A stretch of DNA of 64,000 bases from Variovorax sp. IB41 (lineage in GTDB: Bacteria; Pseudomonadota; Gammaproteobacteria; Burkholderiales; Burkholderiaceae_C), in assembly GCF_016405905.1 (NCBI RefSeq), contig NZ_JAEFCB010000001.1, positions 806,001-870,000 of the forward strand, in the 5' to 3' direction. Position 1 is the first letter of the stretch. Each line of letters opens with the position of its first letter. Under the pieces are notes generated by a model that worked only from the letters and a program-made list of their open reading frames with translations, was not told where the DNA came from and did no database searches. Shown here in pieces: positions 1 to 64,000 of this stretch. Made by a program: the position numbers and the translations under genes.

Positions 1-3000
1 GGTAGACGAGCGGCGCGTTGCTGAACACCGTCTCCTGGCCAAAGGTCACATTGGCTTGCCGCGTATCGCCGCCCAGCACCTCGTTGCGGATCGTCGTGGC
101 CGCAAGGCTCACGGTGCCCGGCGTGCTGATGGTGCTGTTGTTGACGATGGTCTTGGCGCTCAACGCGATGCCGGCGCCCGCGTCCATCGTGCCCAGGTAC
201 TGGGTCGCCGTGGCCGCGTTGGTGATGGTGCCCGCTGCGGCATAGCCGTAGAGCGTGCCGCCCGCGTACAGCGCGCCCCGGTTCAGCAGGTTGCCTTCAG
301 TGGCGTTGACGATCAGGTCACCCAGCGCCGCGACGCCGCCGGTGGCGGTGTTGGTGAGCGAGGTGCCGCGCAGGCTGAAATTGCTGGCCGAGAAGATCAG
401 CCCGATGTTGCTGAAGCCGCCCGGGCCGGTCACGGAGAGGCCGCTGTTGGTCACCGCCCCGGTGTCCAGGCTGCCCATCGAGGCCATGATGCGGCTCGTG
501 CTGTCGGCCTGCGTCAGTGTCTCGGTGCTGATGCCCATTGCGCCGCGGGTCTGCAGCACGGCGCCCTTGCCGAGCGTGAGGCTGTGCAGGCTGAAGTCCA
601 TCGCGTTGGCGGCCAGTTGCTCGCCATCGCCGAGCGCAAGGTTCGCGCCCACGAGCTTGAAGGTGCCCCCAGCGTAGAGCTTGCCTTCGGGCGTGAAGTC
701 GAAATAGTCGCCACCAACGCGGGTGATGATCGACAGGTCGCCCTCGCTCACGATGCTGCCATTGCCGTGCACGCCGGCGGCGCCGACACGCAGTCCCAGG
801 TCGCCTGCCGATTGCAGCGTGCCGCTGTTGTCGATGCGCGCGCCCGAAAGTTCCGTGTAGCCGGAAGACGTGGTGCCGAAAGTGATCGTGCCCGTGTTGG
901 TGACGTTCGAGGACGCGAACACGCTGCCCAGCGCGGAGCTGCCGTTCTGGATCGTTCCTTCGTTGACCAGCGTGCTGCGCGACTCGAGATCGAGCCGGTC
1001 GCCCAGCATGAGGCTGCCGGCGCCGCTGTTGCGCATGCCGGCAAGCGAATAGGCTTTCAGTGTGCCGCCAGCCTGCATCGTGCCGGCGTTGACGAAGCTG
1101 TCCGCCGCGCCGGTGTCGTCGTGGGCGCTGATGGTCAGATTGCCGCCCGCGACGATCGTGGCGTTGCCACCGGGGTCGCCCACGCGCTGTGCGTTGTCGA
1201 TCGTGCCTACTCCGAAGGCGGCATGGCCCACGGTCTGGATGTCGCGCGTGTTCGTGAGCGCGCCGGTGAGCGTGACGTAGGAGTACGAGCTCGCGTCCTT
1301 GGAGCCGAGCAGCCACACGCCATCGTTCTGCAGGCTCGTGCCAGTGATCGTCGTGCCTCTGGCCGACTCGATGCGTGCGCCGGCCGCGTTGCCCAGCGCC
1401 GTGCCCTGTAGCGTCATGGTGTTGTCGCTGTAGATGGCGCCGGCGTTGTTCAGCGATTCGCTGCCGCCGCCCGCGCGGTCGGCAATGTCGACCAGCTGCT
1501 TGCCGTAGATGGTGCCGCTGTTGGCGATCGTGCCGTTCACGCGCAGCGTGACGCCGCCGTCCCGTGCGTTGACGGTGCCCTGGTTGTCCAGGCCGTTGGG
1601 CTCGAAGGCCGTCCCGCTGGAGCTCAGTGCCACGCTGTTGCCGGCGAGCAAGGCGCCGGCGCCGTTCTTCAAGGTGGCGCTGCTTGCAAGGCTCAGTGCC
1701 TGGCCGGCCTGGATCGCGGCGCCGGCCTGGTTGTCGATCGCGCCCGCAGGCGCGTTGACGCTCAGGTTGCCGACGGCAGAGACCGTGCCGCTGTTCGTGA
1801 GGTTGCCGCTCATGCCGAGGCTGCGCCCGCTTTGCAGCGTGCCGCTGTTGTTTGTGTTCGCGCCGATGGCCAGTGCGTCGTCGCTCGTGCCTGCCTGCGT
1901 CGACAGCAGCCACGTGCCCGCGTTGTCCACGAAGTTGCCCGTCACCGTGCTGCCGTCGGTGGCCTGGATCCAGGCCTTGCTGGCGTTGGTCACGCTGTTG
2001 CTGGCGATCGTCATGCGGCCACCGGCCAGCAGGCTGCCGGCGCCGGTGTTGAGCAACTGGATCGCCGCGCCTGCGCCGGCCCCGGCACCATCCCCCGCGA
2101 TGACGAGGTCTTGCGCCGCGCTGACCGTGCCTTCGTTCTGCACGGTGTTCTGGCCGCGCAGCGTGACATTGCCCGTGTTGGCCGCGACGGTTCCGTTGTT
2201 GTAGAGCGTGTCTCGCGATGCGAGCGCTACGGCGCCCTGGTCGCTCACGATATTGCCCCGGTTGGTAAGGGCGCGCGCCCGCGCACCCAGGTCCTTCTGT
2301 GCCGCAAGGTCGCCGTTGTTGATGAGTTCGTCGCCCGCATCGAGCGATAGCTGACCCACGCGCGCCGCGATCACGCCGTCGTTGGCGAGCATGCCGGTGC
2401 TGCCCAGCGCCACGTTGCCGCCGGTGCTGACCAGGTTGCCGCTCGCCGTGTTGGCGATGCTGCCCGCCTGCGCGCCCAGATCCAGCGCGGCCGTGACGAA
2501 GTTGTTGTTGGTCAATGCGCCGGTCGCATCGAGGCGCACCGCTCCGTTGGTGGCAACGATCTCGCCGTCGTTGGTGAGCGCGCCAGTCGAGCCGAGGGTG
2601 ACGGCGCCGCTGTCGCTGAGCACGTAGCCGGTGGCGGCATTGGTCAGGCCGCCGGCCTGCACCGTCAGCGCCCCCTTCGCGGCGAGGTTGCCGCTGTTGG
2701 TCAAGAGCCCGCCGGCCGTGAGCGTGGCGCTGCCCGCCTCGGCCAGCACGGTGCCTGCGTTGTCGAGCGTACTGGCGGTGGTGAGGATCACCGCGCCATG
2801 GCCGCTGCCGATGTCGGCGCCCGCGCGGTTGGCAATGTTGTCGGCCTGGACACGTGTGGTCTGCGCGGCGCCCACATAGCCGCTGTTGTCGAGCGTGCCG
2901 GCCAGCGTCATGTCCAGCGACCCGGCCACGGCATAGATGGCGCCCGTGCCGCGGTTCGTCACGTCCGTCGCGGCGACGCTGTTGTCGCCCGCCGAAGCCT

Positions 3001-4822
3001 GCAGGTAGCCGCTGTTGTCGATGCTGCCTGCCTGGATGGCGAGGCCAGCGCCCCCGATGACCTTGGCGCTGTTGTCAAGGAGGCCGGCGACCGCCAGGGT
3101 CTGCGTGCCACCGGACTGCATCACGTTGCTGTTGGTGAGCGCCCGGGCTTGCACGTTCAGCGCCTGGACGGCGAGCATGAGGCCGGCGTTGTCGACGGTC
3201 TGGCTCGCGCCGCCCGCGGCGTCTGCGAGTGACAGGTTACGGCCGGCATTGAACGTGCCGGTGTTGTTGATGGCGATGCCGGCACGCACCGCAAGGCTGC
3301 CCGCGTCGGCCGTGACGATGCCCGCGTTGTCCAGGCCCAGGCCAGCGTTGATGGTGATGTCGCCACCGGTGCTTTGCACACCGCCATTGCTGCTGGCCGC
3401 GATCTGCGTGGCGCCGGCACTGTCGAGCCGGATGCCGTTGGCGGCCACGATGGCAGCCGTGCCCAGGCCCAGGTCGCCCGCCGTCGCGCGCGCGGTCAGC
3501 GTGTTGCCGGACTGCAGCACCACGCCATCGCCCAGCGCGACGGTGCCCGCGCCCGCATCGACATTGTTGCCTGCCTGGATGCTGCTTCGTGTGAGCAGCG
3601 CGTGGCCGGCTCCGCCGGAGACAGTCGCATCGCGCGTCGCGCTGAGACGGCTGTCAGTGAGGGAGAGCGCGAGGACGCTGGCGTCGGCCGCGGCGGTGGC
3701 AATGCGCAGGTCCTGGCCAGCGACGAGCTGGCTGCCGTCGATGGCAATGGCCCCTTGCCCGGCCGCGACCGCGATGTCGCGGCTGGCCGTGAGACTCGCG
3801 CCCGACAGCGCGATGGTCGATGCAGCCGGCCCGGCGGCGGCGATCGCGATGTCGCGCTGCGCCGAGATGCGATTCACCAGTTCGATGCGGCCCGCCGCTG
3901 TGAGCGTGAAGTCGTCGATCGTGGCTGCCGCTTCGCCCAGCATGCGCACGCCGACGCCGGCCTCGGTGGCACTGATGCGGATGCGGTTGGCGTACATGCC
4001 GCCGAGCGCGGTGCTGTCAATGGCATAGCTGCCGGCCACGCCGACCGCGCCCGCGTTGCCGGTGACGGTCCGGCTCGCGTAGTCCCAGTTGTTCGTGCCG
4101 GTCGTGATGCCCAGGTCGCCGGTGCGCACCGCGCCGTCGATGCGCACCGTGCGCGCCACCAGGTCAAGGATCTGCTGGGCCGTCGCGTTGAGCCCGCTGC
4201 CGTTCACCAGGATGTCGCCCTGCTGGACCGAGAACCCGCGCAGGCTGCCGTCCGCATTGAGCGTCGGCAGGCCTGTGGTGAGCGTGACGCGGTCGGTGTT
4301 CAGGAAGCCGCAGCCCGAGCAGGTGATGCCGTAGGGGTTGGCGAGCACCACGTCGGCCCGGCCGCCGAGCACCTCGGTGAAGCCAGCGAGCGTGCTGCGG
4401 TTGTTCGAGGTCACCTCGTTCAGGATGATGCGCGCCGCCGCGCCGAGGTTCGGGTTGGCCGCCACCTGTGCGTTGGCGAGCACCGAGGCCCAGGCGGCCT
4501 GCGCGGCGTTGCCATTGTTGAGCACCAGACCGGCGGCGTTGACGTTGAAGGACTGGTAGCGGTTGTGCGAAAGCCCGGCCGCATTGGCCGCGTTGATGTT
4601 GACCACGGTCGCACCGTTGGGCGCGAGGAAGGCGCGCAATGCGCCGCCCGCGGGCACCGCCGAAGGCTGCGCCTGTGCGTGGACGAGTGTCGGCAGTACA
4701 AGGGCGGCGGCGGCGCTCAGCATCGCGGCGCTCGCGCTCTTTCCCCTGCCGCGGGCGGTCTCGCACACGGCGGTCCAGAGGCCCAGACTGGCATTCCAGA
4801 CGACGCGATAGATGTGGTTCAT
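1..4822 (-). CDS. Filamentous-haemagglutinin-like adhesin/exoprotein (TpsA), 3' end outside window
   Basis: This is the secreted partner of a two-partner (type Vb) secretion system. The minus frame stays open from the ATG at 4822 to the window edge, giving 1607 residues, and no stop is seen. The N-terminus is an extended signal peptide region (residues 1-28, beginning MNHIYRVVWNASLG), followed by a Sec-type hydrophobic stretch with likely cleavage near residue 49. The TPS secretion domain carries both hallmark motifs, NPNL at 123-126 and NPYGI at 162-166, the latter followed by a CxxC. The rest is a long run of degenerate repeats of the type 'L.N.G.I.A', rich in Asn, Gly and Ala, as expected for a right-handed beta-helix. 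The ATG lies 9 bases after the tpsB stop, with GAGGTG as ribosome binding site. The product probably acts in adhesion, biofilm formation or contact-dependent competition. The C-terminal effector, if any, is not visible. Confidence 0.93.
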   Translation of the reverse strand, partial: MNHIYRVVWNASLGLWTAVCETARGRGKSASAAMLSAAAALVLPTLVHAQAQPSAVPAGGALRAFLAPNGATVVNINAANAAGLSHNRYQSFNVNAAGLVLNNGNAAQAAWASVLANAQVAANPNLGAAARIILNEVTSNNRSTLAGFTEVLGGRADVVLANPYGITCSGCGFLNTDRVTLTTGLPTLNADGSLRGFSVQQGDILVNGSGLNATAQQILDLVARTVRIDGAVRTGDLGITTGTNNWDYASRTVTGNAGAVGVAGSYAIDSTALGGMYANRIRISATEAGVGVRMLGEAAATIDDFTLTAAGRIELVNRISAQRDIAIAAAGPAASTIALSGASLTASRDIAVAAGQGAIAIDGSQLVAGQDLRIATAAADASVLALSLTDSRLSATRDATVSGGAGHALLTRSSIQAGNNVDAGAGTVALGDGVVLQSGNTLTARATAGDLGLGTAAIVAANGIRLDSAGATQIAASSNGGVQSTGGDITINAGLGLDNAGIVTADAGSLAVRAGIAINNTGTFNAGRNLSLADAAGGASQTVDNAGLMLAVQALNVQARALTNSNVMQSGGTQTLAVAGLLDNSAKVIGGAGLAIQAGSIDNSGYLQASAGDNSVAATDVTNRGTGAIYAVAGSLDMTLAGTLDNSGYVGAAQTTRVQADNIANRAGADIGSGHGAVILTTASTLDNAGTVLAEAGSATLTAGGLLTNSGNLAAKGALTVQAGGLTNAATGYVLSDSGAVTLGSTGALTNDGEIVATNGAVRLDATGALTNNNFVTAALDLGAQAGSIANTASGNLVSTGGNVALGSTGMLANDGVIAARVGQLSLDAGDELINNGDLAAQKDLGARARALTNRGNIVSDQGAVALASRDTLYNNGTVAANTGNVTLRGQNTVQNEGTVSAAQDLVIAGDGAGAGAGAAIQLLNTGAGSLLAGGRMTIASNSVTNASKAWIQATDGSTVTGNFVDNAGTWLLSTQAGTSDDALAIGANTNNSGTLQSGRSLGMSGNLTNSGTVSAVGNLSVNAPAGAIDNQAGAAIQAGQALSLASSATLKNGAGALLAGNSVALSSSGTAFEPNGLDNQGTVNARDGGVTLRVNGTIANSGTIYGKQLVDIADRAGGGSESLNNAGAIYSDNTMTLQGTALGNAAGARIESARGTTITGTSLQNDGVWLLGSKDASSYSYVTLTGALTNTRDIQTVGHAAFGVGTIDNAQRVGDPGGNATIVAGGNLTISAHDDTGAADSFVNAGTMQAGGTLKAYSLAGMRNSGAGSLMLGDRLDLESRSTLVNEGTIQNGSSALGSVFASSNVTNTGTITFGTTSSGYTELSGARIDNSGTLQSAGDLGLRVGAAGVHGNGSIVSEGDLSIITRVGGDYFDFTPEGKLYAGGTFKLVGANLALGDGEQLAANAMDFSLHSLTLGKGAVLQTRGAMGISTETLTQADSTSRIMASMGSLDTGAVTNSGLSVTGPGGFSNIGLIFSASNFSLRGTSLTNTATGGVAALGDLIVNATEGNLLNRGALYAGGTLYGYAAAGTITNAATATQYLGTMDAGAGIALSAKTIVNNSTISTPGTVSLAATTIRNEVLGGDTRQANVTFGQETVFSNAPLVY

Positions 4823-4831
4823 GGCAGCACC

Positions 4832-6574
4832 TCAGAGGGAATAGGAAAGACGCAGGCCGACCTGCGTGGACTCGCGGCGCATACCGGTGGGCAGGCGGAT
4901 CGCACGTGACACGAACAGGTCCACACTGGCGCCCGCGGCCTGCACCGACACGCCGACCGTTGCGCCGGACATCGAGCCCGAGGGCACGCCCGCCGCGCGA
5001 TTGCTCACGCGCCCGGCGTCCAGGCCGATGTAGCCGCGCCCAACCACCGGCACACCGCCGACCTGCTGCGAAAAGGGCAGCGCGAGTTCGTTGCGCCATA
5101 GCAAGCCGTTGTCGCCGCTGAGCGTGTTTACGAGCGAGCCGCGCACGCTGCCCGGGCCGCCGATGAGGAACTGCTGCGAGCCGTAGAGCGTGTCGAAGGC
5201 CTTCTGGGCGCTGAACTGGCTGGACCAGGCGAATGTCGTCTCGGCCAGCTTGAAGCGGCGGTCGAAACCCAGCTCGACATTGAGCTTGTCGAATTGCGCA
5301 TGCGGCTGGTCGCGCGCCAGGTCCGCCGGGTCGTGCAACGCGCCCAGCCCCTTGAGGCCATGCGCCCAGGCCAGTCGCCCGTTCAGCACGCCGCCGCCCA
5401 GCGCGACGAAGCCGCTCACGCTCACGTCCGAGATGGCGAGCTTGCGGCTGGCGACACCGAGCAACTCGCCGCCGACGTAGCTGGTCGTGTCCTGTGTGCC
5501 GATGCGCGCGCTCGCATTGAGGCGGCTGCCGGCATTGCGGAACAGCACCCGGTCAACGGTCAGGCCGATCGTGTCGGTTCGGCCCTCGGCGAGCAGGGTG
5601 TTGCCGCTGGCTTGCGTGATGCGGTTGCCGTAGCTGGTGCGACTCAGGTCAGCGCCGAAGTTCCAGTATCCCCATGGCACCGAAAACAACAGCGCCGTGG
5701 CCTTGGAGCGGTGGTCCGCGTCATGTGGCACCGAGTTACGCTGCGTGATCGCAATGAGTTCGTTCAGGCCGAGCAGGCTGCCCAGGCTCAACGTGCCGGT
5801 CAGGCTGTCGCGGCCCGTGGCGGGCGTGCCCAGGTTGTCAGCCGAAAGGAACAGGCGCGCCGGCGATCGCGAGGGGTTGCGCACGACGACGATGCTTTCG
5901 CCGGGCTGCTGGCCGGGACGGATGTCGAGCGTGGCGCTGTTCGATGCGAGGCGGTTGAGTTGATCGGTGCCCTGTTCGAGATCGCGAAGGTTCAGGAGGT
6001 CGCCAAGCGCCGCCGGAAAGGCGCCAGACAGCGAAACGCCGCCGGGACGCGTGGCGTCCAGTTCGTATTTCTCGATGCGGCCTTCCACCACTCGGATCGT
6101 CAGCGTCCCTGTGCGCAGGTCTTGCGCCGGCAGGTACGCACGGCTGGTGATGAGACCCTGGTCGATGTAGCTCTTGGTGATGAGGGCGAGGATGTTCTCC
6201 AGCTTCTTCGAGTCGAGACACTGTCCGGCGTAGTCGGTGTCGATCTGCTGGCGCAGAGTGGCGGGCAATTGCGTCGCACCGTCGATCGCAATGCGCTGGA
6301 TGTCGCGGCAGCCGCCGAGATCAGGCACGGTGATGCGCGGCGCTTCGACCTCCAACTCGGTGCCCGGACGTGCCGGCACGGCATTGCGGGCCCGATCCTG
6401 TTCTTCGCGCAGACGATCTTCGAGCTGGCGTTGCACAGTGTCGTTTTGCCGGAGCACTGCCGGTGGGACGATCTGTGCCAAAGCCGAGGGCCCGGCCAGC
6501 GTGCAGACCAGTGCCGCAAGGCCGATTGCAAATGCGCGGGAGAACCCCTTCGCCGATGGCTGCGGCTTCTTCAT
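4832..6574 (-). CDS. Two-partner secretion outer-membrane transporter (TpsB, ShlB/FhaC/HecB family)
   Basis: This outer-membrane protein should export the adjacent TpsA. From the ATG at 6574 it has 580 residues, the usual family size. An in-frame GTG at 6628 would add 18 residues, but the ATG start places a normal signal peptide at the N-terminus (MKKPQPSAKGF, ending ...SALA before QIVPP). A short charged helix is followed by two POTRA-like segments, the first around the 'ITVPDLGGCRDIQ' region and the second ending in 'LTIRVVEGRIEKYEL'. The remaining roughly 350 residues are a beta-barrel ending in the typical terminal strand LRLSYSL. The conserved loop-6 motif VRG[FY] reads VRGS here, which is unusual. 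tpsB and tpsA are separated by 9 bases and should be cotranscribed. Confidence 0.93.
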   Translation of the reverse strand: MKKPQPSAKGFSRAFAIGLAALVCTLAGPSALAQIVPPAVLRQNDTVQRQLEDRLREEQDRARNAVPARPGTELEVEAPRITVPDLGGCRDIQRIAIDGATQLPATLRQQIDTDYAGQCLDSKKLENILALITKSYIDQGLITSRAYLPAQDLRTGTLTIRVVEGRIEKYELDATRPGGVSLSGAFPAALGDLLNLRDLEQGTDQLNRLASNSATLDIRPGQQPGESIVVVRNPSRSPARLFLSADNLGTPATGRDSLTGTLSLGSLLGLNELIAITQRNSVPHDADHRSKATALLFSVPWGYWNFGADLSRTSYGNRITQASGNTLLAEGRTDTIGLTVDRVLFRNAGSRLNASARIGTQDTTSYVGGELLGVASRKLAISDVSVSGFVALGGGVLNGRLAWAHGLKGLGALHDPADLARDQPHAQFDKLNVELGFDRRFKLAETTFAWSSQFSAQKAFDTLYGSQQFLIGGPGSVRGSLVNTLSGDNGLLWRNELALPFSQQVGGVPVVGRGYIGLDAGRVSNRAAGVPSGSMSGATVGVSVQAAGASVDLFVSRAIRLPTGMRRESTQVGLRLSYSL

Positions 6575-6978
6575 GAGCGTCCACAGATGAATCGAGAGTC
6601 CACTTGCGAAGGCTGACAACCAACGCACTGGGCGTGCGGGGTCGGTGGACTACTTACCGATAAGTTCTAAATTGTGAGAATTTGTTGGCGACGTGTATGT
6701 CGCTATCCATAGCTACACCGAACGGCAAGCATTGGGTGCACCCACCCTCCGCAAGCTCTGGCAGCCGGAAGCGCCAGGCGCGATGTGGTCGTCAGTTCAT
6801 CCGTCGCTTTGGTGAATCTCGAGGCTACTCAGCTACCGACGCAGTCGATCACGAGATTGATGCCGCTGCTGCCTGAAGCGTCTCCGTGAACCGATTTGGC
6901 GATTCAGGATCCACCAGCAAGAATGGTTATCCTGACTGCGAGTTTTTTTCGCCTACCTTGTCAAAAGAGATCTACCTG
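6575..6978. other. Intergenic region upstream of tpsB and H-NS gene
   Basis: This stretch lies between the divergent tpsB and hns-like starts and must hold both promoters. An AT-rich patch at about 6650-6685 stands out from the GC-rich surroundings and is a plausible site for promoter elements or H-NS binding. The alternative GTG start of tpsB (6628) lies inside it. I see no convincing gene or hairpin. Confidence 0.4.
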
Positions 6979-7368
6979 ATGCCAGATGCAAGAAATATGA
7001 GTTACGCGGAAATCCAACAGCGCATCAAGGACATGGATGCCGAGCGCGTAGAACTCGAGACCGCGCTCCAAGCCAAGCGCGGTGAGGAAATCAAGGTTCT
7101 CGCTGACGCATATGCGAAGAAGCTCCAGGCCGGAGGATTCTCGATCTCCGAAGGTATCAAGGCATTGGCGCCCTACGACACGTCAACGGCCAAGCGTTCA
7201 GGCGCCGCACCGCGGCCGCCGCGCGAGGTCGAAACCGGCACAACATACAAGAATCCTGAGACCGGCGAGACATGGAAGGCCGGCGCGAAAGGTCGTGTAG
7301 TCGGATGGCTCCAGGCGCAGATCGACGCGGGCAAGCGCGCAGCATCCTTCGCAACGGAGCCAGGCTAG
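6979..7368 (+). CDS. H-NS family nucleoid-associated regulator
   Basis: This small DNA-binding protein (129 residues from the ATG at 6979) should silence AT-rich or horizontally acquired DNA. The N-terminal half is a charged coiled coil for oligomerisation (MSYAEIQQRIKDMDAERVEL onward). A flexible linker rich in Ala and Pro follows. The C-terminus carries the H-NS DNA-binding signature, TYKNPETGETWKAGAKG followed by VVGWL, close to the beta-proteobacterial form. The reading frame is open 31 codons further upstream, but family length and an AAGAGA sequence just before the ATG favour this start. It is divergent from the tps pair, whose AT-rich promoter region it may regulate; that link is inference. 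Confidence 0.88.
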   Translation: MPDARNMSYAEIQQRIKDMDAERVELETALQAKRGEEIKVLADAYAKKLQAGGFSISEGIKALAPYDTSTAKRSGAAPRPPREVETGTTYKNPETGETWKAGAKGRVVGWLQAQIDAGKRAASFATEPG

Positions 7369-7424
7369 CACTGTCGCTCCGAGCGACTTGATGTGACTGC
7401 GCTCGTCGAGCCCTGACTGCCATC

Positions 7425-7789
7425 GTGACGCTAAAAAAGATGGCAGCGCAAGGCGTGCCGAAGGTCGGTATCGCCAACCTCGTGCATCGCAACGACGACG
7501 CGCTCATCGACGATCTGGCGAGAGATGGAATTGCGTATGTTCCATTCTTCCCGCTCGGCGGATTCACTCCGCTTCAGTCCTACGCACTGTCCGACATCGC
7601 CCAGCGCCTTGGCGCTATTCCGATGCAGGTGGCGCTCGCCTGGCTCCTGCGCCGATCACCCACATCCTGCTCATCCCGGGGACTTCGGTGGTCGGGCATC
7701 TGCGTGAGAACCTGGCTGCCCAGAAGCTGGCGCTGCCGACGGATGCAATGGAGGCGCTCGACCGCGTGGCTGTGCCCCTGGTCGGATAG
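7425..7789 (+). pseudogene. Aldo/keto reductase remnant (5' truncated, frameshifted)
   Basis: Only the C-terminal third of an aldo/keto reductase survives. One frame encodes NLVHRNDDALIDDLARDGIA, FFPLGG and VALAWLLRRSP. Near 7660 the frame must shift by one base (an apparent single-base deletion) to continue with ILLIPGTS, HLRENLAAQKLALP and a stop at 7787-7789. The catalytic Asp/Tyr/Lys/His half, about 200 residues, is absent upstream. Nothing suggests that the fragment is functional. It lies between the H-NS gene and a convergent oxygenase gene and looks like decaying DNA. Confidence 0.8.
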
Positions 7790-7876
7790 CGGCGTTTGCT
7801 GCACGCACAAGAACCTGCTTACGCAGCCGATGCTCGCCGAGCCGGCTGCGGGAAGCGGCGCCGTTGCCTTCTTGGG

Positions 7877-8863
7877 TCAGTAGGAGCCGGGCGGCTCCGA
7901 CTTGCGAAAGAGCTTGTAGCGTGTAGCGCCGAGCACGTGCCCCAGCGGCGCCTTCAAACTGTCCCGCAAGACCGAGCTGCCGGGTTCGGCCGGCGAGAGC
8001 TTCAGTGTCCGGCGCAGGAACCTGTTGAGATGGTGAACTTGGGCATGGCGCCTGGTGACCGACGTGAAGAACGTCACCCCGAGAGAAACAGAGACGCCGT
8101 CATCGGACTTGACCCAGTCCGGGTCGGACCGCGTCATGTGCGGCGAAGTGCTCGGAAAATAGATGCCATCGCCCGGCGCCGTTTCGAAGTCGTGGCTGCG
8201 TTCGCGATGCTCGTCTTTAAGGCGCACCCCTTCGAGCGTCTGGCCGACGATGAAGTCTTCGATGGCCGAGGCGCCCACGACGGAACGATCGGTGCGATCC
8301 CACACGCTCATGGTTTTGCGGCCATGCAATTGCAGCCAGAAGTTGTTTTCGCGATCGATGTGAAATGGCGTGACCGAGGGCGGCGCCGACAAGAAGATGA
8401 AACCTGTGACCAGGAAGATGCCCGGCTGCTCGCGCTCGATGCTCGGCCGCACGGTGTTGATGATCTGTTCCAGCAAGGCAGCGTAGACCGGATGCGCTTC
8501 GATGTTATAGAGCGCCACCCACGACCTCGGCTCATGGATGCGTTGGAACACCTCGTAGATGCTCTTGCCTTGGGGATCCCTTGGGTCATGCTCGAAGCTC
8601 GACGCCTGCGTGATACCCGGCCGCACGAAGCGGCACTGGTTTCGGGGCGCGAGGTATTTGGCCAAGTCCGCCAGCGCCGACAACTGCAGCAGCGGATGCT
8701 CATGGAAGTCATGCTTCAGCTGGCCGATTCGATCGATGCTGAATTTGGCTGGGTCGGCAGGCCTGACGTGATAGTCGGTGCGCAGATCGCGTGGATGGGC
8801 TTGCCGTATCCGGCCAAGCTCAATGACCTGGGCAGAACGCGAGTCCAGTAGTTGGGAAACCAT
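7877..8863 (-). CDS. JmjC/cupin-like domain protein, probable Fe(II)/2-oxoglutarate oxygenase
   Basis: The protein has 328 residues and looks like a cupin_8/JmjC-type double-stranded beta-helix protein. The likely iron ligands are visible: HxD in TPFHIDRENNF and a distal His in PSTSPHMTRSD. Between them lies the typical stretch WLQLHGRKTMSVWD. Such proteins are usually 2-oxoglutarate-dependent hydroxylases of proteins or small molecules; the substrate here cannot be inferred. There is no signal peptide, so it should be cytoplasmic. The ATG at 8863 is preceded by a strong GGAGAGAGAAGA site. The gene stands alone, with an aldo/keto reductase fragment on one side and a regulator remnant on the other. 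Confidence 0.72.
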   Translation of the reverse strand: MVSQLLDSRSAQVIELGRIRQAHPRDLRTDYHVRPADPAKFSIDRIGQLKHDFHEHPLLQLSALADLAKYLAPRNQCRFVRPGITQASSFEHDPRDPQGKSIYEVFQRIHEPRSWVALYNIEAHPVYAALLEQIINTVRPSIEREQPGIFLVTGFIFLSAPPSVTPFHIDRENNFWLQLHGRKTMSVWDRTDRSVVGASAIEDFIVGQTLEGVRLKDEHRERSHDFETAPGDGIYFPSTSPHMTRSDPDWVKSDDGVSVSLGVTFFTSVTRRHAQVHHLNRFLRRTLKLSPAEPGSSVLRDSLKAPLGHVLGATRYKLFRKSEPPGSY

Positions 8864-9169
8864 TCTTCTCTCTCCATTTTTTTCTCTGACCGAGGAAGAA
8901 GATTAGGCGTAATACAAAAGTACGGCGATACCCTGCTGCCGCAGTTGCTTTGCAACAAATGCAACATACTGAAAGAAAGTCGATGTGAGTGTCGGCAGAG
9001 TCTTTCGGAGCGTCGAGGGCGGGGCCATGGAATCCACGACGTCGCCGCGTGCGGCCGGCGGCCCTTGTAGAAGTGGTGCAAGGCCGCGCGGTGCTATTTC
9101 GATCTGGCGCGCGGTGGGCCCATGGGAGATGAAACAACACGGCGTCCCTGCCCGGGAAGCGCCCCGAAC
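8864..9169. other. Intergenic region upstream of the oxygenase gene
   Basis: This should contain the promoter of the minus-strand oxygenase gene near 8864-8960, where the sequence is less GC-rich. I see no supported gene, hairpin or repeat in it. Confidence 0.35.
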
Positions 9170-9420
9170 TCAACCCCTGATCGTGACGTGCGTATGGAAG
9201 CGGTCCGACGGTCCGCGCAGGATCTGGAATTCGAAGGGCCTCCCCTTCTTGTCGTAACCAATGCGCATGACGTCGACCAGCGCAGAGCCGATGGCCACGT
9301 CGAGCAGCTTCGCGAGCGAGACGTCGGCCAGCGTGGCGCGGGTGACCATCTCGATGCGGTCGTCAAGACCATGATGGTTTGCTGCTCGCGCGCTTGCAGT
9401 TCGACGCTGGTGCTGGATCT
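9170..9420 (-). pseudogene. GntR-family regulator remnant (end of UTRA ligand-binding domain)
   Basis: A minus-strand frame ending at the stop 9170-9172 reads like the last 60-80 residues of a UTRA domain, with LADVSLAKLLDVAIGSALVD, RIGYDKKGRPFEFQ and FHTHVTIRG. No winged-helix DNA-binding domain or start is found upstream; the frame continues into unrecognisable sequence. It sits immediately downstream of the Bug-type binding-protein gene, so it may be the relic of a former local regulator. The family call rests on resemblance of the C-terminal pattern only. Confidence 0.5.
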
Positions 9421-9557
9421 CTAGAGCACCTTGCGACCAGCACTGCCGCAGGGCCTTCCCGCTCCCGATTTCGCCTGACGACGCCGTCCGTCCAACCGGA
9501 TACGGGGCTTCTCAGAGACTACGGCGCGGCCTACACACCGCTGCGTAGACGCCAGAC

Positions 9558-10535
9558 TCATTCGGCCGTGACGTTCGCCGTCTTGATGATCTGCGCCCAC
9601 TTGCGGGTTTCGCTCGCAATGAACGCACTGAAATCCTCGCTCGTGCTCCCGCGAAGTTGCAGTCCCGCGGCATCGGCCTTGCGACGGACATCCGCGTCGG
9701 TGACCGCGGCATTGATCTCCGCATTCAGCCGCGCAACGACGCTGGCCGGCGTGCCGGCCGGCGCGAGCATGCCGTACCAGCCGTAGCCCACCACGGAAGG
9801 CAGTCCCTGCTCCCGGATCGTCGGAGCCTGCGGGTAGAGCGGCGTGCGCTCTTCCGTGGCCACGCCCAGAACGCGCAGCTTGCCGGCCTGTATGTGCGGA
9901 ATGGCGGTCGAGATGGCGGTCAGCGTGGCGTCGATCCGCCCGGCAAGAAGCTCGGTGTAGGCCGCCGCGTCGCCGCGGTACTGCACCACGATGCCCTTCG
10001 CGCCGGAGGCACGCAGGAGCAACTCGGCCGTCAGATGCGGCGCGGACCCCGCGCCGGGCGACCCGAAGGTCGCGCCCTTCGGGTCGGCCTTCGCGTGCTT
10101 GAGGAACTCCGCAAGCGACTTGTACGGCGCGTCGGCATTGACCACCAGGAACAAGGGAGCGATGGCCGTGCTGGCGATCGAGGCGAAGCTCTTGTGCACG
10201 TCATACGGCAGGTCCTTGTAGAGCGCCTCTCCGATGGCGATCGGTGCCGCCGCATGAAGCAGCGTGTAGCCGTCCGCCGGTGCCTTGGCGACGAAATCGT
10301 TGGCAATCCGCGTGCCGGCGCCGGCCTTGTTCTCCACCACCACGCCCTGCCCGAGCCTTCGCGCGAGGAAGTCGCCAAGCACGCGCGTCAGGATGTCGTT
10401 CGATCCGCCCGCGCCATAAGGAGAGATCAGGCGTATTGGCCGCGCCGGCCAAGCCTGCGCGAATCCCGAGGCACTCCACGGCAGTGCCAGGCCGGCTGCG
10501 GCGGTTGCGAGAAGGTGTCTGCGATTCATTGTCAT
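9558..10535 (-). CDS. Bug/TctC family periplasmic solute-binding protein
   Basis: This is a 325-residue tripartite-tricarboxylate-transporter-type binding protein. It begins with a twin-Arg/Sec-like signal (MTMNRRHLLATAAAGLALP, cleaved near GFAQA). The family pattern follows: WPARPIRLISPYGAGGSND, then VVENKAGAGTRIA, then a Gly-rich ligand loop (GSPGAGSAPHLTAELL). Ligands in this family are usually carboxylates. The TctA/TctB membrane partners are not in the window, which is common for the large Bug families of Burkholderiales. It is the third gene of a probable operon with the DUF1254 protein and the CoA-transferase, so its ligand may be the acid that the CoA-transferase activates. Confidence 0.9.
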   Translation of the reverse strand: MTMNRRHLLATAAAGLALPWSASGFAQAWPARPIRLISPYGAGGSNDILTRVLGDFLARRLGQGVVVENKAGAGTRIANDFVAKAPADGYTLLHAAAPIAIGEALYKDLPYDVHKSFASIASTAIAPLFLVVNADAPYKSLAEFLKHAKADPKGATFGSPGAGSAPHLTAELLLRASGAKGIVVQYRGDAAAYTELLAGRIDATLTAISTAIPHIQAGKLRVLGVATEERTPLYPQAPTIREQGLPSVVGYGWYGMLAPAGTPASVVARLNAEINAAVTDADVRRKADAAGLQLRGSTSEDFSAFIASETRKWAQIIKTANVTAE

Positions 10536-10564
10536 GTTCTTGTCTCCGTTTGATTTTCTAGGCT

Positions 10565-11851
10565 TCAGATGCGCTGGATCGGCGGATAGTCGAATCGCAG
10601 CGCCAGGTGATCGGCATGCGGTTGATAGAGCCGCAGCACGACATAGAACGATTCACCCTTCGGCGTGGGAAGCCAGTTGGCCCCGGGTCCCGGATCCTCG
10701 GCCTGGAGCCTGATGGCAAGGCCGCCGTCGGCGTCGCAGTGCAAGCCCGGCGTGCGATCGCCGATCGAGTACCGATGGATGGGGTTGGCAACAAAGAGGC
10801 AGTCGCTGCGACGGTACATCGTGAGCGACCAGAAAGCGTCCACCTTCAGCCCTTTTCCCTGCGCGAATCGCAGTTCGTAGCGCTGCGATCCATCCAGCGG
10901 CGCCCCGCGCGAGTCCACTTCCGCGGTCGGGTACATCGCCTCCTCCACGCCCAACGCACCGATGAAGTTGCGCGCGATGCGCGCGCGCGTCAGGTAATCG
11001 TCACCCCAGTTGTCCTTCACCATGACAGGGATGGCCCAGCCGCCGCCCAGATCGTGAGGCTGATTGCTCTTTCGCAGCCGCTCGTAGACGGCCACAAGCG
11101 CCGGTGCGAGATCGTCGGCCGCTGGAGGCCATGTCAGGTTCTCGCTTGGCGCCGGCGGATTGCGTCGCAGCACAGCGCTCACGATGCGCAGATACAGGTC
11201 TGCCGACGGGACAGCCGCATCGCGGCCATCGATCCACGTGTCCACCCGCATCGCCGCATCGGCGCCATCCAGGCGGACGAGACGCATCGAGGATTGCGAC
11301 GCGCGCACGCGAGCGGCATCTTCGCCGTCGTCCTCCACGAGGTGGCGACCGATCATCCAGACGTCGTTTCCCGGCGCGGCGATCGTGCTGGTGATGTCGG
11401 CCGGAACGATGCCATGCCAGCCGGGGCCGTGCACCAGCGTGCGCTGAGGCCGGTTGCCTGTCGTGCGTCGCCCCACATAGGCGAAAGGGTTGGTCCACGC
11501 GTCAAGCAGCCCCAGCGTCCAGTAGCGATCGCCCATCTCGGGCGTCTCGACGATCACCGGTCCTTCGGACAGATCCAGCCAGGCGTTGCTGTAGACCGTG
11601 TCATTGTTCGGACTCACGACCTCCTTGTCTTCGGGACCCAGGCGACGATGCGTATGGGTGAACTGGTTGACCCACCGCGCGTTGGACTTCGGGTCCGCCG
11701 CGGCGAATCCGAGCGTGGAATGACGGCGCGCGGTCGTTGCGGCACGCATCCTCATCATCTCGAAAAGCGGCAGCGTCTGGATCACCAGGTTCTCGCAGCC
11801 TTGCGAGATGGAAAAATTCTTCAGGTTCATGGAATTTATTTCTCGCGTCAT
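10565..11851 (-). CDS. DUF1254/DUF1214 domain protein
   Basis: This 428-residue protein has the typical two-part layout: an N-terminal DUF1254 region (NQFTHTHRRLGPEDKEVVSP, NNDTVYSNAWLDLSEGPVI) and a C-terminal DUF1214 region (FWSLTMYRR, IHRYSIGDRTPGL). There is no signal peptide. The biochemical role of the family is not established. The ATG (11851) overlaps the stop of the upstream CoA-transferase gene by four bases (ATGA), so translation is probably coupled. The alternative ATG seven codons later (MNLKNF) is possible but would lose the overlap. The context implies a role in metabolism of the same acid or ester as its neighbours. Confidence 0.82.
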   Translation of the reverse strand: MTREINSMNLKNFSISQGCENLVIQTLPLFEMMRMRAATTARRHSTLGFAAADPKSNARWVNQFTHTHRRLGPEDKEVVSPNNDTVYSNAWLDLSEGPVIVETPEMGDRYWTLGLLDAWTNPFAYVGRRTTGNRPQRTLVHGPGWHGIVPADITSTIAAPGNDVWMIGRHLVEDDGEDAARVRASQSSMRLVRLDGADAAMRVDTWIDGRDAAVPSADLYLRIVSAVLRRNPPAPSENLTWPPAADDLAPALVAVYERLRKSNQPHDLGGGWAIPVMVKDNWGDDYLTRARIARNFIGALGVEEAMYPTAEVDSRGAPLDGSQRYELRFAQGKGLKVDAFWSLTMYRRSDCLFVANPIHRYSIGDRTPGLHCDADGGLAIRLQAEDPGPGANWLPTPKGESFYVVLRLYQPHADHLALRFDYPPIQRI

Positions 11852-13056
11852 GCCACCGCCCCGTCGCGGCGAAGCTCGTCGATCTCGCTCTGCGCGAATC
11901 CGAGTTCGGCAAGAAGCCGATCGGTGTCGGCCCCGCAGGAAGGCGCGGCGGCCGGAGTGGCCCGGGGCGCATCGCCCAGCCGGTAGGGCAACGCCAGAGA
12001 GGGGTAGCTGTGGCCGTCGGCGCCGATGGCATCGACCAGGATTCCGCTCGCCTTGACGTCCGCGCTTTGAAGCACTTGCCCGTAGCTGCGCACGAAGCCG
12101 ACAACGATCTGGTTGCGGCTCAACAGCGCCACGCACTCCTCGCTGGTGAAGGACGAGAGGCACTCGCGCAGCACGATGCGAAGCTCTGCGCGGTGTTGCA
12201 CCCGCAGCGCGTTGGTGCGAAACCGTGGGTCCGCGGCGAGCGGCTCGCGCCCCACCACGCGGCAAAACCGCGCCCAGTGCTCCTCGGCATACGCAGACAG
12301 CACGATGTGTCCGTCGCGCGTCGGCACCACCTCTGCCGCGGGCGCATTGTTCGGCTGGCCGTCGCCGATGCGCGTCGGCTCGGGTGCGCCCCCCAGGTAG
12401 TCGCACCAGGTGGTGGCCTGCAAGTGCATCGCCACCTCGAGCAGCGAGGTGCGCAGCGTCTCGCCCCGGCCCGTCTGCGCGCGGCCATAAAGCGCCGCGA
12501 GCACCGCCTGGGCGCCCAGGTGCGCAGCGGCCGCGTCGATGATCGGAACGCCCACCTTCTGCGGCAGGCGGTCCGGCTCGCCCGTGACCGACATCAATCC
12601 GCTTTCCGCCTGCGCCGCGATGTCGTAGCCGGGGCGTTCGCTCGAAGGCCCCAGGTCTCCGAAGCCCGAGATCGACAGGTAGATGACCCTGGGGAAACGC
12701 TCCCGCACCGCAGATGGCCCGAGGCCCAGCGCCTCCACCGCGCCGGGGCGCAGGTTCTGGATCACGACGTCGCTTTCACCGATCAGGCGCCAGGCGATCT
12801 CCAGGCCCTCCTTGCGCTTCAAGTCGAGCGCGATCGACTGCTTGCCGCGGCTGTAGGCGCGGATCATCGACTCGCCATAGCGGCCGATGTGCCGGGCCTG
12901 GTCCCCCGCCACCGGCTCGATCTTGATCACCTGCGCGCCAAGCTCCGCGAGGACCATGGCTGCGCCGGGTCCGGCGATGTATTGCCCCATGTCGATCACG
13001 CGCACGTTCTTGAGCGGGGCGGCGGGCCTGATTGTCTCTCTGGATTCGAATGTCAT
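11848..13056 (-). CDS. CaiB/BaiF (family III) CoA-transferase
   Basis: This 402-residue enzyme should transfer CoA between carboxylic acids through an aspartyl-anhydride intermediate. Recognisable features are the N-terminal LKNVRVIDMGQYIAGPGAAM, ELGAQVIKIEP, the DLK/EG helix, the catalytic Asp in GYDIAAQAESGLMS, and the C-terminal small-domain pattern. The frame is open 74 codons further upstream, but the ATG at 13056 fits family length and leaves room for a divergent promoter. It is the first gene of a minus-strand operon with the DUF1254 protein and the Bug binding protein, divergent from a LysR gene. Confidence 0.9.
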   Translation of the reverse strand: MTFESRETIRPAAPLKNVRVIDMGQYIAGPGAAMVLAELGAQVIKIEPVAGDQARHIGRYGESMIRAYSRGKQSIALDLKRKEGLEIAWRLIGESDVVIQNLRPGAVEALGLGPSAVRERFPRVIYLSISGFGDLGPSSERPGYDIAAQAESGLMSVTGEPDRLPQKVGVPIIDAAAAHLGAQAVLAALYGRAQTGRGETLRTSLLEVAMHLQATTWCDYLGGAPEPTRIGDGQPNNAPAAEVVPTRDGHIVLSAYAEEHWARFCRVVGREPLAADPRFRTNALRVQHRAELRIVLRECLSSFTSEECVALLSRNQIVVGFVRSYGQVLQSADVKASGILVDAIGADGHSYPSLALPYRLGDAPRATPAAAPSCGADTDRLLAELGFAQSEIDELRRDGAVA

Positions 13057-13099
13057 CGGGGCAACGTTATCGCCTGCCCCGATTCTTGAAAATTCGATA

Positions 13100-13121
13100 A
13101 TCGTGAGGGAGTGATCACGAT
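13100..13121. promoter_or_regulatory. Inverted repeat, probable LysR operator
   Basis: A perfect 7-bp inverted repeat, ATCGTGA (13100-13106) and TCACGAT (13115-13121), is separated by 8 bases and overlaps the palindrome GTGATCAC. It lies in the 88-bp gap between the divergent CoA-transferase operon and its LysR gene, where LysR regulators normally bind. The assignment is positional inference. Confidence 0.6.
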
Positions 13122-13144
13122 TGGCTATGACCCAGGATTCCCGA

Positions 13145-14119
13145 ATGGACACGAAAACCGACCGGCTCGTCCGCACCCTGCGCCTGAGGCACCTCGAGTT
13201 GCTCGTGGCACTGTGCGAAACACCCACGATGCGCGGCGCCGCGGCACGGCTGCACTTGAGCCAGCCTGCCATCAGCAAGATGCTCGGCGAGCTCGAAGGC
13301 TGTTTCGGCGCCAGGCTGTTCGAACGCAGTCATCAGGGCATTCATGCGAATGCGCTGGGTTCGAGTGCCGCATCCAGGGCACGCGCGGTGCTGCACGAAT
13401 TGTCCCGGGCCACCGAAGACGTCGAGGCCATGCAAAGCGGCGTGACGGCGGTTCTGCGGGTGGGCGCGCCGTCCGTCACTGCTGCTGTTCCGGCGGCCAT
13501 CGTCAGGCTGCGGGAGCGGCTGCCGCGAGCGGCCGTGCAGTTGCGTGAAGGCCGGGTCCATGAACTCATCCATCGCTTGCTCGATGGGGAGCTCGATTGC
13601 GTTTTCGGTGCCATCACGCCCGAGTTGATCGCCAGCGACCTCATTCCCTTGCTCGAGCCAGTCGTGCTGTTGAAGGACGAGCTCTGCGTTCTCGCTTCCA
13701 CCTCCAACCGCAGCTACGCCGGGCGCAAGTTGAAGTGGGCCGACCTGCAAGCGGCGCAATGGGTGCTTCCGCCCAAGGAGACGCTGGTGAGGCAGGCTTT
13801 CACGACGGCCTTCCTGAACAGCGGCGCGACACCGCCCGTTCCGGTCATCGAAGCGATGTCCTCGGTGACGATCGGCACTGTGCTGCGCCAGGATTCTTCT
13901 CTGTTGTGCGCGGTGCGGCTGGAGCACGCCGTCGACGAAGTTGCCAGAGGCAGCGTGCAGCGGCTCAAGCTTGCGCCGCGGGTCGTGCTTCCTTCGTTCG
14001 GCTTGTTCTTTCGCCGGGATGGACTGGAAAGACCGGAAATTCTCACGGCGTTCGCGGATGCCATACGGAGCGTCAGCAGAGCTGCCGCATCAGGAAACGA
14101 GCGACGAACCAAGCGTTGA
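13145..14119 (+). CDS. LysR-family transcriptional regulator
   Basis: The winged helix-turn-helix is at the N-terminus (LRLRHLELLVALCETPTM, AARLHLSQPAISKMLGELE), followed by a LysR substrate-binding domain to residue 324. The ATG at 13145 has AGGA about 9 bases upstream. An in-frame ATG at 13127 and a TTG at 13121 are alternatives, but the latter overlaps the putative operator. The gene is divergent from the CoA-transferase operon and is its likely regulator. Regulators of this class commonly sense an acid or aromatic pathway intermediate; the inducer is unknown. Confidence 0.88.
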   Translation: MDTKTDRLVRTLRLRHLELLVALCETPTMRGAAARLHLSQPAISKMLGELEGCFGARLFERSHQGIHANALGSSAASRARAVLHELSRATEDVEAMQSGVTAVLRVGAPSVTAAVPAAIVRLRERLPRAAVQLREGRVHELIHRLLDGELDCVFGAITPELIASDLIPLLEPVVLLKDELCVLASTSNRSYAGRKLKWADLQAAQWVLPPKETLVRQAFTTAFLNSGATPPVPVIEAMSSVTIGTVLRQDSSLLCAVRLEHAVDEVARGSVQRLKLAPRVVLPSFGLFFRRDGLERPEILTAFADAIRSVSRAAASGNERRTKR

Positions 14120-14439
14120 CCTGGATTGGATGATCGAGCGCCGGCGGGCCGCGTCTGCCCGAGGTTTCAGCCAACCCCGCCAAGCGATGGGATCTTCGTC
14201 GCAGGCGCGCTCGGGTTCAAGTTGGGATTCGTCTGCGTTGTGCCGCTCGCAACGTTGCGCTTGCACTTTCGGTCCCACCATTCGTGCGCGACCTTCCGCA
14301 CGACGGCTTGCTGCCGCGGTCATCGCAACAAGGGAATCTTTGATCATTGGCATGGCGCCATTCAAGTGTCTGACTGCCAGGCCCGATCGGGCCTGGTAGT
14401 CAGCCGCTTGGGCTGTCGCATCTGTTTAAGCCCGCCTTT
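14120..14439. other. Convergent intergenic region
   Basis: This is the space between the LysR gene and the convergent AraC gene. A minus-strand frame at 14090-14365 (91 codons) is open, but it has no recognisable family, overlaps the LysR 3' end and has no convincing ribosome binding site. The only clear structure is the hairpin at 14372-14401. Confidence 0.4.
14372..14401. terminator. Hairpin between convergent genes, possible bidirectional terminator
   Basis: A 30-bp near-perfect inverted repeat (arms GACTGCCAGGCCC and GGGCCTGGTAGTC around GATC) has only one mismatched pair. It sits between convergent genes, which fits a terminator, but there is no T-run on either side, so a factor-independent role is uncertain. 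Confidence 0.45.
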
Positions 14440-15246
14440 TCAAGGATGAAATGTCGACGGGTTGTTCCCCAGCTTCCTTCGGAACATGGTGGAGAAAGCG
14501 CCGGGACTGTCGTAGCCCAGCTGAAGCGCCACGGTGGTCACCGGCTGCCCCATGGCCAATTGCGCCATGGCCCACAGGAGGCACGCCTGCCCTCGCCATT
14601 CGAGGAACGACATGCCGGTCTGCGCGCGAAAGTAACGGCTGAACGTGCGTTCGCTCTGGTGCAGTTGTCGCGCCCAGGCGATCGGAGAAATGCGCACGTC
14701 TGGCCGATGGAGAAATTCGATGCACAAGGCGGCCAACCGTTCATCGCTTGGCAGCGGCGCAAAGAACGGCAAGGCTTCGGCACGACCGACCTCCTGCAGC
14801 GTCAAGTCCATCAGCAGGCCATCGCGGCCGCGCTTGTCGTAGAGAGCCGGCAAGTCCGTGGCCTCGATCAGGAGGTGGCGCAGCAACGCAGACACGGCCA
14901 GCACCTCGCACAGCGTGCCGCGGCGCGGCGCGGCCGCCGGCTCGATGTAGAGGCTTCGGGTACTGACACCGACCATTCGCACCCGGTGCGGCTTGCCGGC
15001 CGGGATCCAGACGCCGCTGTGTGGCGGCACGACCCAGGCGCCGTCGTCGGTTCCCACTTCCATCAGCCCGGTCGCACCGTACAGAAACTGGGCGCGGCGA
15101 TGGCTGTGAGTCTCCAGCATGGTGCCCGGCGCGTAGTCGGTGCCGATGGCCAGCACTGCACGAGGGGTGTGATCGAGGCTCTCGAGCGATTGGTTGCGCA
15201 CGGCATTGAATGATTGGCGAAAACGCGAATATTGTTGGCCAAACAT
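14440..15246 (-). CDS. AraC-family transcriptional regulator with N-terminal cupin
   Basis: The 268-residue protein has an N-terminal cupin-like sensor (HSHRRAQFLYGATGLMEVGT, VPPHSGVWIPAGKPHRV) and a C-terminal double helix-turn-helix (AWARQLHQSERTFSRYFRAQ, then VALQLGYDSPGAFSTMFRR). It is transcribed divergently from the TauE/SafE exporter gene 59 bp away, which is its most likely target. The effector is not evident. Confidence 0.88.
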   Translation of the reverse strand: MFGQQYSRFRQSFNAVRNQSLESLDHTPRAVLAIGTDYAPGTMLETHSHRRAQFLYGATGLMEVGTDDGAWVVPPHSGVWIPAGKPHRVRMVGVSTRSLYIEPAAAPRRGTLCEVLAVSALLRHLLIEATDLPALYDKRGRDGLLMDLTLQEVGRAEALPFFAPLPSDERLAALCIEFLHRPDVRISPIAWARQLHQSERTFSRYFRAQTGMSFLEWRGQACLLWAMAQLAMGQPVTTVALQLGYDSPGAFSTMFRRKLGNNPSTFHP

Positions 15247-15305
15247 CGCAAGCGCGCCAGATCGTTCGACCCTAACCTGAGGGCTCTCGTATCCATGGAG
15301 GCCTC

Positions 15306-16121
15306 GTGTCGCTGTATCTCTTGTTGGCAGTTTGCGGATGCCTGACGGGCATCACCACCGTGTTGTTTGGCTTCGGCGGCGGATTTGTCGTCGTGCCGCT
15401 GCTCTATCAACTCCTGTCCCAGGTGAACGCCGTTGACAGTGTCATCGGGCGGTCCGCCATGCAGATCGCGGTGGCGACCTCCACCTGCGTCATGATCTTT
15501 GGCGCCCTCCTGGCCACTTTGCGCCACCAGCGCGCAGGGACGTTGGATTGGTCGCAGTTGAGGCCCCTGCTGGGATTCATTGGCGCGGGCGCGGTGCTTG
15601 GCGCGCTGGCTGCAGCTGCCGTCCATGGGGATTGGCTGCGTTGGGCCTTCGCGGCCTACCTGGCGCTGACCATCCTCGACTGCTGGCTGCGACCCGGGTT
15701 TCTGTCGCAGCCTGCGGAGGGTCGTGCGGCGCCCTCTTCCATCGCCACAGCGTTGTCGGGGCTGGTCATCGGCTGGATTGCCGCATTCCTCGGCGTCGGC
15801 GGCAGTGTGATGACGGTTCCGCTCATGCGTCGTCGCGGCATCGCGATGGGGCGCGCGACGGCCATGGCGAACCCGCTGTCGCTGCCCGTTGCGCTGGCGG
15901 GCACGGCCACCTATGCGACGTTGTCTGCGGGATCGACCCCATCCTTCGGAGCCTGGCATCTGGGGTACATCGACCTGCGCGCCACGGCGGTCCTCATGGT
16001 CGGCTCCTGGATCGGCATTCGAGTGGCTACACCATGGATCGGAAGGATCCCAGATCAGGCGCACGCGAAGATCTACCTTGCATTGCTCGTCATTGTGCTC
16101 ATCGCCATGGTGGCGCGCTGA
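15306..16121 (+). CDS. TauE/SafE family membrane transporter (sulfite/organic anion exporter type)
   Basis: This 271-residue integral membrane protein has about eight hydrophobic segments in two repeated halves, each with a Gly-rich motif (FGFGGGFVVVPLLYQ near the start; AFLGVGGSVMTVPLMRRRGI in the second half), as in TauE/SafE proteins. These export sulfite, sulfoacetate or related small anions in characterised cases. The start is GTG (15306) with GGAGG 6-7 bases upstream. The divergent AraC regulator suggests inducible export. The substrate is not determinable. Confidence 0.87.
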   Translation: MSLYLLLAVCGCLTGITTVLFGFGGGFVVVPLLYQLLSQVNAVDSVIGRSAMQIAVATSTCVMIFGALLATLRHQRAGTLDWSQLRPLLGFIGAGAVLGALAAAAVHGDWLRWAFAAYLALTILDCWLRPGFLSQPAEGRAAPSSIATALSGLVIGWIAAFLGVGGSVMTVPLMRRRGIAMGRATAMANPLSLPVALAGTATYATLSAGSTPSFGAWHLGYIDLRATAVLMVGSWIGIRVATPWIGRIPDQAHAKIYLALLVIVLIAMVAR

Positions 16122-16278
16122 GCAGGGCTGGTCATGCGAGGGATAGGCGCAGGTCAGTCGGTCCGAGGCCCCACTGAAAGGGATCGGGCGGCGTCGATTG
16201 CCGCTCGCTCGAGCTGGGGCGCGCCGAGGTTCTCATCCGTTCTAGGCGGGCCGCGCGGGCCTGGGCACCATCGGCGCC

Positions 16279-17070
16279 ATGAACTCTTCCACATGGTCCC
16301 ATCAAAGCTTCACCGCGCCATTCACCACCACGGGCCGTTCTGCGCTGGTGCCCAAGCCGCCCTGGCACTATGCAGGCTGGCTGCTGAACGTTGCCTTCCG
16401 CTTCGATGCCACGACTGCGGCGCCTCTCGTGCCGCCCGAAGCAGGCAAGGCCGTGGGCACAGGGTGCGTGCACTTCGCAGACTGGCAGGCCTGCACCGAC
16501 GGCCATGAATTGCTGGACCCGGTGCTGGCGCAGTACCGCGAAACCATTGTGGTGCTCGAGATCGAGCGTCCGGACGGAAGCCGTTGCATGTATTGCCCTG
16601 CCATCTGGGTGGATCAGGACATTTCCTTGTTGCGCGGCCTGTTGCAGGGGTGGCCCAAGAAAATGGGGAGCACCTGGCTCACCCGAAGCCTGCCCCTGGA
16701 GCACCCTGCCGCGGCGCCGATGATTTCGGGCAGCCGGTTGGGAGCCAGCCTGGCAGTGAAGGACCGCCGCGTGTTCGAAGCCCAGGCCACGCTGACGGGA
16801 CAGGCTGGCCGTCCGCTGGGTTTTCTGACGCAGCCGACGATAGGCGCCGTCGGATGGCCAGACCTGCGACAACCGCGGCAGCTGCCCGACCTCGTACTCG
16901 TCAAGCCCGACATTGGTCAACGCGTGGCCAGCGACTGGCACCACGCCACGGCGTCGCTGCGCCTGATCCCCCACCCCGAAGAAGACATCGGTCTGCTGGG
17001 AAACATCGAGGCGCAAGAGGCCAGCGCAGGATGGATGGGTCTCACCGTGGCCGGGGCACACGATGCCTGA
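16279..17070 (+). CDS. Acetoacetate decarboxylase-like protein
   Basis: The 263-residue protein resembles the acetoacetate decarboxylase (ADC) fold. Visible patterns are PPWHYAGWLLNVAFRFD, the acidic strand ETIVVLEIERPDG, and YCPAIWVDQDISLLRGLLQG followed by WPKKMGS, the last corresponding to the family's 'G.PKK' element where a Lys can form the Schiff base. ADC-like proteins include decarboxylases, aldolase-dehydratases and proteins of unknown reaction. Its stop overlaps the start of the next gene by 8 bases, so the two are translated together. Confidence 0.7.
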   Translation: MNSSTWSHQSFTAPFTTTGRSALVPKPPWHYAGWLLNVAFRFDATTAAPLVPPEAGKAVGTGCVHFADWQACTDGHELLDPVLAQYRETIVVLEIERPDGSRCMYCPAIWVDQDISLLRGLLQGWPKKMGSTWLTRSLPLEHPAAAPMISGSRLGASLAVKDRRVFEAQATLTGQAGRPLGFLTQPTIGAVGWPDLRQPRQLPDLVLVKPDIGQRVASDWHHATASLRLIPHPEEDIGLLGNIEAQEASAGWMGLTVAGAHDA

Positions 17071-17503
17071 AGCCAGCGCCTCTGCGGCGCCGGACAAGGT
17101 TGCCATCGTGCTGGCCGAAGGGCTGACGCCTGGCCCGGCCGCCAACATTGCTTCATGCATTGCCGCCGGCCTGGCGGCCTCAAGCCCGGGCTGGGCCGGG
17201 CAGTCGCTGATGGACGCCGCGGGGCTCCAATCGGCCGCCCCTTCCCACCTGCCGATCGCAATCCTCCGTGCCGAGGCGGCCACCATGCATGCGTTGACTC
17301 AGCGTCTCGCCGCTGGCGCCATTGCCGAGGGCGGCGCGCTGTCGCTGTTCCCCGCTTACGCGCAGGCCATCCATGAGTGCGGTGAATACTGGCATCGCCA
17401 CGGCCTTTCCGCACATGCGGATGAAACGATGCTTGGCATTGGCCTCGCGGGGCCCAGGCGCTGGGTGAATCGCATGACTGGTAATCTGGCGTTGTGGCGT
17501 TGA
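17063..17503 (+). CDS. DUF2000 family protein
   Basis: This 146-residue protein follows the DUF2000 pattern: DKVAIVLAEGLTPGPAANIA at the N-terminus, HLPIAILRAEAATM in the middle and LGIGLAGPRRWVNRMTGNLA at the end. The fold is peptidyl-tRNA-hydrolase-like but the function is unknown. The gene overlaps its upstream neighbour by 8 bases and its downstream AraC neighbour by 10, forming one tightly coupled unit. Confidence 0.75.
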   Translation: MPEASASAAPDKVAIVLAEGLTPGPAANIASCIAAGLAASSPGWAGQSLMDAAGLQSAAPSHLPIAILRAEAATMHALTQRLAAGAIAEGGALSLFPAYAQAIHECGEYWHRHGLSAHADETMLGIGLAGPRRWVNRMTGNLALWR

Positions 17504-18309
17504 ATCGATCTGAAGTCCGGCGGCTGCGTGTGTTCGATCTGGAGCAGGTGCGGCATCACCAGGACGGACAGGAGTGGATTCCCCATTGGCACGACGAATG
17601 GTCTTTCGGCGCTGTCGTGGAAGGCGAATGCCGTAGCAGCGTGGCGGGCCGTTCCATCCTGGCTCGCGCGGGCGACCTCATCGCGATCGCGCCAGGCATC
17701 GTCCATACGGGCGCACTCACCGCCCACTCCAACAGCGCCTCGGTGCTGGTAATGATGCTGTACGTACCGGTAGGATGGGTCGAGCAGACAGGCCTCACAG
17801 GGCCTGCGTGCAGCGGACTGACCCGAGCGCCCGCGCTGGCCAGCGAAGCACGCCATCTGTGTTCCCCGGAAGCTGCGCAGGCTTGGTTGCGCCAGGCAGT
17901 ACCGGCCCTTGCGAGGGCACTGCGGCCACAGCCTTCTGCCGCGAGCGAGGCCGTTCCAAGCGAGGCCGTGCGCGCGCTACTCGGCCGCGTGCAGTCCGCT
18001 GTCCTGGGTGGAGAGCAGACCGTCGCCGGCCTGGCCATCCGATGCAACGTCAGCCGCGAGCGAATCCACAGAGTGCTCACACAGTGGATCGGCATGGCGC
18101 CGGCGGACTACCTGCGTGCCGTGCGCCTGCACCGAGCCAAGCAGATGGTGTTGAGCGGTGAGTCGGTCGCTGCGGTGGCCGCCGATTGCGGGTTCGCCGA
18201 CCAGGCACACTTCACGCGCTGGTTTCGCAGAACGTTCGGATATACCCCAGGCGATCTGGTGCAGGCCTCGTTGCAACAGGCCACCGCGCTTCCTGGCCAG
18301 CGCCATTGA
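17494..18309 (+). CDS. AraC-family transcriptional regulator
   Basis: The 271-residue regulator starts at GTG 17494, inside the end of the DUF2000 gene. It has an N-terminal cupin sensor (WIPHWHDEWSFGAVVEGECR, GDLIAIAPGIVHTG) and a C-terminal AraC DNA-binding domain (GLAIRCNVSRERIHRVLTQW, ADCGFADQAHFTRWFRR, FGYTPGDL). As the last gene of the ADC-like / DUF2000 operon it is probably its autoregulator. Confidence 0.87.
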   Translation: MALNRSEVRRLRVFDLEQVRHHQDGQEWIPHWHDEWSFGAVVEGECRSSVAGRSILARAGDLIAIAPGIVHTGALTAHSNSASVLVMMLYVPVGWVEQTGLTGPACSGLTRAPALASEARHLCSPEAAQAWLRQAVPALARALRPQPSAASEAVPSEAVRALLGRVQSAVLGGEQTVAGLAIRCNVSRERIHRVLTQWIGMAPADYLRAVRLHRAKQMVLSGESVAAVAADCGFADQAHFTRWFRRTFGYTPGDLVQASLQQATALPGQRH

Positions 18310-18588
18310 GCCTCGCCTTACGCAGACCGCCATGTGCTCCTGCTAGCTTTGCGGCACAGCGAATACCAACGTGACTTGGCGCTGCGCCTGACATCGGCAG
18401 GGCAGCCGTTGATCTCGCTAACGCCCTGGGCTAGGTCGCCGCTCTGCTGGTGACACAGCCCCCGTCCTCGATCTCCCGGAAACTCATTGCATCTTTACGT
18501 GAGCGTCAGGCACGCGACGAGCAACTTTTGTCAGGGCCAGCTTGATCTGCAGACGTGGCGCGTGTTCGCGGTGTTGAACTCCGTGAAC

Positions 18589-18960
18589 TGTTGATTGCCA
18601 CCGAAAACTGACCCTCTAAACACTGTAATTTCCGTCTGAGACCGACCCATGCAAAACCCTGAACTGCTAATTTTTAAAGCAAGGATCCTCGGAGTGATAG
18701 ACGTGGCGACATTGAGTGCCATCAGACCCTGGGCCCTGCGCGAACCGATGTCGATCCGCGAGATAGCCAGGCGCACAGGCCTGCCTCGCAACACCGTCAA
18801 GAAGTACCCGCGCGCCGGCGCTGAAGAGCCCGTTGCATCAAGCGGGCAAGCTCAAGCGAGCTCGACCTCCATGAAGAGAAGTTCGCGACCTGGCTTGCGA
18901 TCCAGGCCACCAAATCGCGCAAACAGCGGCGCGATCTGCGGCAGATTCACACACACCCGC
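18589..18960 (+). mobile_element. IS21-family remnant: left end plus decayed istA
   Basis: The stretch beginning TGTTGATTGCCACC at 18589, followed by AAAACTGACCC, matches the left-end style of IS21-type elements as I recall it. From 18709 a frame encodes PMSIREIARRTGLPRNTVKK, the IstA helix-turn-helix. After that the frame breaks: pieces of the continuing protein (FATWLAIQATKSRKQRRDL) appear in a different frame up to about 18940. The catalytic DDE region, istB and the right end are missing. This is a dead fragment. Confidence 0.72.
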
Positions 18961-19302
18961 TACTCGTCCAGTCCCCGCAACCCCTCCAGCCCCCGTACGA
19001 CTCGACGACACGACAACACGACGACCCACTGTCACTGCCCGAGGCACTTCATTGCACATTCGCAGGACGCTCGATAAGCCTTAGACCCGCCTCTAAGTGT
19101 CTAACGACTAGGTGTTTCTACTATCGTTAACAACATTGTCGACATTGTTGTTGACGTCAATTTCGACAAAGCCTAAATTCCGCTCCACAGCCTCGGTGGC
19201 GCACTGGCCCGGACCAGCCCGACCCGCGACTGCAAAGTTCGCCAGCGTGCCGGGTCTTTTCCTTGCAGGTTGGCATCCGTGCCACTGCAAGGAGACAAAC
19301 CG
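18961..19302. other. Regulatory region upstream of the ureide cluster
   Basis: No gene is visible. The stretch from about 19080 to 19180 is unusually AT-rich and carries the palindromes listed separately (19126-19155 and 19151-19160). The MFS gene has a good AAGGAG ribosome binding site at 19289-19294. Confidence 0.5.
19126..19155. promoter_or_regulatory. 30-bp near-palindrome, probable GntR/FadR-type operator
   Basis: The sequence is symmetric around TGTCGACA (19137-19144), with 26 of 30 positions matching its own reverse complement. The core TTGTCGACAT fits the loose FadR-subfamily pattern T-N-G-T-N2-A-C-N-A. A second perfect palindrome, TTGACGTCAA, follows at 19151-19160. It lies upstream of the seven-gene cluster whose last gene encodes an FCD-type GntR regulator, which is the obvious candidate to bind here. 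Confidence 0.6.
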
Positions 19303-20628
19303 ATGCAAAACACCATGACGGACGGCGCCAAGGCGACCGCCGCAGCGCCAGACGCCGCTCTTCAGCCCACCAAGGTGCGCTGGAAGATCTTCCTGATGAT
19401 GTTGTTCCTCATCTCGATCAACTACATCGACCGGGCCTCGCTCTCGGTGGCCATGCCGCTGATCGCCAAGGAATTCGACATCGGCCCGGCCTTGCAAGGC
19501 TTGCTGCTCAGTTCGTTCTTCTGGACCTATGCGCTGATGCAGATCCCGGGCGGAATGCTGGCGGACCGCTATGGCCCACGCGTGGTGATCGCCGGTGCAA
19601 CACTGGGCTGGGGCTTCTTCCAGGCCATCGCCGCCCTCTGTACGGGCTGGGTCCCCTTGTTGCTGACCCGACTGGGCCTAGGCGCGGCCGAGGCCCCGAT
19701 CTACCCGGCCGGCGGCAAACTCAACGGCATCTGGATGACCCAGACAGAACGCGGGCGCGGCGCCACCTTGCTCGACGGCGGCGCGCCCTTGGGTGCGGCG
19801 CTGGGAGCGATCCTGATCTCCGCTCTGATCGCCGTGCTCGGATCCTGGCGCCTGGCGTTCGTCATCGCTGGCGTGGGCACCGTGCTTGCCGGCTATTTCG
19901 CCTGGAGCTACATCCGCAACCATCCGCGCCAGCATCCCGGCGTGAACGAGGCCGAAGCCCGCTACATCGAGGCCAGCCATGCCGCCGACGCCGCCAAGGA
20001 ATCAGCCGACGCGAGCGGTCGCGTGCTGGACTTCTTCCGCTACCGCTCCGTGTGGGGCATGTTCTTCGGGTGGATGTGCTTCAACGCTCTGTTCTACGGC
20101 CTGCTCACGTGGATGCCGAACTACCTGTCGAAGGTTCACGGCTTCGACATCAAGCAGATGGGCGGCGCGGTGTTCATCATGTTCTTTTCGGGCTTCGTCG
20201 GCGAAATGTTCGGTGGTTGGCTGGCCGACAAGTGGATGGCGGCCGGCGCCTCGCAAAGCAAGGTGCTGCGCACGCTGTTCGGCATCTCGTCGATCATCGC
20301 CACTGTTGCAATCTTCATGGTGACGCAGATCAAGGACCCGATCGCCGTGGTCGTGCTGCTGTCGGTGACGCTGTTCTTCCTGCGGTGGTGCGGCCTGTTC
20401 TGGTGCGTGCCGTCGATCCTGGGCACACGCGCCCGGGTCGGCTTCCTCGGCGGCACCATGAACCTCGGCGGCAACGTAGCGGGTATCGGCGTGCCGATCG
20501 TGGTTGGCTTGATCGTGCAGGCGACCGGTTCCTACTTCATGGCACTGATGCTGTTCACGGCGGCCGGTGCTGGCCTGTTCATCTGCTCGACGGTGCTGAT
20601 CGACTACAGCAAGAAGCTGCCGGTCTGA
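19303..20628 (+). CDS. MFS transporter, anion:cation symporter (ACS)-like
   Basis: This 441-residue transporter has about twelve membrane segments. The ACS-type signature is visible at the N-terminus (ISINYIDRASLSVAMPLI) and after TM2 (GGMLADRYGPRVV). The family imports organic anions such as hexonates, tartrate and aromatic acids. The ATG at 19303 follows AAGGAG by 8 bases. It is the first gene of a plus-strand run that includes a hydantoinase and an arylmalonate-decarboxylase-like protein, so it probably imports the cluster's carboxylate or ureide substrate. Confidence 0.9.
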   Translation: MQNTMTDGAKATAAAPDAALQPTKVRWKIFLMMLFLISINYIDRASLSVAMPLIAKEFDIGPALQGLLLSSFFWTYALMQIPGGMLADRYGPRVVIAGATLGWGFFQAIAALCTGWVPLLLTRLGLGAAEAPIYPAGGKLNGIWMTQTERGRGATLLDGGAPLGAALGAILISALIAVLGSWRLAFVIAGVGTVLAGYFAWSYIRNHPRQHPGVNEAEARYIEASHAADAAKESADASGRVLDFFRYRSVWGMFFGWMCFNALFYGLLTWMPNYLSKVHGFDIKQMGGAVFIMFFSGFVGEMFGGWLADKWMAAGASQSKVLRTLFGISSIIATVAIFMVTQIKDPIAVVVLLSVTLFFLRWCGLFWCVPSILGTRARVGFLGGTMNLGGNVAGIGVPIVVGLIVQATGSYFMALMLFTAAGAGLFICSTVLIDYSKKLPV

Positions 20629-20655
20629 TTCATGCGCCCCCAGGAACAGACAACC

Positions 20656-21858
20656 ATGTCCACTTCCCACGTCGGTCTTGCAGCGGTCGCAATCGCCCTG
20701 CAAATCGCCTTCGCTGGCACAGCCCTGGCGCAGCCAGAGGCCGATGCGGAGCCCGGTATCGCCATCGCGGCGCCCGAAGCCGTCGGCGTCGACTCTGCCC
20801 CGCTGGTTCGCATGTCCGAATGGATCCGCAAGGACAAGCTCGACGTGCGCAGCCTTCTGGTCATCAAGGATGGCAAGCTGATTTTCGAGCGTTACGCCGC
20901 CGGCCTCGGCCGCGGGCATAACTACGAGCTGTATTCGGTCACCAAGACGATCACTGCCCTGACCTTCGGCACGCTCGCGGGACAGGCGAAGATTGCAACC
21001 ACCGATCGCGCCGCGACATGGATCACCAAGACCCATCCGCAATTCAAGGATGCACTGAGCGATAAGAAGGACATCGAGCTGGGGCATTTGATGTCGATGT
21101 CCAGTGGATTGCTCTACAAACAGGTCGAAGGTTCCGACCCGCTGTACTTCCAGGCGCCCGATCGGTTGAAGGTGGCGCTCTCCACGGTGCCGCGCATTCC
21201 GCCGGCCACGCGCTTCGAATACACCGACGCCAACCCGGTGCTGGTCGGCGCGGCCATCGCGGCCGCTGCCGGCCAGCGCGAAGACCGCTACGCCGAGGAG
21301 CACCTGTTCAAGCCGCTGGGCATGCGCAACTACCGCTGGACCGGCGCGGACCAGACCGGCACCGTCTCGGGCGGCTGGGGGCTGCGCCTGCGCGCGATCG
21401 ACATGGCCAAACTCGGCATGCTGATGCTCGACGAGGGGCGCTGGCAGGGGCGGCAGGTCGTCCCGGCGTCGTGGATCCGGCAGATGACCGCGCCGCAGCC
21501 CGGCGCCACGGCACAGGACTACGGCTACTACTGCTGGATCAACCACATCGTCGAATCCGAGCCCGAGTTCGGCGCCATGGGCTTCAAGGGCCAGTTCATC
21601 ACCGTCCTGCCCAAGGAGCATGCGGTGGTTGTAATGACCGCAATCCTCCCCACCGACGGCGGCCTTCGCACCGGCACATACCTGAACATTTACCGGCGCA
21701 TGGTCAACGACTTCATCCTTCCGGCCATGCAGACCCTTCCGCCGGCCCAGCCCGGCGAGGGCGCCCGGCAGGCGCTCAAGCGCGAGCTCGATCTCAGCGC
21801 CCGGGTCGCCGGTTTGCCGGGTACCGATCTGGCCTTCAACGATGCCCCCGAAAAGTAA
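20656..21858 (+). CDS. Secreted beta-lactamase-fold serine hydrolase (class C type), copy 1
   Basis: A signal peptide (cleaved near TALAQ, residue 26) is followed by a beta-lactamase/transpeptidase-like domain in this 400-residue protein. The nucleophile motif is S94-V-T-K97, and a Tyr motif (YTDANPVL) follows. The usual third motif KTG is replaced by an H/M-G-F-K-G region (GAMGFKGQF). Such enzymes are esterases, amidases or D-peptidases. The ATG at 20656 is preferred over the ATG at 20632 because it leaves a clean signal peptide. The next gene is a close paralogue, so this is a tandem duplication. It may hydrolyse an amide or ester of the cluster's substrate in the periplasm; the reaction is not known. 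Confidence 0.85.
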   Translation: MSTSHVGLAAVAIALQIAFAGTALAQPEADAEPGIAIAAPEAVGVDSAPLVRMSEWIRKDKLDVRSLLVIKDGKLIFERYAAGLGRGHNYELYSVTKTITALTFGTLAGQAKIATTDRAATWITKTHPQFKDALSDKKDIELGHLMSMSSGLLYKQVEGSDPLYFQAPDRLKVALSTVPRIPPATRFEYTDANPVLVGAAIAAAAGQREDRYAEEHLFKPLGMRNYRWTGADQTGTVSGGWGLRLRAIDMAKLGMLMLDEGRWQGRQVVPASWIRQMTAPQPGATAQDYGYYCWINHIVESEPEFGAMGFKGQFITVLPKEHAVVVMTAILPTDGGLRTGTYLNIYRRMVNDFILPAMQTLPPAQPGEGARQALKRELDLSARVAGLPGTDLAFNDAPEK

Positions 21859-21925
21859 ACGTCGCAACGCGCTTCGCCAACACGCGGCATGCGCGCCCCC
21901 ACCTCTCAACGAAGGTTGACTCGCC

Positions 21926-23116
21926 ATGAACATTGCAAAGCCTCCGGGCTATCGCGTTGCCCTGTTGGCCACGCTCGCCGCACTCGCCGTCCCGCTCGCC
22001 TGCGCCGCTGCAAGCAGTTCGGATCTGCCCTCCTCCACGCCCGAAGCCGTGGGTGTCGATTCCCAGCCGCTGGTGCGGCTGTCGGAGTGGATTCGCAAGG
22101 AAGACCTCGACGTGCGCAGTTTCCTCGTGGTCAAGGACGGCAAGGTGGTCTTCGAGCGCTACAGCCAGGGGCTCACGCGCGACCACAACTACGAGCTGTA
22201 CTCGATCACCAAGAACGTCACTGCGCTGGCCGCCGGCGTGCTGATCGACGAAGGCCGCACACGCCTGGACGAGAAGATCGCCCCCATCCTGGCCAAGGCA
22301 CGCCCCGACCTGCATGACGCACTTGCGGACAAGCAGGCGATCGAGCTGCGGCACGTGATGTCGATGTCGACCGGCCTGTTCTACGACTTCAAGCCGACTG
22401 ACGACCCGATCTACTACAGCGCGCCCGACCGCTTGAAGCTCGCGGCCGGAACCACGCCCCGGCGCCCGCCCGGCGAGGCCTTCGACTACACAGACGTCAA
22501 CCCCATTCTCGCGAGCGCAACGCTCGGTGCCGATGCCGGCATGCCCCTGCAGGAATTCGCCGAACAGAAGATCTTCAAGCCGATGGGCATGACGCACTAC
22601 GCCTGGGAGCGCGCCGACGCTAAGGGGCTCGTGTCCTCCGGCTGGGGTTTGCGGCTGCGCGCCGTCGATATGGCCAAGCTCGGCATGCTGGTGCTCTCCG
22701 GTGGCCGCTGGAACGACCGGCAGATCACGTCGCAGGCCTGGGTGCGGACCATGACCGCACCGTCGTCCGCACCCTGGTACGGACAGTACTGGTGGATCAA
22801 CGACATCGTCGCCACCGAACCCGAGGTACACGCGATGGGCTTCAAGGGCCAGTTCATCGTCGCGCTGCCACAGCGCAACGCGGTGGTCGTCATGACCAGC
22901 ATGCTGCCCATCGAGGGCGGCCTGCGCGAGTCGAAGAACGTGCTTGCAATCCGACGCATGGTCAACGAATTCGTGCTGCCAGCCCTGGACAACGCCTCGC
23001 ATGCGAACCCGACGCCCGCGCGCCGCAAGGCCTTGGCGCGCGAACTCGACCTGGCCGCGCACCACCAGGGCAAGCCCGACGCACCGGCCGACCCCACGGA
23101 CACCCCCCGACTTTGA
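21926..23116 (+). CDS. Secreted beta-lactamase-fold serine hydrolase, copy 2
   Basis: The 396-residue paralogue of the preceding gene shares long near-identical stretches (PEAVGVDS, GWGLRLRA-[IV]-DMAKLGML, MGFKGQF). It has a signal peptide (cleavage near LACAA), nucleophile motif S93-I-T-K96, Tyr motif YTDVNPIL and HAMGFKGQF near the C-terminus. The 67-bp gap to copy 1 and the same orientation point to tandem duplication followed by divergence, possibly with split substrate ranges. Confidence 0.85.
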   Translation: MNIAKPPGYRVALLATLAALAVPLACAAASSSDLPSSTPEAVGVDSQPLVRLSEWIRKEDLDVRSFLVVKDGKVVFERYSQGLTRDHNYELYSITKNVTALAAGVLIDEGRTRLDEKIAPILAKARPDLHDALADKQAIELRHVMSMSTGLFYDFKPTDDPIYYSAPDRLKLAAGTTPRRPPGEAFDYTDVNPILASATLGADAGMPLQEFAEQKIFKPMGMTHYAWERADAKGLVSSGWGLRLRAVDMAKLGMLVLSGGRWNDRQITSQAWVRTMTAPSSAPWYGQYWWINDIVATEPEVHAMGFKGQFIVALPQRNAVVVMTSMLPIEGGLRESKNVLAIRRMVNEFVLPALDNASHANPTPARRKALARELDLAAHHQGKPDAPADPTDTPRL

Positions 23117-23130
23117 CGATCCTCACGACC

Positions 23131-23859
23131 ATGCCCTCCCGAAAACTCATCGGCGTGCTCACGCCTTCCTCGAATACCGCGCTCGAGCCGCTGACCAGCG
23201 CGATGGTCGCGGGCGTACCCGGCGTGTCGGCGCATTTCTCACGCTTCACTGTCACCGAGATCTCGATGCGCGACGCCTCGCTGAACCAGTTCGACGACAG
23301 CAAGATCCTCGAGGCTGCACGGCTGTTGGCCGACGCGCGCGTCGACACGATCTGCTGGAGCGGCACCTCGGCCAGTTGGCTCGGCTTCGAGAAAGACCAG
23401 GCACTGTGCGCGCGCATCACCGAGGCAACCGGCATCCCTGCAACGACCTCGGTGCTGGCGCTCAACGAACTGCTGGCCGCGCAAGGCGCGCGCACGCTGG
23501 GCCTGGTATCGCCGTATGTCGAGGACGTGCAGCGGCGCATCATCGCCAACTATGCGGGCATCGGCATCGATTGCGTGGCCGAGCGGCACCTCGACCTGAC
23601 CGTCAACTTTGCATTCAGCGAGGTCGAGCCTCACACGTTGCGCCGCATGCTGCGCGAGGTTGCTCAGCAGCGCCCCGATGCCATCTCCATCATGTGCACG
23701 AACCTGAGCGGCGCGCAGCTGGTCCAGGAGATGGAGCGCGAGCTCGGCATTCCGATCTACGACTCGGTGGCCACCGTGGTATGGCGTGCGCTGAAGACGG
23801 TCGGTGTCGATCCGAGTGCCGTGAAGGGCTGGGGTCGCCTGTTCGACGCGAAGGCCTGA
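23131..23859 (+). CDS. Arylmalonate-decarboxylase-like Asp/Glu racemase superfamily protein
   Basis: The 242-residue protein belongs to the aspartate/glutamate racemase superfamily. In racemases and maleate isomerases two Cys flank the active site. Here the first position is Gly (G78-T79-S80 in CWSGTSASW) and only the second Cys is present (C189 in SIMCTNLSG). This Gly/Cys arrangement, the GTS dioxyanion-hole motif, the Tyr in PYVEDV and the ending GWGRLFDAK closely recall Bordetella arylmalonate decarboxylase (Gly74/Cys188, ending GYGRLFDES). A decarboxylase or isomerase acting on a disubstituted malonate-like acid is therefore more likely than a racemase. The ATG at 23131 lies 14 bases after the upstream stop. 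Other family members (maleate isomerase, EutA-like) remain possible. Confidence 0.75.
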   Translation: MPSRKLIGVLTPSSNTALEPLTSAMVAGVPGVSAHFSRFTVTEISMRDASLNQFDDSKILEAARLLADARVDTICWSGTSASWLGFEKDQALCARITEATGIPATTSVLALNELLAAQGARTLGLVSPYVEDVQRRIIANYAGIGIDCVAERHLDLTVNFAFSEVEPHTLRRMLREVAQQRPDAISIMCTNLSGAQLVQEMERELGIPIYDSVATVVWRALKTVGVDPSAVKGWGRLFDAKA

Positions 23860-23921
23860 GCCGTTGCTCCAAATCCATCGACCACCCAAGACAGACCCAC
23901 AAAGCAAAGCAAGCAAAGACC

Positions 23922-25349
23922 ATGACTTTTCGTGACCTCGATCTCGTAGTGCGCAACGCCCGCGTTGCCACCGCCAGCGACACCTTCGATTCGGACATCG
24001 GCATCCGCGACGGCCGCATCGTGCAGCTTGGCCTCGGCCTGCCGCCCGGGCGCCAAGAGATCGACGCGGCCGGGCGCTACGTGACGCCCGGCGGCGTGGA
24101 TGCCCATTGCCACCTCGACCAGCCGATGGAGCCGCCCGTGCGCATGGCCGACGACTTCGACACCGGCACCCGCGCTGCGGCCTGCGGCGGCACGACCACG
24201 GTGATCCCCTTCGCTGCGCAGCACAAGGGCCAGTCGCTGCGCGCTGCGGTTCTGGATTACCACCAGCGCGCCGAAGGCCGCGCGCACGTGGACCATGCCT
24301 TCCATCTGATCGTCAGCGACCCGACCGAGGAGGTGCTCAAGCACGAGCTGCCGCAACTGATCGCCGAGGGCTACACCTCCTTCAAGATCTACATGACCTA
24401 CGACGATCTGAAGCTGGACGATGGCCAGATCCTCGACGTGCTGTCGGTGGCCAGGGAGCAAGGGGCGATGGCAATGATCCACGCAGAGAATGCGGACTGC
24501 ATCGAGTGGCTTACCAAGCGGCTCGAGGCCAGTGGTCGCACCGCGCCGCGCTTTCATGCGCATGCGCGGCCGATGCTGGTCGAGCGCGAGGCGACCCATC
24601 GCGCGATCGCGCTGTCGGAGCTGGTCGACGTACCCATCATGATCGTGCATGTGTCCGGGCGCGAAGCCGTCGAGCAGATTCGATGGGCGCGTGCGCACGG
24701 CCTGAGCGTATTTGCCGAAACCTGCCCGCAGTACCTGTTCCTGACCGCCGAAGACCTGGGCATCGACGACAGCTACCAGGGCGCGCGCTGCGTCTGCAGC
24801 CCTCCGCCGCGCAACCGCGAGAACCAGCAGGTGATCTGGAACGGGCTGTCCGACGGCCTGTTCACGATCTTCTCCTCGGACCATGCGCCGTTTCGCTATG
24901 ACGCACCCGAGGGCAAGAAGCCCGGCGGCGAAGAGGTGGCGTTTCGCCACATCCCGAACGGCATTCCCGGCATCGAAACGCGGTTGCCGCTGCTGTTCTC
25001 GCACGGGGTGCTCGATGGGCGCATCACCATCAACAAGTTCGTCGAGCTGACGTCCACGAACCCTGCCAAGGCCTATGGGCTGCACCCGCGCAAGGGCACG
25101 ATCGCCGTGGGTGCCGATGCCGACCTCGTGGTCTGGGGCACCACACCGCGCCCGATCCGCAACGTCGACCTGCACCACGATGTGGACTACACACCCTACG
25201 AAGGCATCGAGGTCAAGGCTTGGCCGGCGCTCACGTTGGCACGCGGCGAGGTTGTCTGGGACGGCGAACGCTTCCATCCGCGCGCCGGACGCGGAGAATT
25301 CCTGCGCCGGGGCGAGCCCACCTTGCTGCCGAGCCGCCGGCCGGCCTGA
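23922..25349 (+). CDS. Dihydropyrimidinase / D-hydantoinase family cyclic amidohydrolase
   Basis: This 475-residue cytoplasmic metalloenzyme should open a cyclic ureide ring such as a hydantoin, dihydropyrimidine or barbiturate-like substrate. Metal-binding elements are visible: DAHCHLDQP near residue 60, the carboxylated-Lys region TSFKIYMTYDD, His in HAEN and HVSG, and the Asp of SSDHAPFRYD. Length is normal for the family. It is flanked by the arylmalonate-decarboxylase-like gene and a hydantoin-racemase homologue. No N-carbamoylase gene is present, so the downstream step may be done by another enzyme of the cluster or from elsewhere. Confidence 0.92.
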   Translation: MTFRDLDLVVRNARVATASDTFDSDIGIRDGRIVQLGLGLPPGRQEIDAAGRYVTPGGVDAHCHLDQPMEPPVRMADDFDTGTRAAACGGTTTVIPFAAQHKGQSLRAAVLDYHQRAEGRAHVDHAFHLIVSDPTEEVLKHELPQLIAEGYTSFKIYMTYDDLKLDDGQILDVLSVAREQGAMAMIHAENADCIEWLTKRLEASGRTAPRFHAHARPMLVEREATHRAIALSELVDVPIMIVHVSGREAVEQIRWARAHGLSVFAETCPQYLFLTAEDLGIDDSYQGARCVCSPPPRNRENQQVIWNGLSDGLFTIFSSDHAPFRYDAPEGKKPGGEEVAFRHIPNGIPGIETRLPLLFSHGVLDGRITINKFVELTSTNPAKAYGLHPRKGTIAVGADADLVVWGTTPRPIRNVDLHHDVDYTPYEGIEVKAWPALTLARGEVVWDGERFHPRAGRGEFLRRGEPTLLPSRRPA

Positions 25350-25372
25350 GCCATTCGTCTGGAGACATTGCC

Positions 25373-26134
25373 ATGAACCTGCTGCTGATCAACCCCAACA
25401 CCTCGCAAAGCGTCTCCGACCTGATCGCGGCGGAAGCCCGGCGCGCGGCCGCGAGCGACACGCACATCGAGGTGCTGACCGCACCATTCGGCGTGGCCTA
25501 CATCGAGACCCGCTTCGAATCGCTGATCGGCGCCTATGCCGCCGCCACGCTCGCGGCCGAGCACCACGCGCGGCACGACGCCATCGTGGTCGCGGCCTTC
25601 GGCGACCCCGGCATCGACGGCCTGCGCGAGGTGCTCGACATTCCCGTGGTCGGCCTGACCGAGGCCGCGCTGATGAGCGCATGCCTGCTGGGCAAGCGCT
25701 TCTCGATCGTCGCGATCTCGCGCCGCATCACGGCCTGGTATCGCGAGTGCGTGCAGGCCAACGGCCTGATCGATCGGCTCGCGAGCATCCGCAGCCTCGA
25801 CGGACCGCTCAAGGACATCGGGCACGTGCAGGACGACCACGGTCAGCGCCTGGAGGCCTTGTGTCAGTCGGCGATCGACGACGACGGCGCGGACGTGATC
25901 ATCATTGCCGGTGCGCCGCTGGCAGGCTTGGCGCGCTCAATCAAGGACCGCATTCCGGTGCCGGTGGTCGATGGCGTGTCGAGTGCGGTGTGCCATGCCC
26001 AGACGCTCGTGTCCCTGGCGCCCGCGCCGACACGCCTTGGCAGCTTTGCGCCGCCGCCGAACAAGCCGAACCAGGGACTTCCCGAGGCGTTGGCGCGGCT
26101 GTTGGCACGCGATGCCGGCCGCGCTCCGAGGTGA
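25373..26134 (+). CDS. Hydantoin racemase-family protein lacking both catalytic cysteines
   Basis: The 253-residue protein aligns by eye with hydantoin/allantoin racemases: N-terminal LLINPNTSQSVSDLI, central RFSIVAISRR, C-terminal PVVDGVSSAVC. The two catalytic Cys of the family are replaced. The first site, normally ACFGDPG, reads AAFGDPG (Ala75). The second, normally GCGGM or GCAGM, reads AGAPLAG (around Gly180). Racemisation by the usual two-base Cys mechanism is therefore unlikely. It may be a lyase, hydrolase or isomerase of the same fold. Spacing (23 bp after the hydantoinase) supports a shared operon and pathway. Confidence 0.82.
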   Translation: MNLLLINPNTSQSVSDLIAAEARRAAASDTHIEVLTAPFGVAYIETRFESLIGAYAAATLAAEHHARHDAIVVAAFGDPGIDGLREVLDIPVVGLTEAALMSACLLGKRFSIVAISRRITAWYRECVQANGLIDRLASIRSLDGPLKDIGHVQDDHGQRLEALCQSAIDDDGADVIIIAGAPLAGLARSIKDRIPVPVVDGVSSAVCHAQTLVSLAPAPTRLGSFAPPPNKPNQGLPEALARLLARDAGRAPR

Positions 26135-26192
26135 GGTGATGGGCTCCGTGGCGCTCTGCAGTCCAGAGGAGCCATCGATAGAATCGGCGCCG

Positions 26193-26918
26193 ATGTCCAC
26201 CAAAGCCTCAGCCCGTAAGACCAGTGCGACCGCTACCACTGGTGCCACCAGCGCGCGCGAACACACCGTTGACGAGATCGTCGAGAAGATCTCGGCTGCC
26301 ATCCTCGAGCACCGGCTCGCCCCGGGCACGAAGCTGGGAGAAGACCGGCTGGCCACGATCTTCGTGACCAGCCGCGCCAAGGTGCGCGAAGTGCTTGCCC
26401 GGCTGGCGCACGAGCAGATCGTCGAGCTGGTTCCGCAGCGCGGCGCCTTCGTCGCCAAGCCGACCATCGAACAGGCACAAGACGTGTTCGAGGCCCGCCG
26501 CCTGATCGAACCCGGCGTGCTGCGCCGACTCATCCGCACGCTCGATGACGTGAAGAAGCAGCGCCTGCATCGCCACATCGAGCTCGAGGCCGACGCGCGG
26601 CGCCGCGACGACAAGCGCGCCATCGTCCGGCTGTCGGGCGAGTTCCACGTGCTGCTGGCCGAGCTGGCCGGCAACTCGGCGCTGGCACGCTCGATGCGCG
26701 AACTGTCGGTGCTGACCTGCCTGATCATCTCGCTGTACGACGCGCCCACGGCCACCAGTTGCCGCGCCGACGAGCATGAGGAAATCGTCGCCGCCGTGAA
26801 CCGCGGCGACGCCCAACGGGCCGAGAAGCTGATGTTGCATCACCTCGATCACATCGAGCAAAGCCTCAAGCTGGACGACAGCGCGGAAGAGGTCGATCTC
26901 GAAAGCGTCTTCAGCTGA
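26193..26918 (+). CDS. GntR-family regulator with FCD domain
   Basis: The 241-residue regulator has a Ser/Thr/Ala-rich leader, a winged helix (VDEIVEKISAAILEHRLAPG, then SRAKVREVLARLAHEQIVEL, GAFVAKP) and an all-helical FCD ligand domain. His residues usual for a bound metal are present (SGEFHVLLAEL, DEHEEIV, HHLDHIE). An in-frame ATG at 26139 is an alternative start, but the GAGGTG there is too close. It closes the ureide cluster and probably controls it through the palindrome at 19126-19155. Confidence 0.88.
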   Translation: MSTKASARKTSATATTGATSAREHTVDEIVEKISAAILEHRLAPGTKLGEDRLATIFVTSRAKVREVLARLAHEQIVELVPQRGAFVAKPTIEQAQDVFEARRLIEPGVLRRLIRTLDDVKKQRLHRHIELEADARRRDDKRAIVRLSGEFHVLLAELAGNSALARSMRELSVLTCLIISLYDAPTATSCRADEHEEIVAAVNRGDAQRAEKLMLHHLDHIEQSLKLDDSAEEVDLESVFS

Positions 26919-27058
26919 ACGCCGTTGTGCGATCGAGTCGGAAGTCTTTGGCATTTTGAATGCACCTCGATAGGTACCTGCGTCGTTCAGATAGGCAAGC
27001 GGGATGCCTCACACCATGTCTGAGGTGGGCTGACTCGACCACGTTGAGGATGTAATCT

Positions 27059-28156
27059 GTGACGACCCCTATGCATGCGAAGCGCCAGGACCCCTCGGCC
27101 ATTCAGATAGGTGCGCTGGTGCCTCTCACGCGACCCGGCTGGGTGGAAGCCGGCCAGCAGTTGCTGGCCGGGCTCGAGTTGGCGGTTGCTGATGTCAACG
27201 ACGCCGGCGGACTGAACGGCAAGCGCCTCAAGCTGATCGTTCGCGACTCTGCGGCAGACCCCCAGAAAGCATCCGCCGCCGTGGACGAAATTTCCGCCCT
27301 CGGTGCCGTCGCCGTGGCGGGGGAATATCACAGTGTCGTTGCGCGAGCGGCGGCTGCGCGCGCGGAAGCAATCGGTCTTCCATTCCTCTGTTCCTCGGCA
27401 GTGCTCGACGCGCTGACCGAGCAGCCCAGCCGATGGGTTGCACGGCTCGCACCGCCGCAATCGCGCGGCTGGCGGTTCTACGCCGACCATCTCCTGGAGT
27501 CGGGCTGCAAGCATGTGGCCGTCGTGAGCCAGTCCAGCGTCTACTGGGCAGCGGGCATCCAGATCCTGAGAGACCATTTGGGCCCGCGAGGTGCCACCCT
27601 CGTCGAGCTGAGCAGCCAGTCGCCCTCGAGCGTCTGCAACGAACTCGCCGGCAGCAAGGCCACAGCGCTTGTGCTTCTGGTCGGTTACCCGGAACCGGCA
27701 GTGTCGATAGCCAAGGCTGTTCGGCAGGATGCGCGCCTCGCCGGCCTGCTGATCGGCGCACCGGCAGGGCAACCGGAGTTCGCCGATTGGGCCAAGTTGC
27801 TGGACGGCCAAGGCGCTGCCGTGCCGTTCTTGCGCTACCTTCCCGAGCGGCTCAGCCCCCTCGGGCAACGCGCGGGCGCGGCCCTGCAGGAACGTCTCGG
27901 CGGAACGCCCTCCTTCGTGGCATTCGAGGGCTACGACTCGGTCGCGGTCCTTGCCCAGATGATTCAGACCTACGGCGAAGATCGCGCGCAGATTGCCGAC
28001 GCCTGGCCGCGGGTCGCAGTCGAGGGCACACGCGGGACCATCCGGTTTTCCCGCCTGCCCGGGATCAGCGTTTGGCAGTGGGCGTCGGCCCCGGTGCAAG
28101 TCGCTGATCGCGATCCTGCCGATACCGCTCGCTTCCGGATTCTCCGATCGGGCTGA
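27059..28156 (+). CDS. Type I periplasmic-binding-fold protein (Leu/Ile/Val-binding family) without signal peptide
   Basis: The 365-residue protein has the fold pattern of branched-chain amino-acid binding proteins: IQIGALVPLTRPG, QLLAGLELAVADVNDAGGLN, LKLIVRDSAADPQKA, then a second lobe ending VEGTRGTIRFSRLPG. No signal peptide is seen; the protein starts MTTPMHAKRQDPS at GTG 27059 (GAGGA 10 bases upstream). No ABC permease or ATPase gene is adjacent. This recalls cytoplasmic sensors such as AmiC, which use this fold to detect a ligand. It could instead be an orphan binding protein whose signal was lost. Confidence 0.72.
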   Translation: MTTPMHAKRQDPSAIQIGALVPLTRPGWVEAGQQLLAGLELAVADVNDAGGLNGKRLKLIVRDSAADPQKASAAVDEISALGAVAVAGEYHSVVARAAAARAEAIGLPFLCSSAVLDALTEQPSRWVARLAPPQSRGWRFYADHLLESGCKHVAVVSQSSVYWAAGIQILRDHLGPRGATLVELSSQSPSSVCNELAGSKATALVLLVGYPEPAVSIAKAVRQDARLAGLLIGAPAGQPEFADWAKLLDGQGAAVPFLRYLPERLSPLGQRAGAALQERLGGTPSFVAFEGYDSVAVLAQMIQTYGEDRAQIADAWPRVAVEGTRGTIRFSRLPGISVWQWASAPVQVADRDPADTARFRILRSG

Positions 28157-28186
28157 TCAGCTTCTTTGCCTGAAGGCCGCCGCCTT

Positions 28187-28540
28187 ATGGTGAAGGTTGT
28201 TACCAGGTCGAGAGGCGCCGCAAGCAGTTCGAGAAGATCGGCCTCTGGCTCCCGCGTGCGCCTTTACGTGTCGCCCGCGTCGAATCACAGCGGTACGGCG
28301 GCAAGCCTTGCGACAGGCGCCGAAATTCCCACCAACCACGATTTGCTCACGACGCTCGACAACTGGGTGACGAGCGGCAGCGCGCCGGCCGACGCACTCG
28401 TGCAGGTGCGCAACTCGCCCGCCGCCCCCTTTGCCACTCTCGCGACGCGCCCCATGTGCCGCTACCCGAACTACCCGGCGTACGTGTCGGGCGACGTGAC
28501 GAAGGCGGAAAACTATCGTTGTGGTCCGTCGTTGCCATGA
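28187..28540 (+). pseudogene. Tannase/feruloyl esterase C-terminal fragment
   Basis: The frame encodes the last part of a tannase-family esterase: LYVSPASNHSG, LLTTLDNWVTSGSAP, DALVQV, RPMCRYPNYPAYVSGDVTKA and a stop at 28538-28540. The catalytic Ser domain and most of the protein (about 400 residues) are missing. The first 25 codons after the ATG do not resemble the family. It is a 3' relic. Confidence 0.72.
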
Positions 28541-28702
28541 CTCGATGCGCTTTCAGCGGCAGCACGCTCGCTGTTCGATTTTTTCGAACGGACTCCTCGC
28601 AATTCTGATCCCACGCGCCCCACGCCCGCTGTTAGCCTTTGAGGAATGAAACGATGCGTTCGCCCCGATCGAACGCCTCCGAAACAACCCCCCATCCCGC
28701 AC

Positions 28703-29725
28703 ATGACCGACCGCGCCCAATTCATTCGTCAACTGCCAAAGGCTGAGCTGCACATGCATCTCGAGGGCAGCATCGAGCCGCAGATGATGCTCAGCCTCGC
28801 CGAACGCAACGGCATGACCCTGCGCTGGCAAACCGCAGATGCGCTCCGCAGCGCCTATGAGTTTTCGAACCTGCAGGACTTCCTGAACCTGTACTTCGAA
28901 GGCTGCAAGGTGCTGGTGCAGCAGCAAGATTTTTACGACATCACGCGTGCCTACCTTCGCCGGTGCGCGGCGGACAACGTGCTGCATGCCGAGATGTTCA
29001 TCGGCCCGCAGAGCTTTACCGAGCGAGGCGTGACGATCCGCGCTCTGATGGACGGCGTGCTGGGTGCCGTGGACGATGCGCGCCGCGAAGATGGCGTGAG
29101 TTCGGGTCTTCTCATCAGCGCCCATCGCCACCGCACCGAAGCAGATGCCTTTGCGCTCCTGGACAGCATCGCGCCCTGGCAAGACCGCGTCGCGGGCGTC
29201 GGCATGGGCGGGCCCGAAGTGGGGAACCCGCCGTCGAAGTTCGTGAACTTCTTCGCCGAGTGCAAACGCCGTGGGTTCAAGACCTCCATTCACGCCGGAG
29301 AAGAGGGCCCCGCCGCATATGTCCGCGAGGCCGTCGAGCTGCTGGATGTCGATCGGATCGATCATGGCAACGCTGCCCTGAGCGATCCTTCATTGGTCGA
29401 ACTGTTGAGGGCACGCGCCATTCCCTTGACCGTGTGCCCGCTGTCCAATCTCCGTCTGAAAGGCGTGAGTTCGCTTACCGAGCATCCGCTGCGCGAGATG
29501 CTGCAGAAGGGCCTGTTCGCGACGGTCAATTCGGACGATCCGCCCTACTTCGGCGGCTACGTCAACGAGAACCTGATCGAGGTCCAGCGCAGCCTGGACC
29601 TTGGCCGCGACGACATCGTCACGCTGGCGAAAAACAGTTTCCGCGCTGCGTTCATCGACGAGGCCGACAAGGCCCGCTATCTGTCGCTCATCGACCAATA
29701 CGTGAAACAGAACGCGCACTTCTGA
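28703..29725 (+). CDS. Adenosine/adenine deaminase family protein
   Basis: The 340-residue zinc enzyme should deaminate a purine (adenine or adenosine). Motifs are HMHLEGS (metal His pair), HAGEEGP (catalytic Glu), DRIDHGNAAL and NSDDPPYFGGYVNENL (metal Asp). The last motif form is the one I associate with adenine deaminases of the adenosine-deaminase superfamily, so adenine is the better guess. The ATG at 28703 fits family length; the frame is open 19 codons further upstream. It is monocistronic between the tannase fragment and mrdA. Confidence 0.88.
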   Translation: MTDRAQFIRQLPKAELHMHLEGSIEPQMMLSLAERNGMTLRWQTADALRSAYEFSNLQDFLNLYFEGCKVLVQQQDFYDITRAYLRRCAADNVLHAEMFIGPQSFTERGVTIRALMDGVLGAVDDARREDGVSSGLLISAHRHRTEADAFALLDSIAPWQDRVAGVGMGGPEVGNPPSKFVNFFAECKRRGFKTSIHAGEEGPAAYVREAVELLDVDRIDHGNAALSDPSLVELLRARAIPLTVCPLSNLRLKGVSSLTEHPLREMLQKGLFATVNSDDPPYFGGYVNENLIEVQRSLDLGRDDIVTLAKNSFRAAFIDEADKARYLSLIDQYVKQNAHF

Positions 29726-29731
29726 CCGCCG

Positions 29732-29750
29732 CGCACTGCACAGCAGTGCG
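29732..29750 (+). terminator. Hairpin after the deaminase gene
   Basis: A perfect 8-bp stem, CGCACTGC and GCAGTGCG with a 3-base loop, begins 7 bases after the deaminase stop. There is no T-run, so it may only protect the 3' end or act with Rho. Confidence 0.4.
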
Positions 29751-29806
29751 TTCGACCTCGCCGAACTTCCTGCATCGCCCCCGGCCGGTGGGCGCATCGC
29801 ATTCCC

Positions 29807-31810
29807 ATGCACAGCTTTTCCGATCCGGGCACCGAGACAGCCCGGTTTCAGCGGCGCGTTGCCGTCGCGCGCGCGCTCACGCTGATCTGTTTCGGGCTCA
29901 TCGCTGCCCGGCTTTTCTACCTGCAGGTCCGGGAGCATTCGTCCCTCAGCGCCAAAGCCGAACGCAACAGCACAGCCATCGTTCCCATCGCTCCGGAGCG
30001 GGGCCTGATCTTCGACCGTCAAGGCGTGGTGCTGGCGGCGAACAAGCCCGTGTTCTCGCTTGAGATCACGCCGGCAAAGACGCAAGGAAATCTCGACGCG
30101 CTCTTGATCAGCCTCGCCGAGTTGGTCCGGATCGAAGCACGCGACATCGGTCGCTTTCGAACGCTGCTGGCGGAATCGAAGGGGCTGAATCCGATCCCGC
30201 TGCGCACGATGCTCAGCGAAGAAGAGATCGCGATCGTCTCCGCGCAACGCTTCCGTTTTCCGGGCGTGGAGATCAACGCACGAAGTCTTCGAACCTATCC
30301 TTTCGGCCCGCTGGCAAGCCACGCGCTGGGCTACATAGGCCGCATCAACGACGCAGACCGCCGCGCACTCGAAGATGCCGAACCGACGCGCCAGAACTAC
30401 CTCGGCTCGGACCACATCGGCAAGCTGGGCATCGAGCAACGCTATGAACCCCAACTGCACGGCACCACAGGATTCGAGAGGATGGAGACTGCGGCGTCCG
30501 GTCAAGCCATGCGCAGCCTGTCGGTGCAGGCTGCCCGCGCAGGCCAGGGCGTGCAGTTGGCGCTCGATATCCGATTGCAGCGGCTCGTCGAACTTCTGCT
30601 GGGCAACCGCCGCGGTGCGGCCGTGGTGCTGGACCCGCGCAATGGGGATGTGCTGTCCTTTGCAAGCACCCCCACATTCGATCCCAACATCTTCGTCACC
30701 GGCGTCGACCGGGACACATGGAAAGCATTGAACGAATCGCCCGATCGTCCGCTGCTCAACCGCGCTTTTCGCGGCACCTATCCGCCCGGCTCGACCTACA
30801 AGCCCTTCATGGCCATGGCCTCGCTGCAACTCGGAAAGCGCGCTCCGGGTGTCCTCATCAACGATCCCGGCTACTGGGACTTCGGTAACCATCGATTCCG
30901 CAGTCACGAAGGTGGCCTGGGCCCGATGAACCTGTTCACCAGCCTGGTCTATTCAAGCAACGTGTACTACTACACGCTGGCCAACGAGATGGGCGTCGAG
31001 ACCATCCACGACTTCATGTCGCCCTTCGGTTTCGGACAGCCGACGGGCATCGACCTGGACGGCGAGGTTCGCGGCGTGCTGCCCAACCAGGCGTGGAAGC
31101 GAAAGGCCTATCGCACCGCGGCGCAACAGAAATGGCAGGCCGGCGAGACGATCTCCCTGGGCATCGGCCAGGGGTACAACAACTTCACCATCCTGCAACT
31201 CGCGACCGCCACGGCTGCCCTGGCCAACAACGGCCTCCTCCACACTCCCCGCATGGTGACGGGGCTGCAAGACCCCGACACGCACGCGATCCATCCGACC
31301 GAACCGCCGGCGCCGCGCGACCTGAAGCTGCGACCCGAGAACCTGGCGCTCGTGCGCGACGCGCTCATCGGCGTGACGGTGCAGGGCACCGCGAGAAAGT
31401 CGTTCCTCGGGGCCAGGTACGTCAGTGCGGGAAAGACCGGCACCGCGCAAGCGGTGACGATCAAGCAAGGCCATCGCTACAACGCCGCGCGCATGCAGGA
31501 GCAAGAACGCGATCACGGGCTCTACATGGGCTTTGCGCCCGCCGGCGCACCGCGCGTGGCGGTCGCGGTGATCGTCGAGAACGCCGGCGGCGGCGGACAG
31601 GTCTCCGCGCCCATCGCGCGGCGCATCTTCGACTACCTGCTCGAAGGCGAATACCCCAGCGAGGAGGACATCGAAGCCGTGCAGCAGGGCATCGGCACCA
31701 CACCGCGCGGAAAGCCCGTGCGCGTCGAAGACGTCAGCTGGCCCGAGGGCATGGCGCTTCATCCGGACGACATACCGCCTCAAGAACGAATGTCAGCCGG
31801 AGGGCGCTGA
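29807..31810 (+). CDS. mrdA: Penicillin-binding protein 2 (peptidoglycan D,D-transpeptidase)
   Basis: This class B penicillin-binding protein has 667 residues and should cross-link peptidoglycan during cell elongation together with RodA. A single N-terminal membrane anchor (VARALTLICFGLIAARLFYL) is followed by the pedestal domain (RGLIFDRQGVVLA, LGYIGRIN) and the transpeptidase domain, with S329-T-Y-K332, the SSN motif in LVYSSNVYYY, and K543-T-G. No mreC, mreD or rodA is adjacent, so this may be an additional copy outside the usual cluster. Confidence 0.92.
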   Translation: MHSFSDPGTETARFQRRVAVARALTLICFGLIAARLFYLQVREHSSLSAKAERNSTAIVPIAPERGLIFDRQGVVLAANKPVFSLEITPAKTQGNLDALLISLAELVRIEARDIGRFRTLLAESKGLNPIPLRTMLSEEEIAIVSAQRFRFPGVEINARSLRTYPFGPLASHALGYIGRINDADRRALEDAEPTRQNYLGSDHIGKLGIEQRYEPQLHGTTGFERMETAASGQAMRSLSVQAARAGQGVQLALDIRLQRLVELLLGNRRGAAVVLDPRNGDVLSFASTPTFDPNIFVTGVDRDTWKALNESPDRPLLNRAFRGTYPPGSTYKPFMAMASLQLGKRAPGVLINDPGYWDFGNHRFRSHEGGLGPMNLFTSLVYSSNVYYYTLANEMGVETIHDFMSPFGFGQPTGIDLDGEVRGVLPNQAWKRKAYRTAAQQKWQAGETISLGIGQGYNNFTILQLATATAALANNGLLHTPRMVTGLQDPDTHAIHPTEPPAPRDLKLRPENLALVRDALIGVTVQGTARKSFLGARYVSAGKTGTAQAVTIKQGHRYNAARMQEQERDHGLYMGFAPAGAPRVAVAVIVENAGGGGQVSAPIARRIFDYLLEGEYPSEEDIEAVQQGIGTTPRGKPVRVEDVSWPEGMALHPDDIPPQERMSAGGR

Positions 31811-31908
31811 ACGCCGATGGCCCGGGCAACGATCCTGAACTTCGAAGCCCGCCATCCCCTTGCATGCCCGTGCCGCGGCGATGATCGTTACCGATCGGAA
31901 AAGGAGGG

Positions 31909-32820
31909 TCAGTCGTCAGCCGTAGCGCGCCGCACCGCCTCTTGCAGGTGCTCGAGAAAGATGCGCACCGCCACCGGGAGATTGCGGTCCGTGTGCACGC
32001 AGATGTTGAGCGGCCACTTCTCGACACCCCTGCCCCGCAGCGGCACGTACTTCAGGCCGCGCGGCGGCGTCGGACCACCGAAGTATTTGTTGACGATGGC
32101 CACGCAAAGCCCCGTGGCGGCCGACGCGCGCATCAACTCGAAGGAGTTCGTCACCATGACGCCGCGCGGCTTGATCTTCGCCTTTGCGAACATCCGCACA
32201 TAGCTGCCGCGGATGGTCAGCGTTTCATCCGGCAGTGCCATCTCCTCATCGCCGCACTCGCTGATGTCCACGAACTCGCGCTTGGCGAAAGGATGGCTTC
32301 CCGAGACGAGAAGGCATGGCTTGATGAACCGTTGCTCCACGACCGTGACGTCGAACGTGTCGGGGCTGATGTACGACAGCGAAATGTCGAGCTCGTCCTT
32401 CGACAGCTGTTCCACCAGCCTGGACCCTCCGGCCACCACGACCTCGAAATTGATGCCCGGGTACTGCGTGTGGAAGGTCCGCAGGAACTGCGGAAGAAAC
32501 TCCCTCGTGAAGGACTCCGATATGCCCAGCCGCACCGTCCCGCGCTGCAGGGTCTGGATGGACCGGATGTCCGTCCTGACCTGGTCGAGCCCGTTCTCCA
32601 CGGTGCGCGCGTAGGCCAGCACGACCTCGCCGGCCGAGGTGAGCTTCATCACCTTCTGGCCGCGGTGCCGCTCGAAGAGCGGGCTGCCCAGGTCTTCTTC
32701 CAGCAGGTGGATCTGGCGCGATATGGCGGATGCTGCAACGTGCAGTTCCTCTGCCGCGCGCCGGATGGACCCCACCCGCGCGACGCCTGCGAAATACCGC
32801 AACCCAATGCTGTTGATCAA
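31909..32820 (-). CDS. LysR-family regulator, paralogue 1 of the CoA-thioester cluster
   Basis: The 303-residue regulator starts at TTG 32820, chosen because GGAGG lies 9 bases upstream and because the resulting N-terminus lines up with its paralogue at 40740-41648. The helix-turn-helix is GSIRRAAEELHVAASAISRQ, and the effector domain contains FGISESFTREF-like, ELDISLSYISPD and FELMRASAATGLCVAIVNKY. The whole protein is very similar to the other LysR; both flank the cluster. It lies downstream of the class II aldolase in the same orientation, so it may be cotranscribed. Confidence 0.88.
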   Translation of the reverse strand: MINSIGLRYFAGVARVGSIRRAAEELHVAASAISRQIHLLEEDLGSPLFERHRGQKVMKLTSAGEVVLAYARTVENGLDQVRTDIRSIQTLQRGTVRLGISESFTREFLPQFLRTFHTQYPGINFEVVVAGGSRLVEQLSKDELDISLSYISPDTFDVTVVEQRFIKPCLLVSGSHPFAKREFVDISECGDEEMALPDETLTIRGSYVRMFAKAKIKPRGVMVTNSFELMRASAATGLCVAIVNKYFGGPTPPRGLKYVPLRGRGVEKWPLNICVHTDRNLPVAVRIFLEHLQEAVRRATADD

Positions 32821-33003
32821 GGAAAAAGACCTCCGACGATGTCTGCGCTTCTGCGCGGCCTGCAAATCTTATACAGGACACAAAGCAAACCTTGTGCCGT
32901 CTGCCAAAAGATCGCAACGCTGCGCGAGCCCTCGATCCACCGCGCCTGGGGCATGCGCCCAGCGGCCGCATCCACGGACGCGATCAGACGCGATCAGACG
33001 TTC

Positions 33004-33813
33004 CTACGCGCGATAGCCGAGACCGTCGGCAGCTTCCAGCCGCCGCTTGAAGGCATTCCATTCCCGTGCGTGCGGATCAGCCTGCGAGGCGTTCGCGCCG
33101 CCCTTCTCGAACTGCAATGCCGTCTTCTCGGACACTTCGGGCGACAGCGGCCGCACCGGCTGCCCGGAAGACTGGATGGCGAGCTGCACCCGGCATGCCC
33201 GCTCCAGATTGAACATGAGGATGAATGCTTCCGCGACGGACCGCCCCACCGTCAACAATCCATGATTGCGCAGGATCAGCGCCTTGGCCTTGTCCCCGAG
33301 GCTTGCCACCAGCCTCGCCCGCTCGTCCAGATCGAGCGCCAGTCCTTCGAAGTCGTGGTAGGCCACCCGGCCGTAGAACTGCAAGGCCCACTGGTTCGTC
33401 GTCTGAAGGCCATCGCGCAGCGACGCCACCGCCATGCCGCCCACCGTGTGCGTATGCATCACGCAGGCGGCATCGTGCCGCGCCGCGTGAACCGCGCTGT
33501 GGATCGTGAAGCCCGCGGCGTTGACTTCGCTCTCGCTGGCGTCCACCTTGTTGCCATCCAGATCGATCTTGACCAGCGAAGACGCCGTCACCTCGCTGAA
33601 CAGCAAACCGAAGGGATTGATCAAAAAATGATCATGCCGGCCGGGCACACGCACCGAGAGATGCGTGTAGATGGCGTCGTCCATTCCGAACAACGCGAAC
33701 AGACGGTAGGCGGCGGCCAGGTCTTCTCGCACCGACTGCTCGCTGCGTTCGCGCTGTTCGCCTGAAACAGCATCGTGCTGCGTTGTGCTCATGACTGCGT
33801 TCTCGGTGTTCAT
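33004..33813 (-). CDS. Class II aldolase/adducin family protein
   Basis: The 269-residue enzyme has the class II aldolase fold. Zinc ligands are visible as HTHTVGGMAV and a distal His in LILRNHGLLTVG; THLSVRVPG and FLINPFGLLFSEVTASSL are characteristic. It may cleave or decarboxylate a 3-hydroxy acid. The ATG at 33813 is preceded by GAGGG; a second ATG seven codons later is possible. It lies 11 bases after the thioesterase gene and belongs to the same operon. Confidence 0.88.
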   Translation of the reverse strand: MNTENAVMSTTQHDAVSGEQRERSEQSVREDLAAAYRLFALFGMDDAIYTHLSVRVPGRHDHFLINPFGLLFSEVTASSLVKIDLDGNKVDASESEVNAAGFTIHSAVHAARHDAACVMHTHTVGGMAVASLRDGLQTTNQWALQFYGRVAYHDFEGLALDLDERARLVASLGDKAKALILRNHGLLTVGRSVAEAFILMFNLERACRVQLAIQSSGQPVRPLSPEVSEKTALQFEKGGANASQADPHAREWNAFKRRLEAADGLGYRA

Positions 33814-33824
33814 GACCCGCACCC

Positions 33825-34235
33825 TCAGGCCTGCGCGAAACGGCTCGCGGCGCGCTTCTCGACGGCGATCTTCGGCGCGATGGCCCGTGCATGCGTTCCC
33901 TTGCCGATGATCCCCGCACCATCTTCGGCCCACACCTCGAAGAGGAAGAGAGGCCCCTTCTTCTCCAGGAACCTCGCGTGCGCGGTGATCTTCTGGCCGA
34001 TCGGCGTCGGCGCGAGATGCTCCAGCTCCACCTTCGCACCGACGGAGAGCTGCCCTTCCGCAAGAAGCGGCCGGAGTACCTTTGCGGCGGCGCGTTCGAG
34101 CTGCGCGAGCAGCCACGGCGTCGAGAAGACCTCGGGAAAGGACTCGCCGGGCTCGGAAGAAAGGCCGGCTGCGAGATGGGTTTCGGTGACCGTGACGTCG
34201 ACCGATGCGTGTGCGTTTTCTTGAAGTTGTTCCAT
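33825..34235 (-). CDS. Hotdog-fold thioesterase (FlK-like)
   Basis: The 136-residue protein looks like a single-hotdog thioesterase of the fluoroacetyl-CoA-thioesterase (FlK) type: VTETHLAAGL, FSTPWLLAQLERAA, LSVGAKVELEHLAPTPIGQ, and FEVWAEDGAGIIGKGTHARA. It would hydrolyse an acyl-CoA in the pathway or rescue stalled CoA esters. It is positioned between the ABC permease and aldolase genes in the same operon. Confidence 0.8.
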   Translation of the reverse strand: MEQLQENAHASVDVTVTETHLAAGLSSEPGESFPEVFSTPWLLAQLERAAAKVLRPLLAEGQLSVGAKVELEHLAPTPIGQKITAHARFLEKKGPLFLFEVWAEDGAGIIGKGTHARAIAPKIAVEKRAASRFAQA

Positions 34236-34294
34236 GGCTTGAGGTCCTGTGTGTAGAGAGGGGGAAAAGCCCCTCGGATCAGCGCGCGTCGGCT

Positions 34295-35116
34295 TCAGGC
34301 GCCGACGATTTTTTCGGCTTCATGGTTGACCCAGAAAACCACCTTGCGCTTGATGAGATCGACGGCGCCGTGCAGCAGGATGCCCATCACGGAAAGGATG
34401 ATGAGAATGGCGAACACACCCGCGGTGTCCATCGAGAAATTGCGCTGCAGGATCAGGTAGCCCAGCCCGGCTTGCGAGCCCACGAACTCGCCGACGATGG
34501 CACCGATCACGGCCAGCACGATGCCCACGTCGAGACCGACGAAGATGTACGGAAGCGCATTGGGTACCTTCACGTACTTGAAGGTCTGCCACCGAGAACC
34601 GGTGAACGCGGTGATCAGGTCGATCTGCTCCCGGGGCGAGGAGCGCAGACCGACGATCGTGTTCGCCAGCACCGGAAAGAACACGATGGTTGCGGTGATG
34701 ACGATCTTGGACGTGACGCCGAAGCCGAACCAGATCACGAACAACGGCGCGATGGCGACCTTGGGAATGGTCTGGAAGGCCACCACGTACGGATAGAGCG
34801 TTCGCTCCACCAAGGTGAACTGTCCGATCAGGGCGCCCAGAACGAGGCCGAACAACGCGCCGACAAAAAAGCCCACGAGCGTTTCGTACAAGGTCACGCC
34901 GGTGTGCCACACGAAGGTGTTGTCGGCCAGGCCGTTCCACAAGGAGATCACCGTTGCGGTCGGCGACGGAACCACGAGGGACGAGACTTCGAGAAGCCTG
35001 ACCGCGAGTTCCCACCCGCCGATGATGACGATGAACAGGAGGATGGAGAGCGGGCGCTCGGGCTTGCTGCCAAGAAGCCCCGGGCCGCCGCGTTTTGGCG
35101 TGCTGGTGGTGGTCAT
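34295..35116 (-). CDS. ABC transporter permease, NitT/TauT (SsuC-like) type
   Basis: The 273-residue protein has about six membrane segments and the EAA loop typical of the nitrate/sulfonate/taurine importer family (LRSSPREQIDLITAFTGSR, KVPNALPYIFVGLDVG). Its ATG overlaps the stop of the ATPase gene by four bases. The likely binding protein is at 41708-42805, at the other side of ahcY. The substrate is probably a small organic acid, given the acyl-CoA enzymes in the operon. Confidence 0.9.
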   Translation of the reverse strand: MTTTSTPKRGGPGLLGSKPERPLSILLFIVIIGGWELAVRLLEVSSLVVPSPTATVISLWNGLADNTFVWHTGVTLYETLVGFFVGALFGLVLGALIGQFTLVERTLYPYVVAFQTIPKVAIAPLFVIWFGFGVTSKIVITATIVFFPVLANTIVGLRSSPREQIDLITAFTGSRWQTFKYVKVPNALPYIFVGLDVGIVLAVIGAIVGEFVGSQAGLGYLILQRNFSMDTAGVFAILIILSVMGILLHGAVDLIKRKVVFWVNHEAEKIVGA

Positions 35117-35880
35117 GCGTCGAGCGCTCCTTGTGAACTGAAATACTTGCGGATGTGGGAGACGACCTCTCCGAACGGCGCCGAGTTGATCATCTCCAAC
35201 CTGCGTTCCGCCGGCAGGTCGACGTTGAGGATTTCGGTGATCCGCCCCGGACGCGGCGACATCACGATGACCCGGTCCGCCAGGAAAACCGCCTCGGGAA
35301 TGCTGTGCGTCACGAGCAACACGGTCTTCTTGCTGGCGGCGCGAATGCGCAGCAGGTCGAGGTTCATGTTCTCGCGCGTCATGGCATCCAGCGCACCGAA
35401 GGGTTCGTCCATGAGCAGCAGCGCCGGATCGTGGGCCAGCGCCCGTGCGATCCCCACGCGCTGCTGCATGCCGCCCGACAGTTCATTGGGGTACTTGTCC
35501 TCGAAGCCGGCGAGCCCGACCATGGCCAGGTACTTCCTGGCGTCGGCGCGGTTCGCATCCGTGATGGCGCCATGCAGCTGGCTCGGCAGCAGGATGTTCT
35601 CGAACACCGTGCGCCACGGCAAAAGTACCGGCGCCTGGAACACCACGCCGATCTGGCGATTCGGCCCGTCGATCGGACGTCCGTCGATCTCGACCGAGCC
35701 GGACGTGCGACGCAGGATGCCCGCAAGAATCTTCAGCAACGTCGATTTGCCGCAACCGCTGGGGCCCACCACCGTGATGAACTCTCCATCGGCCACCGAA
35801 AAATTGACGTCGGACAGCGCGTGGATCTCGTTCCCCTCGCGTGTCGCGTACATCTTGTTCAGGCCTGAAACATGAATCAT
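35113..35880 (-). CDS. ABC transporter ATPase, NitT/TauT type
   Basis: The 255-residue ATPase has Walker A (GPSGCGKST), signature (LSGGMQQR), Walker B (LLLMDEPFGALD) and the His switch (VTHSIPEAV). The Q-loop region VFQAPVLLPWRTVFENILLP is typical for the SsuB/TauB family. It is coupled to the permease by an ATGA overlap and lies 9 bases after the enoyl-CoA hydratase gene. Confidence 0.92.
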   Translation of the reverse strand: MIHVSGLNKMYATREGNEIHALSDVNFSVADGEFITVVGPSGCGKSTLLKILAGILRRTSGSVEIDGRPIDGPNRQIGVVFQAPVLLPWRTVFENILLPSQLHGAITDANRADARKYLAMVGLAGFEDKYPNELSGGMQQRVGIARALAHDPALLLMDEPFGALDAMTRENMNLDLLRIRAASKKTVLLVTHSIPEAVFLADRVIVMSPRPGRITEILNVDLPAERRLEMINSAPFGEVVSHIRKYFSSQGALDA

Positions 35881-35889
35881 CGGGTCTCC

Positions 35890-36732
35890 TCAAGCGGCGT
35901 TGTCGCCGGACCGGGAAGCGGTGACGGGTGAAGCGAAGCGCTCGTCTCGCCACTTGAACGCAGCCTTCATGCCATCGCGCCCCATGCGTTCGAAGAATTC
36001 CTTCGCTTCGTCCGACTCCGACATCAAGACCTGGGTGAAGATCTCCGCGCCGTATTCGATCGCCGGCTGGAACCCGCGCAGCTCGTAGGAGCGATTGAGT
36101 CCGAGCTTGTTGAGCTCGACCGCCGGTGGAGGCAGCTTCGCAAGGCGCAGGGCAGTGCTCATCGCTTCGGCGCGAAGCCGGTCGGCAGGAACCACGCGGT
36201 TCGCAATGCCAAGGCGCACCGCGTCCTCGGCCGACACCCGATCGCCGAAGAGCAGAAACTCCTTGGCGCTTTTCATTCCCATGATCCAGGGCGTGATGTT
36301 GAAAGGCGGCGCGGACTGGAACTGGATCTCCGGCTCGCCGAACACCGCCGCCTCCGAGGCAAGCGTGTAGTCGCAGACCATGGACAGGTCGCACCCCCCG
36401 CCGAGCGCGAAGCCGTTCACGGCCGCGATCACCGGCAGGCGCGACTTCCAGATTCGCCACCACGTGTCGTTTCCGAGCTTCACGTGACCGCGCCAGTCCT
36501 GCACGCTCGTGAACGGCTTGTCGCGCGGCGCGAGATCGAAGCCCGCGCAGAAGGCCCTGCCCTGCCCCGTGATGATCAACACTCGCACGCCGGTGTCGTT
36601 CTCCAGCACGTCCAAGGCATGCTGCATGTCGATCAGGATCTGATCGTTCAGCGAGTTCATCTTGTCCGGCCTGGCGAGCTCGAGCGTCGCCACCGTGTTC
36701 TCGATGCTCAGTTCGATGCATTCATATTTCAT
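35890..36732 (-). CDS. Enoyl-CoA hydratase/isomerase family protein
   Basis: The 280-residue crotonase-fold protein contains the first oxyanion-hole segment (GRAFCAGFDLAPRDK) and the second (PVIAAVNGFALGGGCDLSMV). The position of the usual catalytic Glu is occupied by VFGEPEIQF. It may hydrate an enoyl-CoA or cleave it (hydratase-lyase type); the closeness of a class II aldolase and an acyl-CoA synthetase fits short side-chain degradation. The ATG follows a good AGGAG site. Confidence 0.9.
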   Translation of the reverse strand: MKYECIELSIENTVATLELARPDKMNSLNDQILIDMQHALDVLENDTGVRVLIITGQGRAFCAGFDLAPRDKPFTSVQDWRGHVKLGNDTWWRIWKSRLPVIAAVNGFALGGGCDLSMVCDYTLASEAAVFGEPEIQFQSAPPFNITPWIMGMKSAKEFLLFGDRVSAEDAVRLGIANRVVPADRLRAEAMSTALRLAKLPPPAVELNKLGLNRSYELRGFQPAIEYGAEIFTQVLMSESDEAKEFFERMGRDGMKAAFKWRDERFASPVTASRSGDNAA

Positions 36733-36778
36733 TTTTGCTTGTCTCCTGGTTTTTTCGATGCAGGCACCTTCGGCGCGG

Positions 36779-38896
36779 CTATTGCCGAGCCTTCGGGATC
36801 ACCAGCGCGTCCAGCACCACCGCACCCTGGCCTTGCGCTAGGACTGCGACGGGATTCAGGTCGATGGCTTCGATCTCGTTGGCGTAGATCACTGCGATGT
36901 CGGACAGCCGCTCCAGCGTTCTTGCCAACGCGTCACGGTCCGCCACGACACCGCCTCGATAGCCCGCCAGCAACTTGCCCAGCCGCGTCTGGTCGATCAG
37001 CGCGGCGGCGGTCTTCACGTCCACCGGCGCGAGTTCGAACGTGGCGTCCTGCAGGATCTCGACCAGCACGCCGCCGGCGCCGACCACGACACCCGGTGCA
37101 AAGGGTCGATGCGTCACGACACCCAGGATCGCTTCGACACCACCGCGAACCATCTGCTGCACCAGCACGCCGGCAACCCGCGCTTCGGGCGCCTTCCTTG
37201 CAACGCTGTCCAGGATCTGACGGTATGCCGCTCGCACAGCGGCTGCGTCCGGTAGATCGACGACGACGCCACCTACTTCGCTCTTATGGGGAAGGTCCGC
37301 GGATTCGATCTTCAGCACCACGGGGTACCCGATGGCATCGGCGTGTGCGACGGCGTCTTCCTCGCTCGATGCCAGGCGCTCGGCGGTCACGCGGATTCCG
37401 TGCGCCTCCAGAAACGACTTGCTTTCACGTTCGGTCAGCGGCTCCGCGGATTCGAAGCGGCGCGCCCATTGCTGTTGACGATCAATACCCGGCGTCTTGG
37501 GAATGACCTCGGTGGCGATGAACGCCGCATGGTCCACCAGATGCTTGATGGCACGCAACGCATTGCGCATTCCGCACAGCGTGGGCACTTCGCTCAATGG
37601 CGCGAGCACGGCCGGATGAATCCTGGCAGACAGGTTGTTGAAGAACACGACGGGCTTGTGCGCCCGCGCGCTGCGTTCGGCCACGGTGATCGCGAGCTTC
37701 TCGTAGATCGCCGCCTGGTCTTCCCCCATGGAGGCCGGGCAATCCTGCGACACGGCGACGATATGGATCGCAGGATCGTTCAGCAGCGCATCCAGGCAAT
37801 CGCCGTACATCCGGGTGTCGAACACACCGACACCCGTTGCATCGAGCGGATTGCGCGGAGCGCCGAACGCGGGGAGCACGGTCTTGAGGTGCGCCACGGT
37901 CGCATCGTTCAATTCCGGCAGAACGAGGCCGCAGCGCTCGGCGATGTCGCAGGTCATCGACAGTTCGCCGCCGCTCACATTGAGAACGCCGAGTCCCGCG
38001 CCCTGCGGCATGGAGCCGATCGTGGAAAACAGCGCGACGGTCTCGACCAGTTCGTCGTAGTCTTCGACCAGGGTGACGCCGTGGCGCCTGAAGAATGCCA
38101 GCAGCGCCGTGTCGGAGCTCGCGATCGCACCGGTGTGCGCGGCGCTCGCGGCAGCACCGGACACGGACCGGCCGACCTTCAACGCCACGATCGGCTTGCC
38201 TGCCTTTCGCATCTGCGCGGCGGCGCGTGCGAAGGCCGAAGGATCGCGCAACGTCTCCACGAAGAGCGCGGCGACCTTGGTGCGCGGGTCTTGCGCCACA
38301 TAGTCGAGGTACTCGGGAATATCGGTCACCGCCCCGTTGCCCAATGACACCAGATGGCTGAACTTGAAGCGGTTCAGGCTGCTCAGGGCGATGCATGCCG
38401 AACCCGAATGCGAGATGAGCGCGATGTCGCCCGCCTCCAGCCCCTCCGGCACGGCAGCGCTGTACAACGCCACGCCGTTCTCGACACTGAAAATTCCCAG
38501 GCAGTTGGGCCCGCAAAGATTGATCTGGTTGTCGCGGCAGAAGGTGCCGATCTCCGCCTGCAGAGCCGCCCCTTGTTCTCCGGTCTCGGCAAACCCGCTC
38601 GCGTACAACACCGCACTGCGCGCACCGGCGGCATGCGCGTTCTTGAGGGCGTCGAGGGCCTTGTCCGCGCCCAGCGCGATCACCACGCAATCCACCGATC
38701 CGGACAACGCCGTCAGGTCGCGATGGCATGCCAGACCCAGCACGGACTCGGCGCTGGGATGAATGGGATAGATGGCCCCGGCATACCCGACGCGCAGGAG
38801 ATTCCTGATCACGGTATTGCCCATCGCCTCGGGTCGCGGCGACGCGCCCAACACCGCGATGGACTTGGGATTCATGAGCGTGGACAGGTAATGCAA
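36779..38896 (-). CDS. Acyl-CoA synthetase, NDP-forming (fused alpha-beta, Acs/Pat-type without GNAT)
   Basis: This 705-residue fusion enzyme should activate a carboxylic acid with CoA and ATP, giving ADP. The layout is a CoA-binding domain (NPKSIAVLGASPRPEAMGNT), a succinyl-CoA-ligase-like flavodoxin domain (DIALISHSGSACIALSSL, AHTGAIASSD) and a C-terminal ATP-grasp domain (GYPVVLKIESADLPHKSEVG, LVQQMVRGGVEAILGV). I chose TTG 38896 because AGGAG lies 7 bases upstream and family members carry a few residues before NPKSIAV; an ATG at 38875 is the alternative. It is the first gene of the minus-strand operon and divergent from ahcY. Confidence 0.88.
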   Translation of the reverse strand: MHYLSTLMNPKSIAVLGASPRPEAMGNTVIRNLLRVGYAGAIYPIHPSAESVLGLACHRDLTALSGSVDCVVIALGADKALDALKNAHAAGARSAVLYASGFAETGEQGAALQAEIGTFCRDNQINLCGPNCLGIFSVENGVALYSAAVPEGLEAGDIALISHSGSACIALSSLNRFKFSHLVSLGNGAVTDIPEYLDYVAQDPRTKVAALFVETLRDPSAFARAAAQMRKAGKPIVALKVGRSVSGAAASAAHTGAIASSDTALLAFFRRHGVTLVEDYDELVETVALFSTIGSMPQGAGLGVLNVSGGELSMTCDIAERCGLVLPELNDATVAHLKTVLPAFGAPRNPLDATGVGVFDTRMYGDCLDALLNDPAIHIVAVSQDCPASMGEDQAAIYEKLAITVAERSARAHKPVVFFNNLSARIHPAVLAPLSEVPTLCGMRNALRAIKHLVDHAAFIATEVIPKTPGIDRQQQWARRFESAEPLTERESKSFLEAHGIRVTAERLASSEEDAVAHADAIGYPVVLKIESADLPHKSEVGGVVVDLPDAAAVRAAYRQILDSVARKAPEARVAGVLVQQMVRGGVEAILGVVTHRPFAPGVVVGAGGVLVEILQDATFELAPVDVKTAAALIDQTRLGKLLAGYRGGVVADRDALARTLERLSDIAVIYANEIEAIDLNPVAVLAQGQGAVVLDALVIPKARQ

Positions 38897-38981
38897 AGAG
38901 GGGCTCCTACGGGCTTGAGAGGCATCGCTCGATCGCCGCGAGAGATGCGGCACCGATGTCGAGAACCGCGACTCTAGGGAG

Positions 38982-38993
38982 CGCACATGTGCG
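38982..38993. promoter_or_regulatory. 12-bp palindrome upstream of the acyl-CoA synthetase operon
   Basis: The perfect palindrome CGCACATGTGCG lies about 85 bp upstream of the synthetase start in the divergent region with ahcY. It may be an operator for one of the two LysR paralogues. This is positional inference only. Confidence 0.35.
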
Positions 38994-39030
38994 GGTCAAT
39001 CACAGATTTTCGGCATCCGCGTACTAATTT

Positions 39031-39059
39031 TTGACACACACCAGGAGCGGTCGAACACT
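39031..39059 (+). promoter_or_regulatory. Putative sigma-70 promoter for ahcY
   Basis: A perfect -35 hexamer TTGACA (39031-39036) is followed after 17 bases by a weak -10 AACACT (39054-39059). Transcription would begin about 39066, just before the riboswitch at 39074. Confidence 0.45.
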
Positions 39060-39073
39060 AGAATTTTTGTTCA

Positions 39074-39170
39074 CCGAGGAGCGCTGCAACGATCACGCCC
39101 GCCACTGCGCGAGCTGCGATCCGTCAGGCTCGGAAGACTGCCCGAACCGGCATCCTTAACTGCGCTCACC
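39074..39170 (+). promoter_or_regulatory. SAH riboswitch
   Basis: The sequence matches the S-adenosylhomocysteine riboswitch as I know it. P1 is formed by CCGAG (39074-39078) and CTCGG (39129-39133). The conserved GAGGAGCGCTGC core follows P1, CAGGCTCGG closes it, and the pseudoknot pairs GAGCGC (39079-39084) with GCGCTC (39162-39167). It precedes ahcY by 65 bases. High SAH should switch on the hydrolase that removes it. Confidence 0.9.
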
Positions 39171-39235
39171 GACAGAGTGCGGTGAGCCCCGGTGTTCATC
39201 TCGCTCTGACGACAACCCATCACAAGGAGCAAGAG

Positions 39236-40672
39236 ATGAGCGAAAGATTGACATCGAGCCAGCCCGGCGATCACGTCGTGGCGGACATCGCGCTGGCCGA
39301 TTGGGGCCACAAGGAACTGCGCATCGCGGAGACGGAGATGCCGGGCCTCATGGCCATCAGAAACGAGTTCCTCGAGCAGCAGCCGCTCAAGAGCGCACGC
39401 ATCGCCGGGTCCCTGCACATGACCATCCAGACCGGCGTTCTCATCGAGACGCTGCAAGCGCTGGGCGCCACCGTGCGCTGGGCGTCGTGCAACATCTTTT
39501 CGACGCAGGACCACGCCGCGGCGGCGGTGGCTTCGAAGGGAACTCCCGTCTTCGCCTTCAAGGGCGAAACGATGGAGGAGTACTGGGACTACACCCACAG
39601 GATCTTCGAGTTCGGAGGGGCTCGCGGCGAACCTGAAGAGGGCCCTAACCTGATCCTTGACGACGGTGGCGATGCGACCACGCTGATGCACCTGGGCAGC
39701 CGCGCAGAAAAGGATCGCAGCGTGATCTCGCAGCCGGCGAGTTCGGAGGAACGCATCCTCTTCGCAGCCATCGAGAAGAAGCTGGCCGCTGACCCCACGT
39801 GGTACAGCCGCCGTCTTCGTCACATCATCGGCGTGACCGAAGAAACGACCACCGGTGTCTTCAGGCTCAACGACATGAGCATCAAGGGCGAACTCGCCAT
39901 CCGCGCCATTGCCGTGAACGACTCCGTGACCAAGAGCAAGTTCGACAACACCTATGGCTGCAGAGAATCTCTGGTCGACGCGATCAAGCGCGCGACCGAC
40001 GTCATGATCGCCGGCAAGGTTGCCGTGGTGGCCGGCTTCGGCGGCGTCGGCAAGGGCTCCGCGCAGGCGCTGCGCGCCCTCAGCGCCCAGGTCTGGGTGA
40101 CGGAGATCGATCCCATCAATGCGCTGCAGGCGGCCATGGAGGGCTACCGCGTCGTGACCATGGACGAGGCGGCCAGCCAGGCGGACATCTTCGTCACAGC
40201 GACCGGCAACCGCGACGTCATCACCTTCGCGCACATGAAGCGCATGAAGGACCAGGCGATCGTCTGCAACATCGGGCACTTCGACAACGAGATCGACGTG
40301 GCGTCGCTCGAGGCCTGCCAATGGGACGAGATCAAGCCGCAGGTGGACCATGTGATCTTTCCCGATGGAAAGCGGATCATCCTGCTCGCCAAGGGCCGCC
40401 TCGTGAACCTGGGGTGCGCGACGGGCCACCCCAGCTTCGTGATGTCCGCCAGCCTTGCGAACCAGACGCTGGGACAGATCGAGCTTTTCACAAGACAGGC
40501 GGCCTATGAAAAAGGCAAGGTCTACGTGTTGTCCAAGCTCCTGGACGAGAAGGTTGCGAAGTTGCATCTTGCAAAGTTGGGCGCGCAGTTGACAGAGCTC
40601 TCCGACGCGCAGGCCACCTACATCGGCGTGAGCAAGACGGGCCCGTTCAAGCCCGAGGCCTACCGCTACTAG
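39236..40672 (+). CDS. ahcY: S-adenosylhomocysteine hydrolase
   Basis: This cytoplasmic NAD-dependent enzyme splits S-adenosylhomocysteine into adenosine and homocysteine. The 478-residue protein has the family blocks: [47 protein letters not shown], the Rossmann loop and the C-terminal ending [10 protein letters not shown]. The NAD loop reads [10 protein letters not shown], whereas GYGDVGKG or GYGEVGKG is usual. The ATG at 39236 follows AAGGAG. It is controlled by the riboswitch at 39074-39170 and stands alone between two minus-strand catabolic blocks, far from the metF/metK genes it often accompanies. It could be a second, pathway-specific copy. Confidence 0.93.
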
Positions 40673-40678
40673 GGCACA

Positions 40679-40722
40679 TGCCGCACATGCCGCACATAGC
40701 CTTTGCCCGGCGATGTGCGGCA
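40679..40722. terminator. Hairpin between ahcY and convergent LysR gene
   Basis: TGCCGCACAT occurs twice in tandem (40679-40688 and 40688-40697, sharing one base), and its reverse complement ATGTGCGGCA is at 40713-40722. Either copy can form a 10-bp stem. The location between convergent genes fits a bidirectional terminator, though no T-run follows. Confidence 0.5.
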
Positions 40723-40739
40723 AGTGCTTCGCCGATCAG

Positions 40740-41648
40740 TCAGCGGTCGGCGGCAACCGAACGCACCGCCGTGCGCAGGTGCTCCACGAAGATGCTCGCG
40801 GCCGCAGGCAGGTCGCGGTCGGCATGGATGCTGACGTTCAACGGCCAGCGATCCAGCCCCTGCCCGCGCAGCGGCACATAGGCCATCCCCGCGGGCGCTT
40901 CGTGATCGCCGAAGTACCTGTCCACGACGGCAATCGTCAAACCCGCGCCCGCCGACGCGCGCATCAGCTCGAACGAATTGGTGACCAGCAACCCACGCGG
41001 ACGGACCCTGGCTTTCGCGAACATGCGAACGTAGCTCTCCCGAATGGTCAGCGATGCATCGGGCAATGCGATGTCTTCGCCGGCGCACTCCGCAACATCG
41101 ACGAACTCCCGCTGCGCGAACGGATGACTGCGCGCCACCAGCAGGCAAGGCGTTGTCATGGCCTGTTCGACCACAGAGACATTGAAGGCGTCCGGTGTGA
41201 TGTACGACAGGGACACGTCGATGTCGTGATTGGCCAGCATTGCAGTGAGCTTGTTGCCGCCCGCGACGATGACCTCGAACACGATGCCCGGGTACGCGGC
41301 ATGAAAGCGATGCAGGAACTGGGGAACGAACTCCCGCGTGAAGGATTCGGAAATGCCGAACCGGACCTTGCCGGTCCGGATGGTCTTGAGCGACCGGATA
41401 TCGTCGCGAACCGCGTCCAGGCCCGCTTCGATGCTCTTCGCATAGTTCAGCACCACCTGGCCTTCGGCCGTGAGCTTGAGACCCTTGTGCCCCCGGTGCC
41501 GCTCGAGCAGTTCGGCGCCCAGTTCCTCCTCCAGCAACTGGATCAGCCGGGAGATCGCGGAGGCCGCCACTTGCAGTTCTTCCGCGGCGCGGCGTATCGA
41601 GCCCGACCTCGCAACGGCCACGAAGTATTTGAGCGCGTTGCTGCTCAC
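40740..41648 (-). CDS. LysR-family regulator, paralogue 2
   Basis: The 302-residue regulator starts at GTG 41648, giving an N-terminus collinear with the paralogue at 31909-32820. The helix-turn-helix is GSIRRAAEELQVAASAISRL and the effector domain contains FGISESFTREFVPQFL and SFELMRASAGAGLTIAVVD. Roughly 60% of residues match the other copy by eye. It lies 59 bases downstream of the binding-protein gene in the same orientation. Confidence 0.87.
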   Translation of the reverse strand: MSSNALKYFVAVARSGSIRRAAEELQVAASAISRLIQLLEEELGAELLERHRGHKGLKLTAEGQVVLNYAKSIEAGLDAVRDDIRSLKTIRTGKVRFGISESFTREFVPQFLHRFHAAYPGIVFEVIVAGGNKLTAMLANHDIDVSLSYITPDAFNVSVVEQAMTTPCLLVARSHPFAQREFVDVAECAGEDIALPDASLTIRESYVRMFAKARVRPRGLLVTNSFELMRASAGAGLTIAVVDRYFGDHEAPAGMAYVPLRGQGLDRWPLNVSIHADRDLPAAASIFVEHLRTAVRSVAADR

Positions 41649-41707
41649 CGGGCGCAGTTCCGCCTTTCGGCGGCCGTGCGGCCCGACGGCCCCCGGACCC
41701 GTCGCAG

Positions 41708-42805
41708 TCACCAGTTCGCGCACTTTTCGGCGGCCTGTCGGATCGCCGATGCATCGAACTGATTGGCTCTCCGATAGAAATCCGCGTCGGCAATCATCAG
41801 TGCGCTTGCCGGCACCGCGCGGCTGACCTGGCCCGACTTGCGCATGAATTGCTCCAACCGGGACACCGCGGCTGCGTCGACGTTGCCCCAGTATTTCCCG
41901 CCGTTGACCTTGTATGCGTCCCGGAAGGAATCGAGCTGGGCCTTGAGCAGATTGGCATCCCACTGCGCCAGCACCGACGGCTCCACCTGCCCCGTGGGCT
42001 TCGTGTTCGGCCAGGACTTCCACTGGATTCGGCGAACGCAGTCGGGGTTGGCAAATGCAAACTCGGAAGCTTTCGCCATGCCGCGCGCGATGGCTTCCAC
42101 CATCTTGGGGTCCGATTCGATCGTTTTGGACATCGCCGCGATGCTGAAGTCGGGCAACGCACGCCAGTCTTCACCGCGCAGGTAGCGCATCTTCAAGCCC
42201 GCGTTCTCGAAGCCCGCCATGGCAGAGGCCCAGAACATCAGGCCTTGTACCCGCCCGCTCTTGAGCGCATCGATGGCCGGTGCGCCCGCGCCGGTGGCGA
42301 TGAACTGGACGTCCTTGTCCGGATCGATGCCCTTCTCCTTGAGGTAGGCGCGCAGGATGGCGACCCCGCCCGAGCCCAGGCCGAACACGCCGATGGTCTT
42401 GCCCTTGAAATCGGTGATCGAGCGCAGGGGCGAATCCTCGAGCACGCCGATGCTCCAGTCGACCACGCCGTTGTTCACCACGAGCTTCACCGGCTGGCTG
42501 TTGAGCGACTGCGCCTGCACGGCAACGCTCGCGTTGATCTGCGCGAAATCTGCTTGCCCCGCAATCAGCAGCGCGATGGTTTGTGCCGGCGGTGCCAGCG
42601 GAATGAGTTCGACGTCGTAGCCTTCGTCGCGCCAATAGCCGAGCGCCAGGGGAAGGTTCAGCGTCGGATAGGAGATGTTGAGAACCTGCGTCCCCACCAC
42701 GATGCGCACCTTCTTCCTTGGCGTCTGCGCCTCTGCGTGCGTGGCCGAGAGCATCGCGACGGCTCCCATCAAGATGCCGATCCATCTGACTGCGCTTTTG
42801 AACAT
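41708..42805 (-). CDS. ABC transporter substrate-binding protein, NMT1/SsuA type
   Basis: The 365-residue protein has a signal peptide (MFKSAVRWIGILMGAVAML, cleaved near THAEA) and the NMT1-like fold: VRIVVGTQVLNISYPTLNLP, GYDVELIPLAPPAQTIALLI, DFAQINASVAV, and SITDFKGKTIGVFGLGSGGV. It is the likely binding component for the permease and ATPase at 34295-35880, which have no binding-protein gene of their own. The ATG has AGGTGAAG upstream. The ligand is unknown. Confidence 0.88.
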   Translation of the reverse strand: MFKSAVRWIGILMGAVAMLSATHAEAQTPRKKVRIVVGTQVLNISYPTLNLPLALGYWRDEGYDVELIPLAPPAQTIALLIAGQADFAQINASVAVQAQSLNSQPVKLVVNNGVVDWSIGVLEDSPLRSITDFKGKTIGVFGLGSGGVAILRAYLKEKGIDPDKDVQFIATGAGAPAIDALKSGRVQGLMFWASAMAGFENAGLKMRYLRGEDWRALPDFSIAAMSKTIESDPKMVEAIARGMAKASEFAFANPDCVRRIQWKSWPNTKPTGQVEPSVLAQWDANLLKAQLDSFRDAYKVNGGKYWGNVDAAAVSRLEQFMRKSGQVSRAVPASALMIADADFYRRANQFDASAIRQAAEKCANW

Positions 42806-42810
42806 TTGCT

Positions 42811-43011
42811 TCACCTGTGAGGAAATCGGATCGACCAGAACTGATCCATACCGGCCATCGGTTCTGCCTTGCGTTCCGTTGGCGCGAAGGAAGCTTGAAA
42901 GCCATTGCGCAACAGCGAAGAGACATCGCCATCCGACAGCTGAAGTGCGGACGCGACGTGCATGAGGTTCTCGTGCATGCGCGCGAGATGGCTCTTTGGG
43001 GAGGCCGCCAC
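42811..43011 (-). pseudogene. Adenosine-deaminase-like C-terminal fragment
   Basis: A frame of about 66 codons contains HENLMHVASALQLSDGDVSS followed by LLRNGFQASF and ERKAE, which resembles the last helices of adenosine deaminases. There are no upstream catalytic motifs in any frame. It lies immediately upstream of the binding-protein gene. The resemblance is short, so the call is tentative. Confidence 0.4.
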
Positions 43012-43378
43012 GCATCGATGATTTCGTCTGCGTCGCCTCGCCGGCCTGTTGGGGTGGGTTCATTTCACAATCCTAGGGATTGTGAAAGGTGCCCGGGTTA
43101 GCATTTTTCGGTGGCCGCGTTCGCAAAAGTCGCACACCTGCGAAGACCTCGGCAACCGGTCGGCTCGTTCCGTGAAAGTTCTGTCGCCTTGGTTGGCTGT
43201 GATGTTGAGCCGGCAGGAGCGACAGGAGGCCGAAGCCGCGATCGCGCAGGTCTTCAGCTCCCGGTCGCGCCCGCGCAGAGCCATTGCGACGGCGAGCTCT
43301 GGTCGAAGGCGCGTTGGGAGTTGGCCGCGTTGGCCGCGTTGCCTGCGCTGTCGTTCGCGGTGCCGCCTGCGGCGACGT
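43012..43378. other. Intergenic region with palindrome and a possible Ig-like relic
   Basis: No complete gene is seen. The 25-bp palindrome at 43063-43087 is listed separately. A minus-strand frame ending at 43254 encodes TVNVAAGGTANDSAGNAA, a pattern typical of bacterial Ig-like adhesin repeats. It is out of frame with the alginate lyase and could be a worn fragment. Confidence 0.35.
43063..43087. promoter_or_regulatory. 25-bp perfect inverted repeat, probable operator
   Basis: Arms TTTCACAATCC (43063-43073) and GGATTGTGAAA (43077-43087) are perfectly complementary around a 3-base centre. The symmetry and AT-rich ends resemble TetR or GntR operators more than a terminator, and no T-run follows. 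The regulator is not identified. Confidence 0.5.
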
Positions 43379-45538
43379 TCACCGTCGCGCGACCGGTGTG
43401 GCGCTGTCCGACGGAGAACTGTCGCTCGTTCCAGCGGAGTTGCTCGCCGTCACGGTGTAGTAGTAGGTGGTGCCGTTGACCACGGAGGTGTCCGTGTAGC
43501 TGCTGCCAGCAACGCCGGACGCGACGGCCTCGTAGGGCCCGCCGCTGAAGGCGGAGCGGCCGACCGTGTAGCCGGTGGCCCCGAAGGACGCCTGCCAGCG
43601 CAGCGGCACGGCGCCATCGCCCGGCGAGGCCAGCAGCATGGCGGGCGCCGCGGGGACGACGCTCGGCGCACCGCCGTCGCCACCTGTGATCTGCACATTG
43701 CTGAAGACGCTGTTGTTCAGCTTGCCCGTGACCGACGAGACCACCAATCCAACATAGACCGTGTCGGGAACGGGGGCGTCGATGCGGCCGACATCGGTGG
43801 CGGCCCAATTGGTGCCGTCGGGAGAAACGTAGCCGGTGATGATGTTCCCGATGCGCTCGAGCTTCACCCAGTGAGTGGGCCCGGAGCTCGCAACCTTGTT
43901 CGCGTAGTTGGAGCCCCCGTACACCGCCAGTTTCGTCATGTTCTGCAAGACTTCACTTTTGTAGTTCATCGCCATCCAGGCGCGCGGAGCGCCTGGTTCC
44001 AGGCTTGTGCGCATCATCACGCCCGCCACCGCGGACGGGTGGGTGTTCTCGAGCGACTCGACCTTCGCGACGATGGTGCCGTTGCCGGTGAGCGCCTTGT
44101 AGGCGAAGTGGCAACTGTCGCGTTCGCCCCAGATGTCGTAGCCCGCCCCGGCCACGTTCCATTTGCCGGCGGCGTAGGTGGCCGAGCCGGCCGGGCTGGC
44201 GCCCCCGATGTCGGCACTGCTGAACCCCGAGGTGATCGATGCGGCCGAGGGAATGGGCAGCGCCGGCGGCGGCGCCGCCTTCGACGTGTCGGCGTCCTTC
44301 AGGAACATGAAGCTGGCGCCGTCCACCGGCATCCGAAGGCGCCTCTGCGCGATGAAGGGTGCCTGCAGGCCCTTGCGCAGCACGTAGGCGCCATAGATCT
44401 GTGTCAGCGCCAGGCTCCCGCCATTGGCGCCGTCCCAGCCGTGCCCGGTGACGTCGGTGAGGTAGTAGCGATCGGTCGTGCCGAAAGGAAGCGCCGGCGT
44501 GGGCACGCGCTCGTTCACTCTCGCGAAGTACTCGCCCGCGGCCAAGAGGCGGTTGTCGAAATCGGAATAGATGTCGATGCCTTGGCTCCAGAGCGCCTCG
44601 GCCAGCACGGTCAGCGACTTGAGCTGCCCATAGGCATGCCCCTGGTCGCGCAGCGAGTCGCCCAGCATGCCGATGTCGTTGGAGTTGCGCAGCCCGATAT
44701 GGGCGAGCGTGCGGGTCTGGTAGACGACCCTGTCCAATGTCTCGATGTCGTCGGTGTAGATCGCCATCAGCCCCAGCGCGGCGAGGGACAGCGCGCCCTT
44801 GTTGGCTGCGCCGAACGAGCTTTCGCCGTAGGGGTTCGCCGCCGGCATCAGCACGTCCTTGAAGTACTTCTTGACGACCGCCGTGTCGGCCTCTTTCCAG
44901 CCCGACCAGGTGGTGCGCAGGATTTCTGCGCCGCCCACGAACTGGAGCGCGTAGTCGCCCAGGTCGAGCATCGACTCGCGACCCGAGAACTCCGTGTGGG
45001 TGGTGGCCCACCCGAGCAGGAACTTGCGCGCGTTCACCGCGTACCGCTCGTCACGGGTGAAGTACCACATCAGCGAGAGATTCGATATCGCGACCATGTC
45101 GTTGCGCCAGGCCCAGAGGTTCTCGTCAGGGGCGCGGCTCACCTTCGCGAACGGGCCATACCCTCCGTAGCTGAGCCTGGACATGGGGTTGCCCGCCACT
45201 TGCTTGAAGCCGGACGTCCACGGCTCCCTGCCCTGGTCGATGTATGTCTTGAGCGTCGCGAGATCCGAGAGGGAGACCCCAACGCCCGGGTGCTTGATCA
45301 CGCGGGCCACCGGCGTGTCTGCCGGGGCGGCGGGAATCTCCGGTGTGCCTCCCGTCGCAACGGGCACCGCGGGGGCGCCTCCGGTCGCAACGGGAACCGC
45401 TGGTATCTCTCCTGTCGCAGCGGGGGTCTGCTGCGTGCCGCCCGGCAGGGCAAACCCCTCGCTTCCGCCACCGCAACCCGGGAGCACGACCGAGCCCAAC
45501 ACGAGCAACGCAGCAGCAAAGTTTTTTTTATCGAACAT
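43379..45538 (-). CDS. Alginate lyase-family lipoprotein with C-terminal accessory domains
   Basis: The 719-residue protein starts at ATG 45538 with a lipoprotein signal peptide whose lipobox is LPGC (Cys22). A low-complexity linker with repeated PAVPVATGG units follows. Residues of about 80-400 form an alginate-lyase-type alpha/alpha barrel (NDMVAISNLSLMWYFTRDER, FLLGWATTHTEFSG, NPYGESSFGAANKGALSLAA, GHAYGQLKSLTVLAEALW). Next is a concanavalin/LamG-like domain (YDIWGERDSCHFAY, GVMMRTSLEPGAPRAWMAMN), and the end is a fibronectin type III domain (GYTVGRSAFSGGPYEAV, TYYYTVTASNSAG). It should act on uronate polysaccharides at the cell surface. The upstream site GAGAAGG supports this start. Confidence 0.85.
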   Translation of the reverse strand: MFDKKNFAAALLVLGSVVLPGCGGGSEGFALPGGTQQTPAATGEIPAVPVATGGAPAVPVATGGTPEIPAAPADTPVARVIKHPGVGVSLSDLATLKTYIDQGREPWTSGFKQVAGNPMSRLSYGGYGPFAKVSRAPDENLWAWRNDMVAISNLSLMWYFTRDERYAVNARKFLLGWATTHTEFSGRESMLDLGDYALQFVGGAEILRTTWSGWKEADTAVVKKYFKDVLMPAANPYGESSFGAANKGALSLAALGLMAIYTDDIETLDRVVYQTRTLAHIGLRNSNDIGMLGDSLRDQGHAYGQLKSLTVLAEALWSQGIDIYSDFDNRLLAAGEYFARVNERVPTPALPFGTTDRYYLTDVTGHGWDGANGGSLALTQIYGAYVLRKGLQAPFIAQRRLRMPVDGASFMFLKDADTSKAAPPPALPIPSAASITSGFSSADIGGASPAGSATYAAGKWNVAGAGYDIWGERDSCHFAYKALTGNGTIVAKVESLENTHPSAVAGVMMRTSLEPGAPRAWMAMNYKSEVLQNMTKLAVYGGSNYANKVASSGPTHWVKLERIGNIITGYVSPDGTNWAATDVGRIDAPVPDTVYVGLVVSSVTGKLNNSVFSNVQITGGDGGAPSVVPAAPAMLLASPGDGAVPLRWQASFGATGYTVGRSAFSGGPYEAVASGVAGSSYTDTSVVNGTTYYYTVTASNSAGTSDSSPSDSATPVARR

Positions 45539-46276
45539 GGAAGCCTTCTCGGCGAGTGCATGGAAAGTCGCGAAGCCCGCTATGGCGCCGCAAGCTTTTT
45601 TCGAGGTGTTGATTTCAGCGATGAGCCTGCGATCCGCATCGGAGGCTTTTCGGCGCGCGAGGCGGGCCAATCCTGGCACCCGTCCAAGAGGGAAATATGA
45701 GCACCGAAGTATCGATTTCCATCGAATGTGAATCCGCCTTCTTTGCGGGCCATGGCTCAGCTGGGGACAAGGTTAAGCCTTTGGTTTTCTATTGAAGTAG
45801 GACTGCATAGATGAGGTGCGCCGCCCCGTGTTGTACCGGGCGCTGCGATCAAGAGGCCACCCCTTGAGACGAGGCGACAGATGGGACGACCCCTCCCACC
45901 GAATCAACAGTTTCACATATGGCAACAAAATAGCAGGCACCGGATTGCACTGAAAAATGAGTGGCTGAATTTCATTTTTGGCGCAATGGCTGCCCTCGCG
46001 CGATGCTGGAGGCGCACGAGGAACCGGATCGCTCGACGGGCTCTCAGCCGAAACGATTTATCGGGAGCGGACTCAAGGCGGGCGCGTGTTTCATGCGGGG
46101 CGGCATAGGCCTGGTGCCGAAGCGACACCTTCCACGGCTCGCGCGCTCAACCAGTTGGCGACATCGGCGTAAAGACGCCTTGGAACGGAACCGGAATTTG
46201 AGTTGGAGCTGGGCGGCTAGTCGGGCAGCCTTGCCGACTGGCTGCAGCCCCGCATGGGAGATGGGAGCTGGAGCGT
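45539..46276. other. Long intergenic region between alginate lyase and tRNA-Gly
   Basis: About 740 bases without a supported gene. The part next to the lyase should hold its promoter. Several open frames at 45881-46270 have no family resemblance and no ribosome binding site; one runs on through the tRNA and gives the well-known false peptide VKGIEPSYEAWEAAVLPLN. Confidence 0.4.
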
Positions 46277-46350
46277 TGGAGCGGGTGAAGGGAATCGAAC
46301 CCTCGTATGAAGCTTGGGAAGCTGCCGTTCTGCCATTGAACTACACCCGC
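46277..46350 (-). tRNA. tRNA-Gly (CCC)
   Basis: The minus-strand 74-nt sequence folds as a tRNA: acceptor stem GCGGGTG pairing with CACCCGC, the T-arm containing GGTTCGATTCC, and anticodon loop TTCCCAA, giving anticodon CCC. The terminal CCA is encoded (46277-46279). It decodes GGG. Confidence 0.95.
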
Positions 46351-46488
46351 ATTGGCAACCCGTTGAATTCAGACGGGTTGCAGACCCAAGCGCGCGATTC
46401 TACAGAGGAATCACGGGCGCTCTGCGCCGGGCGTCGCCGCTGCGCGGGGCGGCCCGCATCACTTTGCGCATATCGAAGCACGTTTTTG

Positions 46489-46500
46489 TTCGTTAACGAA
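46489..46500. promoter_or_regulatory. 12-bp palindrome upstream of the GntR-led operon
   Basis: The perfect palindrome TTCGTTAACGAA lies 57 bp upstream of the GntR start. UTRA-type GntR regulators often bind short palindromes near their own promoters, so this is a candidate operator. A shorter GTCATGAC palindrome near 46539 is another. Confidence 0.4.
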
Positions 46501-46557
46501 AGAAGCACCGCTGCCTAGCATCCGGCCTCATTCAACCGGTCATGACAGGTCAGCCGC

Positions 46558-47328
46558 ATGTCTTTCGCCAGGGCGCTTGAGCCCATCGCCTTTTCACCCG
46601 TTCCGCTCTACACACAGGTGCGCGAGACGCTGCGCGAGCGCATCCTCGATGGCACCTACGCGCCGCATGCGCAGTTGCCCTCCGAGAGCGAGATGGTCGC
46701 GCTCTTCAAGGTCAGCCGCATCACGGTGCGCCAGGCGCTCAGCGACCTGCAGCGCGAGAACCTGATCTTCAAGATCCCGGGCAAGGGCACCTTCGTCGCC
46801 AAGCCCAAGGCATTCCAGCAACTGGGCCAGCTCGAAGGTTTTGCCGAATCGATGGGCCGCATGGGCTACGAGATCCGCAACCAGGTCACCAGCCACAAGA
46901 CCGTGCCCGCCTCGCCGCGCGTGGCGCAGCGCCTGGGGCTGGCCGAGGGCACGCCGGTCGCGCAGATCAAGCGCGTGCGGCATCTGAACCGCGCCCCGGT
47001 GTCCTACGAGGTGACCTACCTGCCCCACGCCATCGGCGAGCGGCTGCGGCAGGCGGACCTTGCGGGGCGCGACATCTTCCTCATCCTGGAGAACGACTAC
47101 GGCATCGCGCTCGGCCACGCCGACCTGCAGATCGACGCGATGCTCGCCGACGAACTCCTCGCCCGCTCGCTGAGCGTGCCCGAAGGCACCGCCGTGCTGC
47201 GCGTGGAGCGCCTCACGCACACGGCCGAGGGCGCGCCGCTGGATTTCGAAGACCTTTATTTCCGCGGCGATGCGTTTCAGCATCGCCTTCGCATCGCGCG
47301 CAGCCACCCCACGAAGGCCCACCCATGA
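46558..47328 (+). CDS. GntR-family regulator with UTRA domain (HutC subfamily)
   Basis: The 256-residue regulator has a winged helix (PLYTQVRETLRERILDGTY, SESEMVALFKVSRITVRQAL, GKGTFVAKPK) and a UTRA ligand-binding domain (GLAEGTPVAQIKRVRHLN, SYEVTYLPHAIGERL, PLDFEDLYFRGDAFQHRLRI). Its stop overlaps the ATG of the AprA-like gene by four bases (ATGA), so it is the first gene and likely autoregulator of an eight-gene operon ending at 53747. Confidence 0.92.
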   Translation: MSFARALEPIAFSPVPLYTQVRETLRERILDGTYAPHAQLPSESEMVALFKVSRITVRQALSDLQRENLIFKIPGKGTFVAKPKAFQQLGQLEGFAESMGRMGYEIRNQVTSHKTVPASPRVAQRLGLAEGTPVAQIKRVRHLNRAPVSYEVTYLPHAIGERLRQADLAGRDIFLILENDYGIALGHADLQIDAMLADELLARSLSVPEGTAVLRVERLTHTAEGAPLDFEDLYFRGDAFQHRLRIARSHPTKAHP

Positions 47329-49061
47329 ACATCCTCACCCGCACCGTAGACGTGCTGGTCATCGGCGGCGGCACGGCCGGCCCGATGGCGGCCGTGAAGG
47401 CCAAAGAAGCCAACCCCAAGCTCGAAGTGCTGCTGCTCGAGAAAGCCAACGTCAAGCGCAGCGGTGCCATCTCGATGGGGATGGACGGCCTGAACAACGC
47501 GGTCGTCCCCGGCTTCGCCACGCCCGAGCAGTACGTCAAGGAGATCACCACCGCCAACGACGGCATCGTCAACCAGAAGACGGTGATGGCCTATGCGCGC
47601 AACAGCTATTCGATGATCGAGGAGCTCGACCGCTGGGGCGTGAAGTTCGAGAAGGACGAGACCGGCGACTACGCGATGCGCAAGGTCCACCACATGGGCA
47701 CCTACGTGCTGCCGATGCCCGAGGGCCACAACATCAAGAACGTGCTGTACCGGCGCCTGAAGCGCACGCGCGTGGAGATGTCGCAGCGCCTGGTGGTCAC
47801 GCGCCTCTTGACGGCGGCCGACGGCAGCATCGCGGGCGCGATGGCCTTCGACTGCCGCACGGCCGAGTTCCACGTGATCCGCGCCAAGTCGGTGGTGCTG
47901 GCCACGGGCGCGGCCGGACGGCTGGGCCTGCCTGCGTCGGGCTACCTCTTCGGCACCTACGAGAACCCGACCAACGCGGGCGACGGCTACAGCATGGCCT
48001 ACCACGCGGGCGCGGAGCTCTCGGGCATCGAGTGCTTCCAGATCAACCCGCTCATCAAAGACTACAACGGCCCCGCCTGCGCCTACGTGACCGGCCCCTT
48101 CGGCGGCCACACCACCAACAACAAGGGCGAGCGCTTCATCGAGTGCGACTACTGGAGCGGCCAGATGATGATGGAGTTCTACAACGAGCTGCAGGGCGGC
48201 AACGGCCCCGTCTTCCTCAAGCTGAGCCACCTGGCCGAGGAGACCATCGCCACCATCGAGCAGATCCTGCACACCAACGAGCGCCCCAGCCGCGGGCGCT
48301 TTCACGCCGGGCGCGGCACCGACTACCGGGAGCAGATGGTGGAGATGCACATCTCCGAGATCGGCCTGTGCAGCGGCCACTCGGCCTCGGGCGTGTGGGT
48401 GGACGAGCACGCACGCACCACGGTGCCGGGCCTGCACGCGGCGGGCGACCTGGCCTGCGTGCCCCACAACTACATGCTCGGCGCCTTCGTCTACGGCCGC
48501 CTCGCGGGCGAGAGCGCCGCGCGGCATTGCGCGGAGACCGAGCTGCCCGCGCTCGATGAAGAACAGGTCGCACGCGAGCACGCCCGCGTCAGCGCCCCGC
48601 TCCTTCGCAGCGGCGGCCTGCCCCCCGCGCAAGTCGAATACAAGCTGCGCCGCATGGTCAACGACTACCTGCAGCCGCCCAAGGTCACGCGCAAGATGGA
48701 GATCGGCCTCTCGCGCTTCGAGCAGATCCACGAAGACCTCGAACAGCTCGCCGCGCCCGGCCCGCACGAGCTGATGCGCGCGATGGAGGTGCACGCGATC
48801 CGCGACTGCGCCGAGATGGCCGCGCGCGCCTCGCTCTACCGCACCGAGAGCCGCTGGGGCCTGTACCACCACCGCGTGGACTTTCCCGAACGCAACGACC
48901 GCGACTGGTTCTGCCACACGCAATTGCAGAAGCAAGGCGACGCGATGGTGAGCTTCAAGCGCCCGGTCGACGCGTACATCGTGCCGCTCGACGCGCACGA
49001 GATGTCGGCCTACCAGCACCTGCGCGTGCCCGCCGCCGCGCGCGAGCCGGTCGCGGCCTGA
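47325..49061 (+). CDS. AprA-like / fumarate-reductase-type flavoprotein
   Basis: The 578-residue cytoplasmic FAD protein has the dinucleotide motif VLVIGGGTAGPMAAVKAKE near the N-terminus, a second FAD element (SVVLATGAAGRLGLP) and a C-terminal FAD contact (GLHAAGDLACVPHNYMLGAF). Segments CFQINPLIKDYNGPACAYV and YWSGQMM are more like adenylylsulfate reductase alpha (AprA) and relatives than like fumarate reductase. The next gene encodes a two-cluster ferredoxin of AprB type, so the pair probably forms an AprAB-like heterodimer. No sat or dsr genes are here, so dissimilatory sulfur oxidation is not implied. The substrate is unknown. Confidence 0.82.
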   Translation: MNILTRTVDVLVIGGGTAGPMAAVKAKEANPKLEVLLLEKANVKRSGAISMGMDGLNNAVVPGFATPEQYVKEITTANDGIVNQKTVMAYARNSYSMIEELDRWGVKFEKDETGDYAMRKVHHMGTYVLPMPEGHNIKNVLYRRLKRTRVEMSQRLVVTRLLTAADGSIAGAMAFDCRTAEFHVIRAKSVVLATGAAGRLGLPASGYLFGTYENPTNAGDGYSMAYHAGAELSGIECFQINPLIKDYNGPACAYVTGPFGGHTTNNKGERFIECDYWSGQMMMEFYNELQGGNGPVFLKLSHLAEETIATIEQILHTNERPSRGRFHAGRGTDYREQMVEMHISEIGLCSGHSASGVWVDEHARTTVPGLHAAGDLACVPHNYMLGAFVYGRLAGESAARHCAETELPALDEEQVAREHARVSAPLLRSGGLPPAQVEYKLRRMVNDYLQPPKVTRKMEIGLSRFEQIHEDLEQLAAPGPHELMRAMEVHAIRDCAEMAARASLYRTESRWGLYHHRVDFPERNDRDWFCHTQLQKQGDAMVSFKRPVDAYIVPLDAHEMSAYQHLRVPAAAREPVAA

Positions 49062-49093
49062 CGCCTGCACCACGACAAAAAAGAGAACCCCAC

Positions 49094-49327
49094 ATGCCCA
49101 TCGCCTTCAACCCCACCAGCGTGCCCGTGCGCATCGACGACGACAAGTGCATCGCCCACAAGGGCTGCACCGTCTGCGTGGACGTGTGCCCGCTCGACGT
49201 GCTCGCCATCGACCTCAGCAAGGGCAAGGCCTACATGAAGTTCGACGAGTGCTGGTACTGCATGCCCTGCGAGAAGGACTGCCCCACCGGCGCGGTCACC
49301 GTCGACATCCCCTACCTGCTGCGCTGA
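49094..49327 (+). CDS. AprB-like 2x[4Fe-4S] ferredoxin
   Basis: The 77-residue ferredoxin has eight Cys in two cluster motifs: C19, C25, C28, C32 (CIAHKGCTVCVDVCP) and C53, C56, C59, C63 (CWYCMPCEKDCP). The second motif with its Trp and Tyr matches the AprB pattern CWECYSC. It should carry electrons to or from the FAD of the preceding AprA-like protein. It lacks the longer C-terminal tail of true AprB. Confidence 0.88.
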   Translation: MPIAFNPTSVPVRIDDDKCIAHKGCTVCVDVCPLDVLAIDLSKGKAYMKFDECWYCMPCEKDCPTGAVTVDIPYLLR

Positions 49328-49362
49328 GCCGCCGCGCCCGCATTTCAACCCGGAGCATCACG

Positions 49363-50775
49363 ATGAAGACCCAGAGAATCCTGTCCCTGTGGGGCGCAAC
49401 CCTCGGCCTGCTGCTGACCCTTCCCGCAGCGCAGGCCGAGACCATCCGCATCGCCATCGGCACGCAGGACACCACCATCAACTGCGCCACCGGCGGCCTC
49501 CTGATCCGCAAGCTCAAGCTGCTGGAAAAATACCTGCCCCGCACCGGCAAGTACAAGGACGCGCAGTACCAGATCGAGTGGAAGAACTTCACCTCCGGCG
49601 CGCCGCTCACCAACGAGATGGTCGCGGGCAAGCTCGATCTGGGCTCGATGGCCGACTTTCCGGGCAGCTTCAACGGCGCGGCCTTCCAGAAGGCGGGGCG
49701 CAAGAGCATCTTCATCACTGTGCTCTCGGGCAGCACCACGGGCAGCGGCAACGGCATCGTCGTGCCGAAGGATTCGAAGGTGCAGTCGCTCGCCGAATTG
49801 AAGGGCAAGACCATCTCCGTGCCCTTCGCCTCGACCTCGCACGGCATGCTGCTGCGCGCCATTCAGGCGCAGGGCTGGGACCCGCTGAAGGACGTGAACA
49901 TCACCACCCAGGCGCCCGAGGTGGCCGGCCCCGCGCTGCAGGCCGGCAAGGTCGAGGCGCATGCGGACTTCGTGCCCTTCGCCGAGCTCTTTCCGTACCG
50001 CGGCTTCGCCCGCAAGATCTACGACGGGTCGCAGGCCAACGCGCCCACCTTCCACGGCAGCCTGGTCGACGAGGAGTACGCGAAGAAGTACCCCGAGGTC
50101 GTCACCGCGTACCTGCGCGCCGCACTGGAGGCCGACCGCCTCGTGGCCGCCGAGCCCGAGAAGTACAGCGAGCTGATCGCCAAGGTCACGGGCATCGAGG
50201 CGGAGGTCAACTACCTCTTTCACGGCCCGCTCGGCCTGCAGACGCGCGACCTGAGCTGGAAGCCCGAGTACCGCCAGGCGGTGAAGACATCGCTCGACAC
50301 GCTGCGCCTCTTGAAGCGCACCGACAACGACATCGACGCCAACGCCTTCGTGCAGGACGGCTACATCCGCACTGCGTTCACGGAGGCGGGCATGGACTAC
50401 GACAAGCAACTGAAGAACTACGCCCGCGCCCCGCTGGTGGCCAAGGACGCATCGACCGGCAAGCCCATCACCGACGTGAGCCGCGTGGCCCAGGTGTGGG
50501 TCGCAGGCGAGCCGCTGGTGCGCCACTACGCCTCGCCCGAGAACGCGCTGGGCGACCTGCAGAAGCTGGAGAAGGCCGGCAAGAAGGCGCGCGTGGTCTA
50601 TGCGCAGGACCGCAACAGCGGCAACAAGCTGCTGGCCGCCGACGCGTGGTTCGTGCTCGGCGCCAAGGGCGAAGTCGATGCCTTCCTGCTCAAGGACCAG
50701 GCCGAGGGCTGGGCCGCCAAGCACGGCGGCAAGGTGCAGGACTTCGCGGGCGTGCGCGCCGCACTCGCGGGCTGA
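49363..50775 (+). CDS. ABC substrate-binding protein (NitT/TauT type) with NosL-like C-terminal domain
   Basis: The 470-residue secreted protein has a signal peptide cleaved near AAQAE (residue 25). Residues of about 26-340 form an NMT1/SsuA-like binding domain (IRIAIGTQDTTINCATGGL, EMVAGKLDLGSMADFPGSFN, GKTISVPFASTSHGMLLRAI). It is about 130 residues longer than normal family members. The extra C-terminal part (about 360-468) resembles NosL, the Cu(I)-binding accessory protein of nitrous-oxide reductase: ADAWFVLGAKGEVDAF followed by AEGWAAKHGGKVQDF. The NosL metal-binding Cys/Met motif at the start of that domain is absent. The permease and ATPase follow in the same operon. Confidence 0.8.
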   Translation: MKTQRILSLWGATLGLLLTLPAAQAETIRIAIGTQDTTINCATGGLLIRKLKLLEKYLPRTGKYKDAQYQIEWKNFTSGAPLTNEMVAGKLDLGSMADFPGSFNGAAFQKAGRKSIFITVLSGSTTGSGNGIVVPKDSKVQSLAELKGKTISVPFASTSHGMLLRAIQAQGWDPLKDVNITTQAPEVAGPALQAGKVEAHADFVPFAELFPYRGFARKIYDGSQANAPTFHGSLVDEEYAKKYPEVVTAYLRAALEADRLVAAEPEKYSELIAKVTGIEAEVNYLFHGPLGLQTRDLSWKPEYRQAVKTSLDTLRLLKRTDNDIDANAFVQDGYIRTAFTEAGMDYDKQLKNYARAPLVAKDASTGKPITDVSRVAQVWVAGEPLVRHYASPENALGDLQKLEKAGKKARVVYAQDRNSGNKLLAADAWFVLGAKGEVDAFLLKDQAEGWAAKHGGKVQDFAGVRAALAG

Positions 50776-50803
50776 CGCCCTCCTCTGTTCAGAGAACGTC
50801 ACC

Positions 50804-51601
50804 ATGGCCAGCTCCTTGAACGACAAGCTGCCGCGCGCCGCGTGGCGCATCGCCGCGCTGCTCCTGTGTGTGCTCGCATGGCACCTGGCCACGCGCGAGC
50901 GCATGAACCTGGGCTTCATCACCTTCCAGAACGTGCCGCCGCCGCGCGAGGTGGCCGAATCGGCGTGGTCGCTGGTGCAGTCGCCGCTGGTGCTGCAGCA
51001 CCTGTCGGCGAGCTTGCGCCGCGTGTTCATCGGCTTCGGCCTTGCGGCCGTGGCCGGCGTGGCGCTGGGCCTGGCGATCGGCCGCGCCCGCTGGGCCGAA
51101 GACACGCTGCTGCCGCCGCTCGAAGTGCTGCGGCCGATTCCCGCCGTCGCGTGGATTCCGCTGGCCATCCTGATGTTTCCGTCGTCGGAGGCGTCGATGG
51201 TCTTCATCACCTTCGTCGGCGCGCTCTTTCCCGTGCTGCTCAACACCGTGCACGGCGTGGAGGCGGTGGATGCGCGCCTGGTCGCCTCGGCGCGCAGCCT
51301 GGGCGCGGGGCGCCTTGCGGTGTTTCGCGAGGTGATCCTGCCGGGCGCGCTGCCCAGCGTCGTTACGGGCCTTGCCATCGGCATGGGCACCGCGTGGTTC
51401 TGCCTGGTCACGGCCGAGATGATCTCGGGCCAGTTCGGCATCGGCTACTACACGTGGATGTCGTACACGATCCAGAACTACGCGGACATCGTGGTCGGCA
51501 TGCTCTTCATCGGCGTGCTCGGCATGGGCAGCAGCGCGCTGGTGCGCCGGGTCGGCCAGTCGCTGATGCCCTGGCGCGCCGTGCAGGAGCAACGCGCATG
51601 A
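50804..51601 (+). CDS. ABC transporter permease, NitT/TauT type
   Basis: The 265-residue protein has about six membrane segments and the family EAA loop (VASARSLGAGRLAVFREVIL followed by PGALPSVVTGLAIG). It starts at ATG 50804 and its stop overlaps the ATPase start by four bases. It should form the membrane part of an importer with the preceding binding protein. Confidence 0.9.
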   Translation: MASSLNDKLPRAAWRIAALLLCVLAWHLATRERMNLGFITFQNVPPPREVAESAWSLVQSPLVLQHLSASLRRVFIGFGLAAVAGVALGLAIGRARWAEDTLLPPLEVLRPIPAVAWIPLAILMFPSSEASMVFITFVGALFPVLLNTVHGVEAVDARLVASARSLGAGRLAVFREVILPGALPSVVTGLAIGMGTAWFCLVTAEMISGQFGIGYYTWMSYTIQNYADIVVGMLFIGVLGMGSSALVRRVGQSLMPWRAVQEQRA

Positions 51602-52446
51602 AGGCCGACGTGCAGACCGGCCGCATCGCCATCGACGATTTGCGCGTGCGCCTCGGCCAGGGCGCGCAGGCCTTCGATGCGGTGCAGGACATCACGCTGC
51701 ATGTGGAGCCCGGCGAGTTCGTCTGCCTGCTCGGGCCTTCGGGCTGCGGCAAGTCGACGCTGCTGGGCGCGCTCGCGGGGCACCTGACACCTGCGAGCGG
51801 CGCGATCCGCGTGGACGGCGAGCCGGTGCGCGGACCGCACCCGGACCGCGGCCTCGTCTTCCAGCACCACACGCTCTTCCCCTGGAAGAAGGTGCTCGAC
51901 AACGTCGCCTTCGGCCTGAAGATGCAGGGCGTCGGCCGCCGCGAGCGCCATGCGCGCGCGCACGAGATGCTGCGGCTCGTGGGCCTGGACGACTTCGCGG
52001 GCTTCTACCCCTCGCAGCTCTCGGGCGGCATGCAGCAGCGCGCGGAGATCGCGCGGGTGCTCATCAACCACCCGCGCGTGATGCTGATGGACGAGCCCTT
52101 CGGCGCGCTCGATGCGCAGACGCGGCTGATGATGCAGCGCCAGCTGCTCGACGCGTGGGCGCGCGTGCGCACCACCATCGTCTTCATCACGCACGACATC
52201 GACGAGGCGCTGTTCCTCGGCGACCGCGTGCTCGTGATGGGGCCGCGGCCGGGGCGCATCGTGGCCGAGTTCGCGCTCGACTTCGCGCGGCCGCGCGATC
52301 CGTCGCTGGTCACCTCTTCCGAATTCACCGCGCTCAAGCGGCACTGCCTGCAGTTGCTGCATCCGCACGCGGCCGCCAGCGCGCCGCTGGAACGCCTCAC
52401 GCCGCTGGGCGCGCCCACCGCTGCGCAACTGCGCTTTGCCATCTAG
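51598..52446 (+). CDS. ABC transporter ATPase, NitT/TauT type
   Basis: The 282-residue ATPase has Walker A (GPSGCGKST), Q-loop (LVFQHHTLFPWKKV), signature (LSGGMQQRAEIA), Walker B (VMLMDEPFGALD) and His switch (FITHDIDEALFLGDR). It is coupled to the permease by an ATGA overlap. The last 40 residues extend beyond the usual SsuB/TauB end without a recognised domain. Confidence 0.92.
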   Translation: MKADVQTGRIAIDDLRVRLGQGAQAFDAVQDITLHVEPGEFVCLLGPSGCGKSTLLGALAGHLTPASGAIRVDGEPVRGPHPDRGLVFQHHTLFPWKKVLDNVAFGLKMQGVGRRERHARAHEMLRLVGLDDFAGFYPSQLSGGMQQRAEIARVLINHPRVMLMDEPFGALDAQTRLMMQRQLLDAWARVRTTIVFITHDIDEALFLGDRVLVMGPRPGRIVAEFALDFARPRDPSLVTSSEFTALKRHCLQLLHPHAAASAPLERLTPLGAPTAAQLRFAI

Positions 52447-52453
52447 AAAAAGA

Positions 52454-53452
52454 ATGAACCCCTCGACCCTCGACGACCCCGAACTGCAGGCCATCGCCGA
52501 ACGGCTGGCCTCGCCCGACGCCGAAGTGCGCCGCATCGCCGTGATGGACCTGGGCGACCTCTCCGACGAGGCGCACACGCCGCTGCTGGTCGCGGCCCTG
52601 CGCGACGACACGCCGGCTGTGCGCGCCGCCGCCGCATTGGCGCTGGAGACCATGGAGAACCAGTCCGCCGTCGAAGGACTGGCAGAGGCGCTCGACGATG
52701 CCGATGCGCAGGTGCGCGAAGCCGCCGCCCACAGCCTGGCCGAGCTGAAAGAGCCCGCATCGGCTGCGTGGCTGCTGCCGCATGCGGGCACCGGGCCGGC
52801 GCGAGTGCGCGCCGCCGTGCTGCGTGCATTGCGCGAACTGCGCGTGCCTGCGAGCGCCGCGCCCGCGCTGGCGGTGCTGCAGGAGCCGCGCGCCGCGCAG
52901 GACACCGCCGATGCCATCGCCCTGCGCCGCGAAGCGATCGGCGTGCTCGGCTATCTGAAGCACGCGGCCGCGCTGCCTGCGCTGGCCGCGCTCGCCGCCT
53001 CCGACCCCGTGGACGAAGTGCGCCGCGCGGCCGTGGGCGCCCTCGCCTTCGCGGCCGGCGACACCGATGCGCGCGAGGCACTGGAAACCGCGCTGCGCGA
53101 TGCGAGCTGGCAGGTGCGCGAGGAAGCTGCCACGGCGCTTGGCAAGCTGCAGCAGCCCGCCGCGACCGCCGCGCTGCTGGTGGCGCTGGACGATCCTTAC
53201 TGGCAGGTGCGCCTGCGTGCGGCCCGCAGCCTGGGGCGGCTGCGCAGTGCCGAGAGCGTCACGCCGCTGCTCGTTGCGCTGGGCCACAGCATCAGCAACC
53301 TGCGCAAGGAAGCCGCGCTGGCGCTGGGCGAGATCGGCGATGCAGCGGCGCTGCCTGCGCTCGAACTTGCTGCGGACGATGCCGATCCCGAAGTGCGCAA
53401 GTCCGCCCGGCTGGCGATCGTGCAGATCGGGAAGGCGGGCCATGGCGCCTGA
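52454..53452 (+). CDS. HEAT-repeat protein (PBS-lyase type repeats)
   Basis: The 332-residue protein consists of about ten HEAT repeats of 30-32 residues with the pattern 'D.D..VR..A..ALG......A...L..AL' (examples: DDADAQVREAAAHSLAELK, DDPYWQVRLRAARSLGRLR). There is no signal peptide. Such repeats make protein-protein scaffolds; no catalytic motif is visible. It starts 7 bases after the ATPase stop and overlaps the next gene by 11 bases. It may hold or mature the AprAB-like complex. Confidence 0.85.
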   Translation: MNPSTLDDPELQAIAERLASPDAEVRRIAVMDLGDLSDEAHTPLLVAALRDDTPAVRAAAALALETMENQSAVEGLAEALDDADAQVREAAAHSLAELKEPASAAWLLPHAGTGPARVRAAVLRALRELRVPASAAPALAVLQEPRAAQDTADAIALRREAIGVLGYLKHAAALPALAALAASDPVDEVRRAAVGALAFAAGDTDAREALETALRDASWQVREEAATALGKLQQPAATAALLVALDDPYWQVRLRAARSLGRLRSAESVTPLLVALGHSISNLRKEAALALGEIGDAAALPALELAADDADPEVRKSARLAIVQIGKAGHGA

Positions 53453-53747
53453 GTCCATCGTCGACCATCGCGCGCGGGCTGCGCTGGAGTTTTGCTGGGG
53501 CGATGGGGAGCGGTATCTGGCCACGTACCAGCTGCTGCGGGACAGTTGCCCTTGTGCGGATTGCAAGGCGCTGCGTGCGGCTGGTCGCGGTGGCGATGCA
53601 GTCGATGTGCAACTCGCGGACATACAGCCGGTGGGGGCTTATGGCGTGCAGTTCGTGTTCAGCGATGGGCACGACCGGGGGATTTTTCCTTGGGGGTTTT
53701 TGAAGGAGCTGCTGGAGGAAGATGTGCAATCGGCCGTGACACCATGA
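53442..53747 (+). CDS. DUF971 (GBBH-like N-terminal domain) protein
   Basis: The 101-residue protein matches the DUF971 pattern: ALEFCWGDGERYLATYQLLR, then the Cys cluster C36-x-C38-x2-C41 (SCPCADCKAL), VQLADIQPVGAYGVQFVF, and SDGHDRGIFPWGFLKEL. DUF971 domains are also found fused to Mrp/HCF101-type iron-sulfur carriers, so a role in Fe-S handling is plausible. The gene overlaps the HEAT gene by 11 bases and closes the operon. Confidence 0.87.
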   Translation: MAPESIVDHRARAALEFCWGDGERYLATYQLLRDSCPCADCKALRAAGRGGDAVDVQLADIQPVGAYGVQFVFSDGHDRGIFPWGFLKELLEEDVQSAVTP

Positions 53748-53927
53748 CCACTTCATAGCCTTTTTGCTCCAAGGCCGTCGCTATTCCATTCTTCTGATTT
53801 CTGTGACTATTGCAGGCCGGCTTCCAAAGTCTACTTTGGCCGAACACCGATATACGGTGCAAATGGAATTGATTTACTGATAACACCCCTGACTCACGCG
53901 TGAACTAGTCTTTATGCCATTTTTTGG

Positions 53928-54983
53928 CTAAATCCTCGTTAGTATTCCACTACCAGGAGTGCGTAGCGCTTTAAGCCAACGAGCAAGTGAGGCTCTTTCT
54001 TCAAACCTCACTGGATATGACCGTGCACTACACACCCGTTGAGATCCAGGAGCAATGCGAGATGACGTAACTATTAATCCGGATTCTGCTCCTTCGTGAA
54101 CCACATCGGCCCAAAGAGCCTTGACAATCAGCTGCTCAATTGAAGATTTTTGCCTCTTGCATTGAATGAGGATTGTTGGAGGATCGCTATTTCGGTCAAT
54201 TTCTGGCTTCCACGCCCGGATATCCACCCCCCCATCTCCACGACCAGGCCCCATTTCCACGTCGTATCCAGCACGCGAAAAAAATTCGCCGACCAAGCCT
54301 TCGAACTTTCGCCAGTTCATCGCGTCAATGGCTGAAAAATTCGCCCCTAAGTAGTCAAGAAGCCGTTGATCGATAAAACGTCCATCAGATGCATCTAATG
54401 ATTCACTTGAAAATAGTTCTTTTAATTCTATTGTATTCGTCCAATCTATTCTTCTGAAGCGGTCGAACTCGCATAAGGCGCCGATTCGATAGAGGTACAT
54501 CATATCGATGATCTCTCTTGCCAGTTTTTGCCCCAAATGACCCCACCTTTCTTCTGTATTTCTAAGAAATTGACTCAACTCCAATCCGGGCTTTGGTAAT
54601 AGCCAATCACTCTCCCCTGCGAGTAAGTCAAAAATTCCATCGATCACTGGCTGACGAATCGCATCATTTTTGGATGAAAACCGAAAGAATGTTGGGGCAT
54701 GATAGGCGACTGGATGGGGCAGCACTCCCAATCGATGAAGAATTTTCTGAAATGACTCCAGCAATTCGTCGTGATGTATGGACACATGAGTGGCTTCAGC
54801 GCTGGAAAGTTGGGTGCGCAGGTTGCTTTTGATGTCGGTATGCGATATCAACTCATCAAGCGACAAAGCCAGTCCGGATTTGAATCCAATTTGTTCGCTG
54901 ATGTATGCAACAAAGAGGTCGCGAGGCATAAGAAAGCCGCTCATAAGATTTTTTTGGGATTCATTTTTATAATTGACTGCCAT
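53928..54983 (-). CDS. Mrr-type restriction endonuclease-like protein
   Basis: The protein has about 351 residues from ATG 54983; a GTG at 55031 and an ATG at 54944 are alternatives and none has a strong ribosome binding site. The first 200 residues match nothing I recognise. The last 130 form an Mrr_cat nuclease domain: WRKFEGLVGEFFSRAGYDVE, then catalytic Asp in GRGDGGVDIRAW and the QxK motif in ILIQCKRQK. It should cut DNA. Base composition is clearly lower in GC than the neighbours. It is 166 bp downstream of the SMC-like ATPase gene in the same orientation, which suggests a two-component defence module. Confidence 0.8.
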   Translation of the reverse strand: MAVNYKNESQKNLMSGFLMPRDLFVAYISEQIGFKSGLALSLDELISHTDIKSNLRTQLSSAEATHVSIHHDELLESFQKILHRLGVLPHPVAYHAPTFFRFSSKNDAIRQPVIDGIFDLLAGESDWLLPKPGLELSQFLRNTEERWGHLGQKLAREIIDMMYLYRIGALCEFDRFRRIDWTNTIELKELFSSESLDASDGRFIDQRLLDYLGANFSAIDAMNWRKFEGLVGEFFSRAGYDVEMGPGRGDGGVDIRAWKPEIDRNSDPPTILIQCKRQKSSIEQLIVKALWADVVHEGAESGLIVTSSRIAPGSQRVCSARSYPVRFEERASLARWLKALRTPGSGILTRI

Positions 54984-55149
54984 TTCAAAATGGCAAAAAT
55001 AAACGGCGGCTCGAATCTTGTGTTGATCCACCTATCGGGAAGGGGCGCGGCCTATTTCGAACTAAATTTCTGCTCCTGGTCGGCTGCAGCCATATCGGTG
55101 CATCAATTATGCTACTGCGTGCCGATGCAGCCTTTCGGCGAGATCTCCA

Positions 55150-57249
55150 CTACTGGATCGTGGCAACGTATTTGTCGCATTCCTTGATAACAAAGTGCGG
55201 CACCAATTGATATTCACGCGGGTTGAGTTGATAAATATAGTTGTTCTCGATGTGAAAGGCCTCGTTGATAAACTTCAAGATGACATTGGACTTGACCTTG
55301 TCTTCTTCATGATCAAAAAGAATGCGGTAGAGGTGCAGCTTCTCGTAGTTGCTGGTTGAAGCGTGGTAGAGCTGCTTCATTTGCTGTTTATCAGTGACCA
55401 GACTAAGAGCTGCCGCGTAACTGAAGTCGGGGATTTTTTCGACGACAGCCTCACATCCTGCTTTGATTTCTTCTTCGGTCATATCTCGCAGTTCTCCATC
55501 GTCGAATTTCTTTGGAGCGGGACGCTTGTGAAAGACGTTTGACAGAATGTCAAACGCATCGCCCTTTTGCTGGGTAACTTCCAGCAAGCGGCGAAGGTAG
55601 ACAAGTCGGTTTAAAAGCGGGATCGGCTGGGTAATATTTTCATGATTGATGTCAATGAAAGTCTTAACCTGCGCCCGCGTAACGATCTTCTCGGAAAGAA
55701 TGCCATCCTTGTTTTCAAGGAAGGCGACGGCTGGTTTGGTGAATCGGTCTGCATGGTGAACGACCATGTCCACCACGGGGTCCAGATCATGAGTCAGCAA
55801 AAGCACGGTTTTCCCGCGCAGTGACTGGGCCCCCCGGAAGAGCATTTCGATGATGGCGTACTTCTTGTTCTTATCGAACGATGAAATTGGGTCGTCCAGT
55901 ACGATCAATTTGGGATCGGACTTGACCGCATCGAACATGAAAAGGACCAAGGCGATGGCATTTCTTTCGCCAAAACTCAGGTGATCCCGCACATTGCTGA
56001 CCGATTGCTCGGGAAATTCTAAATGCGTGAGCAGTAGCTTGTGCCTGGAGTCCGCACCTGCTCGCAGTTCAACTCTATAAGAGTAGCCCGCATTCGCGAG
56101 GAAGTCATTAATGTGCGTGCTGTAGGCTTTGACTAGACGTTCAATCGTAGTCCGTTGCTTAATAATGGCGCCCTGCAATGCTCCCGCCTTTTCGATCAAA
56201 GGCTGAATACTCTCGTTGATGATCTGGACCTTGACTGCGGTTTCTTCCGATTGCAGATGGTAATAAAGTCCTAAATCAATCTTGTATGATCCTAATTCGT
56301 CAATAATTTTTGTGACATCTTTGAGCGAACTGAAGCCGATGGCTCGGTTTTGCTTGAACTTCCCGGCTAAGCGTTCAATTTGCGTTTTAACCTCATTCAG
56401 AAAGGCGACTTGCTCGTCCGTATACTTTTCCGTATTTTTGACGAATTCTGAGATCTTGTCTTTTGTGGCCGCTGAGAAGTATTTGTTAAGGCGGTCGAAA
56501 GTGCTGACGATCTTGTTGAGCGTTTCAATGGATTTCGGGTCGTAGGCTTGAGCGACCTTGTCTATTGTTTCGCGTTTGGTCTTGATGTCGCTGGTGCAGT
56601 ACGGGCAATCTGAGCCGAAGGGGAGGTAGCTTGCTCCCTCTTGCTGCCACCGAATCCACTTGTATCCAGATTCGTGGCGGATGTACGGCGTATATGCTTC
56701 CAGTCCGGCAGGGATGTTTGCAACCTTGTTTCCATCCTTAAAGGCCTTTGCGATGTTGCCGGCTGCGTGGATTCCGGTCTTAACCGGCCTGCCGAAACTG
56801 CTGCTGATCTCCTCAAAGTCGGCAAGAAGGATATCGACTTCGGGGTCCGTCGAAATCGAACTCTTGAAGTCTTGAATCAGTTCCTCGATCTTCTGCAGTC
56901 CATCGTCATAGTCCTGCGTCTTGATAAAGATCTCGAAGCTGCCTTTCAGCAAGTCATCTTGCTGAAAAACAAAGCTGTTGATGTAATCTTCGTTGAAGAT
57001 CCTCGTGGCCGCGATGTCGTCTATACCCGTGATGCTGGGGACTGCCGTGGCATTTGCGCGGTGTTTGAACGGGATCAGGTTAGCGAGTTTCTTTGCGGCA
57101 CCATTTTTTTCTTCGACTGCGTATGCTATTGCCTTTGCGATGGTGCTTTTGCCTGTGCCGTTGATCGCGTATTTGATGTTGAGTACGCCCTCGGCGATCT
57201 CGATTTGACCGCGTTCGATGTTATTGCAATGCTCTAGTTGGATCTGCAT
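55150..57249 (-). CDS. SMC/RecF-like AAA ATPase with CxxC hook (AAA_13/RloC-like)
   Basis: The 699-residue ATPase has Walker A at the N-terminus (YAINGTGKSTIAKAI), a long coiled-coil middle with a central CPYC motif like a zinc hook, an ABC signature (HLSFGERNAIALVLFMF) and Walker B (KLIVLDDPISSFDKNKKY) with a His switch (LLTHDLDP). This layout is typical of the AAA_13 group that includes RloC and PrrC anticodon nucleases. The C-terminal part has R553-x3-E557 and H574 (YLRRLLEV, SNVFHKR), resembling the Arg-Glu-His triad of those enzymes, but this is not proven. Base composition is lower in GC than neighbours. GGAGG precedes the ATG. Confidence 0.82.
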   Translation of the reverse strand: MQIQLEHCNNIERGQIEIAEGVLNIKYAINGTGKSTIAKAIAYAVEEKNGAAKKLANLIPFKHRANATAVPSITGIDDIAATRIFNEDYINSFVFQQDDLLKGSFEIFIKTQDYDDGLQKIEELIQDFKSSISTDPEVDILLADFEEISSSFGRPVKTGIHAAGNIAKAFKDGNKVANIPAGLEAYTPYIRHESGYKWIRWQQEGASYLPFGSDCPYCTSDIKTKRETIDKVAQAYDPKSIETLNKIVSTFDRLNKYFSAATKDKISEFVKNTEKYTDEQVAFLNEVKTQIERLAGKFKQNRAIGFSSLKDVTKIIDELGSYKIDLGLYYHLQSEETAVKVQIINESIQPLIEKAGALQGAIIKQRTTIERLVKAYSTHINDFLANAGYSYRVELRAGADSRHKLLLTHLEFPEQSVSNVRDHLSFGERNAIALVLFMFDAVKSDPKLIVLDDPISSFDKNKKYAIIEMLFRGAQSLRGKTVLLLTHDLDPVVDMVVHHADRFTKPAVAFLENKDGILSEKIVTRAQVKTFIDINHENITQPIPLLNRLVYLRRLLEVTQQKGDAFDILSNVFHKRPAPKKFDDGELRDMTEEEIKAGCEAVVEKIPDFSYAAALSLVTDKQQMKQLYHASTSNYEKLHLYRILFDHEEDKVKSNVILKFINEAFHIENNYIYQLNPREYQLVPHFVIKECDKYVATIQ

Positions 57250-57745
57250 CCCGCCCTCCGTTGTAAGTACTCGTCACATATCGGAAGGGTAGCCGGAAAT
57301 CCCGATATTTGCGCCTTCTTCGATTAGGTTTTTCCGCCGAAGATGAGCCGGTGTGCGGCGGCTATGCGCCACCTTCGCTCGGTCGAAGTGAACCTCGGTG
57401 CGGCTTTATCTGGCAACACACGAGCACATCATCGTTGTCCAACTAACGGCCAATGACCTTTGCCTTCTTGCCCCGGAGGGGGGTACGTCCGTGAGCTTCC
57501 GTTCCAACTGGCGCTGGAGTGCGGGAAGGCCGAGCGGATGGTTCAGGCACCGGAAAGGCAGTCGCCAGTTCAGACTTTCAGGACTAGTGGCAATACTCGC
57601 GCGGCGCTTCGACAAGCTCAGCGTGAACGGACAGTGGTTCCGTCCTGATCTCAATCGCCGTTCGTGGCGGAGATCACGCGGGCTGCAAAGGCAAATACAT
57701 CCGCGTAGCTATACTCCGCCCCGTCACGTCAAAAACAGGCGTGAT
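57250..57745. other. Intergenic region between ATPase gene and small-ORF leader
   Basis: The first 60 bases should contain the ATPase promoter. The rest has no supported gene. At about 57610-57630 there is a CTTCGACAAGCTCAGCGTGA motif of the kind that recurs between genes in Comamonadaceae, probably a short repeat element. Confidence 0.4.
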
Positions 57746-57968
57746 CGGGATTGGACTCCCGTTGAAATCACTGCGACGAAAGCCGCAGTTACCGCAAGGA
57801 CTGCGGCTTTCTCATTCGTGCAACCTTTTTTAGGCGGCTCGATGAGCGGGCGCAAGCCCGGCCGGTTTCACGCAAGTGGTTTCCCGGTAGTCCAACTCGT
57901 CGAGCCGCCGCCCTCGATTGGACTCGGGTGCGGTGGTTTCAGTAAATCGAAACCCTTGGAGGCCATAC
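57746..57968 (+). promoter_or_regulatory. Structured 5' leader with TTGGAC hairpin loops
   Basis: Several stems precede the small gene at 57969. They are CGGGA-TTGGAC-TCCCG (57746-57761), a 12-bp stem GAAAGCCGCAGT / ACTGCGGCTTTC (57778-57811), a 14-bp stem (57833-57846 with 57896-57909) enclosing two GCAA-capped hairpins, and CGA-TTGGAC-TCG (57915-57926). The ribosome binding region is TTGGAGG. GGA in hairpin loops and at the ribosome binding site is the pattern for CsrA/RsmA binding. The leader is probably a post-transcriptional control element. Confidence 0.6.
57778..57811 (+). terminator. 12-bp perfect hairpin inside the leader, possible attenuator
   Basis: Arms GAAAGCCGCAGT (57778-57789) and ACTGCGGCTTTC (57800-57811) are perfectly complementary with a 10-base loop. 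A T6 run lies 14 bases further on (57826-57831), too far for a classical terminator. It may end transcription in part or be a structural element of the leader. Confidence 0.45.
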
Positions 57969-58268
57969 ATGGCTCACGTCCCCTCGTCCCCCGAATCCTT
58001 CGCCCCTCACAGCGCCGCATCGCTCGCGCTCCAGACCTGCGACGACATCGACAGCCTGCACGACGTGCGGCTCGCCTACGCGTGCATCGAGAAGCTCGTC
58101 GTTCCGACGCATGCGAGCGACGCGGAAGATGCCTACCCCCTCCGCACCGAATTGAGCGCCCTGATGCGGCTGGTGAACGAGGCGCTGCAGCGCCGCATCG
58201 AGACGGCCGATGCCACGATGCAGGCGCTGCGCCTGGCAGTGAACAAGGCCGACGCGGCGCCGTGCTGA
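57969..58268 (+). CDS. Small hypothetical protein with structured leader
   Basis: The 99-residue protein starts at ATG 57969, preceded by GGAGG. It has no signal peptide or membrane segment. It is mostly helical by appearance (LHDVRLAYACIEKLV, LRTELSALMRLVNEALQRR) and ends in ADAAPC. Size and layout weakly recall the small DUF3077/DUF6124-type proteins of pseudomonads, which are also preceded by structured leaders; this is not a firm assignment. Its last codons lie in the first copy of a 36-bp direct repeat. Confidence 0.65.
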   Translation: MAHVPSSPESFAPHSAASLALQTCDDIDSLHDVRLAYACIEKLVVPTHASDAEDAYPLRTELSALMRLVNEALQRRIETADATMQALRLAVNKADAAPC

Positions 58269-58285
58269 GGCCTTCGATCGTCGGC
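58250..58285 (+). repeat. 36-bp direct repeat, copy A
   Basis: This copy covers the last codons of the small gene. A copy with 33 of 36 identical bases is at 61149-61184. The two flank the SDR / hydrolase / LysR block. Confidence 0.75.
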
Positions 58286-58290
58286 GTTCG

Positions 58291-59082
58291 TCAGAAGGCG
58301 CTCTTGACGACGCCGCCATCGACGCGAAGGGCCGCACCCGTGGTCGCCGAGGCGAGCGGACTTGCCACGTAGGCCACGAGCGAGGCCACCTCCTGTGGCG
58401 TCGCGAAGCGCTTGATCAGCGAGGTCGGGCGCACGTGGTCGAAGAACTCCGCCTCGACCTGCTCGAAGCTCTTGTCGCTCGAGCGCGCCATGCCCTCCAC
58501 GAAGTCGCCGACGCCGCGCGATTTCGTCGGGCCGGGGAGCACGCTGTTCACCGTGATGTTCGTGCCGGCGAGCGATTCCGCGAGCCCGCGCGACACGGCG
58601 AGCTGCGCGGTCTTGGTCATGCCGTAGTGGATCATCTCGGTGGGGATCTGCACCGCGCTTTCGCTCGAGATGAAGATGATCCGCCCCCAGTTCGTGCGCT
58701 TCATGTCCGGCAGCACCAGGCGTGCGAGGCGCACGCCGCTCAGGACGTTGACGTCGAAAAAGCGCTGCCAGTCTTCATCGGGAATGTCTTCGAATGCCTT
58801 GGCCTCGAAGATGCCCAGGTTGTTCACCAGGATGCCGATGCCGGGGTGGCGGCGCACGGCTTCCTCGGCAGCATCGGCCCGGCTGAGGTCCCCGGCGTAG
58901 CCGAGAACGGTGCCGTTCGTCTCCGAGCGGATGCGCTCGGCCGCCTCGTCGACCGCCGCCTGCGACCTGCCGTTGACGATGACGCTCGCGCCCTCCTGGG
59001 CCAGCGTGCGCGCGATGGCATAGCCGATTCCTGCGGTGCTGCCGCTTACCAGCGCGAGCTTGCCGTTGAGTTGAAGGTCCAT
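58291..59082 (-). CDS. SDR family NAD(P)-dependent oxidoreductase
   Basis: The 263-residue classical short-chain dehydrogenase has the cofactor motif SGSTAGIGYA, NNLGIFEAK after strand 4, the catalytic Ser in IIFISSESAV and the YxxxK motif in HYGMTKTAQ. Its C-terminus (VDGGVVKSAF) is typical. It should oxidise or reduce an alcohol/carbonyl. It is downstream of the alpha/beta hydrolase gene (87 bp gap) in the same orientation, so the two may act in sequence. Confidence 0.92.
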   Translation of the reverse strand: MDLQLNGKLALVSGSTAGIGYAIARTLAQEGASVIVNGRSQAAVDEAAERIRSETNGTVLGYAGDLSRADAAEEAVRRHPGIGILVNNLGIFEAKAFEDIPDEDWQRFFDVNVLSGVRLARLVLPDMKRTNWGRIIFISSESAVQIPTEMIHYGMTKTAQLAVSRGLAESLAGTNITVNSVLPGPTKSRGVGDFVEGMARSSDKSFEQVEAEFFDHVRPTSLIKRFATPQEVASLVAYVASPLASATTGAALRVDGGVVKSAF

Positions 59083-59169
59083 GTCGATGCTCCTTGGTCA
59101 GTTCGAGGTTGGTGTCCGTTGGCGGCATGCGGTGGGCAGCGGCCGTTCGGCGACGAGGCCCATTTTTCG

Positions 59170-60123
59170 CTATGCCAGGAAGTTGATCAACGCCGGAATG
59201 ACCTGCTCCGGCGCCTCTTCCATGAGCCAGTGCCCGGACCCCTTGACGATCACGCCCTGCACGTTGGTCGCCACCATCCTGCCCTGCTCGATCAGGAAGG
59301 TACCGCCGGCCTTCTCGCCGGAGAGCACCAGCATGGGCATGGGCAGCGGCGTCTTGCCCAGTTCTGCGAACTCGGCCGCGTCCTGCTCGAAGGCCTTGAA
59401 GTATTCGAATCCGGCGCGCATGCCGCCGGGCTGCGCGTAGGCCTTCGCGTAGAACCGGCGATCGGCCTCGGGCACCGAGTGCTTGGGGTCGGCCGCGAAG
59501 TCGTTCCAGAAGTGCTCGAAGTAGATGCGCTCGCGCCCGCTCACGAGCGCCAGCGGCGTCTTGCCGTGGAAATGGAAGTGCCAAAGGTCGCGCAGCAGCC
59601 ACACGTTCTGCCATTGGCCGATGCCGGGCAGGAAGGCGTCCATGAGCACCACCTTGTCGGTCTCCGAAGGGAACTGGGCGGCATACGCGTAGGCCACCAT
59701 CAGGCCGATGTCGTGGCCGACGATGCTCGCGCTGCGGATGCCGAGCGAGCGGACGAGCTCGTGGATGTCGACGGCCATGTTCTTCTTGCCGTAGCCCGTC
59801 TCGGGCTTGGACGAACTGCCGGCGCCCCGAAGGTCGGGCACGACCACGGTGTGCGTCTTCGCGAGCAGCGGCATCAGCGGGTTCCACATGTGCGCGGTCT
59901 CGGCGTAGCCGTGCAGCAGCACGACGGCCGGCCCGGTGCCGCCGATGCGGTAATGGATGCGGGTGCCGTTCACCTCTGCGGAGCCCGCGCGAAAGCCCGG
60001 CACCGCGTCGGCGGCAGGTGCGGCGTGCGCTGCGGAGCCCACCGTCAGGGTGGCGCCGAGCGCGACTGCGCCGGCAATCAGCGAGCGGCGGGTGGGTGCG
60101 GGGGTGAGAGTGGCATCGGTCAT
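59170..60123 (-). CDS. Exported alpha/beta hydrolase, epoxide-hydrolase/dehalogenase type
   Basis: The 317-residue protein has a Tat-like signal (TRRSLIAGAVALG, cleavage near AAHAA). The hydrolase domain contains the oxyanion motif LLHGYAETAHMW, the nucleophile elbow GHDIG with Asp rather than Ser, and the catalytic His in GSGHWLMEEAPEQV. An Asp nucleophile points to an epoxide hydrolase or haloacid/haloalkane dehalogenase rather than an esterase. It is divergent from a LysR gene that probably controls it. Confidence 0.87.
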   Translation of the reverse strand: MTDATLTPAPTRRSLIAGAVALGATLTVGSAAHAAPAADAVPGFRAGSAEVNGTRIHYRIGGTGPAVVLLHGYAETAHMWNPLMPLLAKTHTVVVPDLRGAGSSSKPETGYGKKNMAVDIHELVRSLGIRSASIVGHDIGLMVAYAYAAQFPSETDKVVLMDAFLPGIGQWQNVWLLRDLWHFHFHGKTPLALVSGRERIYFEHFWNDFAADPKHSVPEADRRFYAKAYAQPGGMRAGFEYFKAFEQDAAEFAELGKTPLPMPMLVLSGEKAGGTFLIEQGRMVATNVQGVIVKGSGHWLMEEAPEQVIPALINFLA

Positions 60124-60202
60124 TTTCGAAGGTCCTTTCTGTTGGGGATGGCGTGAATTTATGATTCAGCTTCGCTTTCAGGAAGGGCGCAAAGATGGTT
60201 AA

Positions 60203-60225
60203 ATCATTCAGCTTTACTGAATGAT
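60203..60225. promoter_or_regulatory. Inverted repeat, probable LysR operator
   Basis: Perfect 9-bp arms ATCATTCAG (60203-60211) and CTGAATGAT (60217-60225) with a 5-base spacer lie just before the LysR start and 80 bp from the hydrolase start. The TTCAG...CTGAA core suits a LysR autoregulatory site. Confidence 0.65.
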
Positions 60226-60239
60226 CAAAGACCACCCCC

Positions 60240-61145
60240 ATGGACCGATTGCGCGCGTACGAGGTCTTCGTCACCGTCGTGGCGAAGGGCAGTTTCACCA
60301 AGGCGGCGGACGCGCTGGACACCTCCCCGGCCAATGTGACGCGCTACGTCAACGAGTTGGAAGCGCACTTGCGCACGCGGCTGATCAACCGCACATCGCG
60401 CCGCCTGTCGCTCACCGAAGGCGGCGAAGCATTGTTCGAGCGGGCCACGTCGATCCTTGAAGAAGTGGCGGAGACCGAGGCGCTGGCCACCACCGCGTCG
60501 CTCCAGCCCCGTGGGCGCCTGCGCATCAACGCGCCGCTGAGTTTCGGCAGCCTCGTGCTGGCGCCCCTGTGGCCCAAGTTCATGGCGATGTACCCGGATG
60601 TGGAGCTCGACATCGCGCTCATCGACCGCGTGGTCGACATCGTCGAAGAGGGCTACGACCTGGCCATCCGCATCTCTCGCACCACGTCGGGCAACCATAT
60701 CGCGCGCCGGCTGGGCGGCTCGCAGAACCTGGTCTGCGCTTCGCCCGCATACCTGGCGACCCACGGCATGCCCAAGGTCCCGGCGGATCTTTCGCGGCAT
60801 GCGTGCCTGGGCTACACGTACGGTGCGACCTCCGACGAGTGGCAGTTCGCCGGGCCCGGCGGGACGCTGGAATCCGTGCGCGTGCGCTGGGCCCTGCGCG
60901 CCAACAATGGCGAGACCGCCCGCGCCGCGGCGCTCGCTGGTGCCGGCGTCATCTGGCAACCGAGCTTCGTGATCGGCGAGGATGTGCGGGCCGGTCGATT
61001 GGTCGAGGTGATGACCGGTTATCACATGCCGCCCGTCGACATCCTGGCGATCTACGCGAGCCGCCGGCATCTGAGCGCGAAGGTGCGGGTGATGGTCGAC
61101 TTTCTGGTCCATGCGTTTCACGGCTCGCCGCTGGTGGTGAAATAA
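60240..61145 (+). CDS. LysR-family transcriptional regulator
   Basis: The 301-residue regulator has the N-terminal helix-turn-helix (LRAYEVFVTVVAKGSFTKAA, ALDTSPANVTRYVNELE) and a LysR effector domain (RLRINAPLSFGSLVLAPLW, GYDLAIRISRTTSGN). It belongs to the CrgA-like branch by appearance. It is divergent from the hydrolase/SDR pair. Confidence 0.9.
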   Translation: MDRLRAYEVFVTVVAKGSFTKAADALDTSPANVTRYVNELEAHLRTRLINRTSRRLSLTEGGEALFERATSILEEVAETEALATTASLQPRGRLRINAPLSFGSLVLAPLWPKFMAMYPDVELDIALIDRVVDIVEEGYDLAIRISRTTSGNHIARRLGGSQNLVCASPAYLATHGMPKVPADLSRHACLGYTYGATSDEWQFAGPGGTLESVRVRWALRANNGETARAAALAGAGVIWQPSFVIGEDVRAGRLVEVMTGYHMPPVDILAIYASRRHLSAKVRVMVDFLVHAFHGSPLVVK

Positions 61146-61148
61146 ATC

Positions 61149-61184
61149 GACGCGGCGCCATGCCGAGGTCTTCGATCGTCGGCC
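61149..61184 (+). repeat. 36-bp direct repeat, copy B
   Basis: This intergenic copy begins 3 bases after the LysR stop and differs from copy A (58250-58285) at three positions. It resembles the 3' end of the small gene at 57969-58268, as if that end had been duplicated when the intervening block entered. Confidence 0.75.
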
Positions 61185-61221
61185 TGGCGTCGCCGCGATC
61201 CGTGCACTGAACCCGGCAGCC

Positions 61222-62979
61222 TCACCGCCCCAGGATCAACACCCCGAACAGCACCACCGACACGATCGCCAGCAGCGCGGTGGTGCCCTGCCAGAAGCGC
61301 ACGGGGTGCCTTTCAATCAACGGCGGCAGGCGCGGGCGCAGAAACTCCTGCCCCGGTGCCCGCAGGTCGTGCGCGAGCTCCGACACCGCCTCCTGCCGCT
61401 TGGCGGGGTTGGGGTTCAGCGCCTTCTGCAGCACCGCATCGACCCACTCGGGCAGCTCGGGCCGCAGGTGGCGCGCCGGCACGTAGCGCAGCCGGTTCAC
61501 ATCGGCCGGCGACCGCACGCGCGACACGTGCAGCCCATACGGCAACTGGCCCGTGAGCATCTGGTAGACGATCACCGCCATCGAGAACAAGTCGGACCGC
61601 GCACTGCCGCCCTGCCCCGTGAAGTACTCGGGCGCCGTGTACTGCAGCGTGCCCGTGATCGCGAGCGGCCTGCCCTCGCCCGCGCCATCGGCGAGCCCCG
61701 CTACATGCGTGGTCGCGAGGTCGATGATCCGCACGGTGCCGGTGCGGTCGATCATCACGTTCTCGGGGCGCACGTCCTGGTGCAGCATCTCCTTGCCGTG
61801 CAGCGCCTGCAGGCCGCTCGCGAGCTGCTCGGCGATGCGGCGCACGCTGTCGAGCGATGGCTTGGGGTGGTCGACCATCCACTGCGCGAGCGTCTGGCCA
61901 TCGACGTATTCCATCGCGACGTACAGGTGCCCGCGCGCACGCTCGATCGCGCTGGCCTTGAGCACATGCACGTTGTCGATGCGCCGCGCCACCCACTCCT
62001 CGAGCACGAAGCGGTCGAGGTACTCTGGGTCGTCGCCCAGGTCGACCGACGGGAGCTTCAGCACCACCTGCTGCCCGCTCGCGTCGTCCACCGCCAGGTG
62101 CACATGGCTGCGCGAGCTCACATGGAGTTCGCGCACGAGCGTGAAGCCCTCGAAGCGCGCGCGGGGCGCGAGCGGCGGCGCGATGGCGAGGCCCTCGCGC
62201 TGCAGGGGCAGCGGCGCGGCGTCGGCGGGCGGGAGTTCGTCGATGCGCACGAGCTGCACCGTGCAGTCGTCGTCGCTGCCGCGATGCCGTGCGGCCTCGG
62301 TGAGCAATCGCGCGGCTTCGTCCAGGTCGTCATCGCACCGCGCGATCGCGTCGTGCACCGCGGCGGCATCGAGGTACGCATAGGCGCCGTCGGTGGCCAG
62401 CAGATAGACCTCGCCCACCTCCGCCTCCCAGCAGCGGTAGTCGATCTCCACGTTCGGCCCCGCGCCCAGCGCGCGCCCGAGGTACGACTCCACCGACGAC
62501 AGGTGCACGCGGTGGTCTTCGGTCAGCTGCTCCAGCCCGTTGGGATGCAGGCGATGGATGCGCGCATCGCCCACGTGCAGCATGTGCACGTCGCGGCCCT
62601 TGAAGATGAGCGCGCTGAAGGTGCAGACGTAGCCGCTGTCCTTGTCGAAGCGCGCATCGCTGCGCATGGTCTGCGCGTGCAGCCACGAGTTCGTGGCGCT
62701 CAGCACGCGCTGGGCCGCGCGGCGAACCGACCACGCATCGGAGGTGGCGTAGTAGTCGTCCAGAAAACCCCGCACCGCCGCCGCGCTCGCCACCTGGCTC
62801 ACGCGGCTGGAGCCGATGCCGTCGGCCAGCGCCACCGCGATGCCCTTGGACAGGCGCGGCGTTCCCTCGGGCAGCATCGCGCCGTGGAAGTCCTGGTTGA
62901 CCTGGTTCACTGCATCGGGCTTGGCCAGCGAGTGCTGGCCGAGCGCGACGCGCAGCGCCTTGTGCGTGGGCATCAGCAT
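61222..62979 (-). CDS. Bifunctional protein phosphatase (PP2C) / Ser-Thr kinase, membrane-anchored
   Basis: The 585-residue fusion has an N-terminal PP2C domain (VALADGIGSSRVSQ, VHMLHVGDARIHRL, YLLATDGAYAYLD, SDDDCTVQLVRID) and a C-terminal kinase domain from about residue 275 (VVLKLP with the ATP-binding Lys, MEYVDGQTLAQWM, the catalytic loop LHQDVRPENVMID, and DLATTH at the DFG position). HRD is replaced by HQD and DFG by DLA, and the Gly loop is weak. One C-terminal membrane helix (TTALLAIVSVVLFGVLILG) anchors it. It is upstream of the kind of nitrite assimilation genes it accompanies in other Burkholderiales. Confidence 0.9.
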   Translation of the reverse strand: MLMPTHKALRVALGQHSLAKPDAVNQVNQDFHGAMLPEGTPRLSKGIAVALADGIGSSRVSQVASAAAVRGFLDDYYATSDAWSVRRAAQRVLSATNSWLHAQTMRSDARFDKDSGYVCTFSALIFKGRDVHMLHVGDARIHRLHPNGLEQLTEDHRVHLSSVESYLGRALGAGPNVEIDYRCWEAEVGEVYLLATDGAYAYLDAAAVHDAIARCDDDLDEAARLLTEAARHRGSDDDCTVQLVRIDELPPADAAPLPLQREGLAIAPPLAPRARFEGFTLVRELHVSSRSHVHLAVDDASGQQVVLKLPSVDLGDDPEYLDRFVLEEWVARRIDNVHVLKASAIERARGHLYVAMEYVDGQTLAQWMVDHPKPSLDSVRRIAEQLASGLQALHGKEMLHQDVRPENVMIDRTGTVRIIDLATTHVAGLADGAGEGRPLAITGTLQYTAPEYFTGQGGSARSDLFSMAVIVYQMLTGQLPYGLHVSRVRSPADVNRLRYVPARHLRPELPEWVDAVLQKALNPNPAKRQEAVSELAHDLRAPGQEFLRPRLPPLIERHPVRFWQGTTALLAIVSVVLFGVLILGR

Positions 62980-63019
62980 CGAAGCGATGCGTGCGGGTGT
63001 GCGTGGCCGCGACCGGTGT

Positions 63020-63832
63020 TCAGCTGGCCTTGCGCTTGGGCGCCGTCTTGTAGTGCGTCGAGTACAGCGTCAGGCCCACGAAGGTGAGGCCGCCCACGAG
63101 GTTGCCGATGACGGTGGGAATCTCGTTCCAGATCAGGTAGTCCATCAATGTGAACTTGCCGCCCAGCAGGAGGCCTGTGGGGAACAGGAACATGTTGACG
63201 ATCGAGTGTTCGAAGCCCATGTAGAAGAACACCATCACCGGCATCCACATGCCGATCGCCTTGCCCGACACGGTGGTGGACATCATGGCCGCGACCACGC
63301 CGGTGGAGACCATCCAGTTGCACATCACGCCGCGGATGAACAGCGTCAACATGCCGGCCGCGCCATGCGCCGCATAGCCCACGGTGCGGCCTTCGCCGAT
63401 GTGGCCGAGCTTCTCGCCGATGGCGTTGGGCGCCTCGCTGAAGCCGAAGGTGAAGATGATCGCCATGAACACGGCCACCGTGAGCGCGCCCGCGAAGTTG
63501 CCCACGAACACCAGGCTCCAGTTGCGCATGACGCCGCCCCAGGTGGCGCCCGGGCGCTTGTCGAGCACCGCGAGCGGCGCGAGCGTGAACACGCCCGTCA
63601 AGAGGTCGAAGCCCAGCAGGTACAGCATGATGAAGCCGACCGGAAAGAGCATCGCGCCCACCAGCGCATTGCCGGTGTTCACGGTGATGGACACGGCGAA
63701 GGCCGCGGCCAGCGCCAGAATGGCGCCGGCCATGTAGGAGCGGATGAGCGTGTCGCGGGTGGACATCAGCAGCTTGGATTCGCCGGCATCGACCATCTTG
63801 GTCACGAACTCGGCGGGGGCTAGGTAGGCCAT
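63020..63832 (-). CDS. Formate/nitrite transporter (FNT) family channel
   Basis: The 270-residue membrane protein has six hydrophobic segments. FNT features include GAMLFPVGFIML early on, GNFAGALTVA, GVMCNWMV and the pore His motif GFEHSIVNMF. The final gene before nirD suggests that nitrite is the substrate, so NirC-like is more likely than FocA-like. The ATG has AAGGA upstream and it lies 40 bp from the kinase/phosphatase gene. Confidence 0.9.
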   Translation of the reverse strand: MAYLAPAEFVTKMVDAGESKLLMSTRDTLIRSYMAGAILALAAAFAVSITVNTGNALVGAMLFPVGFIMLYLLGFDLLTGVFTLAPLAVLDKRPGATWGGVMRNWSLVFVGNFAGALTVAVFMAIIFTFGFSEAPNAIGEKLGHIGEGRTVGYAAHGAAGMLTLFIRGVMCNWMVSTGVVAAMMSTTVSGKAIGMWMPVMVFFYMGFEHSIVNMFLFPTGLLLGGKFTLMDYLIWNEIPTVIGNLVGGLTFVGLTLYSTHYKTAPKRKAS

Positions 63833-63882
63833 CAGGGTTCCTTGAAGAAGCGGGGAAGAAAAAGAAATCGAAAGTGCGCGGC

Positions 63883-64000
63883 TCAGCCGAGCGCGACCAG
63901 CACGCGGCCTTCATGCACGCGCACCGCATGCGCGCGCACCGAGTACTCGGGCGCTTCGAGGCACTCGCCATTGCGCAGGTCGAAGTGGTTCTTGTAGAGC
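63883..64000 (-). CDS. nirD: Nitrite reductase small subunit (NirD), 3' end only
   Basis: The last 39 codons are visible (NHFDLRNGECLEAPEYSV, ending RVHEGRVLVALG), matching the end of the Rieske-like NirD subunit of assimilatory NAD(P)H-nitrite reductase. The iron-sulfur ligands lie outside the window. It precedes the FNT channel by 50 bp in the same orientation, so nirB probably lies further to the right. Confidence 0.8.
   Translation of the reverse strand, partial: LYKNHFDLRNGECLEAPEYSVRAHAVRVHEGRVLVALG

Follow-up and report, generated by a model that had tools for sequence, protein, structure and literature searches.

Eight consecutive genes in the window, a 64,000-nucleotide stretch of the Variovorax sp. 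IB41 genome, form an operon, most of whose members are kept together in distantly related bacteria. Our preferred reading, to which we assign a probability of roughly 45%, is that they constitute one import-and-reduce unit: a small compound, probably one that contains sulfur, would be imported and then reduced in the cytoplasm with electrons from a ferredoxin. The genes are co-directional on the plus strand (positions 46558–53747), with intergenic gaps of 7–35 bases and three junctions that overlap by 4, 4 and 11 bases. An earlier note, made from the letters of this DNA, had described the same tightly packed arrangement with coordinates that are exact to the base, and the gene families it named are confirmed by Pfam and NCBIfam profiles (Table 1).

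Table 1. Features of the operon, in window coordinates
Feature	Positions	Strand	Basis
Predicted GntR operator, palindrome ACCGGTCATGACAGGT; cross-locus consensus TAACYTGTCATRACARGTTA	46535..46550	.	Conservation, genome scan
GntR/UTRA-family regulator, 256 aa	46558..47328	+	Pfam GntR + UTRA
AprA-related FAD flavoprotein, 578 aa, family NF006131/PRK08275	47325..49061	+	Score, tree, residue comparison
Small ferredoxin, 77 aa, two 4-Cys motifs (2x[4Fe-4S] predicted), AprB-like	49094..49327	+	Pfam Fer4_7
Periplasmic binding protein, 470 aa: TauA/SsuA-fold domain (residues ~25–352) + C-terminal NosL-like domain	49363..50775	+	Profiles, structure match
Probable NosL-like C-terminal domain, residues 365–470	50455..50772	+	Pfam NosL below cut-off, hhalign
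ABC importer permease, 265 aa, SaoP/NrtB/SsuC type, under every cut-off	50804..51601	+	Pfam, NCBIfam
ABC importer ATPase, 282 aa, TauB/SaoA/NrtC type, under every cut-off	51598..52446	+	Pfam, NCBIfam
HEAT-repeat protein, 332 aa	52454..53452	+	Pfam HEAT_2
DUF971/GBBH-like_N protein, 101 aa, CxCxxC motif	53442..53747	+	Pfam PF06155

The conservation of gene order across genomes, proposed as a check in the earlier note, is tight. We compared 37 operon regions, picked for the flavoprotein and not by closeness, with 59 control regions. The ferredoxin gene is found in 37/37 operon regions and 0/59 controls, followed by the genes for the HEAT protein (36/37 versus 0/59), the binding protein (34/37 versus 0/59), the permease (34/37 versus 1/59), the ATPase (34/37 versus 4/59), the DUF971 protein (33/37 versus 0/59) and the GntR regulator (27/37 versus 2/59). 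Co-occurrence in 27–37 of 37 regions against 0–4 of 59 far exceeds chance.

Judged by sequence, the flavoprotein belongs to the conserved family NF006131/PRK08275, which carries no substrate assignment; it scores 1076.1 bits against the family model, where the cut-off is 587. Its members are misleadingly called 'fumarate reductase/succinate dehydrogenase flavoprotein subunit'. Of 7999 candidates scored in a protein search with the flavoprotein, at least 6552 matched at E ≤ 1e-20, a count that may include more distant relatives. In the tree, its clade adjoins that of AprA and PAPS reductase. The AprAB-like redox pair of the earlier note is upheld, in that the flavoprotein is related to AprA and its ferredoxin is of the two-cluster type; it is refined in that the clade lies beside AprA and two active-site arginines of AprA are absent. 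Dissimilatory AprAB (PDB 2fja, 3gyx) and the assimilatory PAPS reductase of Methanothermococcus (8a8o) likewise pair a fumarate-reductase-family FAD subunit with a two-cluster ferredoxin subunit, and the three compared are 25–29% identical to the flavoprotein. Unlike these enzymes, however, the operon has importer, HEAT and DUF971 genes of its own.

Could the flavoprotein be an APS or PAPS reductase in disguise, serving sulfate assimilation? The adjoining clades and the AprB-like ferredoxin are consistent with this, but we consider it very improbable on three grounds: (i) the flavoprotein reaches only 176.8 bits against TIGR02061 (AprA), far from the cut-off of 641.75; (ii) APS needs no sulfonate-type importer and (iii) in an alignment of 11 copies with six AprA sequences, Arg265 and Arg317 (A. 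fulgidus numbering), which we take to be active-site residues of AprA, correspond to Leu243 and Met281, both invariant in 32/32 flavoprotein copies. This replacement speaks against a sulfonate-like group being held as in AprA. AprA Trp234 is aligned with Tyr212, and Asn74 (N57) and His398 (H352) are retained. The Methanothermococcus PAPS reductase, whose PAPS-binding residues are given as Ser122, Lys120 and Arg121 in a passage of its description (PMC10322725), keeps arginine at the AprA 265 and 317 positions, whereas the flavoprotein does not. At E ≤ 1e-100, TIGR02061 matches nothing in the genome, which by this threshold has no AprA, in agreement with the absence of a nearby apr partner reported earlier.

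The catalytic residues of SdhA are His242, Arg286, His354 and Arg399. As a set, these fumarate reductase/succinate dehydrogenase residues are not matched in the alignment, where the flavoprotein has Asn241 and no arginine in 274–290 or in 380–385; His352 is kept. As identities for the flavoprotein, APS reductase, fumarate reductase and AsfA all fail the sequence tests. The predicted structure is poor (mean pLDDT 64.8), and the pocket is not readable from the model.

The direction of the reaction, which the earlier note gave as reduction or oxidation, can be addressed from the neighboring genes. The ferredoxin has two 4-Cys motifs in 119/119 loci with a match (120 loci searched), as expected of an AprAB-type partner. 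Genes for FdxA, ferredoxin-NADP reductase (FNR) or NfnAB-like fusions occur in 21/37 operon regions and in 0/59 controls. This linkage is new in this analysis and points to a ferredoxin-fed reductase, although 16/37 operon regions lack such a donor gene and one lies within only 16 of the 80 nearest loci. The window's own operon has no FdxA or FNR gene; an FdxA gene is present elsewhere in the genome. The neighboring genes for ferredoxins and for NAD(P)H:ferredoxin reductases lead us to favor a reductive over an oxidative direction. Transfer of substrate electrons to the ferredoxin would be in keeping with the reversibility of APS reductases, as stated in part of PMC10322725, and with some hosts being sulfur oxidizers to judge by their names (Thiobacillus, Halothiobacillus), but it appears improbable given the FNR genes in 10/37 and the NfnAB-like genes in 10/37 operon regions, which we read as makers of reduced ferredoxin.

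The importer is, as first described, of the sulfonate/nitrate type according to Pfam and NCBIfam family profiles. The binding protein matches the SsuA/TauA fold, with TauA and SsuA leading only narrowly in a whole-model search whose matches were filled by the first domain, and it scores 118.4 bits against TIGR01728 (SsuA), short of the cut-off of 163.5. The C-terminal domain is probably NosL-like: NosL (PF05573) is the best match in 6/6 C-terminal pieces (18.1–23.8 bits, gathering score 24), and hhalign aligns the domain to one NosL with a probability of 76. With the entire protein as query, Pfam does not report NosL at 1e-3, and a scan at 0.01 matched two of five operon-bearing genomes (G027, G029 and G031 were without a match). 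In the NosL copper chaperone, the copper-ligand methionine lies in an MGP segment; when 20 binding proteins are aligned with one NosL this segment is a gap, and the copper-ligand methionine is absent. The combination of a TauA/SsuA-type fold with a NosL-like domain, probable as it is, is new in this analysis, and the 470-aa length, the added domain and the score below the TIGR01728 cut-off set the binding protein apart from those of the SsuABC and TauABC importers.

These features also bear on the nature of the substrate. A nitrogen-containing or metal-linked small molecule might be imported and then reduced: the same fold includes CmpA, NrtA and thiamine-precursor binders, the NosL-like domain and the loss of the two AprA arginines would suit such a substrate, and GNAT, amidase or allophanate hydrolase genes adjoin some alphaproteobacterial and Nostoc copies. 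We regard this as somewhat unlikely, since TauA and SsuA are the top folds, if narrowly, the flavoprotein is related to AprA, sulfur-type genes adjoin many of the 80 nearest copies and neither GNAT (0/37) nor amidase (1/37) genes are enriched in the operon regions. A sulfur-containing substrate is weakly favored as the best guess. The sulfur neighborhood is clear among the 80 nearest loci and weak in the 37-region set, where sulfur-type genes occur in 7/37 operon regions (5 of 20 genera) versus 3/59 controls (one-sided p = 0.036, uncorrected, for two markers chosen after seeing the nearest 80 loci). A clear sulfur neighborhood was accordingly dropped as a general trait of the operon.

A known system of similar plan is asfRABC of Pseudomonas putida S-313, Variovorax and Cupriavidus, which shares the flavoprotein, ferredoxin, binding protein and soil proteobacterial hosts. 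In a variant of that scheme, the flavoprotein and ferredoxin would feed electrons to an SsuD-like oxygenase encoded elsewhere, which would desulfonate an imported sulfonate. The shared plan, as far as portions of PMC4267179 and PMC2864759 describe it, and the LLM monooxygenase genes beside 12/80 nearest loci are consistent with this proposal. It is nevertheless unlikely: LLM genes occur in 0/37 operon regions, and the protein placed as C. metallidurans AsfA is 23% identical to the flavoprotein (23–24% in the clade comparison) and falls in a separate clade, both clades being starred in the tree. AsfA relatives (E ≤ 1e-30) are found in 11/24 other Variovorax genomes and not in this one, and one genome (G020) carries both asf and the operon. 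By these comparisons the operon is distinct from asfAB, which serves aromatic sulfonate use, and its identification as asfRABC was rejected. The regulators differ as well, AsfR being of the LysR type in the relevant section of PMC4267179 and that of the operon GntR/UTRA, and no HEAT or DUF971 match lies in the CH34 stretches searched. Six TauD positions, used to convert Rmet numbers into coordinates, put the CH34 AsfA/AsfB genes, as numbered in part of PMC2864759, near 923–925 kb; a flavoprotein–ferredoxin pair at ~928–930 kb in the unannotated record fits this placement by position. Another pair, at 793 kb, was dropped as an AsfA candidate, as it resembles a tricarballylate-dehydrogenase pair.

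The operon appears to be the same module as one on plasmid pTcM1 of the acidophile Fervidacidithiobacillus caldus, for which an organosulfonate role was predicted in 2025, according to a section of PMC12375680. That section lists a GntR regulator, an 'APS reductase', a ferredoxin and a sulfonate-type ABC importer, and the pTcM1 flavoprotein is 67% identical to that of the window. The pTcM1 copy differs in its added FdxA, NfnAB-like and porin genes, in the importer lying on the opposite strand and in an IS element that adjoins the binding protein gene. The earlier note knew of no described function for this gene set, which holds for experiments, of which we found none in the literature searched, and is qualified by the pTcM1 prediction.

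The HEAT protein matches the C-terminal portion of the actinobacterial flavoprotein–HEAT fusion model PRK13800, which shares the flavoprotein family but in which HEAT is not a separate gene as in the window. It likewise matches the C-terminal portion of the Tsukamurella flavoprotein, to which HEAT is fused and whose gene is adjoined by GntR, ferredoxin and importer genes. This fusion ties HEAT to the flavoprotein. The Tsukamurella locus has no DUF971 match; the CxCxxC motif of the DUF971 protein is present in 79/88 loci with a match.

In the import-and-reduce reading, the binding protein would capture the substrate for import by the permease and ATPase, and FNR or an NfnAB-like enzyme would use NAD(P)H to charge a ferredoxin, for example FdxA. 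The small ferredoxin subunit would hand electrons to FAD, which would reduce the substrate, most likely by cleaving or reducing a sulfur-linked bond to make sulfite or sulfide available. HEAT may dock or hold the complex, DUF971 may aid maturation and GntR would act as a repressor of the operon, with the substrate or a product as inducer. A more specific and rather unlikely version is oxygen-independent desulfurization in aerobes, in which an AprA-related enzyme with a more neutral pocket would use FdxA electrons, supplied via FNR or an NfnAB-like bifurcating enzyme, to cleave reductively a sulfur–carbon or sulfur–heteroatom bond of an imported organosulfur compound, unlike SsuD, TauD and asf. 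Organic sulfur is put at ~95% of soil sulfur in a passage of PMC4267179. If sulfur is indeed released reductively, the operon would add an oxygen-independent use of organic sulfur and a new way for bacteria to obtain this element. With a dedicated importer, a regulator with a predicted operator and a supply of ferredoxin, the operon lends itself to direct tests of what its substrate is.

Local control by GntR, which the earlier note had proposed, is likely in view of an operator-like palindrome that precedes gntR and is new in this analysis. Its core, GTYATVAC, lies 5′ of gntR in 56/72 upstream regions and is absent in 16/72. The palindrome of the window is the sole site in its genome with at most one mismatch to ACYTGTYATRACARGT. 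When 13 genomes were scanned, a site was found in 12 (none in G029) and at the operon in 11; the reversed control pattern gave matches in 2/13. The operator-like sites of G365 adjoin a different GntR gene.

The eight genes that the earlier note had placed on the forward strand at 46558–53747 were recovered at exactly these coordinates, with intergenic gaps of 7–35 bases and short overlaps at three junctions. The AAA_13 ATPase 3′ of the operon is a match to PDC-S06, a candidate defence family, over almost the entire protein (872 bits). The 6.87 Mb host genome has another DUF971 (PF06155) gene (G000:C22:227004–227258, locus L001), which scores higher than the operon copy.

Operon genes and neighboring features (window coordinates; operon families from Pfam and NCBIfam)
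Feature	Position	Strand	Family or remark
Lyase-like protein	43379–45679	-	Alginate-lyase-like and DUF1349 domains
tRNA-Gly (CCC)	46277–46350	-	Directly 5′ of operon
Operator-like site	46535–46550		Single site in host genome (at most one mismatch)
Gene 1, regulator		+	GntR+UTRA
Gene 2, flavoprotein		+	FAD_binding_2/Succ_DH_flav_C
Gene 3, ferredoxin		+	Fer4_7
Gene 4, binding protein		+	NMT1-type
Gene 5, permease		+	BPD_transp_1
Gene 6, ATPase		+	ABC_tran
Gene 7, HEAT protein		+	HEAT_2
Gene 8, DUF971 protein		+	PF06155
Mrr-type nuclease, AAA_13 ATPase	53928–57249	-	Mrr_cat; just 3′ of operon

The co-occurrence of these genes across genomes, which the earlier note had left to be checked, is also borne out. 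In 37 operon regions picked for the flavoprotein and not by closeness to the window, most genes are kept (flavoprotein 37, ferredoxin 37, HEAT 36, permease, ATPase and binding protein 34 each, DUF971 33 and GntR 27), against 0 to 4 of 59 control regions. Among the 80 loci nearest to the window's, which are close relatives of one another and in part cut by contig ends, the counts are flavoprotein 80, ferredoxin and HEAT 79, permease and ATPase 72, GntR 71, binding protein 67 and DUF971 54. The eight-gene order is identical on an A. baumannii plasmid. In Tsukamurella, an 893-residue protein combines the flavoprotein (61% identical) with a HEAT part at residues 618–858, and its gene has GntR, ferredoxin and importer genes as neighbors. 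Six alphaproteobacterial copies have a Crp/Fnr-type regulator nearby. The Nostoc copy has an Mrp/ApbC-type iron–sulfur carrier gene near HEAT and no DUF971 match in the stretch searched, the sole hint here of a role for DUF971 in cluster maturation.

The flavoprotein scores 1076 bits against NF006131, a family whose name is uninformative on substrate, and 177 bits against the AprA model, below the cut-off of 642. In a 24-row tree, eleven members of the family form a single clade (support 99/98) that adjoins AprA and PAPS reductase and is separate from AsfA, SdhA and NadB, with an exact branching order that is not certain because the program warns of long branches. On one long branch is another AprA-like flavoprotein (30% identical; L176 4202–5887, minus strand, genome G034), adjoined by a ferredoxin match (35% identical, L008). 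In the joint alignment, AprA Arg265, Arg317 and Trp234 become Leu243, Met281 and Tyr212, the first two invariant in 32/32 members, and AprA Asn74 and His398 are retained as Asn57 and His352. Because the AprA arginines are replaced and His352 is the sole SDH/FRD catalytic residue retained, the pocket may be more neutral than that of AprA or FRD; we infer this from aligned residues, since the AlphaFold model is poor precisely in the pocket region. AprA-type chemistry proceeds via flavin N5, according to PMC10322725.

Genes for FdxA, ferredoxin–NADP reductase and a large FAD protein occur in 14, 10 and 10 of the 37 regions, respectively, and at least one of them in 21/37 versus 0/59 controls (p = 1.6e-11), spread over 11 of 20 genera; they are rarer in the 80-locus set (16/80). 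At 10 loci, the FdxA gene has the orientation of the flavoprotein gene and lies ∼1.25 kb 3′ of it, and the A. caldus FdxA matches structures of Azotobacter-type 7Fe ferredoxin I. The large FAD protein matches both subunits of NfnAB (NADH-dependent ferredoxin:NADP oxidoreductase), and its N-terminal third contains two short cysteine clusters. We read these neighbors as a source of reduced ferredoxin, and the flavoprotein therefore most likely reduces its substrate. The window's own operon has no FdxA, ferredoxin–NADP reductase or NfnAB-like gene; the same contig carries an FdxA relative (55% identical) at a distance of ∼250 kb. Single-chain NfnAB-like proteins of ∼1150–1190 residues with an extra N-terminal part are encoded at L136 10574–14035 and L082 17070–20642, and such genes adjoin the operon in sulfur oxidizers and Burkholderiales.

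The odds that this substrate contains sulfur are roughly even. The AprA relationship and the TauA/SsuA-type importer argue for it, as do sulfur-type markers: at least one of nine lies beside 31/80 loci versus 3/59 controls (12 with LLM monooxygenase, 11 with sulfate-binding protein, fewer with each of the rest). However, the 80 loci are closely related, and in the 37-region set any marker appears in just 7/37 regions versus 3/59 (p = 0.036), LLM monooxygenase in none. Annotated sulfur-type neighbors include an NtaA-type monooxygenase and second SsuA-type importer (Cupriavidus), 3-mercaptopropionate dioxygenase and rhodanese (Paraburkholderia), and metX and O-acetylhomoserine sulfhydrylase (Nostoc). 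A GNAT acetyltransferase with an amidase or M20 aminoacylase lies beside some operon copies (at L142 16922–19107, L134 21585–23432 and L146 20308–24451), pairs reminiscent of S-alkylcysteine salvage; GNAT and amidase genes were not enriched in the marker test.

In the literature searched, the closest described plan is asfRABC, for aromatic sulfonate utilization (PMC4267179, PMC2864759). Its putative C. metallidurans CH34 AsfA flavoprotein, positioned with AsfB by TauD calibration, is 23% identical to the window's. AsfA relatives (E ≤ 1e-30) occur in 11/24 other genomes of the genus and not in the host's own at that threshold; one, G020, carries both systems. Among plasmid cargo, PMC12375680 lists ‘ferredoxin/APS reductase/GntR’ with a sulfonate-type importer, including on pTcM1, and predicts two operons for organosulfonate uptake and assimilation; L136, from pTcM1, carries such genes. 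No experiments on the window's system turned up in the literature searched.

In 56/72 regions, gntR is preceded by a palindrome with the consensus TAACYTGTCATRACARGTTA. Allowing at most one mismatch, operator-like sites were found in 12 of 13 genomes scanned, in 11 of those at the operon, and not in G029; a reversed control pattern matched in 2/13. In G365, the sites adjoin a different GntR gene, and G020, which also has the operon, has a second site away from it (G020:C1:2236571–2236586).

The operon is patchy and probably moved horizontally, given its distribution and the DNA similarity that ends near its borders. NF006131 exceeds its cut-off in 21/398, 5/369 and 22/399 genomes of the phylum, class and order samples (own genome included), and within the genus only G020 among 24 other genomes has the flavoprotein at high identity; the closest flavoproteins with organism names are from Variovorax. 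Similarity to three of four Variovorax/Acidovorax loci spans ∼46.46–53.72 kb; to the fourth it covers 46277–53774 with one gap, beginning at the tRNA-Gly gene end. The operon may have entered at this gene, because the similarity to Variovorax sp. 770b2 (L046) begins exactly at its end.
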